From a virus, in the IMG/VR virus record IMGVR_UViG_3300009285_000979, positions 1 through 35,357 of that record: a DNA stretch of 35,357 nucleotides; one strand, given 5' to 3'. Numbering within the stretch: position 1 is the stretch's first letter; every line of letters starts with the position of its first letter. The position numbers and the translations under genes were made by a program. Shown here one piece after another: positions 1 to 35,357 of the stretch. The notes beneath the pieces were generated by a model. It was not told the DNA's origin and did not search any database. It saw only the letters and a list, made by a program, of their open reading frames with translations.

Positions 1-561
1 CTCCCCCCTCTTACCCCCAAGAAAACTACCCAGAAGAGAATACAGAATCTCCCTCCCATTCCTCTAGGAAATATCGTGCAAGAGTCATTACAAGAGGTGC
101 CACAAAGTAGTATCCCCGCCCCCCTAAAGTTCGATTCCGTTGACCAATCCCTCACCGAAGCCCTCGGAGATGCAATCCGGGAGAGCTACCGTGATGACTG
201 GCACTTCGCCGGGTCGATCGACCGGCACTGCCATCAGATGTTCCTGCTGCGGACGAAGGGCAACGGTGAGCTCAAAGGCGGCATCGGGGAGGAACGTATT
301 CGCGCCGTAATCGAATGGCTCCGACACGACGCTTTCTGGTTGCCCAAGGGTAATCTCCGGTCCGTCGATAAGTTCCGGCAACAGTTCCCGCGGTTGGAAA
401 TACAGGTCACGGACCGTAGCAGACCCAGGCAAAACGGGAACCACAGCGGCCCGGCGTACGACGCGGACGAATGGCCCGAGGAAGGCTCAGCTACTGGCAT
501 CACGGAAGCCGAAACTACGGCAATCATAGACGAAATGCAGAGGCAGAAACGTGGACGATGA
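1..561 (+). CDS. Replication initiator, C-terminal part (continues from 34866..35357)
   Basis: The frame is open from base 1 to the TGA at 559-561 and is the same frame as the initiator gene that runs off the right end of the window. Joined, the protein is about 351 residues: winged helix, iteron-coded stretch, Pro-rich linker (around bases 1-75), then this C-terminal region. The segment AFWLPKGNLRSVDKFRQQF (bases about 328-390) resembles the C-terminus of phage initiators that also carry an N-terminal winged helix; that region is thought to contact the loader or helicase. A GTG at 76 could serve as a start if the window were not circular, but it has no clear ribosome binding site. The stop overlaps the GTG of the helicase loader by 11 bases, so the two are translationally coupled, as in lambda O and P. 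The initiator role is inferred from the N-terminal half, the iterons and this neighbour. Confidence 0.75.
   Translation, partial: LPPLTPKKTTQKRIQNLPPIPLGNIVQESLQEVPQSSIPAPLKFDSVDQSLTEALGDAIRESYRDDWHFAGSIDRHCHQMFLLRTKGNGELKGGIGEERIRAVIEWLRHDAFWLPKGNLRSVDKFRQQFPRLEIQVTDRSRPRQNGNHSGPAYDADEWPEEGSATGITEAETTAIIDEMQRQKRGR
19..50 (+). other. AT-richer purine stretch, candidate origin unwinding region
   Basis: About two thirds A+T and strongly purine-biased, in a genome of roughly 60% G+C. It lies just downstream of the iterons once the ends of the window are joined (last half-iteron at 35324-35334). Lambda ori has the same order: iterons inside O, then an AT-rich segment. The role as the melting region is inference. 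Confidence 0.45.
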
Positions 562-1174
562 GCGGCTCCGGCGGCACCTGGAGGCGGCCGGTGTACCGGT
601 CAAGTGCCTCGAATGGACATGGGATCGGCTATCCATAGAATCAGGTAATGCCTCGGCGGTTGCCCGTGCGCGCAAGTACGTCGAAGATCACGAGTGGCGA
701 ACCGGACGCGGCCTCGTTATCATGGGTCCTGTCGGCGTCGGGAAGTCTACGCTCGCCGCCTTGATTCTTACGGACGCGGCCCGCGAGATGGTCGGCGTCC
801 GGTTCGCGGACTCCGAGGCGCTTGTTGCCGAACGAGAAAAGACGGCGGAAGCCTATGCGCCGTACCTCTACCGTGCCGCAATGAACGTGACGCTCCTCGT
901 CATCGACGACATGGCCTGGCACTGGTACCGGGAAGACGCCGAGGGCAAGCGCGTGATCCGACGCGAACTAGAGGCAAATGCCGAACGGCGGCGCATGGAG
1001 AACCTGCTCGTCGGACGTGAGAGCCGGCAACTCGGAACGATCATCACGTCGAACGTGCCGCGGGATGACCTCTTGGCAGTGATTGGCGCCCGACCGGCGA
1101 GCCGCATACAAGAGATATGCGATCTAGTTGTAATTGGCGGACTGGACCGCCGCAACAAATGGAACAAGGAATGA
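551..1174 (+). CDS. DnaC/IstB-like AAA+ ATPase, helicase loader
   Basis: 207 residues. Walker A GPVGVGKST at residues 59-67, Walker B LLVIDD at 115-120, sensor-1 TIITSN at 163-168, and an Arg-rich C-terminal segment (ARPASRIQ near 180-187) of the type that supplies the arginine finger. These are the marks of the DnaC/IstB/DnaA clade of small AAA+ proteins, which load the replicative helicase onto melted origin DNA. The GTG start overlaps the initiator stop by 11 bases. Its position directly after the initiator matches the lambda O-P and plasmid rep-dnaC arrangement. No phage helicase or primase was seen, so the loader probably recruits the host helicase. An IstB-type transposition partner is unlikely, as no transposase is present. 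Confidence 0.9.
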   Translation: MDDERLRRHLEAAGVPVKCLEWTWDRLSIESGNASAVARARKYVEDHEWRTGRGLVIMGPVGVGKSTLAALILTDAAREMVGVRFADSEALVAEREKTAEAYAPYLYRAAMNVTLLVIDDMAWHWYREDAEGKRVIRRELEANAERRRMENLLVGRESRQLGTIITSNVPRDDLLAVIGARPASRIQEICDLVVIGGLDRRNKWNKE

Positions 1175-2052
1175 CGAAAGCCGGTCCGGTGATATGGTAC
1201 GGCGGGAAGGCGCTGATGCTCGGGAAGATCGTGCCGCTGATTCCGTGGTCGACAGTCTACGTCGAGCCGTATGGCGGGGCTGCGTCGGTACTGTGCAATC
1301 TGAAGCCGCGTCCGGTCGAGGTGTACAACGATCTGAACGGCGAACTGGTGAACTTGTTTCGGGTCCTTCAGGGCGAGACGCAGTTCAATGAGCTTCTGCG
1401 AAGGCTCACCTTCACGCTCTACAGCCTGGACGAGTTCCGCAAGGCGCTCGGGATGTCGGTGACGACGCATGATCCGGTAGCAGCGGCGTGGGCGATGTTC
1501 GTACGGCAGAATCAGGGATTCGGCGGCAGAGCGGAGACGGAAGGGAATTGGGGCCGGGCGTTCATATCCAGTCGGGGCATGGCGCATGCCTGCAGCAAAT
1601 GGCTCTCGCGAATTGACCGGCTCCCGTTCTGGCACGATCGGATCATGCGCGTCCAGATCGACAACCGCCCGGCGCTCGATGTGATCCGGTATTGGGACAG
1701 CCCGGAGACGACGTTCTACTGCGACCCTCCGTACGTGCACGAGATGCGCGTTGCCGGGAACAATGACGTGTACCGCCACGAGATGACGGCTGCGGACCAT
1801 GCGGCGCTCGTGGAGACGCTGCTCGCGGTCAAGGGGAATGTGGTGCTGTCGGGCTACGCGCAACCCATCTACGCGCCTCTGGAAGCCGCCGGCTGGAAAC
1901 GCATTGACTGGCACACGGCATGTTCCGCCGCGGGCCGGGCACGCGGCTCGAAGCTGCGCGGTGAGGGCGCGCTCCTGGCCGGCGTGCCGCGCGTCGAGAC
2001 GGTCTGGCTACGAGACACGACGTGCGCACAGCAGGGGAGTATTCTGGTATGA
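1171..2052 (+). CDS. D12-class DNA N6-adenine methyltransferase (Dam-like)
   Basis: 293 residues starting at the ATG that overlaps the stop of the loader (ATGA). WYGGKA at residues 9-14 and the nearby YVEPYGGAASV (30-40) match the N-terminal SAM-binding signature of D12-class enzymes. DPPY at 185-188 is catalytic motif IV. The length is usual for phage Dam-like enzymes (about 270-300). It transfers a methyl group from S-adenosylmethionine to the N6 of adenine in DNA. No partner restriction endonuclease of a known type is adjacent, although the next gene is nuclease-like. An orphan methylase that protects phage DNA from host restriction, or marks the origin, is likely. Target specificity cannot be read from the sequence. 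Confidence 0.92.
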   Translation: MTKAGPVIWYGGKALMLGKIVPLIPWSTVYVEPYGGAASVLCNLKPRPVEVYNDLNGELVNLFRVLQGETQFNELLRRLTFTLYSLDEFRKALGMSVTTHDPVAAAWAMFVRQNQGFGGRAETEGNWGRAFISSRGMAHACSKWLSRIDRLPFWHDRIMRVQIDNRPALDVIRYWDSPETTFYCDPPYVHEMRVAGNNDVYRHEMTAADHAALVETLLAVKGNVVLSGYAQPIYAPLEAAGWKRIDWHTACSAAGRARGSKLRGEGALLAGVPRVETVWLRDTTCAQQGSILV

Positions 2053-2136
2053 CTGCCGGGCGCCATCTGAGCAACCCGTCTCAGTCCGGGATGCGAGGGG
2101 ATACCCCGGAAACTCCGGGCGTGCCCGGCGGGCTAC

Positions 2137-2553
2137 ATGCAACGCGGAGGCCGTTACCCGATGAGGACGCCCCCCGACCGGCCGCCGCGCTCTCAGGCCA
2201 CGCCGCGCGGCAAGGGCGCGACGAAACGGTCGCTCAACATGAACGCCCTGACGCTACGTACAATGGCCGAACGGCTCACGAAGACAACCGGCATCCCGCA
2301 CGTCATCGAGTACCGCTTTCATTCGACGCGGCGCTGGCGGTTTGACCTCGCCTTCCCGGTCGCGCGCGTCGCCCTGGAGGTGGATGGTGGCGTGTACACG
2401 CAAGGGCGGCATATCCGGCCCGCCGGGTTCATCGGCGACCGGGAGAAGGGCAATGAAGCCGCGATACTCGGCTGGCGCGTCCTACACGCCGACTGGAAGA
2501 TGGTTCAGAACGGTACGGCGCACGATCTACTCGTGCGGTGCATCACCCGTTAG
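2137..2553 (+). CDS. PD-(D/E)XK-type nuclease-like protein (Vsr/DUF559-like)
   Basis: 138 residues from this ATG; the exact start is uncertain (other ATGs at 2161 and 2239). The core reads RRWRFDLAF with Asp70, then ALEVDGG with Glu81 and Asp83, then GRH at 90-92, D101xxK104 and GWRVLHADW at 112-120. This order (R..R.D, E-x-D/G, GRH, D..K, GW.vl) is typical of small Vsr/DUF559-like PD-(D/E)XK nucleases found in phages. These cleave DNA, often at mismatches or branched structures. The first 40 residues are basic and low in complexity. It follows the methylase after an 84-base gap. Whether the two act together (modification and cleavage) is an inference from position only. Confidence 0.65.
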   Translation: MQRGGRYPMRTPPDRPPRSQATPRGKGATKRSLNMNALTLRTMAERLTKTTGIPHVIEYRFHSTRRWRFDLAFPVARVALEVDGGVYTQGRHIRPAGFIGDREKGNEAAILGWRVLHADWKMVQNGTAHDLLVRCITR

Positions 2554-2565
2554 AAAGAGGAGAAC

Positions 2566-2898
2566 ATGAGTCCCTATCTTGTTCGGTTCTCACCGGCCGG
2601 TAAGTGCCGTGTCTATCAGTCGTGGCACGCCGTGACTGCGTTCGCCAAACCGGATGTGATTGATGGGCTGTCCTCACATCTGGAGACGCGGCGTTCACCA
2701 GTCGCTCGCCTCGTCGCGCACAACGGCCTACAGGCTCTTTGCCGCCCCACAGCCCTCCTGCAACGAGAGATGGGCAATATGGGGATTAGCGAGGCACTCG
2801 GCGCCTCAGACGTGATTGTTATCGACGGACGCGCGTTTCATATCCGCCGTGTGCGTGAGACGAAAATAAATATCGCAGTACGACCGAAAGGGACTTGA
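2566..2898 (+). CDS. Hypothetical protein, 110 residues
   Basis: Not recognised. The ATG has a good ribosome binding site (aaagaggag, 3 bases upstream of the start). The protein has no signal peptide, membrane segment or Cys pair motif. Its C-terminal half (about 75-110) reads DVIVIDGRAFHIRRVRETKINIAVRPKGT, a beta-rich stretch ending in basic residues that could bind nucleic acid. A promoter (-35 at 2895-2900) starts within its last codons, so it closes the initiator operon and the next gene has its own promoter. Confidence 0.75.
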   Translation: MSPYLVRFSPAGKCRVYQSWHAVTAFAKPDVIDGLSSHLETRRSPVARLVAHNGLQALCRPTALLQREMGNMGISEALGASDVIVIDGRAFHIRRVRETKINIAVRPKGT

Positions 2899-2922
2899 CG
2901 GGCCGATGAACGGGCGTATCTT
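2895..2922 (+). promoter_or_regulatory. Promoter for the 3050 gene
   Basis: TTGACG at 2895-2900, 16-base spacer, TATCTT at 2917-2922: a sigma70-type pair with five of six matches at -35. It fires into a leader of about 120 bases ahead of the gene at 3050. The leader contains CGGCGCAACCG at 2955-2965, an 11-mer also present in the leader of the gene at 30902. Confidence 0.55.
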
Positions 2923-3049
2923 ATAGTCATTGCTAATGTGCCTAATCGGCGCAACGGCGCAACCGTCGAGCGCGGGGACGCGGACCGAAGCGAGCGGAAC
3001 CGACGGACGGGAAAACGAGGCGACCTACACACATCACACGGAGGCAGTC

Positions 3050-3439
3050 ATGGGCAGCGACAAGGGCATGGGCGAGGTTGCGGTAGACGCACTCAGGAAA
3101 CTCCGGACCGTCCAAGCGCGCGTCACGGTCAGCTACAAGGGCATCATCGATTTCAACGCCATGGCGGCCAAGGCGCTGATTCAAGTCGACGGTGGGGCCG
3201 CGGTGTTCGCGCAGCGGAGCGAGACGCCGGCGGCGCTGTATCTCTATCTCGACACGGACAAGGAGGCCGCGTCGGGCAAGGCCGATGTCACGTTCGCGGT
3301 AAGCCGGAATGACCACGTCCGCGTGAATCTGCGCTCGGCATTCATCGAGTTCGGGTACGATCTGAGCACGATCACGAAGCCGCGGGCGATTCAGGCGAGT
3401 CGGCTCGGCGGGCGGATCACGCTCGCGTTTCCGAGCTAA
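3050..3439 (+). CDS. Hypothetical protein in a monocistronic unit, 129 residues
   Basis: Not recognised. The ATG at 3050 is chosen because GGAGG lies 5 bases upstream; longer in-frame starts at 2930 lack such a site and would overlap the promoter. The sequence is alternating beta-like (VTVSYKGIIDFNAMA, ALYLYLDTDKEA, DVTFAVSRNDHVRVNL), with no Cys, no membrane segment and no signal peptide. It is the only early gene with both its own promoter (2895-2922) and an immediately following strong hairpin (3452-3485). That arrangement resembles moron genes, which are expressed independently of the phage programme. It could be a host-acting protein, but nothing in the sequence shows what it does. Confidence 0.75.
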   Translation: MGSDKGMGEVAVDALRKLRTVQARVTVSYKGIIDFNAMAAKALIQVDGGAAVFAQRSETPAALYLYLDTDKEAASGKADVTFAVSRNDHVRVNLRSAFIEFGYDLSTITKPRAIQASRLGGRITLAFPS

Positions 3440-3451
3440 TGCGTGTGGGGG

Positions 3452-3485
3452 CCGAACGTACCGTGCATGGGCGCGGTACGTTCGG
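3452..3485 (+). terminator. Strong stem-loop after the 3050 gene
   Basis: CCGAACGTACC (3452-3462) pairs perfectly with GGTACGTTCGG (3475-3485). Pairing continues inward through GTGC/GCGC with one G-U, giving about 15 base pairs closed by an AUGG tetraloop. No U-tract follows, so it may be a weak or factor-assisted terminator, or an RNA structure protecting a 3' end. Confidence 0.6.
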
Positions 3486-3734
3486 ATAACCGGATAGACC
3501 CCTACCAGATGAGCGATGGTCCCGCTGGGATGCGGCAGCATCCGGTATGGAAAGCCCGTAAGCCCGTAATTCCGTCGGCCTACTGCCTTGTGCCGACGGC
3601 GGACTCGGGGAGACATGGCCGCGTGATATCCGTGCGGGTTCTGGATGCATGGTAGGGCGCGGTGCGCAAGATGAGGTAGAGGTGCTGGGTGGGGAATCCG
3701 GCCAGCGGGACTATCAATTTGAGGGAGGCACGTA
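3486..3734 (+). ncRNA. Gene-free stretch with further hairpins, candidate structured RNA
   Basis: No credible coding frame: the frames present lack ribosome binding sites and overlap the hairpin. Besides the stem at 3452-3485, GGATGC (3528-3533) pairs with GCATCC (3538-3543) around a GGCA tetraloop, and CCGTCGGC (3572-3579) pairs with GCCGACGG (3592-3599). Three compact stems within 150 bases in a phage with almost no other gaps suggest a structured transcript or a processed leader. No tRNA pattern fits. The ribosome binding site of the next gene lies at its end. Confidence 0.35.
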
Positions 3735-3947
3735 GTGATCTGGTATCCACGGACACGGGCAGAGGCGGAGGCACACCGGTACCATAGTCTGGAGCATGAA
3801 TTTGATAGTTACGTGTGCGCCGCAGAGATTCGCGTCCGCGGCCTTGAGTCATCGTGGCAGTGCGCCCGTTATTCGGGACACGGCCCTGACAAGTTGTTCT
3901 GTCGGCTGCACGCGAAGATGATTGCGAAGGAGGCGAGCAATGTCTGA
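3735..3947 (+). CDS. Small zinc-binding protein, 70 residues
   Basis: GTG start with GGGAGG about 7 bases upstream. Cys28, Cys43, His49, Cys56 and His59 are spaced as in small phage zinc-binding proteins of the form WxCxRYSGHGxxxxFCxxHA. The C-terminal CRLHAKM resembles the CxxHA knuckle seen in many phage proteins of this size. Function unknown; nucleic-acid or protein binding is inferred. It overlaps the next gene by 8 bases. Confidence 0.75.
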   Translation: MIWYPRTRAEAEAHRYHSLEHEFDSYVCAAEIRVRGLESSWQCARYSGHGPDKLFCRLHAKMIAKEASNV

Positions 3948-4512
3948 GACGATGAAGCGGCGATACGCGACGCATGTGCCGGGATGCGAACCGGACGAGG
4001 TTGTGCAGCTTACGAGCATCGAGCCTAACGGAATGGTTTACTGGATTGGTGATGGTGGCCACTTTGAATATGGCGCCCCTGATACCGAGTACATGACGGA
4101 TGTCCAGTTCCTTCCCGACTGCCCGAGCAACGCGGCCCCGTGGCGACCATCGGCGGACGCGGTAGCCGAGGCACGTCGCATCGCTGTGGCCGGCGTAAAC
4201 CAGTATGGATTGTGCCAAAGCGAAAGTCAGGAGATCGTTGACCTGCTCACCCCGCCGCCCGCCGAGCCGGAATGGGAAGCGCCGTTTCCCGGCCAGACCT
4301 GGCGCACCAATCAGCCGCACCATCAAGTCCTCAAGTTCGAGGCGCCGGTCGTAGCGTGGGATAGACAGAAGGGCATGTGTCTTGTAGTTCCGGCTCGTGC
4401 AGACGACGGAATGCAGGCCGGCTGGCAATCGGTATGGATATCGCCTGACACGGTGCGCGCCGAGTGGCACCGCGTAGATGGGCCATCGGTTTCTGAAGAG
4501 GTGACACCATGA
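3940..4512 (+). CDS. Hypothetical protein, 190 residues
   Basis: Not recognised. The ATG at 3940 is chosen because GGAGG sits 7 bases upstream and the start overlaps the preceding stop; a start at 3922 would lack this spacing. The protein is acidic, with many Trp and Pro in the C-terminal half, no Cys cluster and no membrane segment. The segment MVYWIGDGGHFEYG (about 31-44) suggests a small beta fold. It ends in an ATGA overlap with the next gene, so it belongs to the same translational chain as the zinc proteins around it. Confidence 0.75.
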   Translation: MSETMKRRYATHVPGCEPDEVVQLTSIEPNGMVYWIGDGGHFEYGAPDTEYMTDVQFLPDCPSNAAPWRPSADAVAEARRIAVAGVNQYGLCQSESQEIVDLLTPPPAEPEWEAPFPGQTWRTNQPHHQVLKFEAPVVAWDRQKGMCLVVPARADDGMQAGWQSVWISPDTVRAEWHRVDGPSVSEEVTP

Positions 4513-4754
4513 GATACCGCGTGGTTTGGTGGAAGCACCGTGGACGCCGTGGATACGATGTGAGGGAACATCTCCTGACCACGAGACGCGGGCAAGCCGC
4601 GAGCGTACTGCTTTGCGGACGCCGGATGCCGTTCCTGACCGATCCTGAACTCTTGGATGTTCATCTAACCACGGTCAACGCTAATGAGCCGTTAAGTTCA
4701 GAGACATGTCAGAAGTGCTGGCAAAGAGCAAGAGAGGAGGCGAAGAAACCATGA
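4509..4754 (+). CDS. Small Cys/His protein, 81 residues
   Basis: The start overlaps the previous stop (ATGA). His21, Cys36 followed by Gly-Arg, and Cys67-x2-Cys70 reproduce a pattern common in phage mini-proteins: HL near the N-terminus, a CGR, then ETCxxC with a basic helix. Probably one zinc ion per molecule. The N-terminus is basic (VVWWKHRGRRG). Role unknown. Confidence 0.72.
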   Translation: MRYRVVWWKHRGRRGYDVREHLLTTRRGQAASVLLCGRRMPFLTDPELLDVHLTTVNANEPLSSETCQKCWQRAREEAKKP

Positions 4755-5020
4755 AGTACGTCACCGGCGCACTTGCAGTGCTCGCTATCGCCTTGTGCCT
4801 CGCGTTGGCGGTTCGGGTAGACCGGCTTCAGCGCCGTCTTGACGCCTACCCCGTCCTGTACATCGCGCCGAGCTACACGCTGGTCAACCAGCTTCAGGCG
4901 GACCATGATAGCCTGCGCCGCGCGTTCGTGGGCTACCAGAAGACGATAAGCCCGTGGCTGGACCGGCTGGAGGGGCAGGTGTCCGATCTGCGCCCGGCGA
5001 CGCAAAGGGGGAGCCGATGA
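4751..5020 (+). CDS. Small membrane-anchored protein, 89 residues
   Basis: The ATG overlaps the preceding stop (ATGA). A single hydrophobic segment at residues 3-22 (YVTGALAVLAIALCLALAV) is followed by a basic RVDRLQRRL and a helical, partly coiled-coil domain, so the N-terminus is an anchor with the rest on one side of the membrane. The layout is like an inner-membrane spanin or a superinfection factor. It sits in the early arm, far from the lysis genes, which makes a spanin less likely. Confidence 0.7.
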   Translation: MKYVTGALAVLAIALCLALAVRVDRLQRRLDAYPVLYIAPSYTLVNQLQADHDSLRRAFVGYQKTISPWLDRLEGQVSDLRPATQRGSR

Positions 5021-5244
5021 CACCCGACGAGATTCGCAAGGCCGTCGAGCAGGCGCAAGTTGAACACATTGAGTTCGAGGACGGGAGTGAGGGGTTGATA
5101 TTCTACGCACCGCTACCCCCGGAAGCCTACGAGAATTGCCCGCGATGTGGGAATGATCATGCAGCGGGTGAATGTTCGGGGCCGCCGCGCGCCATGAAGC
5201 CCGAACTTACGAAGGTGTACACGGCGAAGGAGGACCCGACGTGA
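5017..5244 (+). CDS. CCHC zinc-knuckle protein, 75 residues
   Basis: The start overlaps the preceding stop (ATGA), with aaaggggga upstream. Cys41-x2-Cys44-x3-His48-x4-Cys53 (CPRCGNDHAAGEC) is a zinc knuckle one residue shorter than the classical CX2CX4HX4C. Zinc knuckles usually bind single-stranded nucleic acid. The acidic N-terminal half (residues 1-35) has no recognised fold. It is coupled to the next gene by a GTGA overlap. Confidence 0.75.
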   Translation: MTPDEIRKAVEQAQVEHIEFEDGSEGLIFYAPLPPEAYENCPRCGNDHAAGECSGPPRAMKPELTKVYTAKEDPT

Positions 5245-5660
5245 GCGACTACCGCAGATTCTACGCAGCGCGGCTGACGCGGTACACCGATGACGGTTAC
5301 GTGGCGGAACCCACGGACGATGATCTCGTTCACGTCGCGGACACGCATCGGAGCTACCTGTGTCGCCATCCACCGTGGCCGGGCAAGGCGGTCAACGCCC
5401 CGGTCACATGCCCCGAGTGCCGCCGCGTGCTCGAAGGCCTGTTTGCGAATCTGGCCGAACTTGTCAACGGCGGTGCCCCGGAGTGGAAGGACGTAGTAGC
5501 CTGTACGCAGGCGGCGCAGGGGCTACCGGCACTGTTCGCGGCGTTGCGTGATTTCGCGGATCATCAAACCGCCTGCTGCCCGAATCGAGTACGGTTGGCT
5601 AAGGCATGGCTGGCGATGACGGACGGACCGACAAAGGAGTTGAACCATGAAAAAGCGTGA
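5241..5660 (+). CDS. Small Cys-rich protein, 139 residues
   Basis: GTG start overlapping the previous stop (GTGA), with GGAGG 7 bases upstream. Cys41, His43 and Cys57-x2-Cys60 (CRHPP...VTCPEC) form a likely zinc site near the middle. The C-terminal half is helical, with a second Cys pair in a CC doublet (QTACCPNR). Not recognised as a named family. It overlaps the coiled-coil gene at 5647 by 14 bases. Confidence 0.72.
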   Translation: MSDYRRFYAARLTRYTDDGYVAEPTDDDLVHVADTHRSYLCRHPPWPGKAVNAPVTCPECRRVLEGLFANLAELVNGGAPEWKDVVACTQAAQGLPALFAALRDFADHQTACCPNRVRLAKAWLAMTDGPTKELNHEKA

Positions 5661-5853
5661 ACTACGAGAAGAGCTTGCCGAGCTCGAAGCCGAGAACCGG
5701 CGGCTTAAACGCGAGAATGAGCGATTGCTCGCCCAGGCGATGCGACGTTCACTAATCCGCGTTGTCCCGTATCCCGTCGGACCGTTTCGGTCGGTCTTCC
5801 TGGCACCATCAACCGGCGATCCTCCATACTACGGAGAAACGGGGGTATCGTAA
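5647..5853 (+). CDS. Coiled-coil (zipper-like) protein, 68 residues
   Basis: AGGAG is well placed before the ATG. Residues 3-30 (ELREELAELEAENRRLKREN and on) are a charged heptad-repeat helix typical of a dimerising coiled coil. The rest (about 36-68) is Pro-rich and probably unstructured. A small dimerisation adaptor is plausible; no DNA-binding basic region like that of a bZIP protein is evident beyond scattered Arg/Lys. Confidence 0.7.
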   Translation: MKKRELREELAELEAENRRLKRENERLLAQAMRRSLIRVVPYPVGPFRSVFLAPSTGDPPYYGETGVS

Positions 5854-6179
5854 TGGACCTGACAAACGCGACGACTGACGCAACAGAAGGAATGACAAGC
5901 ATGAAACCTCGTCACTATCTACTCATCGTGCTGGCTCTCGTTGGCTCGTTCGCGTTCGTCGCGCGGGCATTCACGGCAAAGCGGATGCCATCATATGAGA
6001 TGGTACATCCGGTGAACTATGAGATCATTGAGTACGTCGATACCTTCAGCATGCAAACGATAGACGGCCGGGTTCTGCGCTATATGGGAGTCTGGCATAG
6101 CTCGATACGCGATACAGCGCGGTACGCGCAAGTCTACGTCCGTGTTGAAGACCTCGTAGGACAGGACAATGGCCATTAA
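5853..6179 (+). CDS. Membrane-anchored protein, 108 residues
   Basis: The ATG at 5853 shares its A with the previous TAA. A second in-frame ATG at 5901 (MKPRHYLLIV) has an upstream aaggaat and would give a 92-residue protein with the anchor at the extreme N-terminus; that start is equally likely. One membrane segment at residues 22-40, then a beta-rich domain with VLRYMGVWHSSIRDTARYAQVYVRVEDL. No lipobox or clear cleavage site. Unrecognised. Confidence 0.7.
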   Translation: MDLTNATTDATEGMTSMKPRHYLLIVLALVGSFAFVARAFTAKRMPSYEMVHPVNYEIIEYVDTFSMQTIDGRVLRYMGVWHSSIRDTARYAQVYVRVEDLVGQDNGH

Positions 6180-6384
6180 GACTCAGAATGAGCAAGACCG
6201 CGTCCGCCAGCTTCTTGCGGACGTTTGTGATTTTGAGCGAACGGTTAAGCAACTAATCACGGCCCTTGCCACGCGCGAGGCGAAGCACGATGTAGCTTGG
6301 AATCTGCCCGAGCGCGGCGCCGTCTACCATCACAGCATCGTGCTTTGGCGGCGGCTGGCTCGGTACCGGGCTGGTCGGCAGTGA
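6169..6384 (+). CDS. Hypothetical helical protein, 71 residues
   Basis: The ATG overlaps the end of the previous gene by 11 bases. The protein looks mostly alpha-helical and charged (EQDRVRQLLADVCDFERTVKQL), without a metal motif or membrane segment. It closes this run of overlapping genes; a 64-base gap follows. No function can be assigned. Confidence 0.65.
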   Translation: MAIKTQNEQDRVRQLLADVCDFERTVKQLITALATREAKHDVAWNLPERGAVYHHSIVLWRRLARYRAGRQ

Positions 6385-6437
6385 GAGGATGATGGGTGTA
6401 AGTAGCAGCCGATAATAGGCATTACGTCAACTTGATA

Positions 6438-6462
6438 GGAGATGACCGATGCCACAGCCTGA
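6438..6462 (+). repeat. 25-base direct repeat at a gene start (copy 1)
   Basis: Covers the ribosome binding site and first codons of the gene at 6449. It matches 6937..6961 at 24 of 25 positions. Both copies give the N-terminus MPQPD, although the two genes are otherwise unrelated. Confidence 0.85.
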
Positions 6463-6649
6463 TTCCTTGCTGTTCGGCCAACAAGTGCTTATCAGCGTCG
6501 CATATCGCACGGGTAGCACATCGACGCCAGCCGTGGACTGTGAGTATTGCTTCGACGCGCGGATAGTTTATGTCGATGTTGGCGTGCCGGACTGGACAGG
6601 TTGCCGGCGTCATCCGATAGCGTGTCCGCATTGCCAGACGAAGGGATGA
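6449..6649 (+). CDS. Four-Cys zinc protein, 66 residues
   Basis: ATG with aggag upstream. Cys31-x2-Cys34 and Cys59-x2-Cys62 (CEYC ... CPHC), with Cys52 and His55 between them, make a zinc ribbon of about 30 residues. Its first five residues are identical to those of the methyltransferase-like gene at 6948 because of a duplicated start region. Function unknown; a nucleic-acid or protein-binding ribbon is likely. Confidence 0.72.
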   Translation: MPQPDSLLFGQQVLISVAYRTGSTSTPAVDCEYCFDARIVYVDVGVPDWTGCRRHPIACPHCQTKG

Positions 6650-6652
6650 CCA

Positions 6653-6961
6653 ATGCCACAATTTCGGAAACGCCCAATCCTGATAGATGCCGAACGATTT
6701 GAGCCAAAGGGTATCTTCGATGGCCTCTCTTGGCGGCCCTACTGGGAACCGTACGTAGTACTTGATGTAGTGAGATTGCGCGCGTGGCCCTGGTTCTGGC
6801 GGGCACGCTACGCTATCAGGACTGCCGAGGGTCTGATGGACCTTCACATAGGGGATTGGATCATCACGGGCATCGCAGGCGAGCATTATCCGTGCAAGCC
6901 CGCTATTTTTGAGGCGACGTACGATCCCATCATAAAGGAGACGACCGATGCCACAGCCTGA
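6653..6961 (+). CDS. Conserved phage protein with GDWIITG-GEHYPCKP signature, 102 residues
   Basis: The N-terminus (MPQFRKRPILIDAERF) and the C-terminal block LHIGDWIITGIAGEHYPCKP (residues 64-83) followed by IFEATYDPI match a small protein present in many phages of diverse hosts. The role of the family is not established as far as I know. The conserved Gly-Asp-Trp and Tyr-Pro-Cys-Lys-Pro positions suggest a compact beta fold. It overlaps the next gene by 14 bases. Confidence 0.8.
   Translation: MPQFRKRPILIDAERFEPKGIFDGLSWRPYWEPYVVLDVVRLRAWPWFWRARYAIRTAEGLMDLHIGDWIITGIAGEHYPCKPAIFEATYDPIIKETTDATA
6937..6961 (+). repeat. 25-base direct repeat at a gene start (copy 2)
   Basis: Second copy of 6438..6462 with one mismatch. 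It spans the ribosome binding site and start of the gene at 6948 and also the last codons and stop of the preceding gene. Confidence 0.85.
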
Positions 6962-7493
6962 CGGCTCGGCGGGTATCATCGCGGGGATGTGGTTCCTCGC
7001 GCCCCGCAAGGTGAAATACGAGTGTGCATACCCGAACGGATTCTTGGAACGGGCGCGGGTGCCCGTGGGCTACGGGCCATACGACCCGGTACTGCATGTA
7101 TGCGCAGGGCGGGTACGTGACTACCCGAACCCGTCCGCAATCGGGATGCCCTTCACGCTCGATCTCGCACCGGAGACGGAACCGGACTTCTTACAGGACG
7201 CGCGGGAACCGTGGCCGGCGATGTACATTCCGTGGCGTCACATCCTTGCCGACCCCGATTACGACGACGCCAACGCGGCCAAGCACACGCCGCCCGTAGA
7301 GGCGCGCCCGCTGCCCGCTACGCTCTTGGAAAGGGCGCAGGAGGCTCTCATCCCCGGTGGCCGGTTCGGGCTACTCTACGGCCCCAGCCCCGTGCGGTAC
7401 GACAAGAAGAAGATGCGCCTGCTCGCCGAGGTCGGGGTCAAGGTTGGTCTGAACGGTGATCTGCGGATGTTCTACGTGTGGGAGAAGATGTGA
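6948..7493 (+). CDS. SAM-methyltransferase-like phage protein, 181 residues
   Basis: The order of blocks follows class I methyltransferase-like phage proteins: ERARVPVGYGP then VLHVCAG (residues 48-54, motif I position), ADPDYDDANA (101-110, where DNA methyltransferases have DPPY), and PGGRFGLLYG (136-145). The second Pro of DPPY is replaced by Asp, so base methylation as in the canonical enzymes is doubtful. It may act on another substrate or bind without catalysis. The start lies inside a duplicated 25-base segment, and the gene is followed by a TGATG overlap. Confidence 0.65.
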   Translation: MPQPDGSAGIIAGMWFLAPRKVKYECAYPNGFLERARVPVGYGPYDPVLHVCAGRVRDYPNPSAIGMPFTLDLAPETEPDFLQDAREPWPAMYIPWRHILADPDYDDANAAKHTPPVEARPLPATLLERAQEALIPGGRFGLLYGPSPVRYDKKKMRLLAEVGVKVGLNGDLRMFYVWEKM

Positions 7494-7828
7494 TGGCTGC
7501 GACAACGGGTATCATTAGTGGTGGAGCTATCTGCGGCCCGGCGCCGGTGATAGTGCTTGCTCGCCGGATGCCCTGTTCGAGCTGCGGGGGCTGCCGGATC
7601 ATACTCAAGGAGTGTTACGAGTGGTACCCGGCGAGCTATACCTGTCTGTACTGTGGCCGTCAATGGTCATCAGACGGCGAGGTCCGTGGCTATTGGCGGA
7701 AGCGCGGGGCACCAGTACGGATAAATGCGGCTATACGGGCCCGGCGCCGGGCGGGACATTACCGCGATGCTGGCATACTGAAAGCGGACTGGCCGCTACC
7801 GGCGAATCTGATCGTGAGGCAGCCGTGA
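7493..7828 (+). CDS. Zinc-ribbon protein, 111 residues
   Basis: The start is in a TGATG overlap with the preceding stop. Cys28-x2-Cys31 (CSSCGGC) and Cys51-x2-Cys54 (CLYCG) form a zinc ribbon. The C-terminal half is strongly basic (YWRKRGAPVRINAAIRARRRAGHYR), consistent with nucleic-acid binding. No match to a named family. Coupled to the next gene by GTGA. Confidence 0.75.
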   Translation: MAATTGIISGGAICGPAPVIVLARRMPCSSCGGCRIILKECYEWYPASYTCLYCGRQWSSDGEVRGYWRKRGAPVRINAAIRARRRAGHYRDAGILKADWPLPANLIVRQP

Positions 7829-7965
7829 CGCCTGACCTCGAACTCGTGACCGACGGCCCGCTCTACCTCGGCCCGTACCTGCGCGAGCGGCGGGCCACGT
7901 TCGACGAGTGGTGGGCGTGGGTCTGCGCGGCGGGCATTGGAATGGAGTGGTTGCGATGGCAATGA
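7825..7965 (+). CDS. Small hypothetical protein, 46 residues
   Basis: GTG start overlapping the previous stop (GTGA), with GAGG nearby; it ends just inside the following gene. Trp-rich C-terminus (DEWWAWVCAAGIGMEWLRW). Too small for a family call. It is supported by the unbroken chain of overlaps on both sides rather than by content. Confidence 0.6.
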   Translation: MTPDLELVTDGPLYLGPYLRERRATFDEWWAWVCAAGIGMEWLRWQ

Positions 7966-8198
7966 ATCAGATCGACATCGAGAACGGTGACGTGCTCGTA
8001 CGGATCACGCCGACGCCTGAGCTCCGGCGCTACGTCTTCCGTATTACGTTGACGCGACTCGCACGTTCGCTTCTCATACCGGAACCCAAATACCCAGACG
8101 CGATATTCGAGATGTACCTTGAGCCGTCCGACTGGCGGGCACTTGTCGCATTGGGCAATAAGGTGCTTGCGACACTGGCCGATAGAGGAGGAGAATGA
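7956..8198 (+). CDS. Hypothetical protein, 80 residues
   Basis: The ATG at 7956 fits GGAG 8 bases upstream; the ATG at 7962 would instead form an ATGA overlap. A beta-rich N-terminal half (GDVLVRITPTPELRRYVFRITLTRLARS) precedes a helical end. The last residues DRGGE and the following start are part of a 33-base repeat shared with the next gene junction. Unrecognised. Confidence 0.68.
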   Translation: MAMNQIDIENGDVLVRITPTPELRRYVFRITLTRLARSLLIPEPKYPDAIFEMYLEPSDWRALVALGNKVLATLADRGGE

Positions 8199-8210
8199 TG
8201 GCGACGACGA
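8178..8210 (+). repeat. 33-base gene-junction repeat (copy 1)
   Basis: Matches 8387..8419 with one mismatch. It contains the last codons of one gene (DRGGE), a GAGGAGGAG ribosome binding site and the ATGATG start plus first codons of the next. Confidence 0.9.
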
Positions 8211-8407
8211 ATGCGCCCGCATACCGCGCTGTCATGTCAAGCGTGTGTCTTTCGTGGCGCTGCCCAATTTGCCGCAAGGAACTGAAAAGCGGACGCGTGA
8301 CTAATGCCGCTGCGTTCGAGGCGTTCGGGGTGCGCACGGATCGACACGAACTGGCATGTCTCACGCAGAGAAAGAAGGCGGAGCGTGCCGATAGAGGAGG
8401 AGAATGA
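8195..8407 (+). CDS. Small zinc-binding protein, 70 residues
   Basis: ATGATG start directly behind GAGGAGGAG. Cys23-x2-Cys26 (CPIC) with His51 and Cys55 (HELAC) make a likely CCHC zinc site. Both ends of the gene are copies of the same 33-base repeat, so the gene looks like a unit inserted between two identical junctions. Function unknown. Confidence 0.72.
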   Translation: MMATTNAPAYRAVMSSVCLSWRCPICRKELKSGRVTNAAAFEAFGVRTDRHELACLTQRKKAERADRGGE

Positions 8408-8419
8408 TGCCGACGACGA
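8387..8419 (+). repeat. 33-base gene-junction repeat (copy 2)
   Basis: Second copy of 8178..8210, at the junction between the 70-residue zinc protein and the Gp37/Gp68-like gene. Confidence 0.9.
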
Positions 8420-9198
8420 TTTCGTGGACCGATGAGACGTGGATGGTAAGTACCGGATGTACGAAGGTCAGTAGCGGATGTAAAAATTGCTTTGCTGAGC
8501 GCCTGTCAGCGACGCGCCTGAAGCACCTATCGCAGTACGCCGAGGCGACAGACGAGCGGGGGCATTGGACGGGGAAGATCACGTTGATCCCCGAGGCGCT
8601 CGATAAGCCGCTGCATTGGAAGAAGCCGCGCATGATCTTCGTGGATAGCATGAGCGATCTGTTCCACGAGGACGTGCCGCTCGACTACCTCAAGCGGGTC
8701 TTCGATACGATGGTGCGGGCGCACTGGCACAGCTTCCACGTCCTCACGAAGCGGGCAGACCGGCTCGCGGCGGTGTGCGGCGAACTACCCTGGCCGGGAA
8801 ACGTCGCCATCGGCGTGACGGTCGAGCGGAGCGACTACCTCTGGCGGATCGACGAATTGCGGAACGTGCCGGCGGCCGTGCGGTTTGTGAGCTTCGAGCC
8901 GCTTATTCAGCCAATTCTATGGGATGCCGTGGATTTGACCGGCATTGAGTGGGCGATATTCGGCGGGGAGAGTGGACCGGATGCGCGACCGGAAGGACCA
9001 GGACATTCAGCATATTCGATGGTCTCGTCGGCCCGATCTTTTATTTTTGTATGCCGCGCGCGCAACGTAAGCCCCTTTGTCAAGCAACTCGGATCAGCCT
9101 GGGCGCACGAGAAGGATGCGAAGAACCGGAAGGGCGAGGATATGTCCGAGTGGCCACTGTCGCTGAGAGTGCGCGAGTGGCCGAGGAGGGTAGCATGA
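8404..9198 (+). CDS. Gp37/Gp68-family phage protein (DUF5131-like)
   Basis: 264 residues. The N-terminus ISWTDETWMVSTGCTKVSSG followed by CKNCFAE places Cys19, Cys26 and Cys29 in the three-Cys arrangement that defines this family and resembles a radical-SAM cluster site. Further family blocks are FVDSMSDLFHEDVP, WHSFHVLTKRADR, GVTVE, RFVSFEPL, GGESGPDARP, FVKQLGSAW and EWPLSLRVREWP. The family is widespread in phages and mobile elements; its reaction is not settled. The 25 residues between ARP and VSPFVKQLG do not look like the family, while the +1 frame there reads KDQDIQHIRW, which does. Small compensating indels have probably scrambled this segment (see findings). Confidence 0.88.
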   Translation: MMPTTISWTDETWMVSTGCTKVSSGCKNCFAERLSATRLKHLSQYAEATDERGHWTGKITLIPEALDKPLHWKKPRMIFVDSMSDLFHEDVPLDYLKRVFDTMVRAHWHSFHVLTKRADRLAAVCGELPWPGNVAIGVTVERSDYLWRIDELRNVPAAVRFVSFEPLIQPILWDAVDLTGIEWAIFGGESGPDARPEGPGHSAYSMVSSARSFIFVCRARNVSPFVKQLGSAWAHEKDAKNRKGEDMSEWPLSLRVREWPRRVA

Positions 9199-9341
9199 AC
9201 CGGACGGGATGGTGGACGCTTGCCGCACTCCTCAGTCTGTCGAAAGAGCGCGGGTGGGTAATCCGGCGCGCGGTGCTCCAGGCGCGATGCCTGCATTTCC
9301 GAACACGGCTTCCGGGACGACCAAGGAGGTTGGTGTGCTGA
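9195..9341 (+). CDS. Small basic protein, 48 residues
   Basis: ATGA overlap with the previous stop and a strong GAGGAGGG ribosome binding site. A short hydrophobic N-terminus (WWTLAALLSL) is followed by an Arg-rich tail (RRAVLQARCLHFRTRLPGRP). It overlaps the next start by 7 bases. Unrecognised. Confidence 0.6.
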   Translation: MNRTGWWTLAALLSLSKERGWVIRRAVLQARCLHFRTRLPGRPRRLVC

Positions 9342-9676
9342 AGAATTTGTGGCGGCGTTTCTGGCTTGTACCCGTGTTCCTCGGCGCTCTCGTAGCACTC
9401 GTGGCTCTCATTGTATTCGTGCTCACGCCGCGCGCATATGAACCGGCGTCGACGCGGCCGCAGGTGCGATCGGATACGACATACTGCCAGTTCCCGCTCC
9501 AAGGCGTCTACCCGCGCGACATCGCGTTCCCCGGTATGGACGCGCAGGGGCTCCCGCGTGTGTGGTACATGCACGTTACGTTGACCGCCGTTTTCGTCGA
9601 CGGAGAGGTCGTACAGGTTCCGCCCCGGACGGTCATGCGTATTACCGCAGCGAGTGATACGACGCACTTGCCGTAA
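9335..9676 (+). CDS. Membrane-anchored protein, 113 residues
   Basis: The GTG at 9335 is chosen because GGAGG lies 5 bases upstream and it overlaps the previous stop. Basic residues (KNLWRRFW) precede one long membrane segment (about 10-31), so the anchor is N-in and the Cys-containing beta-rich domain lies outside the cytoplasm. It is the last gene of the early arm, right before the convergent hairpin. It could alter the host envelope, for example in superinfection exclusion; that is inference. Confidence 0.7.
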   Translation: MLKNLWRRFWLVPVFLGALVALVALIVFVLTPRAYEPASTRPQVRSDTTYCQFPLQGVYPRDIAFPGMDAQGLPRVWYMHVTLTAVFVDGEVVQVPPRTVMRITAASDTTHLP

Positions 9677-9684
9677 GAAGGGGA

Positions 9685-9717
9685 CCCCGCCGCGCGAAGG
9701 AGGCAAACGCGGCGGGG
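9685..9717. terminator. Convergent bidirectional hairpin terminator
   Basis: CCCCGCCGCG (9685-9694) and CGCGGCGGGG (9708-9717) form a perfect 10-base-pair G+C stem with a 13-base loop. It lies exactly between the last plus-strand gene (stop 9676) and the last minus-strand gene (stop 9757). No U-tract on either side. Confidence 0.75.
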
Positions 9718-9756
9718 CGAACCCGTGGCGCGGGAGGAGAACCGCACCGCGGGGAA

Positions 9757-10281
9757 TTATGCTGTGCCCTTTAGTTTCTCGAGCGTTCGCAATCCCGCAT
9801 ATCCGAGGAACGTCCCGATAACCGTGACCCAGAACATCATCGGATATACCGGCACTTGCGGCGTGCCGCTCAGGAACAGGGATAGCGTCGGGACGATGAC
9901 GAAGCCATGAGCGACGGACACGACGAGTACCCACGGCATAGCTGGTCGTGATCGCCGAACGAACCAATCCGTAGATGACGAGAGCTTGCCTTCGAGCTCG
10001 TGCATATTCGCCATATCGGAGGCTTCCCGCTGTTCGCCCTCACCGGCCAGACGAGCCAGTTCCGTTTCGTGATCCATTTCGTACTTCCGCAATTCGACGA
10101 GCAGTTCCGGCCGTGCATCTAACGCAGCCGCCACGGCATCCGGCGCCTCAGCATCCGCGCCCGCGATTTTAGCCACCACGGAGCGCACAGCGTCGCCGGC
10201 GAATCCGGGCAGGGGTAGAACCCGTGCCAGGACTTGCGCCCCGCCTAGGGCAACCTTTTTTGCCACGTCTTTCCACGTCAT
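9757..10281 (-). CDS. Holin-like membrane protein (GTA/3TM holin type), 174 residues
   Basis: The start overlaps the previous stop (ATGA), with GGAGGG upstream. An amphipathic helix at the N-terminus (MTWKDVAKKVALGGAQVLARVLP) is followed by a long charged region, then TDWFVRRSRPAMPW and hydrophobic segments at about 115-138 and 146-165. The D-x-F-V-R-R-x-R-P motif ahead of the membrane segments is characteristic of the 3TM holin family of phages and gene transfer agents. Two membrane segments are clear; the third is weak. It forms membrane lesions that release the endolysin. Last gene of the late arm. Confidence 0.75.
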   Translation of the reverse strand: MTWKDVAKKVALGGAQVLARVLPLPGFAGDAVRSVVAKIAGADAEAPDAVAAALDARPELLVELRKYEMDHETELARLAGEGEQREASDMANMHELEGKLSSSTDWFVRRSRPAMPWVLVVSVAHGFVIVPTLSLFLSGTPQVPVYPMMFWVTVIGTFLGYAGLRTLEKLKGTA

Positions 10282-10424
10282 CCTACATCCCTCCTCCGCG
10301 GGCATGAGGGCCGCGGCGTTGTGGGTCGGTCACCTCTGCCTGCAAGCGGGAGCGGACCGCCGTACTTCCAGTTCAGGTAGACGGCCACGGCCGCGAGTAG
10401 AATCAGGCACCCTAACGCAATCAT
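10278..10424 (-). CDS. Small membrane protein of the lysis cassette, 48 residues
   Basis: ATGA overlap with the endolysin-like gene, preceded by AAGGAGA. One membrane segment at residues 2-19 (IALGCLILLAAVAVYLNW), then a Pro- and Arg-rich tail (PTTPRPSCPRRR). Such a layout fits an antiholin or an outer-membrane spanin subunit. The LGC at residues 4-6 is too close to the N-terminus for a normal lipobox. Confidence 0.68.
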   Translation of the reverse strand: MIALGCLILLAAVAVYLNWKYGGPLPLAGRGDRPTTPRPSCPRRRDVG

Positions 10425-11011
10425 GTGATTTCTCCTTCGATGGTTGAGAGTAGTGCCGTGACGGGTTCGCGCTTCCCCCCGTCGATGATCCGCCAGTATC
10501 GCCACGGCTTACCGTTGGCGAGCGGATAGGGCGGGCGGGAGATAAGCTGCGGCGCTGCGGCGAATCGCCGGAACTCGTCGTCCTGTTTGCACGCCGCCGG
10601 CCACGAGACATGTATCCAGTCAACGCCCTTCGCGTGCTCGTATATCAACACGCGGGGCGCAAGGGCGTACCGGCCTTCCACGAGGGCCGCGATCTCGCGG
10701 AACAGGTCGGGGGCCTTCCACGCCGGCGAGTTCACGTCGCACGCCCCGGACGCCTGCGCATTGAGAGAGAGGAGAGTGTGGTCGGAGCCGACGAAGCTCC
10801 CGGCGGCTTGCCAGCCCTGTTCGTCACGCCAGCCCCGGTACTGCCGCGCCTCCGTGTTGACGACGAGCTTCCCGACCTTGCCGACGAGTGGGTTGAGGAA
10901 TAGCTGGAGGGCGACGTGCGACAGGGCTATGTCGGCGTGGCGGTACGGCTCCGAGAGGGCGTCAGCGGTACAGAGCCGTTCCGGGTAGAGGTCGGCAATA
11001 CTGAGCGTCAT
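10421..11011 (-). CDS. Endolysin candidate, divergent M15-like peptidase, 196 residues
   Basis: The C-terminal half carries YEH (Glu125) and DWIHVSWP (His134), the Glu plus His-Val-Ser-Trp ending of M15 zinc peptidases that cut peptidoglycan cross-links. Earlier SDH (His78) and GACDVNS (Asp92) may supply the other zinc ligands. Their spacing is 14, not the usual 7, so the site is unusual or the true ligands differ. The position next to two membrane proteins supports endolysin. No signal peptide, as expected when a holin is used. Confidence 0.6.
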   Translation of the reverse strand: MTLSIADLYPERLCTADALSEPYRHADIALSHVALQLFLNPLVGKVGKLVVNTEARQYRGWRDEQGWQAAGSFVGSDHTLLSLNAQASGACDVNSPAWKAPDLFREIAALVEGRYALAPRVLIYEHAKGVDWIHVSWPAACKQDDEFRRFAAAPQLISRPPYPLANGKPWRYWRIIDGGKREPVTALLSTIEGEIT

Positions 11012-11475
11012 ATTTCCTCCCCGTTCAGATGCGTCTCTAGCCGTCGTCGCACCACTCCTATTTCCCGCCGATCGTCCGTGATCTGCTCCTGTAGATTCTG
11101 GACGCGCCGGTCGACACCCTGCATATCAGTTCTCAGGTTGTCCAGCTTCTCTCCGAGCGGCGCAATAGCCTCCCGGAATCCGCCGTCAAGACGTTGCGCC
11201 ACGGCGTCCGCCATGCTCGTGTGGTTGCGGCGGTCGGACGGTTCCGCCGTCGCTTCCGGGAGTACCCGTACCGGAAGCCGCCGCCCCGTTGACACAATGT
11301 ACACGGCGGCAACGCCGATAGCGGCGGCGGCCAAAAGTACGAAGATGCCGATGTCGGCAACGAATATCTTATGCCGCGGACTGAGGGCGCTCAGAATATC
11401 GCCCGGCTGGGTATAGGCACCCAATCCGATAGCGGCGGTGAGGAACGTCAATATCGCGCTACGTGCGAGTTTCAC
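11008..11475 (-). CDS. Two-membrane-segment protein with coiled-coil tail, 155 residues
   Basis: The GTG start (MKLARSAILTFL) has GGGGAG upstream; longer frames lack this. Hydrophobic segments at about 7-22 and 38-62 are followed by a Pro-rich linker and a heptad-like charged helix at about 115-150. It sits directly upstream of the endolysin-like gene (4-base overlap), so a holin, antiholin or inner-membrane spanin role is likely. With the 3TM-type holin at 9757, the phage has two holin candidates. Confidence 0.65.
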   Translation of the reverse strand: MKLARSAILTFLTAAIGLGAYTQPGDILSALSPRHKIFVADIGIFVLLAAAAIGVAAVYIVSTGRRLPVRVLPEATAEPSDRRNHTSMADAVAQRLDGGFREAIAPLGEKLDNLRTDMQGVDRRVQNLQEQITDDRREIGVVRRRLETHLNGEEI

Positions 11476-11815
11476 AGATACTCCCCTTCTCGTGCATCGA
11501 GCGGTGTCGACGCCCACATGACCGCGTACAGCACTGTTGATCAGGGCGCGTTGCATAGAACGGTCTACTACATACCGCGCAGGTGTGGTCCTTGCCGTTG
11601 GCCTTCTGGTATAGGTACCAACATCGGCGTGAGCAGAATTGCGAGCGGGGCAACGCCGCCTTCGTACACCCCGCGCGTTGGCACCGGCGCGGCCAGACGC
11701 GGGCGGGGTGCGCCGGGTGCATGAACTTGTCGAGCGGATTCGGCAAGACGGCGAGCGTGATGCCGGTCACCGGATCAATGCGGCGCACGAGCCGCGCCTT
11801 CTCCCACGTCGTCAC
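11459..11815 (-). CDS. Double zinc-finger protein, 118 residues
   Basis: GTG start with gagagg upstream. First finger Cys45-x4-Cys50 ... Cys61-x3-Cys65 (FCSRRC), second finger Cys79-x2-Cys82 ... Cys96-x3-Cys100. The FCS/CCT-x-x-C half with a basic helix behind it is the pattern of small phage FCS-like zinc fingers related to HNH and MYM types; no HNH catalytic His triad is seen. It is unusual to find one between surface proteins and lysis genes. It may regulate late expression or act on DNA. Confidence 0.7.
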   Translation of the reverse strand: MTTWEKARLVRRIDPVTGITLAVLPNPLDKFMHPAHPARVWPRRCQRAGCTKAALPRSQFCSRRCWYLYQKANGKDHTCAVCSRPFYATRPDQQCCTRSCGRRHRSMHEKGSICETRT

Positions 11816-11822
11816 GGCTCGA

Positions 11823-12137
11823 CTACCTCTCTTTCGACGAGATAAGCGTCGTCCGACTGATGGGTCCGAGCGTGATTCCGGCCTCGCCGAACACGCGGAA
11901 CTCTGTGCGGATGTCTTCGGCCCGCGTGACGGAGAACCAGTGCGCATTGACCCAACCTGAGTCCCCGCGAACGATAGCCCGGACGCTTCCGACGAGTTTC
12001 ACGTCGGGGGCGAGCCGCCGCCACGTCGCTATCGCCTTCGCTTGATCCGCGTCACGCCACGCGAACTTGACGCTCACCACTTCCGCCGCACTGGCGAACG
12101 ACGCGACACACAGGATCACCAGAAGAAGCTTTGTCAA
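11823..12137 (-). CDS. Exported protein with signal peptide, 104 residues
   Basis: The TTG start at 12137 forms a TTGA overlap with the previous stop and has ccaggga upstream. Any start further out would bury the hydrophobic segment. Residues 1-17 (MTKLLLVILCVASFASA) are a textbook Sec signal with an ASA-AE cleavage site. The mature part, about 87 residues, is a beta-rich domain (VVSVKFAWRDADQ, VKLVGSVRAIVRGDSGWVNAHWF). No lipobox. Fourth apparent signal-peptide protein of the late arm. Confidence 0.68.
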   Translation of the reverse strand: MTKLLLVILCVASFASAAEVVSVKFAWRDADQAKAIATWRRLAPDVKLVGSVRAIVRGDSGWVNAHWFSVTRAEDIRTEFRVFGEAGITLGPISRTTLISSKER

Positions 12138-13303
12138 TTCCCTGGCCCCCCCGCCGTAACCTTCGTGTAGTACCCCGCCCACGCTGGGTCGGTCGCTTCT
12201 ACCGTCCCATCCGTCCCGAACGTCCCGGTATTCCCGCGCCCGGTCTGGTCCGTCACCGATTGCCCGGTGCCGGGCTGCATCGAGTACCAGAGCACGCACC
12301 CCGATAGCGGGACGATCGACAGCCGGTCCTCCGCCACTTCCGCAGCCGACAGAACGCGGTTGTAGACGCGCAGTTGAGCCAGACTGCCGTTGAAGGGCTG
12401 GTATCCGTCGCCACGAGTGCCGACGCGGGCCGGTGTCGTGGCTACTATCGTGCCGGTGAGATCGTCTTCACTTACATTCTCTGTTTCACTACTGCCGTTG
12501 ACATACAGCGCAACCCCAGCTGCGGTCTTACTCCCGTCGTATGTCCATCCGAGATGCTGCCAGAGTGTCGCACTACGTATGTCGGTTGGCCCATCTACCC
12601 TTATGCGATAATCGACGCCGGCGATGTAATTTTGAATCGACATCCCTATACGCCCATTGGACGCACCGAACTCACTCCCCACGCCTACGCCCCAGCCCTT
12701 ACTGTGTGAGTCCGTGTATTTTGTGATAATGTGTCCCGATGTGGCGTTCGTTTGCACCCACGCCGCGACGCTGAATGCGCTGGACGTATCGAATCTCAGG
12801 TCCGCCACGTTGCCGATGAGAATCAGGTCGTTCGTCCCGTCGAACAACGTGCCGTAGAACGGCCGTTTGACCGCGATGTTGAACGTGTTGCCCGCGATGC
12901 TGTTCGCGGCGTTTGCCACCGTGAATGTCGCGCTGTCGGTCGTATCGCCCGGCGCCGTCCCCGCGTGCACGTACGACAGGCTCCCGGCCGTCACCTGCGC
13001 CTGCGTCCACGTCGTCACCGCTACGCCGCCAACCCGGAACTCGCCGTCCGTCGGCCCGCTCGTCACCGTGTACGTGATCGGCGCCGTTCCAGTCGCGTTC
13101 AGATAGCTGTTCGTGATCGTTGCCGTTTGCGCGAACGTGTCCGTCAGCGCTGCGTTCGTGGCAAGGGAGACGGGATCGGCGGCCCCCTCGTTGTCACCGA
13201 CGACCATGCCGATGACGAACGGGGTGACAGGTGGCTGTATCTGTCCGCCCGCAGGAACGCCAAGAACGTAGACGAGGCCGAGGGCCACCGCCAGTCGTTT
13301 CAT
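12134..13303 (-). CDS. Exported cadherin-like and LamG-lectin surface protein, 389 residues
   Basis: AAGGAG precedes the ATG. Residues 1-20 are a hydrophobic signal-like sequence (MKRLAVALGLVYVLGVPAGG). Residues about 45-140 match a CSPG/cadherin-3 type repeat: GEFRVGG, then TWTQAQVTAGSLSYVHAG, DSATFTV. Residues about 150-325 match a LamG/concanavalin fold: FDGTNDLILIG, FSVAAWVQT, WQHLGWTYDGS, ALYVNG, FNGSLAQLRVYNRVLSAAEV. These folds bind carbohydrate or protein on cell surfaces. The gene lies between the tail and lysis genes, so a receptor-binding or adhesion role is likely. The signal peptide is unusual for a virion protein. Confidence 0.78.
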   Translation of the reverse strand: MKRLAVALGLVYVLGVPAGGQIQPPVTPFVIGMVVGDNEGAADPVSLATNAALTDTFAQTATITNSYLNATGTAPITYTVTSGPTDGEFRVGGVAVTTWTQAQVTAGSLSYVHAGTAPGDTTDSATFTVANAANSIAGNTFNIAVKRPFYGTLFDGTNDLILIGNVADLRFDTSSAFSVAAWVQTNATSGHIITKYTDSHSKGWGVGVGSEFGASNGRIGMSIQNYIAGVDYRIRVDGPTDIRSATLWQHLGWTYDGSKTAAGVALYVNGSSETENVSEDDLTGTIVATTPARVGTRGDGYQPFNGSLAQLRVYNRVLSAAEVAEDRLSIVPLSGCVLWYSMQPGTGQSVTDQTGRGNTGTFGTDGTVEATDPAWAGYYTKVTAGGPGN

Positions 13304-13306
13304 AGG

Positions 13307-13858
13307 TTACTCCTTCACGGCGGAGACCGTGAGCTTGTAGCTCTTCAGCGATAGCACGGCATGGAGATTCCGCACCGTCACCTGGTATGCATCGGCAACG
13401 TTGCGAATCTGTAACGTGACGGCATATGCATTCGCCGTGTCGAGCGACGTTGGCATCGCGGGCCGCACGAGAAGACTATCGACGCGCGTCGAACCGGAGC
13501 CGAATGGAGTACTCGCTACCACTGCTGAGGATACAAGACCCGTCGAACCGTACATCCCGGCCACGAGCGGTTTGATCGTCACGGTCCAAGCACTATCGGC
13601 AGCCTCCGCCGCCGTGGCCCCCTGAATACCGGAGGCTGTGATCTGGAGGAATGGGTACCGCCCGATACTGATTACCGGCGGCTCACTCGTTGCCCCGTAG
13701 ATCGCGGACGAATAGTACACCGTGTCAGTCCGCGTGCCCGCCGCTGCGACGGTCTGGCCGCTCGTAACCGTGAACTCGGCGGTCCGCACCCGGAGTTGTG
13801 CAGGCGCGGCTCCAGTGAAGAACCCGAGAAGCGCGATGCTCAGGACCAATCTCTTCAT
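13307..13858 (-). CDS. Exported protein with signal peptide, 183 residues
   Basis: GAGGT precedes the ATG. Residues 1-20 (MKRLVLSIALLGFFTGAAPA) form a Sec signal with cleavage likely after APA. The mature domain is beta-rich and Ser/Thr/Ala-rich (AEFTVTSGQTVAAAGTRTDTV; AYAVTLQIRNVADAYQVTVRNLHAV). Not a named family. Its stop lies in the ribosome binding site of the LamG gene (gaaggagtaa), so the two are coupled. The leader upstream has a strong hairpin at 13878-13898. Confidence 0.72.
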   Translation of the reverse strand: MKRLVLSIALLGFFTGAAPAQLRVRTAEFTVTSGQTVAAAGTRTDTVYYSSAIYGATSEPPVISIGRYPFLQITASGIQGATAAEAADSAWTVTIKPLVAGMYGSTGLVSSAVVASTPFGSGSTRVDSLLVRPAMPTSLDTANAYAVTLQIRNVADAYQVTVRNLHAVLSLKSYKLTVSAVKE

Positions 13859-13877
13859 GTTCCGTACCTCAGGTATC

Positions 13878-13898
13878 GGGGGCGCACAAGCCGCCCCC
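13878..13898 (-). terminator. GC hairpin between the micropeptide and the exported-protein genes
   Basis: GGGGGCG (13878-13884) and CGCCCCC (13892-13898) form a perfect 7-base-pair stem with a 7-base loop in the minus-strand transcript. No U-tract. It may attenuate transcription into the surface and lysis genes, or shield an mRNA end. Confidence 0.5.
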
Positions 13899-13907
13899 GC
13901 GCGTATC

Positions 13908-13979
13908 CTACTGGCAGGTGTACATCAGGGCCATTACGACCATGCCAATCTGGAATGCTACGATGATTGGAAACAACAT
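13908..13979 (-). CDS. Transmembrane micropeptide, 23 residues
   Basis: Sequence MLFPIIVAFQIGMVVMALMY followed by TCQ and TAG. Almost the entire peptide is one hydrophobic segment ending in a Cys. The ribosome binding site is a 10-base perfect match to the 16S anti-Shine-Dalgarno region (13985-13994), with GGAGG 8 bases before the ATG. It fills an otherwise empty 140-base gap after the tail hub gene. The best guess is a small membrane toxin-like or holin-like peptide. The strength of the site is the evidence that it is translated; nothing is known of its role. Confidence 0.55.
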   Translation of the reverse strand: MLFPIIVAFQIGMVVMALMYTCQ

Positions 13980-13984
13980 CGACT

Positions 13985-13994
13985 TCACCTCCTT
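13985..13994 (-). promoter_or_regulatory. Perfect extended Shine-Dalgarno for the micropeptide
   Basis: AAGGAGGTGA on the minus strand, complementary over ten bases to the usual 3' end of bacterial 16S rRNA. No gene longer than 23 residues can use it, so it decides the start at 13979. Confidence 0.7.
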
Positions 13995-13998
13995 CTCC

Positions 13999-16374
13999 TC
14001 ACGATACGATGAGATTGTTTACCGACGAGAAGCGCTCCCGCTTGTCGTCAGACTGGCGGTCCACGCCGATCCGCCGCCAGTATGCCTCCCACGTTCCGAT
14101 GAACGGCGTGCTTGTTCCTTCGATGGTCCAAATATACCGCCACTCACTCGTCTCGGACAACGGTTCATCCCGAAGGATCACGCGCTCTATCAAGAATAAG
14201 ACATTTCGGACGGCGAACTGTTCGATGGTCACGGTCTGGGCGTCGCCCGGCTTAAGCCCTGTCGTCGGCGTCTCGTACGTGAGCGCGTAACGGGGGAAGT
14301 AACTCGTCGCCCCATCGGCGCAGTACTGGTCAATCAATTCGTCGGCTACCTCCTGCGCATCGACAACGAGCGTCGGCTGGTTCAATCGTTCCACATCTTC
14401 ATATTGCCCCGTGCCCCCCTCATCCGCATCGCGCGCCGAGACTTCCGTTGCGTCCGTTGATGTGACGACTGCCGGATACATTCCCCGATAAACGACCACG
14501 AGCGTCTGAGCGGACGTTAGAGCCACGGCTCCTAGATCGGACTGTTGCGTAATGTCGTTCGCCCCCTCCTGCCACGAGAACTCGTAATTGGTGCGGAACT
14601 GAACCGTCCGTGCAACTTCCACGTCACCGATTAGAGCGTACGATATTGTAGCGGCAACCGTCTCACTCGGATGGTCGAGCGTTACGGTGGTCGTACCAGA
14701 TAATGCCTTCCCCCAACAATTCGCGGCGTCATCTACTACACCTACGTATTTCGTCGTCGCGGCATCCGCGTACGCAAGCGGGGGCATGTGCGCGGCGTTA
14801 ATCGTAATACCGACGCGCCCGTATTCATCATCGGTAAAGGTGCAAATCGTGAGACCTGTATTTACGTTCTTAACTGTGATCGTACCAGCCGGCGGATTCG
14901 CGAGCACGAACGCCAATACCTTATCGTACGGGCCAAATGCGACTGGCGTAAGACCCTGAAGCGCGAGTGTCCCTGTACTTACCGTATCAGAACCGCTGGC
15001 CTTTGAGTATATCGTGCAGTTCATCGTGTCGCCGGCATCGTCCGATTCGACAGTGATATTGAAACCGCCAGGCTGATTGATGAATCCGAGTCCCGCCGTC
15101 GAGGCCGCACCGTATAGATTTGTCGAGCCGCGCCGCCATACTTGCCGCGCCCCACCTCCCACGGTGAGCACCGGCAGAGAGGCTGTCGGATACGTGGTCG
15201 GGAACTGCGTGAGCGTGCTGTCGCCCTTGATGCTTTCAGTCCGGTTGGCCGCTTCCGTCACATCAAATATGAGGTACTGCTTGTTCCGATAGTCGGTTCG
15301 ATGCGCGCGCACGGATACATTGCGAATCGCCGGGTACGGCGACACGAAGCACATCGCGCTATCGAACCATGCCGTGCCGTCACCGCCGAGGTAGATATAT
15401 GCACCGCCCGCCTGAGCTTGGTACGTAAAGGACACAGATAAGCGCGTCCACGATGAATTAGCCGTTGCCATCGTGCGTGTTATTTGTGAGTCGCCCCGAT
15501 CTACGGCCAATTGTACGCCGGTCGTTCCGCCGGCAGTGCTCGTGCAGCGGCACCACACGGTTGCGATATATGGCGCTTGATCGATGAGCGTCGCATCCGC
15601 AATAAGTTGGTAACTGCCGGTGCTCGCACCGCCTGTGTGTTTGTACGACTTATCGCCTTCCCAATGCTGGTCGGTGTCCGTCTCGCGCGTCGTCGGAGCA
15701 CCCCATGCCGTCCAGCCGGAGGGCGCGACACCATCGGCGCTCGTTTCAAAGTCGTTATTCGTCGCGCAGAAGTTTTCGTATACGTCCCATGACGCGGCAA
15801 CCGCCGTGCGGGTCCTCAGATCAATCGTCCGGTTCGTGTTCACGATCACCGAACAGCCGGTCAGCTTCGCAATCTCGTCGAGTACCCATCGCACCGGCCG
15901 GTACACGCATTCGAGCCGATCAATTGTGTAATTATGGACCGCCGCGTCAATCGTGCCCTCCGTGAAGTCTTCCGCCGTGAGGGCATCCGTGAACAGGTTA
16001 TCGAGGATCGTTCCGACGGTGACCGTATCCCACGTCCGGGCGATAAGCCGGCGATCAAAGCGCGCGCTCAGGTCCACGGCGTCGCACGTGAGTTCCACGT
16101 AGTCATGCCCCGGCGCTTCGACAACGAACTCGCGCCGAACATCTTCTATCGTCCCGAGAAAGACTGTCGTACTCGTCGGCTGTTGGAAGTCAAGGCTCTT
16201 ACCGGATCGGATGATTGAGCCGAACGCGCTTGTCGGCCCGCGCAAGGTGAACGAAAGACGCGCGCGCTGATTGATCGTACGCTCCAGCCTCACGGAACCG
16301 TCCACGAGGTAGTCGGATACATCCGTACCGTTGGCGTACGAGCCATCCAGGGCAACATAGAGGGCTATGCTCAT
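13999..16374 (-). CDS. Tail hub / baseplate protein with inserted carbohydrate-binding domain, 791 residues
   Basis: It follows the tape measure with an ATGA overlap, the place of the distal tail and hub proteins in siphoviruses. Residues 1-200 (DVSDYLVDGSVRLERTINQR, then VFLGTIEDV, ARTWDTVTVGTILDNLF, VRWVLDEIAKLTGCSVIV) follow hub-type proteins of the Mu gp44/T4 gp27 kind. Residues about 206-345 (NDFETSADGVAPSGW ... TAWFDSAMCF) look like an inserted CBM4/9-type galactose-binding domain: DFE start, GDKSYKHTGG, SWTRLSVSF and WFDSA. The C-terminal part (about 680-770) resumes the hub fold. It probably contacts host glycans. Confidence 0.75.
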   Translation of the reverse strand: MSIALYVALDGSYANGTDVSDYLVDGSVRLERTINQRARLSFTLRGPTSAFGSIIRSGKSLDFQQPTSTTVFLGTIEDVRREFVVEAPGHDYVELTCDAVDLSARFDRRLIARTWDTVTVGTILDNLFTDALTAEDFTEGTIDAAVHNYTIDRLECVYRPVRWVLDEIAKLTGCSVIVNTNRTIDLRTRTAVAASWDVYENFCATNNDFETSADGVAPSGWTAWGAPTTRETDTDQHWEGDKSYKHTGGASTGSYQLIADATLIDQAPYIATVWCRCTSTAGGTTGVQLAVDRGDSQITRTMATANSSWTRLSVSFTYQAQAGGAYIYLGGDGTAWFDSAMCFVSPYPAIRNVSVRAHRTDYRNKQYLIFDVTEAANRTESIKGDSTLTQFPTTYPTASLPVLTVGGGARQVWRRGSTNLYGAASTAGLGFINQPGGFNITVESDDAGDTMNCTIYSKASGSDTVSTGTLALQGLTPVAFGPYDKVLAFVLANPPAGTITVKNVNTGLTICTFTDDEYGRVGITINAAHMPPLAYADAATTKYVGVVDDAANCWGKALSGTTTVTLDHPSETVAATISYALIGDVEVARTVQFRTNYEFSWQEGANDITQQSDLGAVALTSAQTLVVVYRGMYPAVVTSTDATEVSARDADEGGTGQYEDVERLNQPTLVVDAQEVADELIDQYCADGATSYFPRYALTYETPTTGLKPGDAQTVTIEQFAVRNVLFLIERVILRDEPLSETSEWRYIWTIEGTSTPFIGTWEAYWRRIGVDRQSDDKRERFSSVNNLIVS

Positions 16375-17822
16375 GCGGCCCTCCGGTTTAGTTCGCGGCT
16401 AAGCGCGGGCAGAAGCACGTCCGCCACCTCACGGCCTGCGATGTTGACGTGGATATGCTGCTCCCCGCCGCCGCGTGTCGGCTTTGCCAGACCTGCAAAG
16501 GCCGCCGGCGCGGCAAGTAGAGACGTGCCGCCCGTCGCCGGTGCCGCCGCTACGGCTGCTATCGTCGTCGCAAAGCCGAGGACGCCCTTGAACACGCTCC
16601 AGAATGACGCGCCTGACCCCATCCCTGTTGCCGCCATGACCGTTTTGAGTAAGATTGCCTTCGCTATCGCCGCTACAAGCTGCGCAATCAGGGACCGGAT
16701 TGCCGCCCGCATAATCTCCGATGCGGACGAGAACTGAATCGCGGCCTGTCCTATTGCCGAGGTAAACGTATCCATGAGATTGCCCCACGCCGCGAGGTAC
16801 TGTTGTTCCTCAGTAAGACGTTTTTGTAGCTCTCTCTCCTTCTCAACTCTAATGCGATCTATCAAAGCCATTTCTTTATCATATTTTATCTGTGCGGCTC
16901 TGGCCACGCGCTCAAGTGTGGCGACCTCCTTTGTCGCTGCGTACTCGGCCGCATTGATCTGGACCTCGGCGCGGTGCTTCCACATATTCTCCGTCTTTGC
17001 GGTGAGGTCCGCCTGTTGGGCATCGATCCAATCGAAGTATGCAGCCTCGGCGGTACGTATCGCGGCGAGGCGCTGCTTCACCGCGTTGATCGCCGCTACA
17101 TCTGGCGTCCCGAACCGCGCCCGCCCCGCGAAGCCGCCGCCCCATGCCGACGGCGCGGTGATCGGCGCGTGCGATATGCCGGGGGTCGGTGGCGCCGTCA
17201 CCTGTCCGGCCGTACCCGTTACGCCACCGCGCATACCGATAACCATTGCACGCCGCACCTTCTCCCAATTCGCGGCGATAAGCGCGACCGCCGCTGCCAC
17301 GGCGAGCAGCCCGGCGATGATTGGATGAGCAATAGCTACTGACATAAGGACGATCACGGAACCGATGACGATCTTCAGTAGGGCGAACGCCTTAAGAAGC
17401 GGCCCTATGCCCGCGACTATCATAGCGGTAATGATAACGAACCGCTGCCCGGTTTCGCCGAGATCACGCCACACGCTGATAACTGTCTGGATACCGGCCC
17501 GTAGTGTCGGGATCATCTCGCGGATAATCGGGATGATGGCGCGGCCGATTTCAGCGAGCGCCATAGCCCCGTCATGCTTCAGGGCGACGAACTCCGGCCC
17601 GAGTGCCTTGACGCCGCCGGCGGCCTTGATTGCCGCATATCCTATCGCGGTGATAGGCAGCGTGACGCCCATGGTGATCTGACTCCCCATGCGGCTCAGG
17701 TCGCGCCCCGAGGTCCGTATATCCTGTCCGAATGACATAATGTTCTTCGCTGCGCGTTGCATCCCGCGATCGAACTCCGTCATATCGGCGCCGATACGCA
17801 CCATGAGAGATGCGATGGTCAT
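16371..17822 (-). CDS. Tape measure protein, 483 residues
   Basis: ATGA overlap with the chaperone extension. The N-terminus MTIASLMVRIGADMTEFDRG and the downstream amphipathic region are typical of tape measures. Several hydrophobic helices occupy about 95-185 (FVIITAMIVAGIGPLL, IVIGSVIVLMSVAIA). A charged coiled-coil follows at about 280-345, a second hydrophobic patch at about 385-450, and a HIHVNIAGREVADVL end. At about 0.15 nm per residue the tail would be near 70 nm. The coding sequence at about 16795-16905 is clearly A+T-richer than its surroundings. Confidence 0.88.
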   Translation of the reverse strand: MTIASLMVRIGADMTEFDRGMQRAAKNIMSFGQDIRTSGRDLSRMGSQITMGVTLPITAIGYAAIKAAGGVKALGPEFVALKHDGAMALAEIGRAIIPIIREMIPTLRAGIQTVISVWRDLGETGQRFVIITAMIVAGIGPLLKAFALLKIVIGSVIVLMSVAIAHPIIAGLLAVAAAVALIAANWEKVRRAMVIGMRGGVTGTAGQVTAPPTPGISHAPITAPSAWGGGFAGRARFGTPDVAAINAVKQRLAAIRTAEAAYFDWIDAQQADLTAKTENMWKHRAEVQINAAEYAATKEVATLERVARAAQIKYDKEMALIDRIRVEKERELQKRLTEEQQYLAAWGNLMDTFTSAIGQAAIQFSSASEIMRAAIRSLIAQLVAAIAKAILLKTVMAATGMGSGASFWSVFKGVLGFATTIAAVAAAPATGGTSLLAAPAAFAGLAKPTRGGGEQHIHVNIAGREVADVLLPALSRELNRRAA

Positions 17823-18196
17823 GCTTCATTACCCCCGCTTCCGAACAGGGCTTGGAAGTACGCGACTGCTTGTTCGGGCGTTGCCTCGGCTATCGTAGCG
17901 CCCGTAAAGAAAAAGTCGGTCTCTTTCACCGGCGTCTTCCCGTCGCCAAGGAGTGAGACGATGAAGTACGCGAGCCTTGCCATTCTCGCGTCCGCCCGCT
18001 TGTGCCCGAGAATGCAGATGTTGGGCGGTAACGTTGCATAGGCCATCCATTCGGTCAGTTCATTCGAGTCGTGTTTGGCGAGCACTTCGCCGGGCGACAT
18101 CCCCAGCTCGGAGGCAAGGTCGAACACGAACCGCCGGAACGGATTGGCCCTTAATTTTTTGCCGCCTCCTCGACCGCGCCCTCCACTAGACCACAT
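17819..18196 (-). CDS. Tail assembly chaperone, frameshift extension (GT-like)
   Basis: This frame overlaps the end of the chaperone gene and has no credible start of its own; the upstream ATG at 18196 lacks a ribosome binding site. Ribosomes can enter it by a -1 slip at A-AAA-AAT (18154-18160), one codon before the chaperone stop. The extension then reads LRANPFRRFVFDLASELGMS and ends at 17819, giving a fusion of about 245 residues. This is the lambda G/GT arrangement: the long form bridges the tape measure and tail tube during assembly. The extension is about 112 residues, helical, ending in QAVAYFQALFGSGGNEA. Confidence 0.8.
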   Translation of the reverse strand: MWSSGGRGRGGGKKLRANPFRRFVFDLASELGMSPGEVLAKHDSNELTEWMAYATLPPNICILGHKRADARMARLAYFIVSLLGDGKTPVKETDFFFTGATIAEATPEQAVAYFQALFGSGGNEA

Positions 18197-18555
18197 ACCT
18201 CCATTGCCTCACGCACGAGGCGGTCAAGGACCGTTGCGTCACGCTCCGCGAGGGCTGTTGCGTCATCGTCTTTATAGAGGCGTTGGCCGCCTTCATCAAC
18301 GAGGCACCGTACGAGGAGCTTTATAGCGGTCGAGAGGTCTTTCGGCTTCAGTTCCTCCTTGCCATCAACCGTCACCTTATCGAAGCCCGTCTCGATGAAA
18401 GCGTTCCGCTCGTGGCCCGTCATACTCTGAACATAGACGGAGCCGCCCCATTCCGGGACGGGGACGAGCTTGCGCCGGTGATCCCGCGCCGTGTCGATAT
18501 CCGCCCTGCGCAGGATGCGCGGTGGCGTGTTGCCAACCTCCTTCTCGTCGCTCAT
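18151..18555 (-). CDS. Tail assembly chaperone (G-like), 134 residues
   Basis: ATGA overlap with the previous gene and a GGAGGTGG ribosome binding site. VPEWGGSVYVQSMTGHERNAF (residues 33-53) is the hallmark N-terminal block of many siphoviral chaperones. The C-terminus is helical (DATVLDRLVREAMEVCGLVEGAV). The gene ends ...EEAAKN just after a slippery heptamer, so a minority product extends into the next frame. It lies between tail tube and tape measure, as expected. Confidence 0.85.
   Translation of the reverse strand: MSDEKEVGNTPPRILRRADIDTARDHRRKLVPVPEWGGSVYVQSMTGHERNAFIETGFDKVTVDGKEELKPKDLSTAIKLLVRCLVDEGGQRLYKDDDATALAERDATVLDRLVREAMEVCGLVEGAVEEAAKN
18154..18160 (-). other. -1 programmed frameshift heptamer A-AAA-AAT
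   Basis: On the minus strand the chaperone frame reads GCA AAA AAT TAA. The last A of GCA with AAA and AAT makes X-XXY-YYZ with all pairs re-forming after a -1 slip. The stop follows at once, which favours pausing. The downstream frame is open and conserved in character. Confidence 0.78.
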
Positions 18556-18815
18556 GCTTCCACCTCCGGTGGTGTGGTTTCACATGCGGTGCCGCCATCA
18601 CGGCGCCAGATTTTCGCTACTTCGTCTTGGCCCTCGGGTACCTGAACCCAAAGCACCCAGTACCCGCGCATGTCGCCACAGATGCGGGCCGTCTCGAAAT
18701 CGACGGCATTTAGAGCCGCATCACCAAGCGTACCCCGAATACACACACGCCCGAGCTCGACGAGCTTCTCACGGGTCGTACCGGGAGCCGCTGCCGCACA
18801 AGTCATCCAAGACAT
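18552..18815 (-). CDS. Hypothetical tail-region protein, 87 residues
   Basis: Not recognised. aaaggaca lies upstream of the ATG. Four Cys (residues 6, 25, 46 and 78) without a pairwise motif. The middle reads RGYWVLWVQVPEGQDEVAKIWRRDGG, an antiparallel beta hairpin by appearance. It sits between tail tube and chaperone, where small accessory tail proteins are found, and overlaps the chaperone start by 4 bases. Confidence 0.7.
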   Translation of the reverse strand: MSWMTCAAAAPGTTREKLVELGRVCIRGTLGDAALNAVDFETARICGDMRGYWVLWVQVPEGQDEVAKIWRRDGGTACETTPPEVEA

Positions 18816-18830
18816 AGTTTGTCCTTTCTA

Positions 18831-19265
18831 TCAGACGGTGAAGCCGGTAAAGGTCGGCACGCCCGTAACCTCGAACGTCACGTCGAGGGTCATCCCAGCG
18901 TCATGCGGCACCGCGACGCCGAGACTCAGTACCCACGCCTTTCCGGTCACGCTTGCCGCTGGCGTTGTTCCGGCAATGGCAACCGTGAATGCTGGCGCCG
19001 ATGCGATTGCAAGCGCGTCGTACGTCGTGCTGTCCATGGCATAGAGGAGACCGGATGCCGTGCCGTGCCCCGTGCTATTTGGCAGGAAATATAGCTTGAC
19101 GGTCATCTCCATCCGCTTAAATGAGAGGGCGCTTGTCTCCCACATCCCGGTCGTGCCGTGGTTTGTTGCCGGGAGTGTCTTACGGGTGATCGTGAAAGAG
19201 ATGTCCAGACACGCCCCGAGGCCAGCCGCGTTGTACGTTAAAGTGGACCCCTTTGGAAGAATCAT
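18831..19265 (-). CDS. Major tail (tube) protein, 144 residues
   Basis: AGGAGA upstream of the ATG. Beta-rich, with the start MILPKGSTLTYN common to tube proteins of this size, a central EMTVKLYFLPNSTGH, and LDVTFEVTGVPTFTGFTV at the end. Its position between the tail terminator and the chaperone fits. It polymerises into hexameric rings around the tape measure. The assignment rests on position and fold style more than on a unique motif. Confidence 0.78.
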   Translation of the reverse strand: MILPKGSTLTYNAAGLGACLDISFTITRKTLPATNHGTTGMWETSALSFKRMEMTVKLYFLPNSTGHGTASGLLYAMDSTTYDALAIASAPAFTVAIAGTTPAASVTGKAWVLSLGVAVPHDAGMTLDVTFEVTGVPTFTGFTV

Positions 19266-19274
19266 GTTCGTCTC

Positions 19275-19688
19275 CTAAATGCTATCGACCCACATGCGGT
19301 ATCGCATGACGCCGTGCCATGTTTGCCCGTCGGGGTCGCGGAAATGCTCATGCATTTCCAGTAGCGTGTGCCGGTGCGTGCCGCCAGTGATCGTAAGCGA
19401 TTGATCGACGAGAAGCGCGGCGACCTGTGCTATAACGCTTTTGCAGTTCGTACTCCCCGCAGTCTCGCTGTCCTCGACCCATGCGTGTATCGTCGCCGTC
19501 AGGACGCGGCTTGTTGCATCGTGCGTGTCATGCGGCATCTCGTTCAGGTCGGACACAACGAGATACGGCAGTACCGCTGTATTCGGCGGCGTATCGTACA
19601 CGGGCAGCGACGTTGAGTTCAACGTAACGGCCGTGCCGAGTGCTGCCTTGATGGCAGCCTGAGTCGCGAGAAGGATGCTTTTCGCCAT
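19275..19688 (-). CDS. Tail terminator / tail completion protein (DUF3168-like), 137 residues
   Basis: Family features in order: N-terminal helix (LLATQAAIKAALGTAV), VYDTPPNTAVLPYLVVSD, an acidic loop, ATIHAWVEDSETAGSTNCKSVIAQVAALL, and a C-terminal WHGVMRYRMWVD strand pair. This is the HK97 gp17/lambda gpU-like group that caps the tail tube and joins it to the head. It lies between the head-closure gene and tail tube gene, as expected. Confidence 0.82.
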   Translation of the reverse strand: MAKSILLATQAAIKAALGTAVTLNSTSLPVYDTPPNTAVLPYLVVSDLNEMPHDTHDATSRVLTATIHAWVEDSETAGSTNCKSVIAQVAALLVDQSLTITGGTHRHTLLEMHEHFRDPDGQTWHGVMRYRMWVDSI

Positions 19689-19689
19689 G

Positions 19690-20715
19690 TCAACACGGTC
19701 CTGCCGCGTTCACGGCGGTATAGGCTGTTCCCCACGTTGGGGCGGTGGTTCCAAATGCGAACGACGGGCCACCGGAGAACTCTGTTGCCGACGTGCCGGA
19801 GCCGGGGTAGAACGGCCAGAATGTCTCTGAGCCTGCGAGTTCCGGTCCGATGAGCATATCCGCCGCTACCTGCGCCGCGGTACGTGCAGAGAGAACGTAG
19901 CGGATGAGGGTCAGTGATCCTGTCCATTTGCTCGCGCCGCCGGCTGCCGCACCGATATTAGCGGTCGCCGATACGGTCATCGTGAGGATCGTTGAAATAT
20001 CGGTTCCGGTGCCGTCTTCAACGCCGTCAATGTAGAGGTGGAGTAGCTGCGCACTTCTATCGACCACCATTGCGACATGTGTCCAGTCTGACGCCGTAAG
20101 GGCGCTTGTCGCATTCAATATTACGGAGCCGGTTGACATTAACCATATTTGCGGCTTGCCGGATACCGTCACTAGCCGCCAACCTGTTGCGCCCAGATGG
20201 TTAATGATGTTCTGCGTTCCCGAACTGGTCGTGAGCTTAACCCACGCTTCAACAGTAAAGGAACCTGTGCCTGCTTCGAGACTTGCGGCCGTCCATGCCG
20301 CCGCCGTCATCGTGAGCCAGCCGCCGCCGAACGTGAGTCCATAGAAGTATGTCGGCGTCATGCTCTGCGGCTCAGTCTCGCGGCATACGAGGTCAAGTGC
20401 ATGATCATAGAAACCCTCGGCGTTCACTTCGATGATTTCGAGATACCGCGTTACGCTATCGTGGGCGAACACCACACGCATATCCGGCTTGATACCCGTC
20501 TGCCAGCGCATGACGACGCGGTGAATCCGGTCACCCTGCAACTGATCGGCGTGCATCGTATCAGAACCACCGCGCGGGTCGATTGCGGCCCAAGCGGTCG
20601 TATGTGTCGTCCACGATGTCGGCGTGACCCCGTACACGTCCTGTACGGTGCCCGTGTTCTCCTGAATAGTGATCCGGTGCCGCAGATCACCTGAGCGAAG
20701 GCTGCGACCGGGCAT
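19690..20715 (-). CDS. Head-closure protein fused to a LamG-like lectin domain, 341 residues
   Basis: Residues 1-117 match SPP1 gp16/HK97 gp7-like stoppers: SGDLRHRITIQENTGTVQDV, WAAIDPRGGSD, RVVMRWQTGIKPDMRV, YLEIIEV. Free-standing members end at about 110 residues. Here the frame continues without a break into about 220 residues of LamG/concanavalin type: GGWLTMTAAAWTAAS, FTVEAWVKLTT, WTHVAMVVDRSAQLLHLYIDG and WTGSLTLIRYVLSARTAAQV. An internal ATG at residue 119 has no ribosome binding site, so a true fusion is likely. The lectin would project from the head-tail joint, an unusual place for a sugar-binding fold. Confidence 0.78.
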   Translation of the reverse strand: MPGRSLRSGDLRHRITIQENTGTVQDVYGVTPTSWTTHTTAWAAIDPRGGSDTMHADQLQGDRIHRVVMRWQTGIKPDMRVVFAHDSVTRYLEIIEVNAEGFYDHALDLVCRETEPQSMTPTYFYGLTFGGGWLTMTAAAWTAASLEAGTGSFTVEAWVKLTTSSGTQNIINHLGATGWRLVTVSGKPQIWLMSTGSVILNATSALTASDWTHVAMVVDRSAQLLHLYIDGVEDGTGTDISTILTMTVSATANIGAAAGGASKWTGSLTLIRYVLSARTAAQVAADMLIGPELAGSETFWPFYPGSGTSATEFSGGPSFAFGTTAPTWGTAYTAVNAAGPC

Positions 20716-21167
20716 TATCGGGCACCCCGGTTGAACACACGCTTAAGGTCCGCCAAGAGCCACGCCTTCCCGATTTCCCATGCCGGATAGAGGAAGGGGC
20801 GTGCGGCGTGTGGAACATTCCGCACTCGCTTTGCGAATATCCAAACACGGCCTATCTTGAACCGTAGCGCCTTCTTGAAACGCGGATAGATGAACTCTGT
20901 GTGCGGTGTAGTGCCGAACTCGACGTACGGCGCGTATACGACGTTCGTGCCGATTTCGTGCGTCATGCCGTCCGCGAACGCGGTCATGCCGATGCTCGAC
21001 CGGAGCCCTCCGGTATCGACGGTGACGCGGTTCTTCGCAAGGCGTTGAATCTGCAAGGCCGCCTCGTTCACGGCGCGCTTGACGTCCTGACGCTTCAGGA
21101 CTGAAAGCCGCGAGAGGGCAAAGACGGCCTTTTTCCCGCCGACGAGGCTCACCGTTATCTTGGACAT
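20715..21167 (-). CDS. HK97 gp10-like head-tail protein, 150 residues
   Basis: The start at 21167 (MSKITVSLVGGKKAVFAL) follows family convention; longer frames overlap the small gene at 21155..21307. Family blocks: VDTGGLRSSIGM, YAPYVEFGTTPHTEFIYP, and ARPFLYPAWE near the C-terminus. It takes part in head-tail joining or tail completion. Its TAA shares its A with the ATG of the next gene. The order gp10 before head closure is swapped relative to many siphoviruses. Confidence 0.85.
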   Translation of the reverse strand: MSKITVSLVGGKKAVFALSRLSVLKRQDVKRAVNEAALQIQRLAKNRVTVDTGGLRSSIGMTAFADGMTHEIGTNVVYAPYVEFGTTPHTEFIYPRFKKALRFKIGRVWIFAKRVRNVPHAARPFLYPAWEIGKAWLLADLKRVFNRGAR

Positions 21168-21307
21168 AGGTCCGCCGCTCTGGCGATACCAGACGCAATG
21201 AGCACCCCTGCCTTTGCCTCGGGCACGGTAACAATCTCCCCGGCTTCCCACATGATGTGAAGCCCGAGGTGCGTGTCGACGAGTATGTAGAGACGCACAT
21301 CGTTCAC
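21155..21307 (-). CDS. Small head-region protein, 50 residues
   Basis: GTG start at 21307 overlapping the connector stop (GTGA); it ends 13 bases inside the gp10 gene. It reads MNDVRLYILVDTHLGLHIMW, then EAGEIVTVPEAKAGVLIASG, IARAADLCPR. The pattern G-E-x-V-x-V-P-E-A-x-A-x-x-L-I-x-x-G-x-A is that of short phage head proteins and resembles the 81-residue gene at 21963. It fills a gap that would otherwise be the only one of its size in the head operon. Confidence 0.68.
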   Translation of the reverse strand: MNDVRLYILVDTHLGLHIMWEAGEIVTVPEAKAGVLIASGIARAADLCPR

Positions 21308-21966
21308 AGCGTCAGCACCTTGTACGGATTCAGAAGTATCTGCGCCTGGCCCGGTACCTGCCCCGACGTAGTGGCGAACGCGCCCATCGGCGCATCCCGG
21401 AATTCGTAAAGGAATGCGACTGTGTGCATGATTGCCAGCTTGATGGCGCTCGGCACCGATGCCGCGGTCGTCCCGTAACCGCCCACGAATGTAAACTTCA
21501 TGCTGTTGCGGCTACGCAGGTCGGACGGCCATGTGTACCCGTTGTTCAGGATCACGCCGCCGGGTGTCCCCGCCGTGTCGACGAGATAGGACGCCACGGC
21601 AAACGTGCTCTCTGTGTTCGAGTCATTGTAATGCTTGATCGACGTGACGCTACTGAGCGGCGGGCGCGGTAACGACATGCGGTCGCTCCCCGGTGCCGAT
21701 AGGGTGAGCGGCCAGCCGGTGCGCACCTTCCAGTCGTCATCGTCCCGCCCGACCGGCACGCCGTCAATCCAGTACTCCCACGTCGCATTGAGAATTGTGC
21801 GCTGTGTGTACTGCTCGCACATGAGATACGCCGCGCCGATGATGTCCGCAAAGAGCGTGTCGTCGGTCGTGACGGTGCTCTCGACCTTGCAAAAGTTCTT
21901 CACTTCCGCTGCGGTCACGAGCGTCGTTGCGGTCGCCCCTGTTACGAGAATCAGGTTCCCCGTCAC
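21304..21966 (-). CDS. Head-tail connector (gp6/phiE125 gp8-like), 220 residues
   Basis: GTG start overlapping the previous stop (GTGA). Blocks: VTAAEVKNFCKVESTVTTDDTLFADIIGAAYLMCEQYTQRTIL (helical core), YWIDGVPVGRDDD, LPRPPLSSVTSIKHYNDS, FTFVGGYGTTAASVPSAIKLAIMHTVAFLYEFRD. These define the adaptor that binds under the portal ring. Position after the capsid genes agrees. Confidence 0.88.
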   Translation of the reverse strand: MTGNLILVTGATATTLVTAAEVKNFCKVESTVTTDDTLFADIIGAAYLMCEQYTQRTILNATWEYWIDGVPVGRDDDDWKVRTGWPLTLSAPGSDRMSLPRPPLSSVTSIKHYNDSNTESTFAVASYLVDTAGTPGGVILNNGYTWPSDLRSRNSMKFTFVGGYGTTAASVPSAIKLAIMHTVAFLYEFRDAPMGAFATTSGQVPGQAQILLNPYKVLTL

Positions 21967-22208
21967 GGCTTCCCGCGCTTCCGTTTTGGCGTTTTCGCGT
22001 CAACCGGCTTGCTCTCTATCGGCTCCGCCGGCGGGCGTATCTCTGGTGTATCTGGTACGACGACCTTCACCTCGGCCGCCGCCCATTTCTCAGTCACGAA
22101 GACCCGCGCGAGACTGGGGGGCAGGTCGTATACCTGCCCCTCGTGATATGTCTCGACCTGCGCGCCATCTGGCGAACCCTTGCTCGTGCGCAGCATCTTG
22201 ACTGTCAT
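21963..22208 (-). CDS. Small head-region protein with basic tail, 81 residues
   Basis: AAGGAGA upstream of the ATG. Residues 1-50 (VKMLRTSKGSPDGAQVETYHEGQVYDLPPSLARVFVTEKWAAAEV) match short phage head proteins found between the capsid and connector genes. The tail is Pro-rich and ends KTPKRKRGKP. The role in the head is not known. The 50-residue gene at 21155 looks like a stripped relative. Confidence 0.75.
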   Translation of the reverse strand: MTVKMLRTSKGSPDGAQVETYHEGQVYDLPPSLARVFVTEKWAAAEVKVVVPDTPEIRPPAEPIESKPVDAKTPKRKRGKP

Positions 22209-22217
22209 CGTCTCTCC

Positions 22218-22670
22218 TTATGACGTCAGGGCCGCTGTGGTCGGTGCGGCTTCCGGCTGCGTGCCAGAGTTCGCGGTGATCGCCACCACGCCAATGGGCC
22301 ACGCGCCCGTCGCGCCCGTGTAGTTCAGATACACGAGGACGTACCGCGCAGTGCCCTTGTACCCCACCCACTGCGTCAGGGCATCCTCACCGGCGGCATC
22401 CACTGTCGTGAACGCGCCCTCGATATTCGCCGCGGCAACGGCCGAGTACGAAGCGCTCGCCAGCGGTGTGGCCGTTGCTTCATAGAGTGTCGGGACAAGC
22501 TTCACCGATGAGCTAAGCGTCCCCGCCGCCGTACCCATCATCACACCGATGACGAGGCTCTGGCGGCTGCCGACGCCGAGGTCGATGTAGTAACTGTACG
22601 CATCCACACCGTTATCATCGGCGACGGCACGAAGCTGGCTGACGTAGATGTTGTTCTTCAGATCGCGCAT
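22218..22670 (-). CDS. Head decoration-type phage protein, 150 residues
   Basis: The ATG at 22670 (MRDLKNNIYVSQLRAV) follows family convention; a TTG at 22688 overlapping the previous stop is an alternative. The family pattern is: M-x-D-L-K-N-N-I at the start, a YYIDLG strand, VGTxxGTLSSSVKLVPTLYEA, AANIEGAFTTV, and WVGYKGTARYVLVYLNYTGATG. Such proteins occur between capsid and connector genes in many siphoviruses and are thought to decorate the head. Confidence 0.75.
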   Translation of the reverse strand: MRDLKNNIYVSQLRAVADDNGVDAYSYYIDLGVGSRQSLVIGVMMGTAAGTLSSSVKLVPTLYEATATPLASASYSAVAAANIEGAFTTVDAAGEDALTQWVGYKGTARYVLVYLNYTGATGAWPIGVVAITANSGTQPEAAPTTAALTS

Positions 22671-22684
22671 GTGTAAGTGTCCTT

Positions 22685-23518
22685 TCAATTGCAGTTCGGG
22701 CAGTAGAGATAGCCGATGCTATCCGTCGCCGCCGTGTAAACGTCCGCGCCGGGTCGCTGGAATGACACGGCGTTCGTGCCAGCCATGCGCACAGTGACAC
22801 CGTACGAACTATCGGCATTGATCACCCACACGGAAATGAGTTCGCGGGTGCTGCCAATCCCGGTAACGGTTGCCGTATCTCTGGCTTGTCCGGTAGCGAT
22901 GGTTGCGTAGCCGGTCACGAGACCGTCGTTGAGATTCAGTTCCAAAGCCGAGCTCGTCACCGTTGTCTCGTCGATCTGGTATACGCCGCCCGCCGAGGCG
23001 TCTATGTTCAGCGTATCCGGCCCGGCCCCGAACGTCACCTTACTCGTCGCGCTTGCCGTCACAACCTTCGATGCTTCAACGGCCCCGAGCGCTGTAACGT
23101 CCACGGAATTGAGTTCAATGATACTCGACGTAAGACTCACCCCGCCGATCTGGAATCCCGTCCCGGTCGTGATATTCAGGGTGTCGCCGTCGCCGATGGT
23201 TATCGTGCCGTTCACGTCGAACGTGAGGGCGCCGGCCGCCGACAACGTGAGTACCTTGCTTGCCGCGGCTGTGCCGAGGGTCACCCCGTCAAGCGCCCCG
23301 AGTTCGCCGCTCGACAGGGTGAGGCCGTGGAGGATCACCGTCGCGCCGCTTGCAACGTTCAGGATACCGCCGCTGAAGACGTGAACCGTGTCACCGGACT
23401 CAATCCACAGAGCGGGCTTCCGGCTCCCCGCGTACTGCGGCTCCCAGATTTTCGCCTGCGTGGCCCCCGCCAGAAGCGCGAGGGCGAGTCCGACGCTGAG
23501 GAGGAGTCGTGTCATCAT
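22685..23518 (-). CDS. Repeat-module capsid fiber-like protein with signal peptide, 277 residues
   Basis: AGGAGGGG precedes ATGATG. Residues 1-22 (MMTRLLLSVGLALALLAGAT, QA) look like a Sec signal peptide. The mature part has repeated modules ELGALDGVTLGTAAASKVL (72-90), ELNSVDVTALGAVEASKVV (135-153) and ALELNLNDGLVTGYA (191-205), each followed by a beta strand. This is the module style of phage head or tail fibers (ELNxLDGVTxGTxxASK). It ends in YCPNCN. Between capsid and decoration genes, so a capsid fiber is likely. A signal peptide there is unexpected. Confidence 0.72.
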   Translation of the reverse strand: MMTRLLLSVGLALALLAGATQAKIWEPQYAGSRKPALWIESGDTVHVFSGGILNVASGATVILHGLTLSSGELGALDGVTLGTAAASKVLTLSAAGALTFDVNGTITIGDGDTLNITTGTGFQIGGVSLTSSIIELNSVDVTALGAVEASKVVTASATSKVTFGAGPDTLNIDASAGGVYQIDETTVTSSALELNLNDGLVTGYATIATGQARDTATVTGIGSTRELISVWVINADSSYGVTVRMAGTNAVSFQRPGADVYTAATDSIGYLYCPNCN

Positions 23519-23532
23519 GTGTCTTCCCCTCC

Positions 23533-24747
23533 TTACGAGGTTGCGATCTTGAGGACGCGAATCGCCGTGTCGTCAATCACGGCCGCGCCGGTTCGTTTGA
23601 ACGCGAGGATACGAACGAGACCGGATACGTTCTGGGTGTAGGGATCGCGCTGCATGATGATCCCCTGCCGATCGTAGATCGTGTACGTGCGCCGCAGGTC
23701 GCCGTACGCGATGGGGAAGGCGTTGGCGGCAATATCCGGCATCGACGTTGACACGACGATTGGAATACCGCCGATCACCAGTGGCATCCGCCCGTCCGGT
23801 GTCCCGAACAGCGGTCGGTCATTCCCATCGTTGATACTCAGGATTTCGCCGAGCGTCGTCCGGTTCATGTAGTACTTCGCGCCGGGCCAATATGGCTCGG
23901 GAAGGTCTGTCCGCAGCTTCAGGAGTGCGACGGCGTTCGTGAGTGTCGCTGTCTCGCCCTGCGCGCGATAGCGGCTCGCCTGAATCGTCGCGTCCACCAT
24001 GAAGCCGGGTGGCCGCGTCTGAACGGTTCCCCCGACGAAGGCCGCGCCTTCGAGCACGTCAAACGAGTACGCGAACTCCTTGCCGAGATACGCCTCGGCA
24101 TTGATGAACGTGTCCGAGAAGAACTCGACTGATGCATCGTTGTACACGGTCATCTTGTGGGCATCGATGTTCACCTGGCCGAATGCCATGGTCGCGTCCT
24201 TCGTCCAGGTCGCCGATTCCGCCGTCCATCCGCCAACCGGCCGCCCCGTGCGCTTCGGCATCGGAATCCGTGCCGCATTACCAGTGATGACGGTTGCGTT
24301 CTCCCGAATCTTGTCCATCTCCGACAGAGCCTCGATGATCGTGGTCGAGAGTTCGTCGTGAACGAGATAGCCGCCGTCCGGGTCGTCGGCGATGACAAGG
24401 TCCTTCCGTTCGAGTTCGGACATCATCGCCTCACCCTTGCGGAGATACGCATAGAGCGCCTTGCGCCGCGCGACCTGCGCCGGGTCAATCTGCTTGCCGT
24501 CCTTGCCCTGGTAGTCGATGCGCGATGCTCGCGTTTCGATTGTGTCGAGCCGCGTCTTCATGGCGTCGAGGTCGGCCCACCGCAGGCTGGCCTCTTTGAT
24601 CTTGTCGAGCGTAGCGCGGAGTTCCGCCACGCCGTCGCCCTTCGTCTTCAGGTCAGCAATGGTCGCGGAGATGCCCTGAAGGTCCACGAGCGTCTTGCGG
24701 AACTGTTCAACCTCCGCCGTTGTGAGTGCCGTAAGATTCTCAGGCAT
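23533..24747 (-). CDS. HK97-type major capsid protein, 404 residues
   Basis: Residues 1-90 are a coiled-coil delta (scaffold) domain removed by the prohead protease. The mature shell begins around 100-120. HK97-fold blocks: GGYLVHDELSTTIIEALSEMDKIRENATVI, IPMPKRTGRPVGGWTAE, FGQVNIDAHKMTVYNDASVEFFSD, YWPGAKYYMNRTTLGEILSIND, IGGIPIVVS, IAYGDLRRTYTIYDRQGI. The start overlaps the protease stop by 8 bases. Confidence 0.95.
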   Translation of the reverse strand: MPENLTALTTAEVEQFRKTLVDLQGISATIADLKTKGDGVAELRATLDKIKEASLRWADLDAMKTRLDTIETRASRIDYQGKDGKQIDPAQVARRKALYAYLRKGEAMMSELERKDLVIADDPDGGYLVHDELSTTIIEALSEMDKIRENATVITGNAARIPMPKRTGRPVGGWTAESATWTKDATMAFGQVNIDAHKMTVYNDASVEFFSDTFINAEAYLGKEFAYSFDVLEGAAFVGGTVQTRPPGFMVDATIQASRYRAQGETATLTNAVALLKLRTDLPEPYWPGAKYYMNRTTLGEILSINDGNDRPLFGTPDGRMPLVIGGIPIVVSTSMPDIAANAFPIAYGDLRRTYTIYDRQGIIMQRDPYTQNVSGLVRILAFKRTGAAVIDDTAIRVLKIATS

Positions 24748-25459
24748 GTGTAGTTCCTATACTGAGAGAGTGGAGGACTGCGCGTAGCGAGTGGAGCGTG
24801 TCCGGCTCGATCAGCATAGGCGGCTCCATCATCGAGTGGTTGGTGTGCGCCGGCTCGGCTAGGAGTGCCTTCAATTCGTCCAACGGTGTTCGGGTTTTCG
24901 TGGTTACGTCGATGAGCCGTAGTGTTACGGCCTTGACGAGTTCCGGTTCGATACCGACGAGTTCCTCCTGCGTCACATTGCGCAGGTGCAGGATAGCGGC
25001 GCGGTACTGATCGGCCGACTTGATGGCGGTTATCCCCGCCTCTTCGTTCGCCGGATGTGCAACGAGACTCCACTCGAAGAGCCGCACCTCCTTGATATGC
25101 CGCACGTCCGTCTCGCGGTCCCATTCGTCTTTGATCGTGCGGAATCCGATGCTCAGGCTGCGCAGGGCGCCGGCCTTCGCAAGCGCATAGTCGGCGGCGG
25201 CACGCGGCACATCCAGCACAAGGCGCCCACGAACATGTAGCCCTTTGTCATCTTCGCTTCCGGATTCCTGTACCCCGATCAACTCACGGTGTTCCGAGAA
25301 TACGGTAATGTGCGGGTGTTCTTGGAGTGTCTTCGTGAATGCCCCGCGTTCGATGATGTCACCAGTGCTATCAACGTTGCCGAATGTTGACGCATAGCCT
25401 TCGATAACACCGGGGGCGTCTACCGCCTTCACGGCGAACGAAAATACCTTGACTTCCAT
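24740..25459 (-). CDS. Prohead protease (HK97 gp4 / U35-like), 239 residues
   Basis: GGAAGGTGAT ahead of the ATG. Blocks: GYASTFGNVDSTGDIIERGAF (21-41), FSEHRELIG (His57), GALRSLSIGF (Ser103), and VRLFEWSLVAHPANEEA (Glu129 in the family position of the acidic residue). His, Ser and the acidic residue form the catalytic triad. The enzyme matures the capsid by cleaving the delta domain. The C-terminal 90 residues are helical and probably a targeting tail that is self-cleaved. Confidence 0.9.
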   Translation of the reverse strand: MEVKVFSFAVKAVDAPGVIEGYASTFGNVDSTGDIIERGAFTKTLQEHPHITVFSEHRELIGVQESGSEDDKGLHVRGRLVLDVPRAAADYALAKAGALRSLSIGFRTIKDEWDRETDVRHIKEVRLFEWSLVAHPANEEAGITAIKSADQYRAAILHLRNVTQEELVGIEPELVKAVTLRLIDVTTKTRTPLDELKALLAEPAHTNHSMMEPPMLIEPDTLHSLRAVLHSLSIGTTHA

Positions 25460-25460
25460 A

Positions 25461-25748
25461 TCACCTTCCGATTCTCCTCTGTGTCCCTTGTGATCGTGGC
25501 GCTTGTGCGGGGCGCGGAGTTGTCGATGGCCGTCTTAGGCCGCCGCAATTACACTGCGCGTCAAGCCAGTCCCCGAGCCGCTGCAAACACGATGGCCAGT
25601 GCGTAAAACCCTTCGCTATGATGATGAACTCAGGCGACGAGACTGTATGATCCGGCATCACGTTACTACGAGTACACGGCGGGTGCTTGGGCCGCACTGT
25701 CGATGCGGGTTGATACCCGCGAAAGATCGTCTCGGATTCGCCACTCAT
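25461..25748 (-). CDS. Hypothetical protein between portal and protease, 95 residues
   Basis: The ATG overlaps the portal stop (ATGA), with aggtgat upstream. Cys25, Cys55, Cys67 and Cys69 (HWPSC ... AQCNCGG) may hold a metal. The C-terminus is Pro/Arg-rich and looks disordered. Not recognised; a minor head component is possible from position. Confidence 0.62.
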   Translation of the reverse strand: MSGESETIFRGYQPASTVRPKHPPCTRSNVMPDHTVSSPEFIIIAKGFTHWPSCLQRLGDWLDAQCNCGGLRRPSTTPRPAQAPRSQGTQRRIGR

Positions 25749-27760
25749 GCGATCACCTCGTATGTCTCCGTGCATCGGCACTGTATTGTCTCGCCGGCGT
25801 CCGCCCCGAGTGACGTGTCGCCGGGGAACATCATGCGGGAGCTACCGACAATATACGGTTCCTGTAGTTCCGTGACTTGACCATCGGCCTCCGCGTGTGT
25901 CTCACGGGTCCGCCCGTCGCCCCGAGTCGACAGCCACCGCTTGCGTAGCGACAGCCCGGTCGCTTGTGCCCCGGTCTGGCTGCCGAAGTTCGATGCCGCG
26001 ATCACCTCAGTTCGGGCAATCATCGCGGCGCGCGCGGGGCCGAACCCCGAATAGAGCGCCGAGAGGCGCGCGGAAAGAGCGGGGATGCCCTCCCCGGCCG
26101 TGACCCCCGCGTCAAGCGCCGCCCGGACCATGTACCGCGTCGTGTCGAGAACGCCGGTGATCTTCGCGCCGGCGGTGAGTGATAGGTAATCCGTAACGGC
26201 GCTTGCCCAGAGGTCTTCCGCCACAACCTTTGTCTCAGGCACCGCGCGCCCAGCCTTCAGGGCGCCGTTCACGAGATCGAAGAACGGGCGCGACGCCGTG
26301 ACGTAGATGCGACGGTACATCGCCTCCCATTCTGGTGCGCGGGCGTCGATGACCGCTATCGCGGCAGAGACCGCACTATCCGGGGCGAGACCGCGTAGCC
26401 CGTCCTCTATGGCCGTACGTTCCTCGTCGAATACGTCCGCGGCGATGTGCTCGGCCGCGGCAATGAGCGGCCCGCGCCGCCGGTCAAAGCCCTTCCAATA
26501 GACCGCGCGGGCACCATCGGTCGCGAGGTTGAATGACTTGGCGCCGACGTCTGCCGGCACGGCGAATGACGTGATCGGCTCACGGTAGCTATCGCCGCTC
26601 GGGTCAGGCGGGAGGTTAAGCATCTGGCGGTATTCGTTCTTCGTGATCCCGCCCGCTGAGTACGCCGCAAGCCCACGCGCCCACACCCTGTCGCGATCCT
26701 CCTGGAGGGCTTCGATGTCGTCCTTGTCGTAATCGAGGTAGAGGTCGGCCCCGAATTGCGGCACGAGCCACGAGTTGAACCGCCCACGCAGGCGGTCCAT
26801 GAGTGGCAAGACGCATTCCATATAGAAGCTCTTGCGGGCCTCCTGATAGTTGCTGTACGTCGCGTTCTCGTGATCGCCGATGATCTCCGGCGGCACGCCG
26901 AGCACCTGGCAGATTTTCCGCGTCGAGAACGTCAGGGCGCCCTGCCACTCCATCTCTGCCGGGGAGAATCCCATCGGGTGCCACTTGACGCCCCCCGACA
27001 AGACCGCCGTACGCCCCGCGCCCTCCGCCCCCGTATGCTGACTGAGCGCGGTGCGTAGCTGCGTCATCTGCTCGGCGGCTGCCTGTCCGCCGCCAGAGTC
27101 GAGTTCGATGATCCCCTCGGGGTGTGCGCCGTTCTTCAGGAGCGCAACGTCCCAGCGCCGAGCGTGGTTCCCCTGTTCAATTTCGTAGGCCGCGGCGGCA
27201 ATAGGGGCGAACCCGCCGTACAGATCGATCGGATGGAAGTACCAGTCCGCCATTACCTCGTCGAGCTTCAATATCTGCGCGCGCTGTCGCCTCTTGGGCT
27301 CCGGATCGTACTCGTACCGTGCCACCTCATCCCGCTCCGCTATCACCGTAACCCAATCCGGCCGGAGCGGACGAAGCTCGCTCGGTATACCGGCGGCCTT
27401 CGGCGTATGGACGTAGTACCGGCCGGCGAGTGACAGGTGCGTCACAAGCGCCGTGACGAAGTTCTCCCACGTCTGCACGGGGCTCGGCTGCAAAAGGAGA
27501 TCGAGGAGCTGGTGCATCTCGACAGGTGCCCAGTCCTCCCGCGTCGGCCCCCGCTTGCGATAGAGGACCCACGATATACCGGCGACCGCCTGCGCGATTG
27601 CGTTGATCCCCCCGAATACGTCGCTGTTCGTCATGTACGCTTCCGCCGCCAGTGCCTTGTACGACGTATCCACGGATACGCCGGAATGCCCGAACAAAGC
27701 ACCGTACCGATTACCAGTCAGAGCCTTACGGACGATCCACGTCGCGACGGACTCGAACAT
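25745..27760 (-). CDS. Portal protein fused to a MuF-type head morphogenesis domain, 671 residues
   Basis: GGAGG precedes the ATG. Residues about 1-400 are an HK97-type portal: SDVFGGINAIAQAVAGISWV, HQLLDLLLQPSPVQTWENF, RPLRPDWVTVI, STRKICQVLGVPPEIIGDHE, ARKSFYMECVLPLMDRL. Residues about 430-671 are Mu gpF-like: IARTEVIAASNFGSQTGAQ, WLSTRGDGRTRETHAEADGQ, PGDTSLGADAGETIQCRC. The two are usually separate adjacent genes. The portal forms the dodecameric DNA gate; MuF domains are minor head proteins. Fusion fixes one MuF copy per portal subunit. Confidence 0.88.
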   Translation of the reverse strand: MFESVATWIVRKALTGNRYGALFGHSGVSVDTSYKALAAEAYMTNSDVFGGINAIAQAVAGISWVLYRKRGPTREDWAPVEMHQLLDLLLQPSPVQTWENFVTALVTHLSLAGRYYVHTPKAAGIPSELRPLRPDWVTVIAERDEVARYEYDPEPKRRQRAQILKLDEVMADWYFHPIDLYGGFAPIAAAAYEIEQGNHARRWDVALLKNGAHPEGIIELDSGGGQAAAEQMTQLRTALSQHTGAEGAGRTAVLSGGVKWHPMGFSPAEMEWQGALTFSTRKICQVLGVPPEIIGDHENATYSNYQEARKSFYMECVLPLMDRLRGRFNSWLVPQFGADLYLDYDKDDIEALQEDRDRVWARGLAAYSAGGITKNEYRQMLNLPPDPSGDSYREPITSFAVPADVGAKSFNLATDGARAVYWKGFDRRRGPLIAAAEHIAADVFDEERTAIEDGLRGLAPDSAVSAAIAVIDARAPEWEAMYRRIYVTASRPFFDLVNGALKAGRAVPETKVVAEDLWASAVTDYLSLTAGAKITGVLDTTRYMVRAALDAGVTAGEGIPALSARLSALYSGFGPARAAMIARTEVIAASNFGSQTGAQATGLSLRKRWLSTRGDGRTRETHAEADGQVTELQEPYIVGSSRMMFPGDTSLGADAGETIQCRCTETYEVIA

Positions 27761-27887
27761 GAGGTTGTTCCTCCGCGTAAGTGTATGACGCTGTTATTGC
27801 ACTTAGGTCGGTCTCAGGCCGGGAAAACGGCATACTAAGTGATTGCTGCATATTATGCACTTAGCTACCGCCGAACCCCGGCCCGTG
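27761..27887. promoter_or_regulatory. Intergenic control-like element with repeated CACTTAG
   Basis: The 127 bases between terminase and portal genes are non-coding. CACTTAG occurs at 27800-27806 and 27858-27864 on the plus strand and 27835-27841 on the minus strand; the last two form an inverted pair around a near-perfect dyad TGCATA-T-TATGCA (27847-27859). On the minus strand this places TAATAT in the dyad. No -35 fits, so the call is a candidate regulator, processing or packaging site. Confidence 0.4.
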
Positions 27888-29324
27888 TCATACCCATCCG
27901 ATCACACGTACGCCGCGGGCTTCTGCGAGTTCGCTCTGCGCACCGCTCGCGGCGTCGATCTGGTCGTCATGCGCGGAGTTCGGGAATCCCTCGGCCTCAT
28001 CCAGAAACGCGGGCACCCACGCCCCGGCTACGAGGCAGACGTTCCCCGCCTCGGCGGCGGCGGCAAGCGGGGCCGCGCGGAGGGTCTTACTCGTCGCCTC
28101 CGGCAGCTCCCCGAAATCATATCCGACGAGGATGTGCCGGGCATAGTGGTCGATGGTGCGCTTCCCACCGTCGCCACGGCCCGCAAGCATCCGTATCGAC
28201 GTGCCGGGCGGGTCAAGCCGGGCGGTCTGCTCGACGAGGAGCTCCGCCGCGCGGGAGGTGCCCTGTATACGCCGCACGTCCCGGATGTACCACACGCCTT
28301 CGTGCTCGCCGACGAGCGCACCGGCGAACCAGTCGGGATCGTCGCCGGCGAGCTTCTTCTCCGTCGCGGCGGTGTCCCAGCATCGACACCAGCGACAGGC
28401 AACGGGTGCCTGCTCGACGACGCGGAACCACTCGCGCCGGAACATCGTGCCGCCGGACACCGCGCGGGGGTCCTGCTGGTAAAGGGCGTTGAACCATGCG
28501 GAGCCCTGCGCTCGGCGGATAGATTCCAGTTCGGTGACGGGGTACCGCTCAGGCCAAAGCGCCTCACCGGGCTGGCGCCCGGCGGCGTCGTTCGGCTCCG
28601 CGAGCGCCGGGAAGCTGATCACGGTCCAGTCGGCGTAGTTCTCGTTCCAGCCGGGCGACGTGAGGCGGCCTATGAGGTCCTCCGGGTGCCAACGGGTCAT
28701 AATGACGAGCGTAGTCGCATGGGGTTCGCGGCGCGTGTAGGCGGTCGTTCTGAACCAGTCCCACACGGCGTTACGCACGACGGGGGACATGGCCTCCTCG
28801 TGGTTCTTCAGGGGATCGTCACATATCAGGAGGTCGGCGCCGCGCCCGGTGATGGAGCCGCCGACACCCGCCGTCTTCATGCCGCCACTTCTACCGTCGA
28901 TGTCCCACTCGCTCCGCGCCCCCACGTCCGGGCGGACGCGGACACCGAACAAGTCACCATGCTCGGCCAGTATGTCGCGCACGCGCCCGCCCCACGACTC
29001 TGCGTAGCTCGACTCGTGTGTCGCCAACATCACCCGCCGGTCGGGCCAGCGCCCGAGATACCACGCGCTGTAGTACATCACCGCGAGCGTGCTCTTACCG
29101 TGCCGCGGCGGGAACTGTATGGCGATGTGCCGGCCGCCATGCGCGGCGGCGTCCACGAGTATCCGATTGACCGCGCGCAGGTGCCGTGGCGCCTCAAGCC
29201 GTCCCTCCGTTGTCGCGACCGCCATTGCCAGAGGGCTTGTCGAGGCGGCGTAACAGAGACGCCCGGTCGACAGCCGCAACGCCAGCCGCGACAAGGTCGG
29301 TGCGGGCTTCGTTGTCGAGTGCAT
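27888..29324 (-). CDS. terL: Terminase large subunit, 478 residues
   Basis: ATPase domain: Walker A FPPRHGKST at 71-79, Walker B LLICDD at 165-170, coupling motif LVIMTRWHPEDL at 206-217. Nuclease domain: first Asp in CWDTAATE (Asp317) and the late pair in AHDDQIDA (Asp453/454, Asp457). It cuts concatemeric DNA and drives it into the prohead. The first ATG at 29324 overlaps the small subunit by 131 bases; an ATG at 29225 would overlap by 32 but neither has a strong ribosome binding site. Confidence 0.94.
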   Translation of the reverse strand: MHSTTKPAPTLSRLALRLSTGRLCYAASTSPLAMAVATTEGRLEAPRHLRAVNRILVDAAAHGGRHIAIQFPPRHGKSTLAVMYYSAWYLGRWPDRRVMLATHESSYAESWGGRVRDILAEHGDLFGVRVRPDVGARSEWDIDGRSGGMKTAGVGGSITGRGADLLICDDPLKNHEEAMSPVVRNAVWDWFRTTAYTRREPHATTLVIMTRWHPEDLIGRLTSPGWNENYADWTVISFPALAEPNDAAGRQPGEALWPERYPVTELESIRRAQGSAWFNALYQQDPRAVSGGTMFRREWFRVVEQAPVACRWCRCWDTAATEKKLAGDDPDWFAGALVGEHEGVWYIRDVRRIQGTSRAAELLVEQTARLDPPGTSIRMLAGRGDGGKRTIDHYARHILVGYDFGELPEATSKTLRAAPLAAAAEAGNVCLVAGAWVPAFLDEAEGFPNSAHDDQIDAASGAQSELAEARGVRVIGWV

Positions 29325-29649
29325 TCAGTTCGCTCACGTCCATAATCTGGAGGGGGCCGCCGCCGGCGCCAGTAAGCTGTAGCTGCGTCGTCGCCATATC
29401 GGACTGCCCGAGGTACTGCTTGCCGAGCCAGATGAGCATCGTCCGGTCGCCCTTCAGAGCGGAGACCCACTGTGCGCGTCGGAGGGATGTTTTCGCGTTC
29501 TCTCTGGCACTTTTGACGACGTCCGCAAAACGACGTTCGAGCGTATCGACGGAGCAATGAAGGACGGCCGCCATTTCGTCGTATGTACAGTGCAGGCGGG
29601 CGACCGCTTCGACTTGTGAGTCCGTGATATTGAGTTTTGGGCGTGCCAT
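29194..29649 (-). CDS. terS: Terminase small subunit, 151 residues
   Basis: An N-terminal helix-turn-helix (about 11-45: QVEAVARLHCTYDEMAAVLHCSVDTLERR) recognises the packaging site. It is followed by a helical oligomerisation core with GDRTMLIWLGKQYLGQ (67-82), a block typical of this family, and an acidic C-terminus. First gene of the late arm, 22 bases from the -10 of its promoter. It overlaps the large subunit. Confidence 0.9.
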   Translation of the reverse strand: MARPKLNITDSQVEAVARLHCTYDEMAAVLHCSVDTLERRFADVVKSARENAKTSLRRAQWVSALKGDRTMLIWLGKQYLGQSDMATTQLQLTGAGGGPLQIMDVSELNALDNEARTDLVAAGVAAVDRASLLRRLDKPSGNGGRDNGGTA

Positions 29650-29670
29650 CCTATACCTACCTCGTACGGG

Positions 29671-29698
29671 ATATTACACGGCGGGGATTCCGTGTCAA
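29671..29698 (-). promoter_or_regulatory. Late-arm promoter
   Basis: Minus-strand TTGACA (29698-29693), 16-base spacer, TAATAT (29676-29671). A perfect -35 and a five-of-six -10. It drives the 20-kb structural arm from 29649. Directly upstream of the -35 lies a tandem 8-base repeat. Confidence 0.8.
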
Positions 29699-29722
29699 GA
29701 GTTGGAGAGTTGGAGCGTTGGA
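29699..29722. repeat. Three tandem 8-base repeats upstream of the late promoter
   Basis: GAGTTGGA, GAGTTGGA, GCGTTGGA in direct tandem, abutting the -35 of the late promoter. The period is shorter than a helical turn, so successive copies fall on different faces of the DNA. An activator site or an UP-like element is possible. Confidence 0.6.
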
Positions 29723-29765
29723 GTCGGAGCCAAAAAATAAATCTGGGCCTCACCCCCTTTACCCC

Positions 29766-29794
29766 TTGACAGGCAGCGCGGGCCGTCGTATCGT
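29766..29794 (+). promoter_or_regulatory. Early-arm promoter with overlapping dyad
   Basis: TTGACA (29766-29771), 17-base spacer, TATCGT (29789-29794). TATCGT pairs in inverted orientation with ACGATA (29803-29808), and GTCTAT (29793-29798) with ATAGAC (29806-29811), so two interlocked dyads cover the -10 and start point and form an operator-like site. Just upstream is CCCTTTACCC (29755-29764), also present at the initiator promoter. Confidence 0.72.
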
Positions 29795-29833
29795 CTATAC
29801 ATACGATAGACACACACCACACGACGGAGGACG

Positions 29834-30142
29834 ATGATGGTACGGAATCCCGATGGATCGATCTCGATCCTGGATGGAGATGGCCGGACCATGCGGGCCG
29901 TCTCGGCGGCCGACACCCAAGCCTACAACTCGGCCGGTATGCGCGTAGAGCCCAACGGGAGCGTGAGAATCGAGCTCCGTACGACGGTCCGCGGCGAGGG
30001 CTGGACCTACCTCGATCCGACGTATCCGGCGGACTATCATCGCGATAGTCTGGCGGGAGCGTCGAAATCAATAAGGATAGCGGAGGTGACCGCGGAAGCC
30101 GCGAAGCTCGCGGGCCTCGGATGGACGCCGGTCCGTCTCTAA
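29834..30142 (+). CDS. First early-arm protein, hypothetical, 102 residues
   Basis: ATGATG start behind cggagga. The N-terminal part is built of short hairpin-like repeats (NPDGSISILDGDGRTMRAVS; MRVEPNGSVRIEL). No metal motif or membrane segment. As the first gene of the early promoter it should be made first and strongly; small host-takeover proteins often sit here. Its function cannot be read from the sequence. Confidence 0.72.
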   Translation: MMVRNPDGSISILDGDGRTMRAVSAADTQAYNSAGMRVEPNGSVRIELRTTVRGEGWTYLDPTYPADYHRDSLAGASKSIRIAEVTAEAAKLAGLGWTPVRL

Positions 30143-30186
30143 TCGAGGGCCGAGCACGAGCGCACACCCACCACAAGGAGAGCAAC

Positions 30187-30513
30187 ATGCACCTATCGTA
30201 CGGAGGCTATGGTTACGGCCTCGTCGGCGCCCGCATCATAGGGGATCGTATCCATCTGGCCCTCTCACGCGAGGCACGCGCACAGACCCCCTACCCTCTG
30301 TGGCGGGGGCGATGGGCGCGGACAGAGCCGCTACTCGCGGAATTCGCCCGCTGCATGGTGGTGTCGGTGCCACTCGCGCAGTGGTACCCGGACCACAGTA
30401 CCGCACGCTACTCGCCGTATGGCTGGTCCCCGGCCGAATTGGCCGCGTGGCTGGATGGCGTGCAACTCGACGGCGTGCCGGCGGCTCACGTCGCCGGGCC
30501 ATTCGGCCTCTGA
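30187..30513 (+). CDS. Hypothetical protein, 108 residues
   Basis: The ATG at 30187 is chosen for its AAGGAG ribosome binding site. Tyr/Gly-rich N-terminus (SYGGYGYGLVGARIIGDRIH), then a Trp-rich middle and WSPAELAAWLDGVQLDGVP. Unrecognised; no metal motif. Confidence 0.68.
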   Translation: MHLSYGGYGYGLVGARIIGDRIHLALSREARAQTPYPLWRGRWARTEPLLAEFARCMVVSVPLAQWYPDHSTARYSPYGWSPAELAAWLDGVQLDGVPAAHVAGPFGL

Positions 30514-30540
30514 TTCGACGGGCCGAACAGGGAGGGTGAC

Positions 30541-30759
30541 ATGACGCAGCTACCTACCGCATTCGGGAGGTTTGGCCGCAATTGGTCGCGCGCCGAGGCG
30601 GGCAAGGCCGTGACAACGAGGCTGGAGCGCGAGTACGGCTGTACGCCCGCTGCGGCACTCGCCATCCTGCGACGGGGTCGGCTCATCGTGGGATTCGGGG
30701 TCTATCGATTCGAGGTCGCGGGCGAAGATCAGCTCCGCCCGCGACAACAAGGAGCTTGA
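30541..30759 (+). CDS. Small hypothetical protein, 72 residues
   Basis: GGGAGGGTG precedes the ATG. Residues 17-45 (RAEAGKAVTTRLEREYGCTPAAALAILRR) are two helices that could be a helix-turn-helix-like pair, followed by a short hairpin. DNA binding is possible but unproven. A 142-base gap with an inverted repeat follows. Confidence 0.66.
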   Translation: MTQLPTAFGRFGRNWSRAEAGKAVTTRLEREYGCTPAAALAILRRGRLIVGFGVYRFEVAGEDQLRPRQQGA

Positions 30760-30770
30760 CAACGCGTGAT

Positions 30771-30840
30771 CGGTTGCGCCGCGCCACCATTGGAGCGTGC
30801 GAAACGACATGGATCGGTGCGAAGCCGACCGGCGCAACCG
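30771..30840 (+). repeat. 11-base inverted repeat in the leader of the 30902 gene
   Basis: CGGTTGCGCCG (30771-30781) and CGGCGCAACCG (30830-30840) are perfect inverted copies 48 bases apart. The second 11-mer also occurs at 2955-2965. They could fold the leader RNA or serve as paired protein sites. Confidence 0.55.
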
Positions 30841-30901
30841 ACACTCACACATGGCCCTCAATACCCGACTGGTGCCCGCTCGAACGGGCGAAGGAGACCC
30901 C

Positions 30902-31462
30902 ATGAAGACCCTCTCAGAACTCTGCACCCCGGCGATCGCCCTGCTCGGCGAGGGCTGGACGCTCGAACCGTCGCCCGAGAAGCCCGACGAGTATGTCACC
31001 ATCCGTGGCCCGGACGTGATCGTCGAGGTATCGCGTGAGCGTTATACCTCGCGTCATACCTCGCGTCTGACCGCCACGATAAACGTCGACGGTCAACCGG
31101 ATTACACGCCCGGTATCCGCAGACTACACCGCACATGGTGGGGGGGGACCGACAAGAGGGACGGCGACCCCGAGTCCAAGCTGCACGACGCAATCAGAAC
31201 GACGGCGGCCTACCTCGCCAAAGCCCGGCGTCTTCGGTTCGAGGCGGACAAGCGCGCCGACGAAATCCGGCAACAGGACAACGCGCTGGACAACGCCATA
31301 GCCGACCTGCGACGGCATGAGCGCTGTGGGATGATGACGTTCGACATAACTAGGCTCGACAGGTCCAGCAGCCCGTACGAATTCCGGGCGTCGCACCTCT
31401 CAGAGGTCCAGCTTCGTGCCGTGTATGCCGCAGCGAAACGGGAAGTTCACATCGCACCATGA
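30902..31462 (+). CDS. Hypothetical protein, 186 residues
   Basis: The ATG at 30902 has AAGGAG 6 bases upstream; earlier in-frame starts would include the inverted repeat. A beta N-terminal domain (EKPDEYVTIRGPDVIVEVSRERYTSRHTSRLTATINVD) is followed by a charged coiled-coil (about 93-145: AAYLAKARRLRFEADKRADEIRQQDN) and a C-terminal domain. Unrecognised. Confidence 0.72.
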   Translation: MKTLSELCTPAIALLGEGWTLEPSPEKPDEYVTIRGPDVIVEVSRERYTSRHTSRLTATINVDGQPDYTPGIRRLHRTWWGGTDKRDGDPESKLHDAIRTTAAYLAKARRLRFEADKRADEIRQQDNALDNAIADLRRHERCGMMTFDITRLDRSSSPYEFRASHLSEVQLRAVYAAAKREVHIAP

Positions 31463-31489
31463 CATCTAACACATAGGAAGGAGTAGGAC

Positions 31490-31618
31490 ATGACTTGGAC
31501 ACAGTTGTTTGACGCGCACTGGACGAACACGCTTTATGCGATCATTGTAGTGGTGTTTCTGCGGGGCGTCTTCGCCGGAATCATAATCGGGCGCGCATCG
31601 AATCGCAGCAACCGATAA
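31490..31618 (+). CDS. Small transmembrane protein, 42 residues
   Basis: AAGGAG 7 bases ahead of the ATG. It reads MTWTQLFDAHWTNTLYAIIV, VVFLRGVFAGIIIGRASNRS, NR. One membrane segment at about 15-33, with a basic C-terminus that should stay in the cytoplasm. It fills a gap of about 200 bases. Small single-span phage proteins of this type often modulate host membrane proteins; the target here is unknown. Confidence 0.66.
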   Translation: MTWTQLFDAHWTNTLYAIIVVVFLRGVFAGIIIGRASNRSNR

Positions 31619-31641
31619 CGCTTGTTATGTCAACGAGTTAC

Positions 31642-31736
31642 GCAAGGGAAGGAGTAAGACATGGAATACCCTGTCCTGAGCCACGCGGACCTTGACCGCC
31701 TTCACGGCGAAATGGTCGCGGGCTTGTGGGTACGCC
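31642..31736 (+). repeat. 95-base direct repeat, left block (second copy 31981..32075)
   Basis: Covers the ribosome binding site and first 25 codons of two neighbouring paralogous genes, with three mismatches in 95 bases. A matching right block exists at 31894..31995 and 32206..32307 (two mismatches). The middles differ. Confidence 0.9.
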
Positions 31737-31996
31737 AGGTGATACGACCATATGTCGAGTTCGAAGTATCCCCGCCGACCCATATCTCGACGGTCATATG
31801 GGTAAAGCGGGGATCATGGTTCCGCCGTTTGTTCGTTCAGTCGCGACTCTGCGTAACGCCAGATGCACTACGATCTAGCCGGGTGCATCTTTTTCGCGGG
31901 TTCGCAAACCCGACGGGCTCCGCGTTCGCCGCTGACTGTCCTCTGTGGCTCGATGCGCGCGCACGGGCCGTTATAGCCTCGCAAGCGAAGGAGTAA
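31661..31996 (+). CDS. Tandem paralog A, 111 residues
   Basis: The first 25 residues (MEYPVLSHADLDRLHGEMVA and on) and last 34 (FRGFANPTGSAFAADCPLWL and on) are nearly identical to paralog B. The middle (about 26-77: IRPYVEFEVSPPTHISTVIW) is unrelated to that of B. Unrecognised. Its stop codon lies inside the ribosome binding site of B (ggagtaagacATG). Confidence 0.75.
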   Translation: MEYPVLSHADLDRLHGEMVAGLWVRQVIRPYVEFEVSPPTHISTVIWVKRGSWFRRLFVQSRLCVTPDALRSSRVHLFRGFANPTGSAFAADCPLWLDARARAVIASQAKE

Positions 31997-31999
31997 GAC

Positions 32000-32308
32000 A
32001 TGGAATACCCTGTCCTGAGCCACGCGGACCTTGACCGCCTTCACCGCGAAATGGTCGCGGGCGTGTGGGTACGCCCTGTTCTCGAAGACGGCGGCGCGAC
32101 GGTTACCTGGTCAGAACGAGGTTCCGGGCCGGCGGCGCAACGGTCTAAACGGCCACCGTGGCTCTTGGTACATCTTGATGCTCTGCTTGGTCGAGTTCAG
32201 CTTTATCGCGGGTTCGCAAACCCGACGGGCTCCGCGTTCGCCGCTGACTGTCCTCTGTGGCTCGATGCGCGCGCACGGGCCGTCATCGCCTCGCAAGCGA
32301 AGGAGTAA
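32000..32308 (+). CDS. Tandem paralog B, 102 residues
   Basis: Ends identical to paralog A, with a different, Gly/Pro/Arg-rich middle (about 26-68: EDGGATVTWSERGSGPAAQR). The constant ends with a variable middle suggest exchange of a cassette after a recent duplication. No known domain. Confidence 0.75.
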   Translation: MEYPVLSHADLDRLHREMVAGVWVRPVLEDGGATVTWSERGSGPAAQRSKRPPWLLVHLDALLGRVQLYRGFANPTGSAFAADCPLWLDARARAVIASQAKE

Positions 32309-32309
32309 C

Positions 32310-32543
32310 ATGACAACCCCATGGGGCCGACAGCGCCCCGGCATCGTACAGGTTACGGCCACGGAACTCAACGACGTGCTCCGGGCATGGTCACGGCGTA
32401 CGCCCATGCTCGCGTGCCGCGCCGGCGTATCGGTAGCGACGCTCCGCGCATGGCGCTATCGTCTGAAGCGGCACGGCGAACTCTACGTGCAAGACTGGAC
32501 GTGGGACGCCGTACGTGCTGCGGCAAAGGAGGAGCAGACATGA
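32310..32543 (+). CDS. Helix-turn-helix protein, 77 residues
   Basis: AAGGAG precedes the ATG. Residues about 19-54 (ATELNDVLRAWSRRTPMLACRAGVSVATLRAWRYRLKR) form a helix-turn-helix, with AGVSVATLRAWRYRL as the recognition region, similar to MerR/transposase-type HTH folds. It is the clearest small regulator candidate of the early arm. Whether it acts on the divergent control region is not known. ATGA overlap with the next gene. Confidence 0.72.
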   Translation: MTTPWGRQRPGIVQVTATELNDVLRAWSRRTPMLACRAGVSVATLRAWRYRLKRHGELYVQDWTWDAVRAAAKEEQT

Positions 32544-32818
32544 CGAACTACACGGCGAACGAGTATCGCATCGGCGATAAGTTGTTCCGCTTGGTCGGAC
32601 CGCTTGCCAGCGCGGCCCCCGATAGTTCAGCGGGACGTGCATTCGCCGCCGTGAACGGCGCGCACCTGAACCACGAGGGCGGGCGCCTGCACTTGTGCGA
32701 CTGCACAAGCCCGCTGGACCCCGTGTACTTTGTCCAGCATGACGGGACGCGCGGCCGGATGTGCGCGCGCTGCCGTGGCGTCACTGAGTACGAACCAGAC
32801 CCGGAGGTGATTGCATGA
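32540..32818 (+). CDS. Small zinc-binding protein, 92 residues
   Basis: ATGA overlaps at both ends. Cys53-x-Cys55 (LHLCDC) and Cys75-x2-Cys78 (MCARC) could bind one zinc. The first half is a beta-rich domain. Function unknown; belongs to the set of Cys-pair mini-proteins of the early arm. Confidence 0.7.
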   Translation: MTNYTANEYRIGDKLFRLVGPLASAAPDSSAGRAFAAVNGAHLNHEGGRLHLCDCTSPLDPVYFVQHDGTRGRMCARCRGVTEYEPDPEVIA

Positions 32819-33135
32819 GACCGATCGTACAGGGCATCGATTGGATTCCCGGCCTCGCCGTTGGCCGGAACGGTGCGCTTCGCCGCGAATGCCAGGCGCT
32901 CAGAGGCATGGAGCGCGACGAATGGGCGGAGGCCAACCGGCAGTTTGCCGCGTGGCTTGCCGAGCATCCGCAGCGACGGCCGCCCACGTTCTACGCGCCG
33001 GACCAGGTCGGCAAGGAGGACGCCCGCGAACAAGCCGAGCAGTGGTGCGAGAGCATATGGCCGAGCGCGCAGGCGCGCGCCGACCGACGACAAGCAGACG
33101 TAGCATCTACCAGAGGAGACATAACCCATGTCTGA
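32815..33135 (+). CDS. Hypothetical protein, 106 residues
   Basis: The start overlaps the previous stop (ATGA). Mostly helical and charged (ERDEWAEANRQFAAWLAEHP; KEDAREQAEQWCESIWPSAQ). No motif recognised. It overlaps the next start by 8 bases. Confidence 0.68.
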   Translation: MRPIVQGIDWIPGLAVGRNGALRRECQALRGMERDEWAEANRQFAAWLAEHPQRRPPTFYAPDQVGKEDAREQAEQWCESIWPSAQARADRRQADVASTRGDITHV

Positions 33136-34201
33136 CGCACCCGAGACGAGATTGACCGACCCGCGACCGAATCCCGGCGCCCTACTCGTGCCGGTTGCCA
33201 GCCCGAGCGAAGTACTCGCCGCGCAGGAACAGGTGCGGGCACTCGTTCAACAAACGCTTAAAAAGGACCGCGATTACGGGATCATCCCCGGCACGAAGAA
33301 GCCCACGCTTCTGAAACCGGGCGCCGAAAGAATCAACGCAGCGTTCGGCGTCGCCGTGCGATACAAGATCGTAGCATCTGAGATTGACCACGACCGGCCG
33401 GTAGCGTGGACGAAACGGAAGGCGCAATACAAGTCTGGTAAGTTCGTCGGATACGAAGAAATATCAGGGAACTCAGTCGGCCTCTACCGCTACGTTGTGG
33501 ACTGTGAGCTTATCCAACGAGCGCCTGGTGTGATAATCGGGCAAGGTATCGGATCATGTTCGACGATGGAGAGTAAATACGTAGATCGGCCGCGCGAGGT
33601 GGAGAACACAATCCTGAAGATAGCCGAGAAGCGCGGTCTCATCGCCGCAACCCTGAACGCGTACGGCCTATCGGACCAGTTCACGCAGGACATGGAAGAT
33701 GCCGAACCTCTCCCTTCCGGCAATGAGGGAGTTGACGATGCACCGGCATCCGATACCCTCGCTCGGCCGACCTGCCCTAAGTGTAGCGGCGAGATGTGGG
33801 ATAACCGCAAGGATAAGAAGAACCCCCGAGCGCCCGATTATAAGTGCAAGGACAAGACCTGCGACGGCGCGTTCTGGCCGGGCCAGTGGCCGCCGAAAGA
33901 GGCACCCGCTACGTACGTCGATCACAGCGACGAGACGATTGAGGCGTGGGAACAGATTGCGCGGTTGTGCGATGCACGCGGGATAGACTATGACACGGAA
34001 GCCGACAAGATCGCCACGGCTGCCGGTGTCCCGTCGTGGGAGAACGTCACACCGGCCGTGGTGAACGAGCAGGTCAAGCGCATCGCTGCGTTGCCGGAGG
34101 CCAAGAAGACGACGAAGCGCACCCCGGCGCCAGCGCCAACCGGCGAGATGACGCCCGAGGAGAAGGCCGAGGCCGAACAGCGAGAACGGGAGGGTGCATA
34201 A
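33128..34201 (+). CDS. Conserved phage protein with C-terminal zinc ribbon, possible recombination or ssDNA protein, 357 residues
   Basis: N-terminal domain blocks: KKDRDYGIIPGTKKPTLLKP then GAERI (45-69), GQGIGSCSTMESKY (138-151), RPREVENTILKIAEKRGLIAATLNAYGLSD and FTQDMEDAE. This domain is common in phages of many hosts, often near recombination genes; I believe it is related to single-strand annealing proteins, but the link is an inference. Cys216-x2-Cys219 ... Cys240-x4-Cys245 (TCPKCSGEMWDNR; YKCKDKTC) is a zinc ribbon of the type fused to such proteins. The C-terminal 100 residues are charged and helical. Confidence 0.7.
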   Translation: MSDAPETRLTDPRPNPGALLVPVASPSEVLAAQEQVRALVQQTLKKDRDYGIIPGTKKPTLLKPGAERINAAFGVAVRYKIVASEIDHDRPVAWTKRKAQYKSGKFVGYEEISGNSVGLYRYVVDCELIQRAPGVIIGQGIGSCSTMESKYVDRPREVENTILKIAEKRGLIAATLNAYGLSDQFTQDMEDAEPLPSGNEGVDDAPASDTLARPTCPKCSGEMWDNRKDKKNPRAPDYKCKDKTCDGAFWPGQWPPKEAPATYVDHSDETIEAWEQIARLCDARGIDYDTEADKIATAAGVPSWENVTPAVVNEQVKRIAALPEAKKTTKRTPAPAPTGEMTPEEKAEAEQREREGA

Positions 34202-34494
34202 TGTCCGCAGACTGGATACTCTACGAGCACAACACACTCGGGACGCGGATACTCATCAAGCCACACGTGGTCGATAGCACACTTGTCAGCGTGCGAACCG
34301 GTCTCCATCTAGGTGATCCGTCACTGTGGGTACATCATCGCACGCTCGCCCGTGACTGGCATCCCGTCCCGCGCGAGCCGAACCGTGACGTACCGCCGAT
34401 CCCGACGAAGTGCTTTACTGAGGGGTACGACCCAGCAGAAGCGCGGGCTGTGAACGCGGGGCGCCTTAAGCGAGTTATGAAAGGGAGGGCGTAA
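34201..34494 (+). CDS. Hypothetical protein, 97 residues
   Basis: The ATG shares its A with the preceding TAA, with gggagggtg upstream. No recognised motif; a beta-rich N-terminal half (WILYEHNTLGTRILIKPHVVDSTLV) and a basic C-terminus (AGRLKRVMKGRA). Confidence 0.68.
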   Translation: MSADWILYEHNTLGTRILIKPHVVDSTLVSVRTGLHLGDPSLWVHHRTLARDWHPVPREPNRDVPPIPTKCFTEGYDPAEARAVNAGRLKRVMKGRA

Positions 34495-34495
34495 T

Positions 34496-34729
34496 ATGCC
34501 GATGGCAGTGTGTGTGATCACTTACAACGAACAAGACCGCAAACCAATCGCCGAGCGTATCAATCCGAGCCACGTAGCACAAGGCATGAATGCCGGCAGT
34601 GAACCAGATCGGCGTATCATCCTGAGACGGTACACGGCAGTCCAAACGCATCTGTTTCCCGCTGATAGCTCCGCGTCCTATCACGACCTCGTGAAGTGGT
34701 TCCGTGACATAATGGACGGCTTGACATGA
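34496..34729 (+). CDS. Hypothetical protein, 77 residues
   Basis: GGGAGGGCG upstream of the ATG. Reads as a small alpha/beta protein (MAVCVITYNEQDRKPIAERI; SYHDLVKWFRDIMDGLT). Its last codons carry the -35 of the initiator promoter. No function can be given. Confidence 0.66.
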   Translation: MPMAVCVITYNEQDRKPIAERINPSHVAQGMNAGSEPDRRIILRRYTAVQTHLFPADSSASYHDLVKWFRDIMDGLT

Positions 34730-34749
34730 CGCGCCCGGCGGTGTACCCT
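34721..34749 (+). promoter_or_regulatory. Promoter of the replication initiator
   Basis: TTGACA (34721-34726), 17-base spacer, TACCCT (34744-34749). The -10 and the bases after it read TACCCTTTACCC, which contains the CCCTTTA arm of the iterons in the gene. A binding site here would block RNA polymerase, the classic arrangement for initiator autorepression. Confidence 0.7.
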
Positions 34750-34771
34750 TTACCCGTCGAACAGGAGTGCG

Positions 34772-34829
34772 GGGGACGTGGGCCTGGCCCGCTCCTCGCG
34801 CCGGTGCGTGGTTCACCGGCGGCGTCCCC
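34772..34829 (+). promoter_or_regulatory. Structured leader of the initiator mRNA
   Basis: GGGGACG (34772-34778) pairs with CGTCCCC (34823-34829), enclosing a hairpin CGCCGGTG (34799-34806) / CACCGGCG (34814-34821) with a 7-base loop. The leader between the promoter and the ATG at 34866 is about 110 bases. It may set translation of the initiator or be the target of an antisense RNA, as in plasmid copy control. Confidence 0.5.
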
Positions 34830-34865
34830 ACACCTTCCCGTATCGCACCGTACCACGAGGTGTGC

Positions 34866-35357
34866 ATGGCCGACGAGTCCCCGGTTCCCCGTTTCAACGC
34901 GCTCACCGCACTCCGCGAGTTCATTGACCTCGGCCTATACGTTAGGTTCGGGGTGTCGGCCGGGAACGTCTGGCAATACCTCGTTGTTCGGGCCGACAAG
35001 ACGGGCCTCTGCTTCCCCCCGCTTCCACGGATTGCGCATGACCTCGGCTTCGCCGAGAACACAGTACGAACCGCGCTTCGCCGCCTCGCGCCGATCCTAT
35101 CAGTCGAAGCAAAAGGGAATGGGCGTGGGCACCCAACTCAGTACCGACTTGCCTGCGATCTGTCGGAAAGGGTGCAACAGATGAACCCTTTACAAAGGGT
35201 GCAACAGATGAACCCTTTAGACAACATGCCCACGGGACGGGCCATGCAGACCGTAAAGGGTGCAACCGTTGAACCCTTTAGCGCGACAAAGGGTGCAAAA
35301 TATGAACCCTTTACGCCCTCGATAAAGGGTGCAAATGACGTTCCCCCCGTTCCCCCC
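34866..35357 (+). CDS. Replication initiator, N-terminal part (continues at 1..561)
   Basis: The ATG has acgagg 6 bases upstream; the frame stays open to the window end and continues from base 1 to 561. Residues about 25-100 are a winged helix: VWQYLVVRADKTGLCFPPLP, RIAHDLGFAENTVRTALRRL, then a GRGHPTQYRL wing, as in HTH_36-type phage and plasmid initiators. It should bind the iterons in its own gene. Residues about 100-155 are encoded by the iterons and read as two different peptide repeats, since the DNA repeats lie in two frames. It is preceded by its own promoter and structured leader. Confidence 0.82.
   Translation, partial: MADESPVPRFNALTALREFIDLGLYVRFGVSAGNVWQYLVVRADKTGLCFPPLPRIAHDLGFAENTVRTALRRLAPILSVEAKGNGRGHPTQYRLACDLSERVQQMNPLQRVQQMNPLDNMPTGRAMQTVKGATVEPFSATKGAKYEPFTPSIKGANDVPPVPP
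35167..35334 (+). repeat. Origin iterons: four palindromic 26-base repeats plus a half copy
   Basis: Copies at 35167-35192, 35194-35219, 35255-35280, 35288-35313 and a left half at 35324-35334. Each has the form AAAGGGTGCA, five to six variable bases, TGAACCCTTTA, an imperfect dyad. Copies 1-2 start at codon position 2 (reading RVQQMNPL), and copies 3-5 at position 3 (reading KGA..EPF). With the AT-richer stretch at 19-50 and the loader gene this is the likely origin of replication. Confidence 0.82.

Follow-up and report, generated by a model that had tools for sequence, protein, structure and literature searches.

The stretch of DNA analysed here (the window, 35,357 nt) ends inside a gene that we interpret as encoding a replication initiator. 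This gene opens with an ATG at position 34866 and is still open at the last base of the window, where the reading frame continues from position 35357 into position 1 and yields a protein of 350 aa; the end of the window is thus not the end of the gene. The join was deduced from the open frame and IMG/VR classes the record as linear, and a C-rich run inside the gene is apparently where the contig was broken. The genes and features at the locus are as follows.

34742-34751, minus strand: half site with one mismatch, AAAGGGTACA, in the 136-nt gap upstream of the initiator gene (motif scan)
34866-35357, plus strand: initiator gene, first part, 164 codons to the window end (ATG at 34866; HTH_36 match of the joined protein)
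34953-35157, plus strand: winged-helix DNA-binding domain (AlphaFold2 with 42 relatives, mean pLDDT 88.4)
about 35055-35084, plus strand: recognition helix, within the winged-helix domain
about 35118-35132, plus strand: wing, GNGRG, with the wing G-R at least 90% conserved
35167-35192, plus strand: candidate dyad iteron 1 (sequence scan)
35194-35219, plus strand: candidate dyad iteron 2, identical to iteron 1 (sequence scan)
35255-35280, plus strand: candidate dyad iteron 3, in the other codon frame (sequence scan, codon phase)
35288-35313, plus strand: candidate dyad iteron 4, in the other codon frame (sequence scan, codon phase)
35324-35333, plus strand: single half site AAAGGGTGCA, second arm missing (sequence scan)
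1-561, plus strand: remaining 186 codons of the initiator gene, encoding the O-like C-terminal domain (in-frame join across the contig ends)
10-150, no strand: AT-richer stretch behind the iterons, candidate unwinding element (AT about 0.47-0.57 versus 0.38 regionally)
551-1174, plus strand: DnaC-like AAA+ helicase loader (PHROG 50, E=1.6e-25)

The joined protein matches HTH_36 (E=5e-6) and the O-like profiles of PHROG (PHROG 391 and related profiles, 4e-8). Its C-terminal part alone also matches the O-like profiles (5e-6 to 2e-3, with 1.5e-3 for the profile 'replication initiation O-like'), and in a single BLASTP comparison the C-terminal segment is 30% identical to lambda O over 53 aa (E=5e-4). 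The Pfam family PF04492 (Phage_rep_O), with which lambda O itself scores 6e-36, was not detected in the window protein, which matches HTH_36 instead. We therefore regard this protein as one that would work like lambda O rather than as a demonstrated member of that family. The model of the DNA-binding domain was built from an alignment and supersedes a single-sequence fold of the 164-aa part, which was unusable (pLDDT 41). Foldseek returned generic winged-helix proteins as the top matches of the modelled fold, with E values no better than 5e-3. The gene directly 3' of the initiator encodes a helicase-loading protein of the DnaC-like kind and not lambda P itself.

Similarity searches with these sequences returned little. 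Neither the initiator nor the loader has close relatives among the viral contigs, tblastn of the initiator against isolated phages gave only weak C-terminal matches to 'RepA-like' initiators of Gordonia phages, and blastn of the array against phages gave no useful match. A sequence search of solved structures found no match, and plasmid relatives of the HTH domain amounted to four weak matches.

The sequence-only reading had placed five copies of a dyad in the initiator gene. A scan of the window found four full 26-nt dyads and one half site between 35167 and 35333, all inside that gene, the copy at 35324 being the one that is only half. A full dyad reads AAAGGGTGCA-N5-TGAACCCTTT (TAAAGGGTGCA-N5-TGAACCCTTTA type), and the four, starting at 35167, 35194, 35255 and 35288, are 92-100% identical over 26 nt. 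Exact AAAGGGTKCA half sites occur nine times within 167 bp and nowhere else in the 35,357 bp; with up to one mismatch there are 11 in the window versus 1.7 expected, and none of 100 shuffles reached 11. Counted from the ATG at 34866, copies 1 and 2 lie in codon phase 1 and are translated as RVQQMNPL, and copies 3 to 5 lie in phase 2 and give KGATVEPF, KGAKYEPF and KGAN. The peptide KGA..EPF, which had been assigned to the last three copies, thus holds for the third and fourth; the fifth reads on as KGANDVPP. Because near-identical copies in two codon frames yield unrelated peptides, the conserved level is the DNA, as had been proposed. If the repetition instead served the protein, or were a functionless repeat element hitch-hiking in a linker (linkers generally tolerate insertions), unrelated peptides from different frames would be hard to account for, as would the relatives L340 and L350 described below, in which the copies have switched together to a new word; the probability of this explanation appears negligible.

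An origin within an initiator gene has a well-known precedent. In the lambdoid phages the origin lies in the middle of gene O and is made up of iterons bound by O together with an AT-rich tract; mutating the iterons without altering the O protein abolishes replication (PMC7466680). In the lambda genome (NC_001416) we located the four iterons at codons 117-144 of 300, where they occupy three codon phases, so the mixing of frames belongs to the archetype. The window shares with the lambda origin the mid-gene iterons, their form as imperfect palindromes in several frames, the AT-rich tract behind them and the adjoining helicase-loading gene, and its protein shares with lambda O a related C-terminal domain. 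The rise in AT content adjoining the window iterons is modest. The two systems differ in iteron word (ATCCCTCAAAACGAGGGA in lambda versus TAAAGGGTGCA-N5-TGAACCCTTTA), in iteron size (18 versus about 26 nt) and in spacing, which is an even 20-24 nt in lambda but 27-61 nt in the window, and the window further departs from lambda in its N-terminal HTH_36 domain, in the undetected PF04492 and in its DnaC-like loader. Origins of the plasmid iteron type (RepE/Pi) are likewise built on arrayed sites for the initiator, each about 22 bp long. Plasmid iterons, however, normally lie outside the rep gene, unlike those in the window.

The lambdoid layout, the precedent for frame-mixing in lambda and the AT rise behind the array lead us to take the dyads as candidate initiator-binding iterons. 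Judging from the sequence, the locus is in all likelihood (probability about 0.88) a replication origin of the lambda type, located within the gene of its own initiator; the lambda-like origin that the sequence-only reading had proposed, with an AT-richer stretch and a helicase loader downstream, is thus supported by the HTH_36 domain, the O-like C-terminus, the loader, the iterons within the gene and the AT rise. The mechanism is of a known kind. The N-terminal winged helix would bind the AAAGGGTKCA half sites, each dyad probably taking up a dimer or two monomers, and a complex spanning several dyads would, by analogy with lambda, put strain on the AT-richer DNA immediately 3' of the array and so open it. 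The O-like C-terminal domain and the DnaC-like loader would then deliver the host's replicative helicase. The sites probably fall in the stretch that encodes the linker between the two protein domains and, since the protein sequence of a linker is free to drift, the DNA sequence could be kept in whichever frame it lies. The array, its place, its independence of frame, its recurrence in related initiators and the change of its copies in concert are all observed. In the open-access literature, outside which most of the classical lambdoid work lies, we found no description of a AAAGGGTGCA iteron at a phage origin or of its wide distribution; the papers listed as containing the string bear unrelated titles, and the other matches there were lambda-type and plasmid work only. 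A minimum of cumulative GC skew had been expected near 35.2 kb and is absent: the curve is lowest at 29.2 kb and highest at 9.8 kb. Both extrema coincide with switches in gene direction, so that skew is uninformative about the origin.

Alternatively, the repeats might serve as operators and not as an origin, with the HTH protein or a repressor using them to control transcription through the gene of the HTH protein itself. A generic winged helix as the binding domain would suit an operator, as would the one-mismatch half site at 34742-34751. The sites in the array, however, lie at least 300 nt inside the gene, away from the promoter, and the protein has an O-like C-terminus and an adjoining loader. 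Upstream sites, moreover, occur only at chance level across the relatives, which does not fit a general operator. We therefore consider control of transcription an unlikely role for the array. The upstream half site itself is possibly an autoregulatory operator in this phage only; a sigma-70 promoter scan of the region upstream of the initiator gene found no match.

The repeat had been described as unfamiliar, but it is in fact common to many phage initiator genes. We collected at least 312 loci by scanning viral contigs for the dyad and both viral and genome contigs for spaced copies, and assigned genes with an HTH profile seeded with eight of the array genes. At least 143 loci, the window included, have AAAGGGTNCA arrays inside HTH initiator-type genes just behind the DNA-binding domain. 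Among the matches listed, 71 of the 72 loci with five or more sites lie in such a gene, and 132 of the 143 have same-orientation sites in more than one codon frame. In these 143 listed loci the array extends, by the medians, from 36% to 47% of the gene length, and its sites are most often 21-22 nt apart in direct orientation. Directly behind the array the AT content is on average 0.10 higher (32 representative loci). The HTH domains of this motif-led set are only 15-33% identical to that of the window. Matches consisting of a single dyad with no further sites were mostly chance palindromes, and loci with two sites were often chance or low-complexity repeats. Not every one of the 143 genes need encode an initiator, as some adjoin genes of other kinds (at L160, a terminase gene). 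Two near-identical loci (L116:7075-7130 and L195:2343-2398) have three AAAGGGTGCA sites in a genuine PF04492 Phage_rep_O gene, as tested for L116, and the word thus crosses into the Pfam family of lambda O.

Two further loci are among the systems closest to that of the window. The 'DNA replication protein O' gene of the isolated Bordetella phage vB_BbrS_PHB09 (MN103401) has AAAGGGTGCA behind its winged helix, as in the window, but mostly as direct repeats of 21-22 nt rather than as dyads, and no helicase loader is annotated beside it. IMG/VR contig 3300010397_001068 (L040) has five full dyads at the same position in the gene, in all three codon frames, and a DnaC-like loader downstream; its initiator HTH is about 21% identical to that of the window, its inner half reads TGCACCCTTT and its spacer is 6 nt. 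Arrays with three or more dyads are rare among the matches listed (the window, L040 and L017). Another conceivable role of the dyads is to form hairpins in the mRNA of the initiator, controlling translation or the transcript. Read from the sequence, each window dyad could form an RNA stem of about 9 pairs, but in most relatives the half site recurs in direct orientation, 21-22 nt apart, without a partner. What is conserved is therefore the DNA word and not the pairing, and a hairpin function seems exceedingly improbable.

The same 10-mer is also arrayed in other phages behind the N-terminal HTH of terminase small-subunit genes (L101:2350-2404; also L145, L183, L191, L239, L282, L284, L292, L294 and L162), so the motif alone is no proof of an origin. 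These arrays may be packaging (pac) arrays, and the window array could be thought of as another. The copies in the small-subunit genes are spaced by 22-23 nt and read in two codon frames, with three of them in the genes of the Lactobacillus type, and at L160:4551-5240 an HTH gene with a AAAGGGTGCA array stands directly before a terminase large-subunit gene, so that its product may be a packaging protein rather than an initiator. The array gene of the window, however, encodes an O-like C-terminus and has a helicase-loader gene after it, no terminase domain matched it among domain and PHROG profiles, so that it does not belong to the class of terminase small subunits with repeats, and the large terminase gene of the window is 6 kb from the array on the other strand (27888-29324). 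A packaging site is thus a very improbable account of the window array. Among isolated records, that large terminase is best matched, at 41% identity, by a virus that is assigned to Methanomicrobiales.

As the motif-led set had been found by its motif, we searched further by protein alone. With one HTH sequence as the query, 29 of the 31 loci found have the array directly behind the HTH domain, although the 31 are fairly close kin and should not be counted as so many independent cases. The two exceptions have an array at the same place and with the same geometry but with one changed word in all copies, AATGGGTGCA in L340 and AACGGTGACA/AAGGGTGACA in L350. An HTH-profile search of 200 Burkholderiales genomes gave 25 distinct further genes. 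In 12 of them an 8-mer is repeated at least four times behind the HTH domain, a level of repetition seen in 0.16% of codon shuffles and in no control segment out of 228, and the repeated word differs in nearly every gene. The scheme also fits Mesorhizobium phage vB_MseS-P1, with the word AAGGGTGACAC, and Arthrobacter phage RedFox, where AACGGGGTG recurs at 22 nt. Because the word switches in all copies together beside a DNA-binding domain that also changes, these results point to recognition of the word in trans by the adjoining domain. One locus, L367, has twelve copies of GTGGTGAA behind the HTH, mostly 21 nt apart and hence mostly in one codon frame; in this exceptional case repetition at the protein level is also possible.

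We also compared the residues of the winged helix with the words beside it. The wing arginine is present in 39 of 43 AAAGGGTGCA initiators versus 4 of 21 initiators with other words, and a tyrosine in the recognition helix in 31 of 43 versus 1 of 21, counts that ignore kinship and come from sets sampled differently, so that their p-values are indicative only. The sole tyrosine-bearing initiator with another word is L340, whose word differs by one base. The window initiator keeps the wing Gly-Arg and does not have the helix tyrosine. We treat this association of residues with words, drawn from sequence comparison, as a lead. Tentatively, and at somewhat less than even odds, AAAGGGTKCA may be the commonest of a readable set of iteron words in a very large, cross-phylum group of winged-helix phage initiators, in which a few residues (wing Gly-Arg, recognition-helix Tyr) would set the word. 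If so, the specificity of an origin could be predicted from protein sequence. The lambda-type reading itself would extend the textbook lambda origin to a large group of phages and prophages, for the most part unannotated, and would supply a simple rule for finding their origins, namely a word repeated in the initiator gene immediately after the winged helix. Since close kin carry fully switched arrays (L340 and L350 versus their neighbours), the evolution of specificity between initiator and origin is testable.

Two further observations concern repeats of other kinds. In Tannerellaceae genome contigs (L202, L243, L255 and L279), AAAAGGGTGCACCCTTTT-like palindromes are clustered where no ORF of at least 100 aa covers them. 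In the window, two adjoining ORFs at 31661-32308 have near-identical starts (MEYPVLSHADLDRLH...) and near-identical ends and are apparently a tandem gene duplication.
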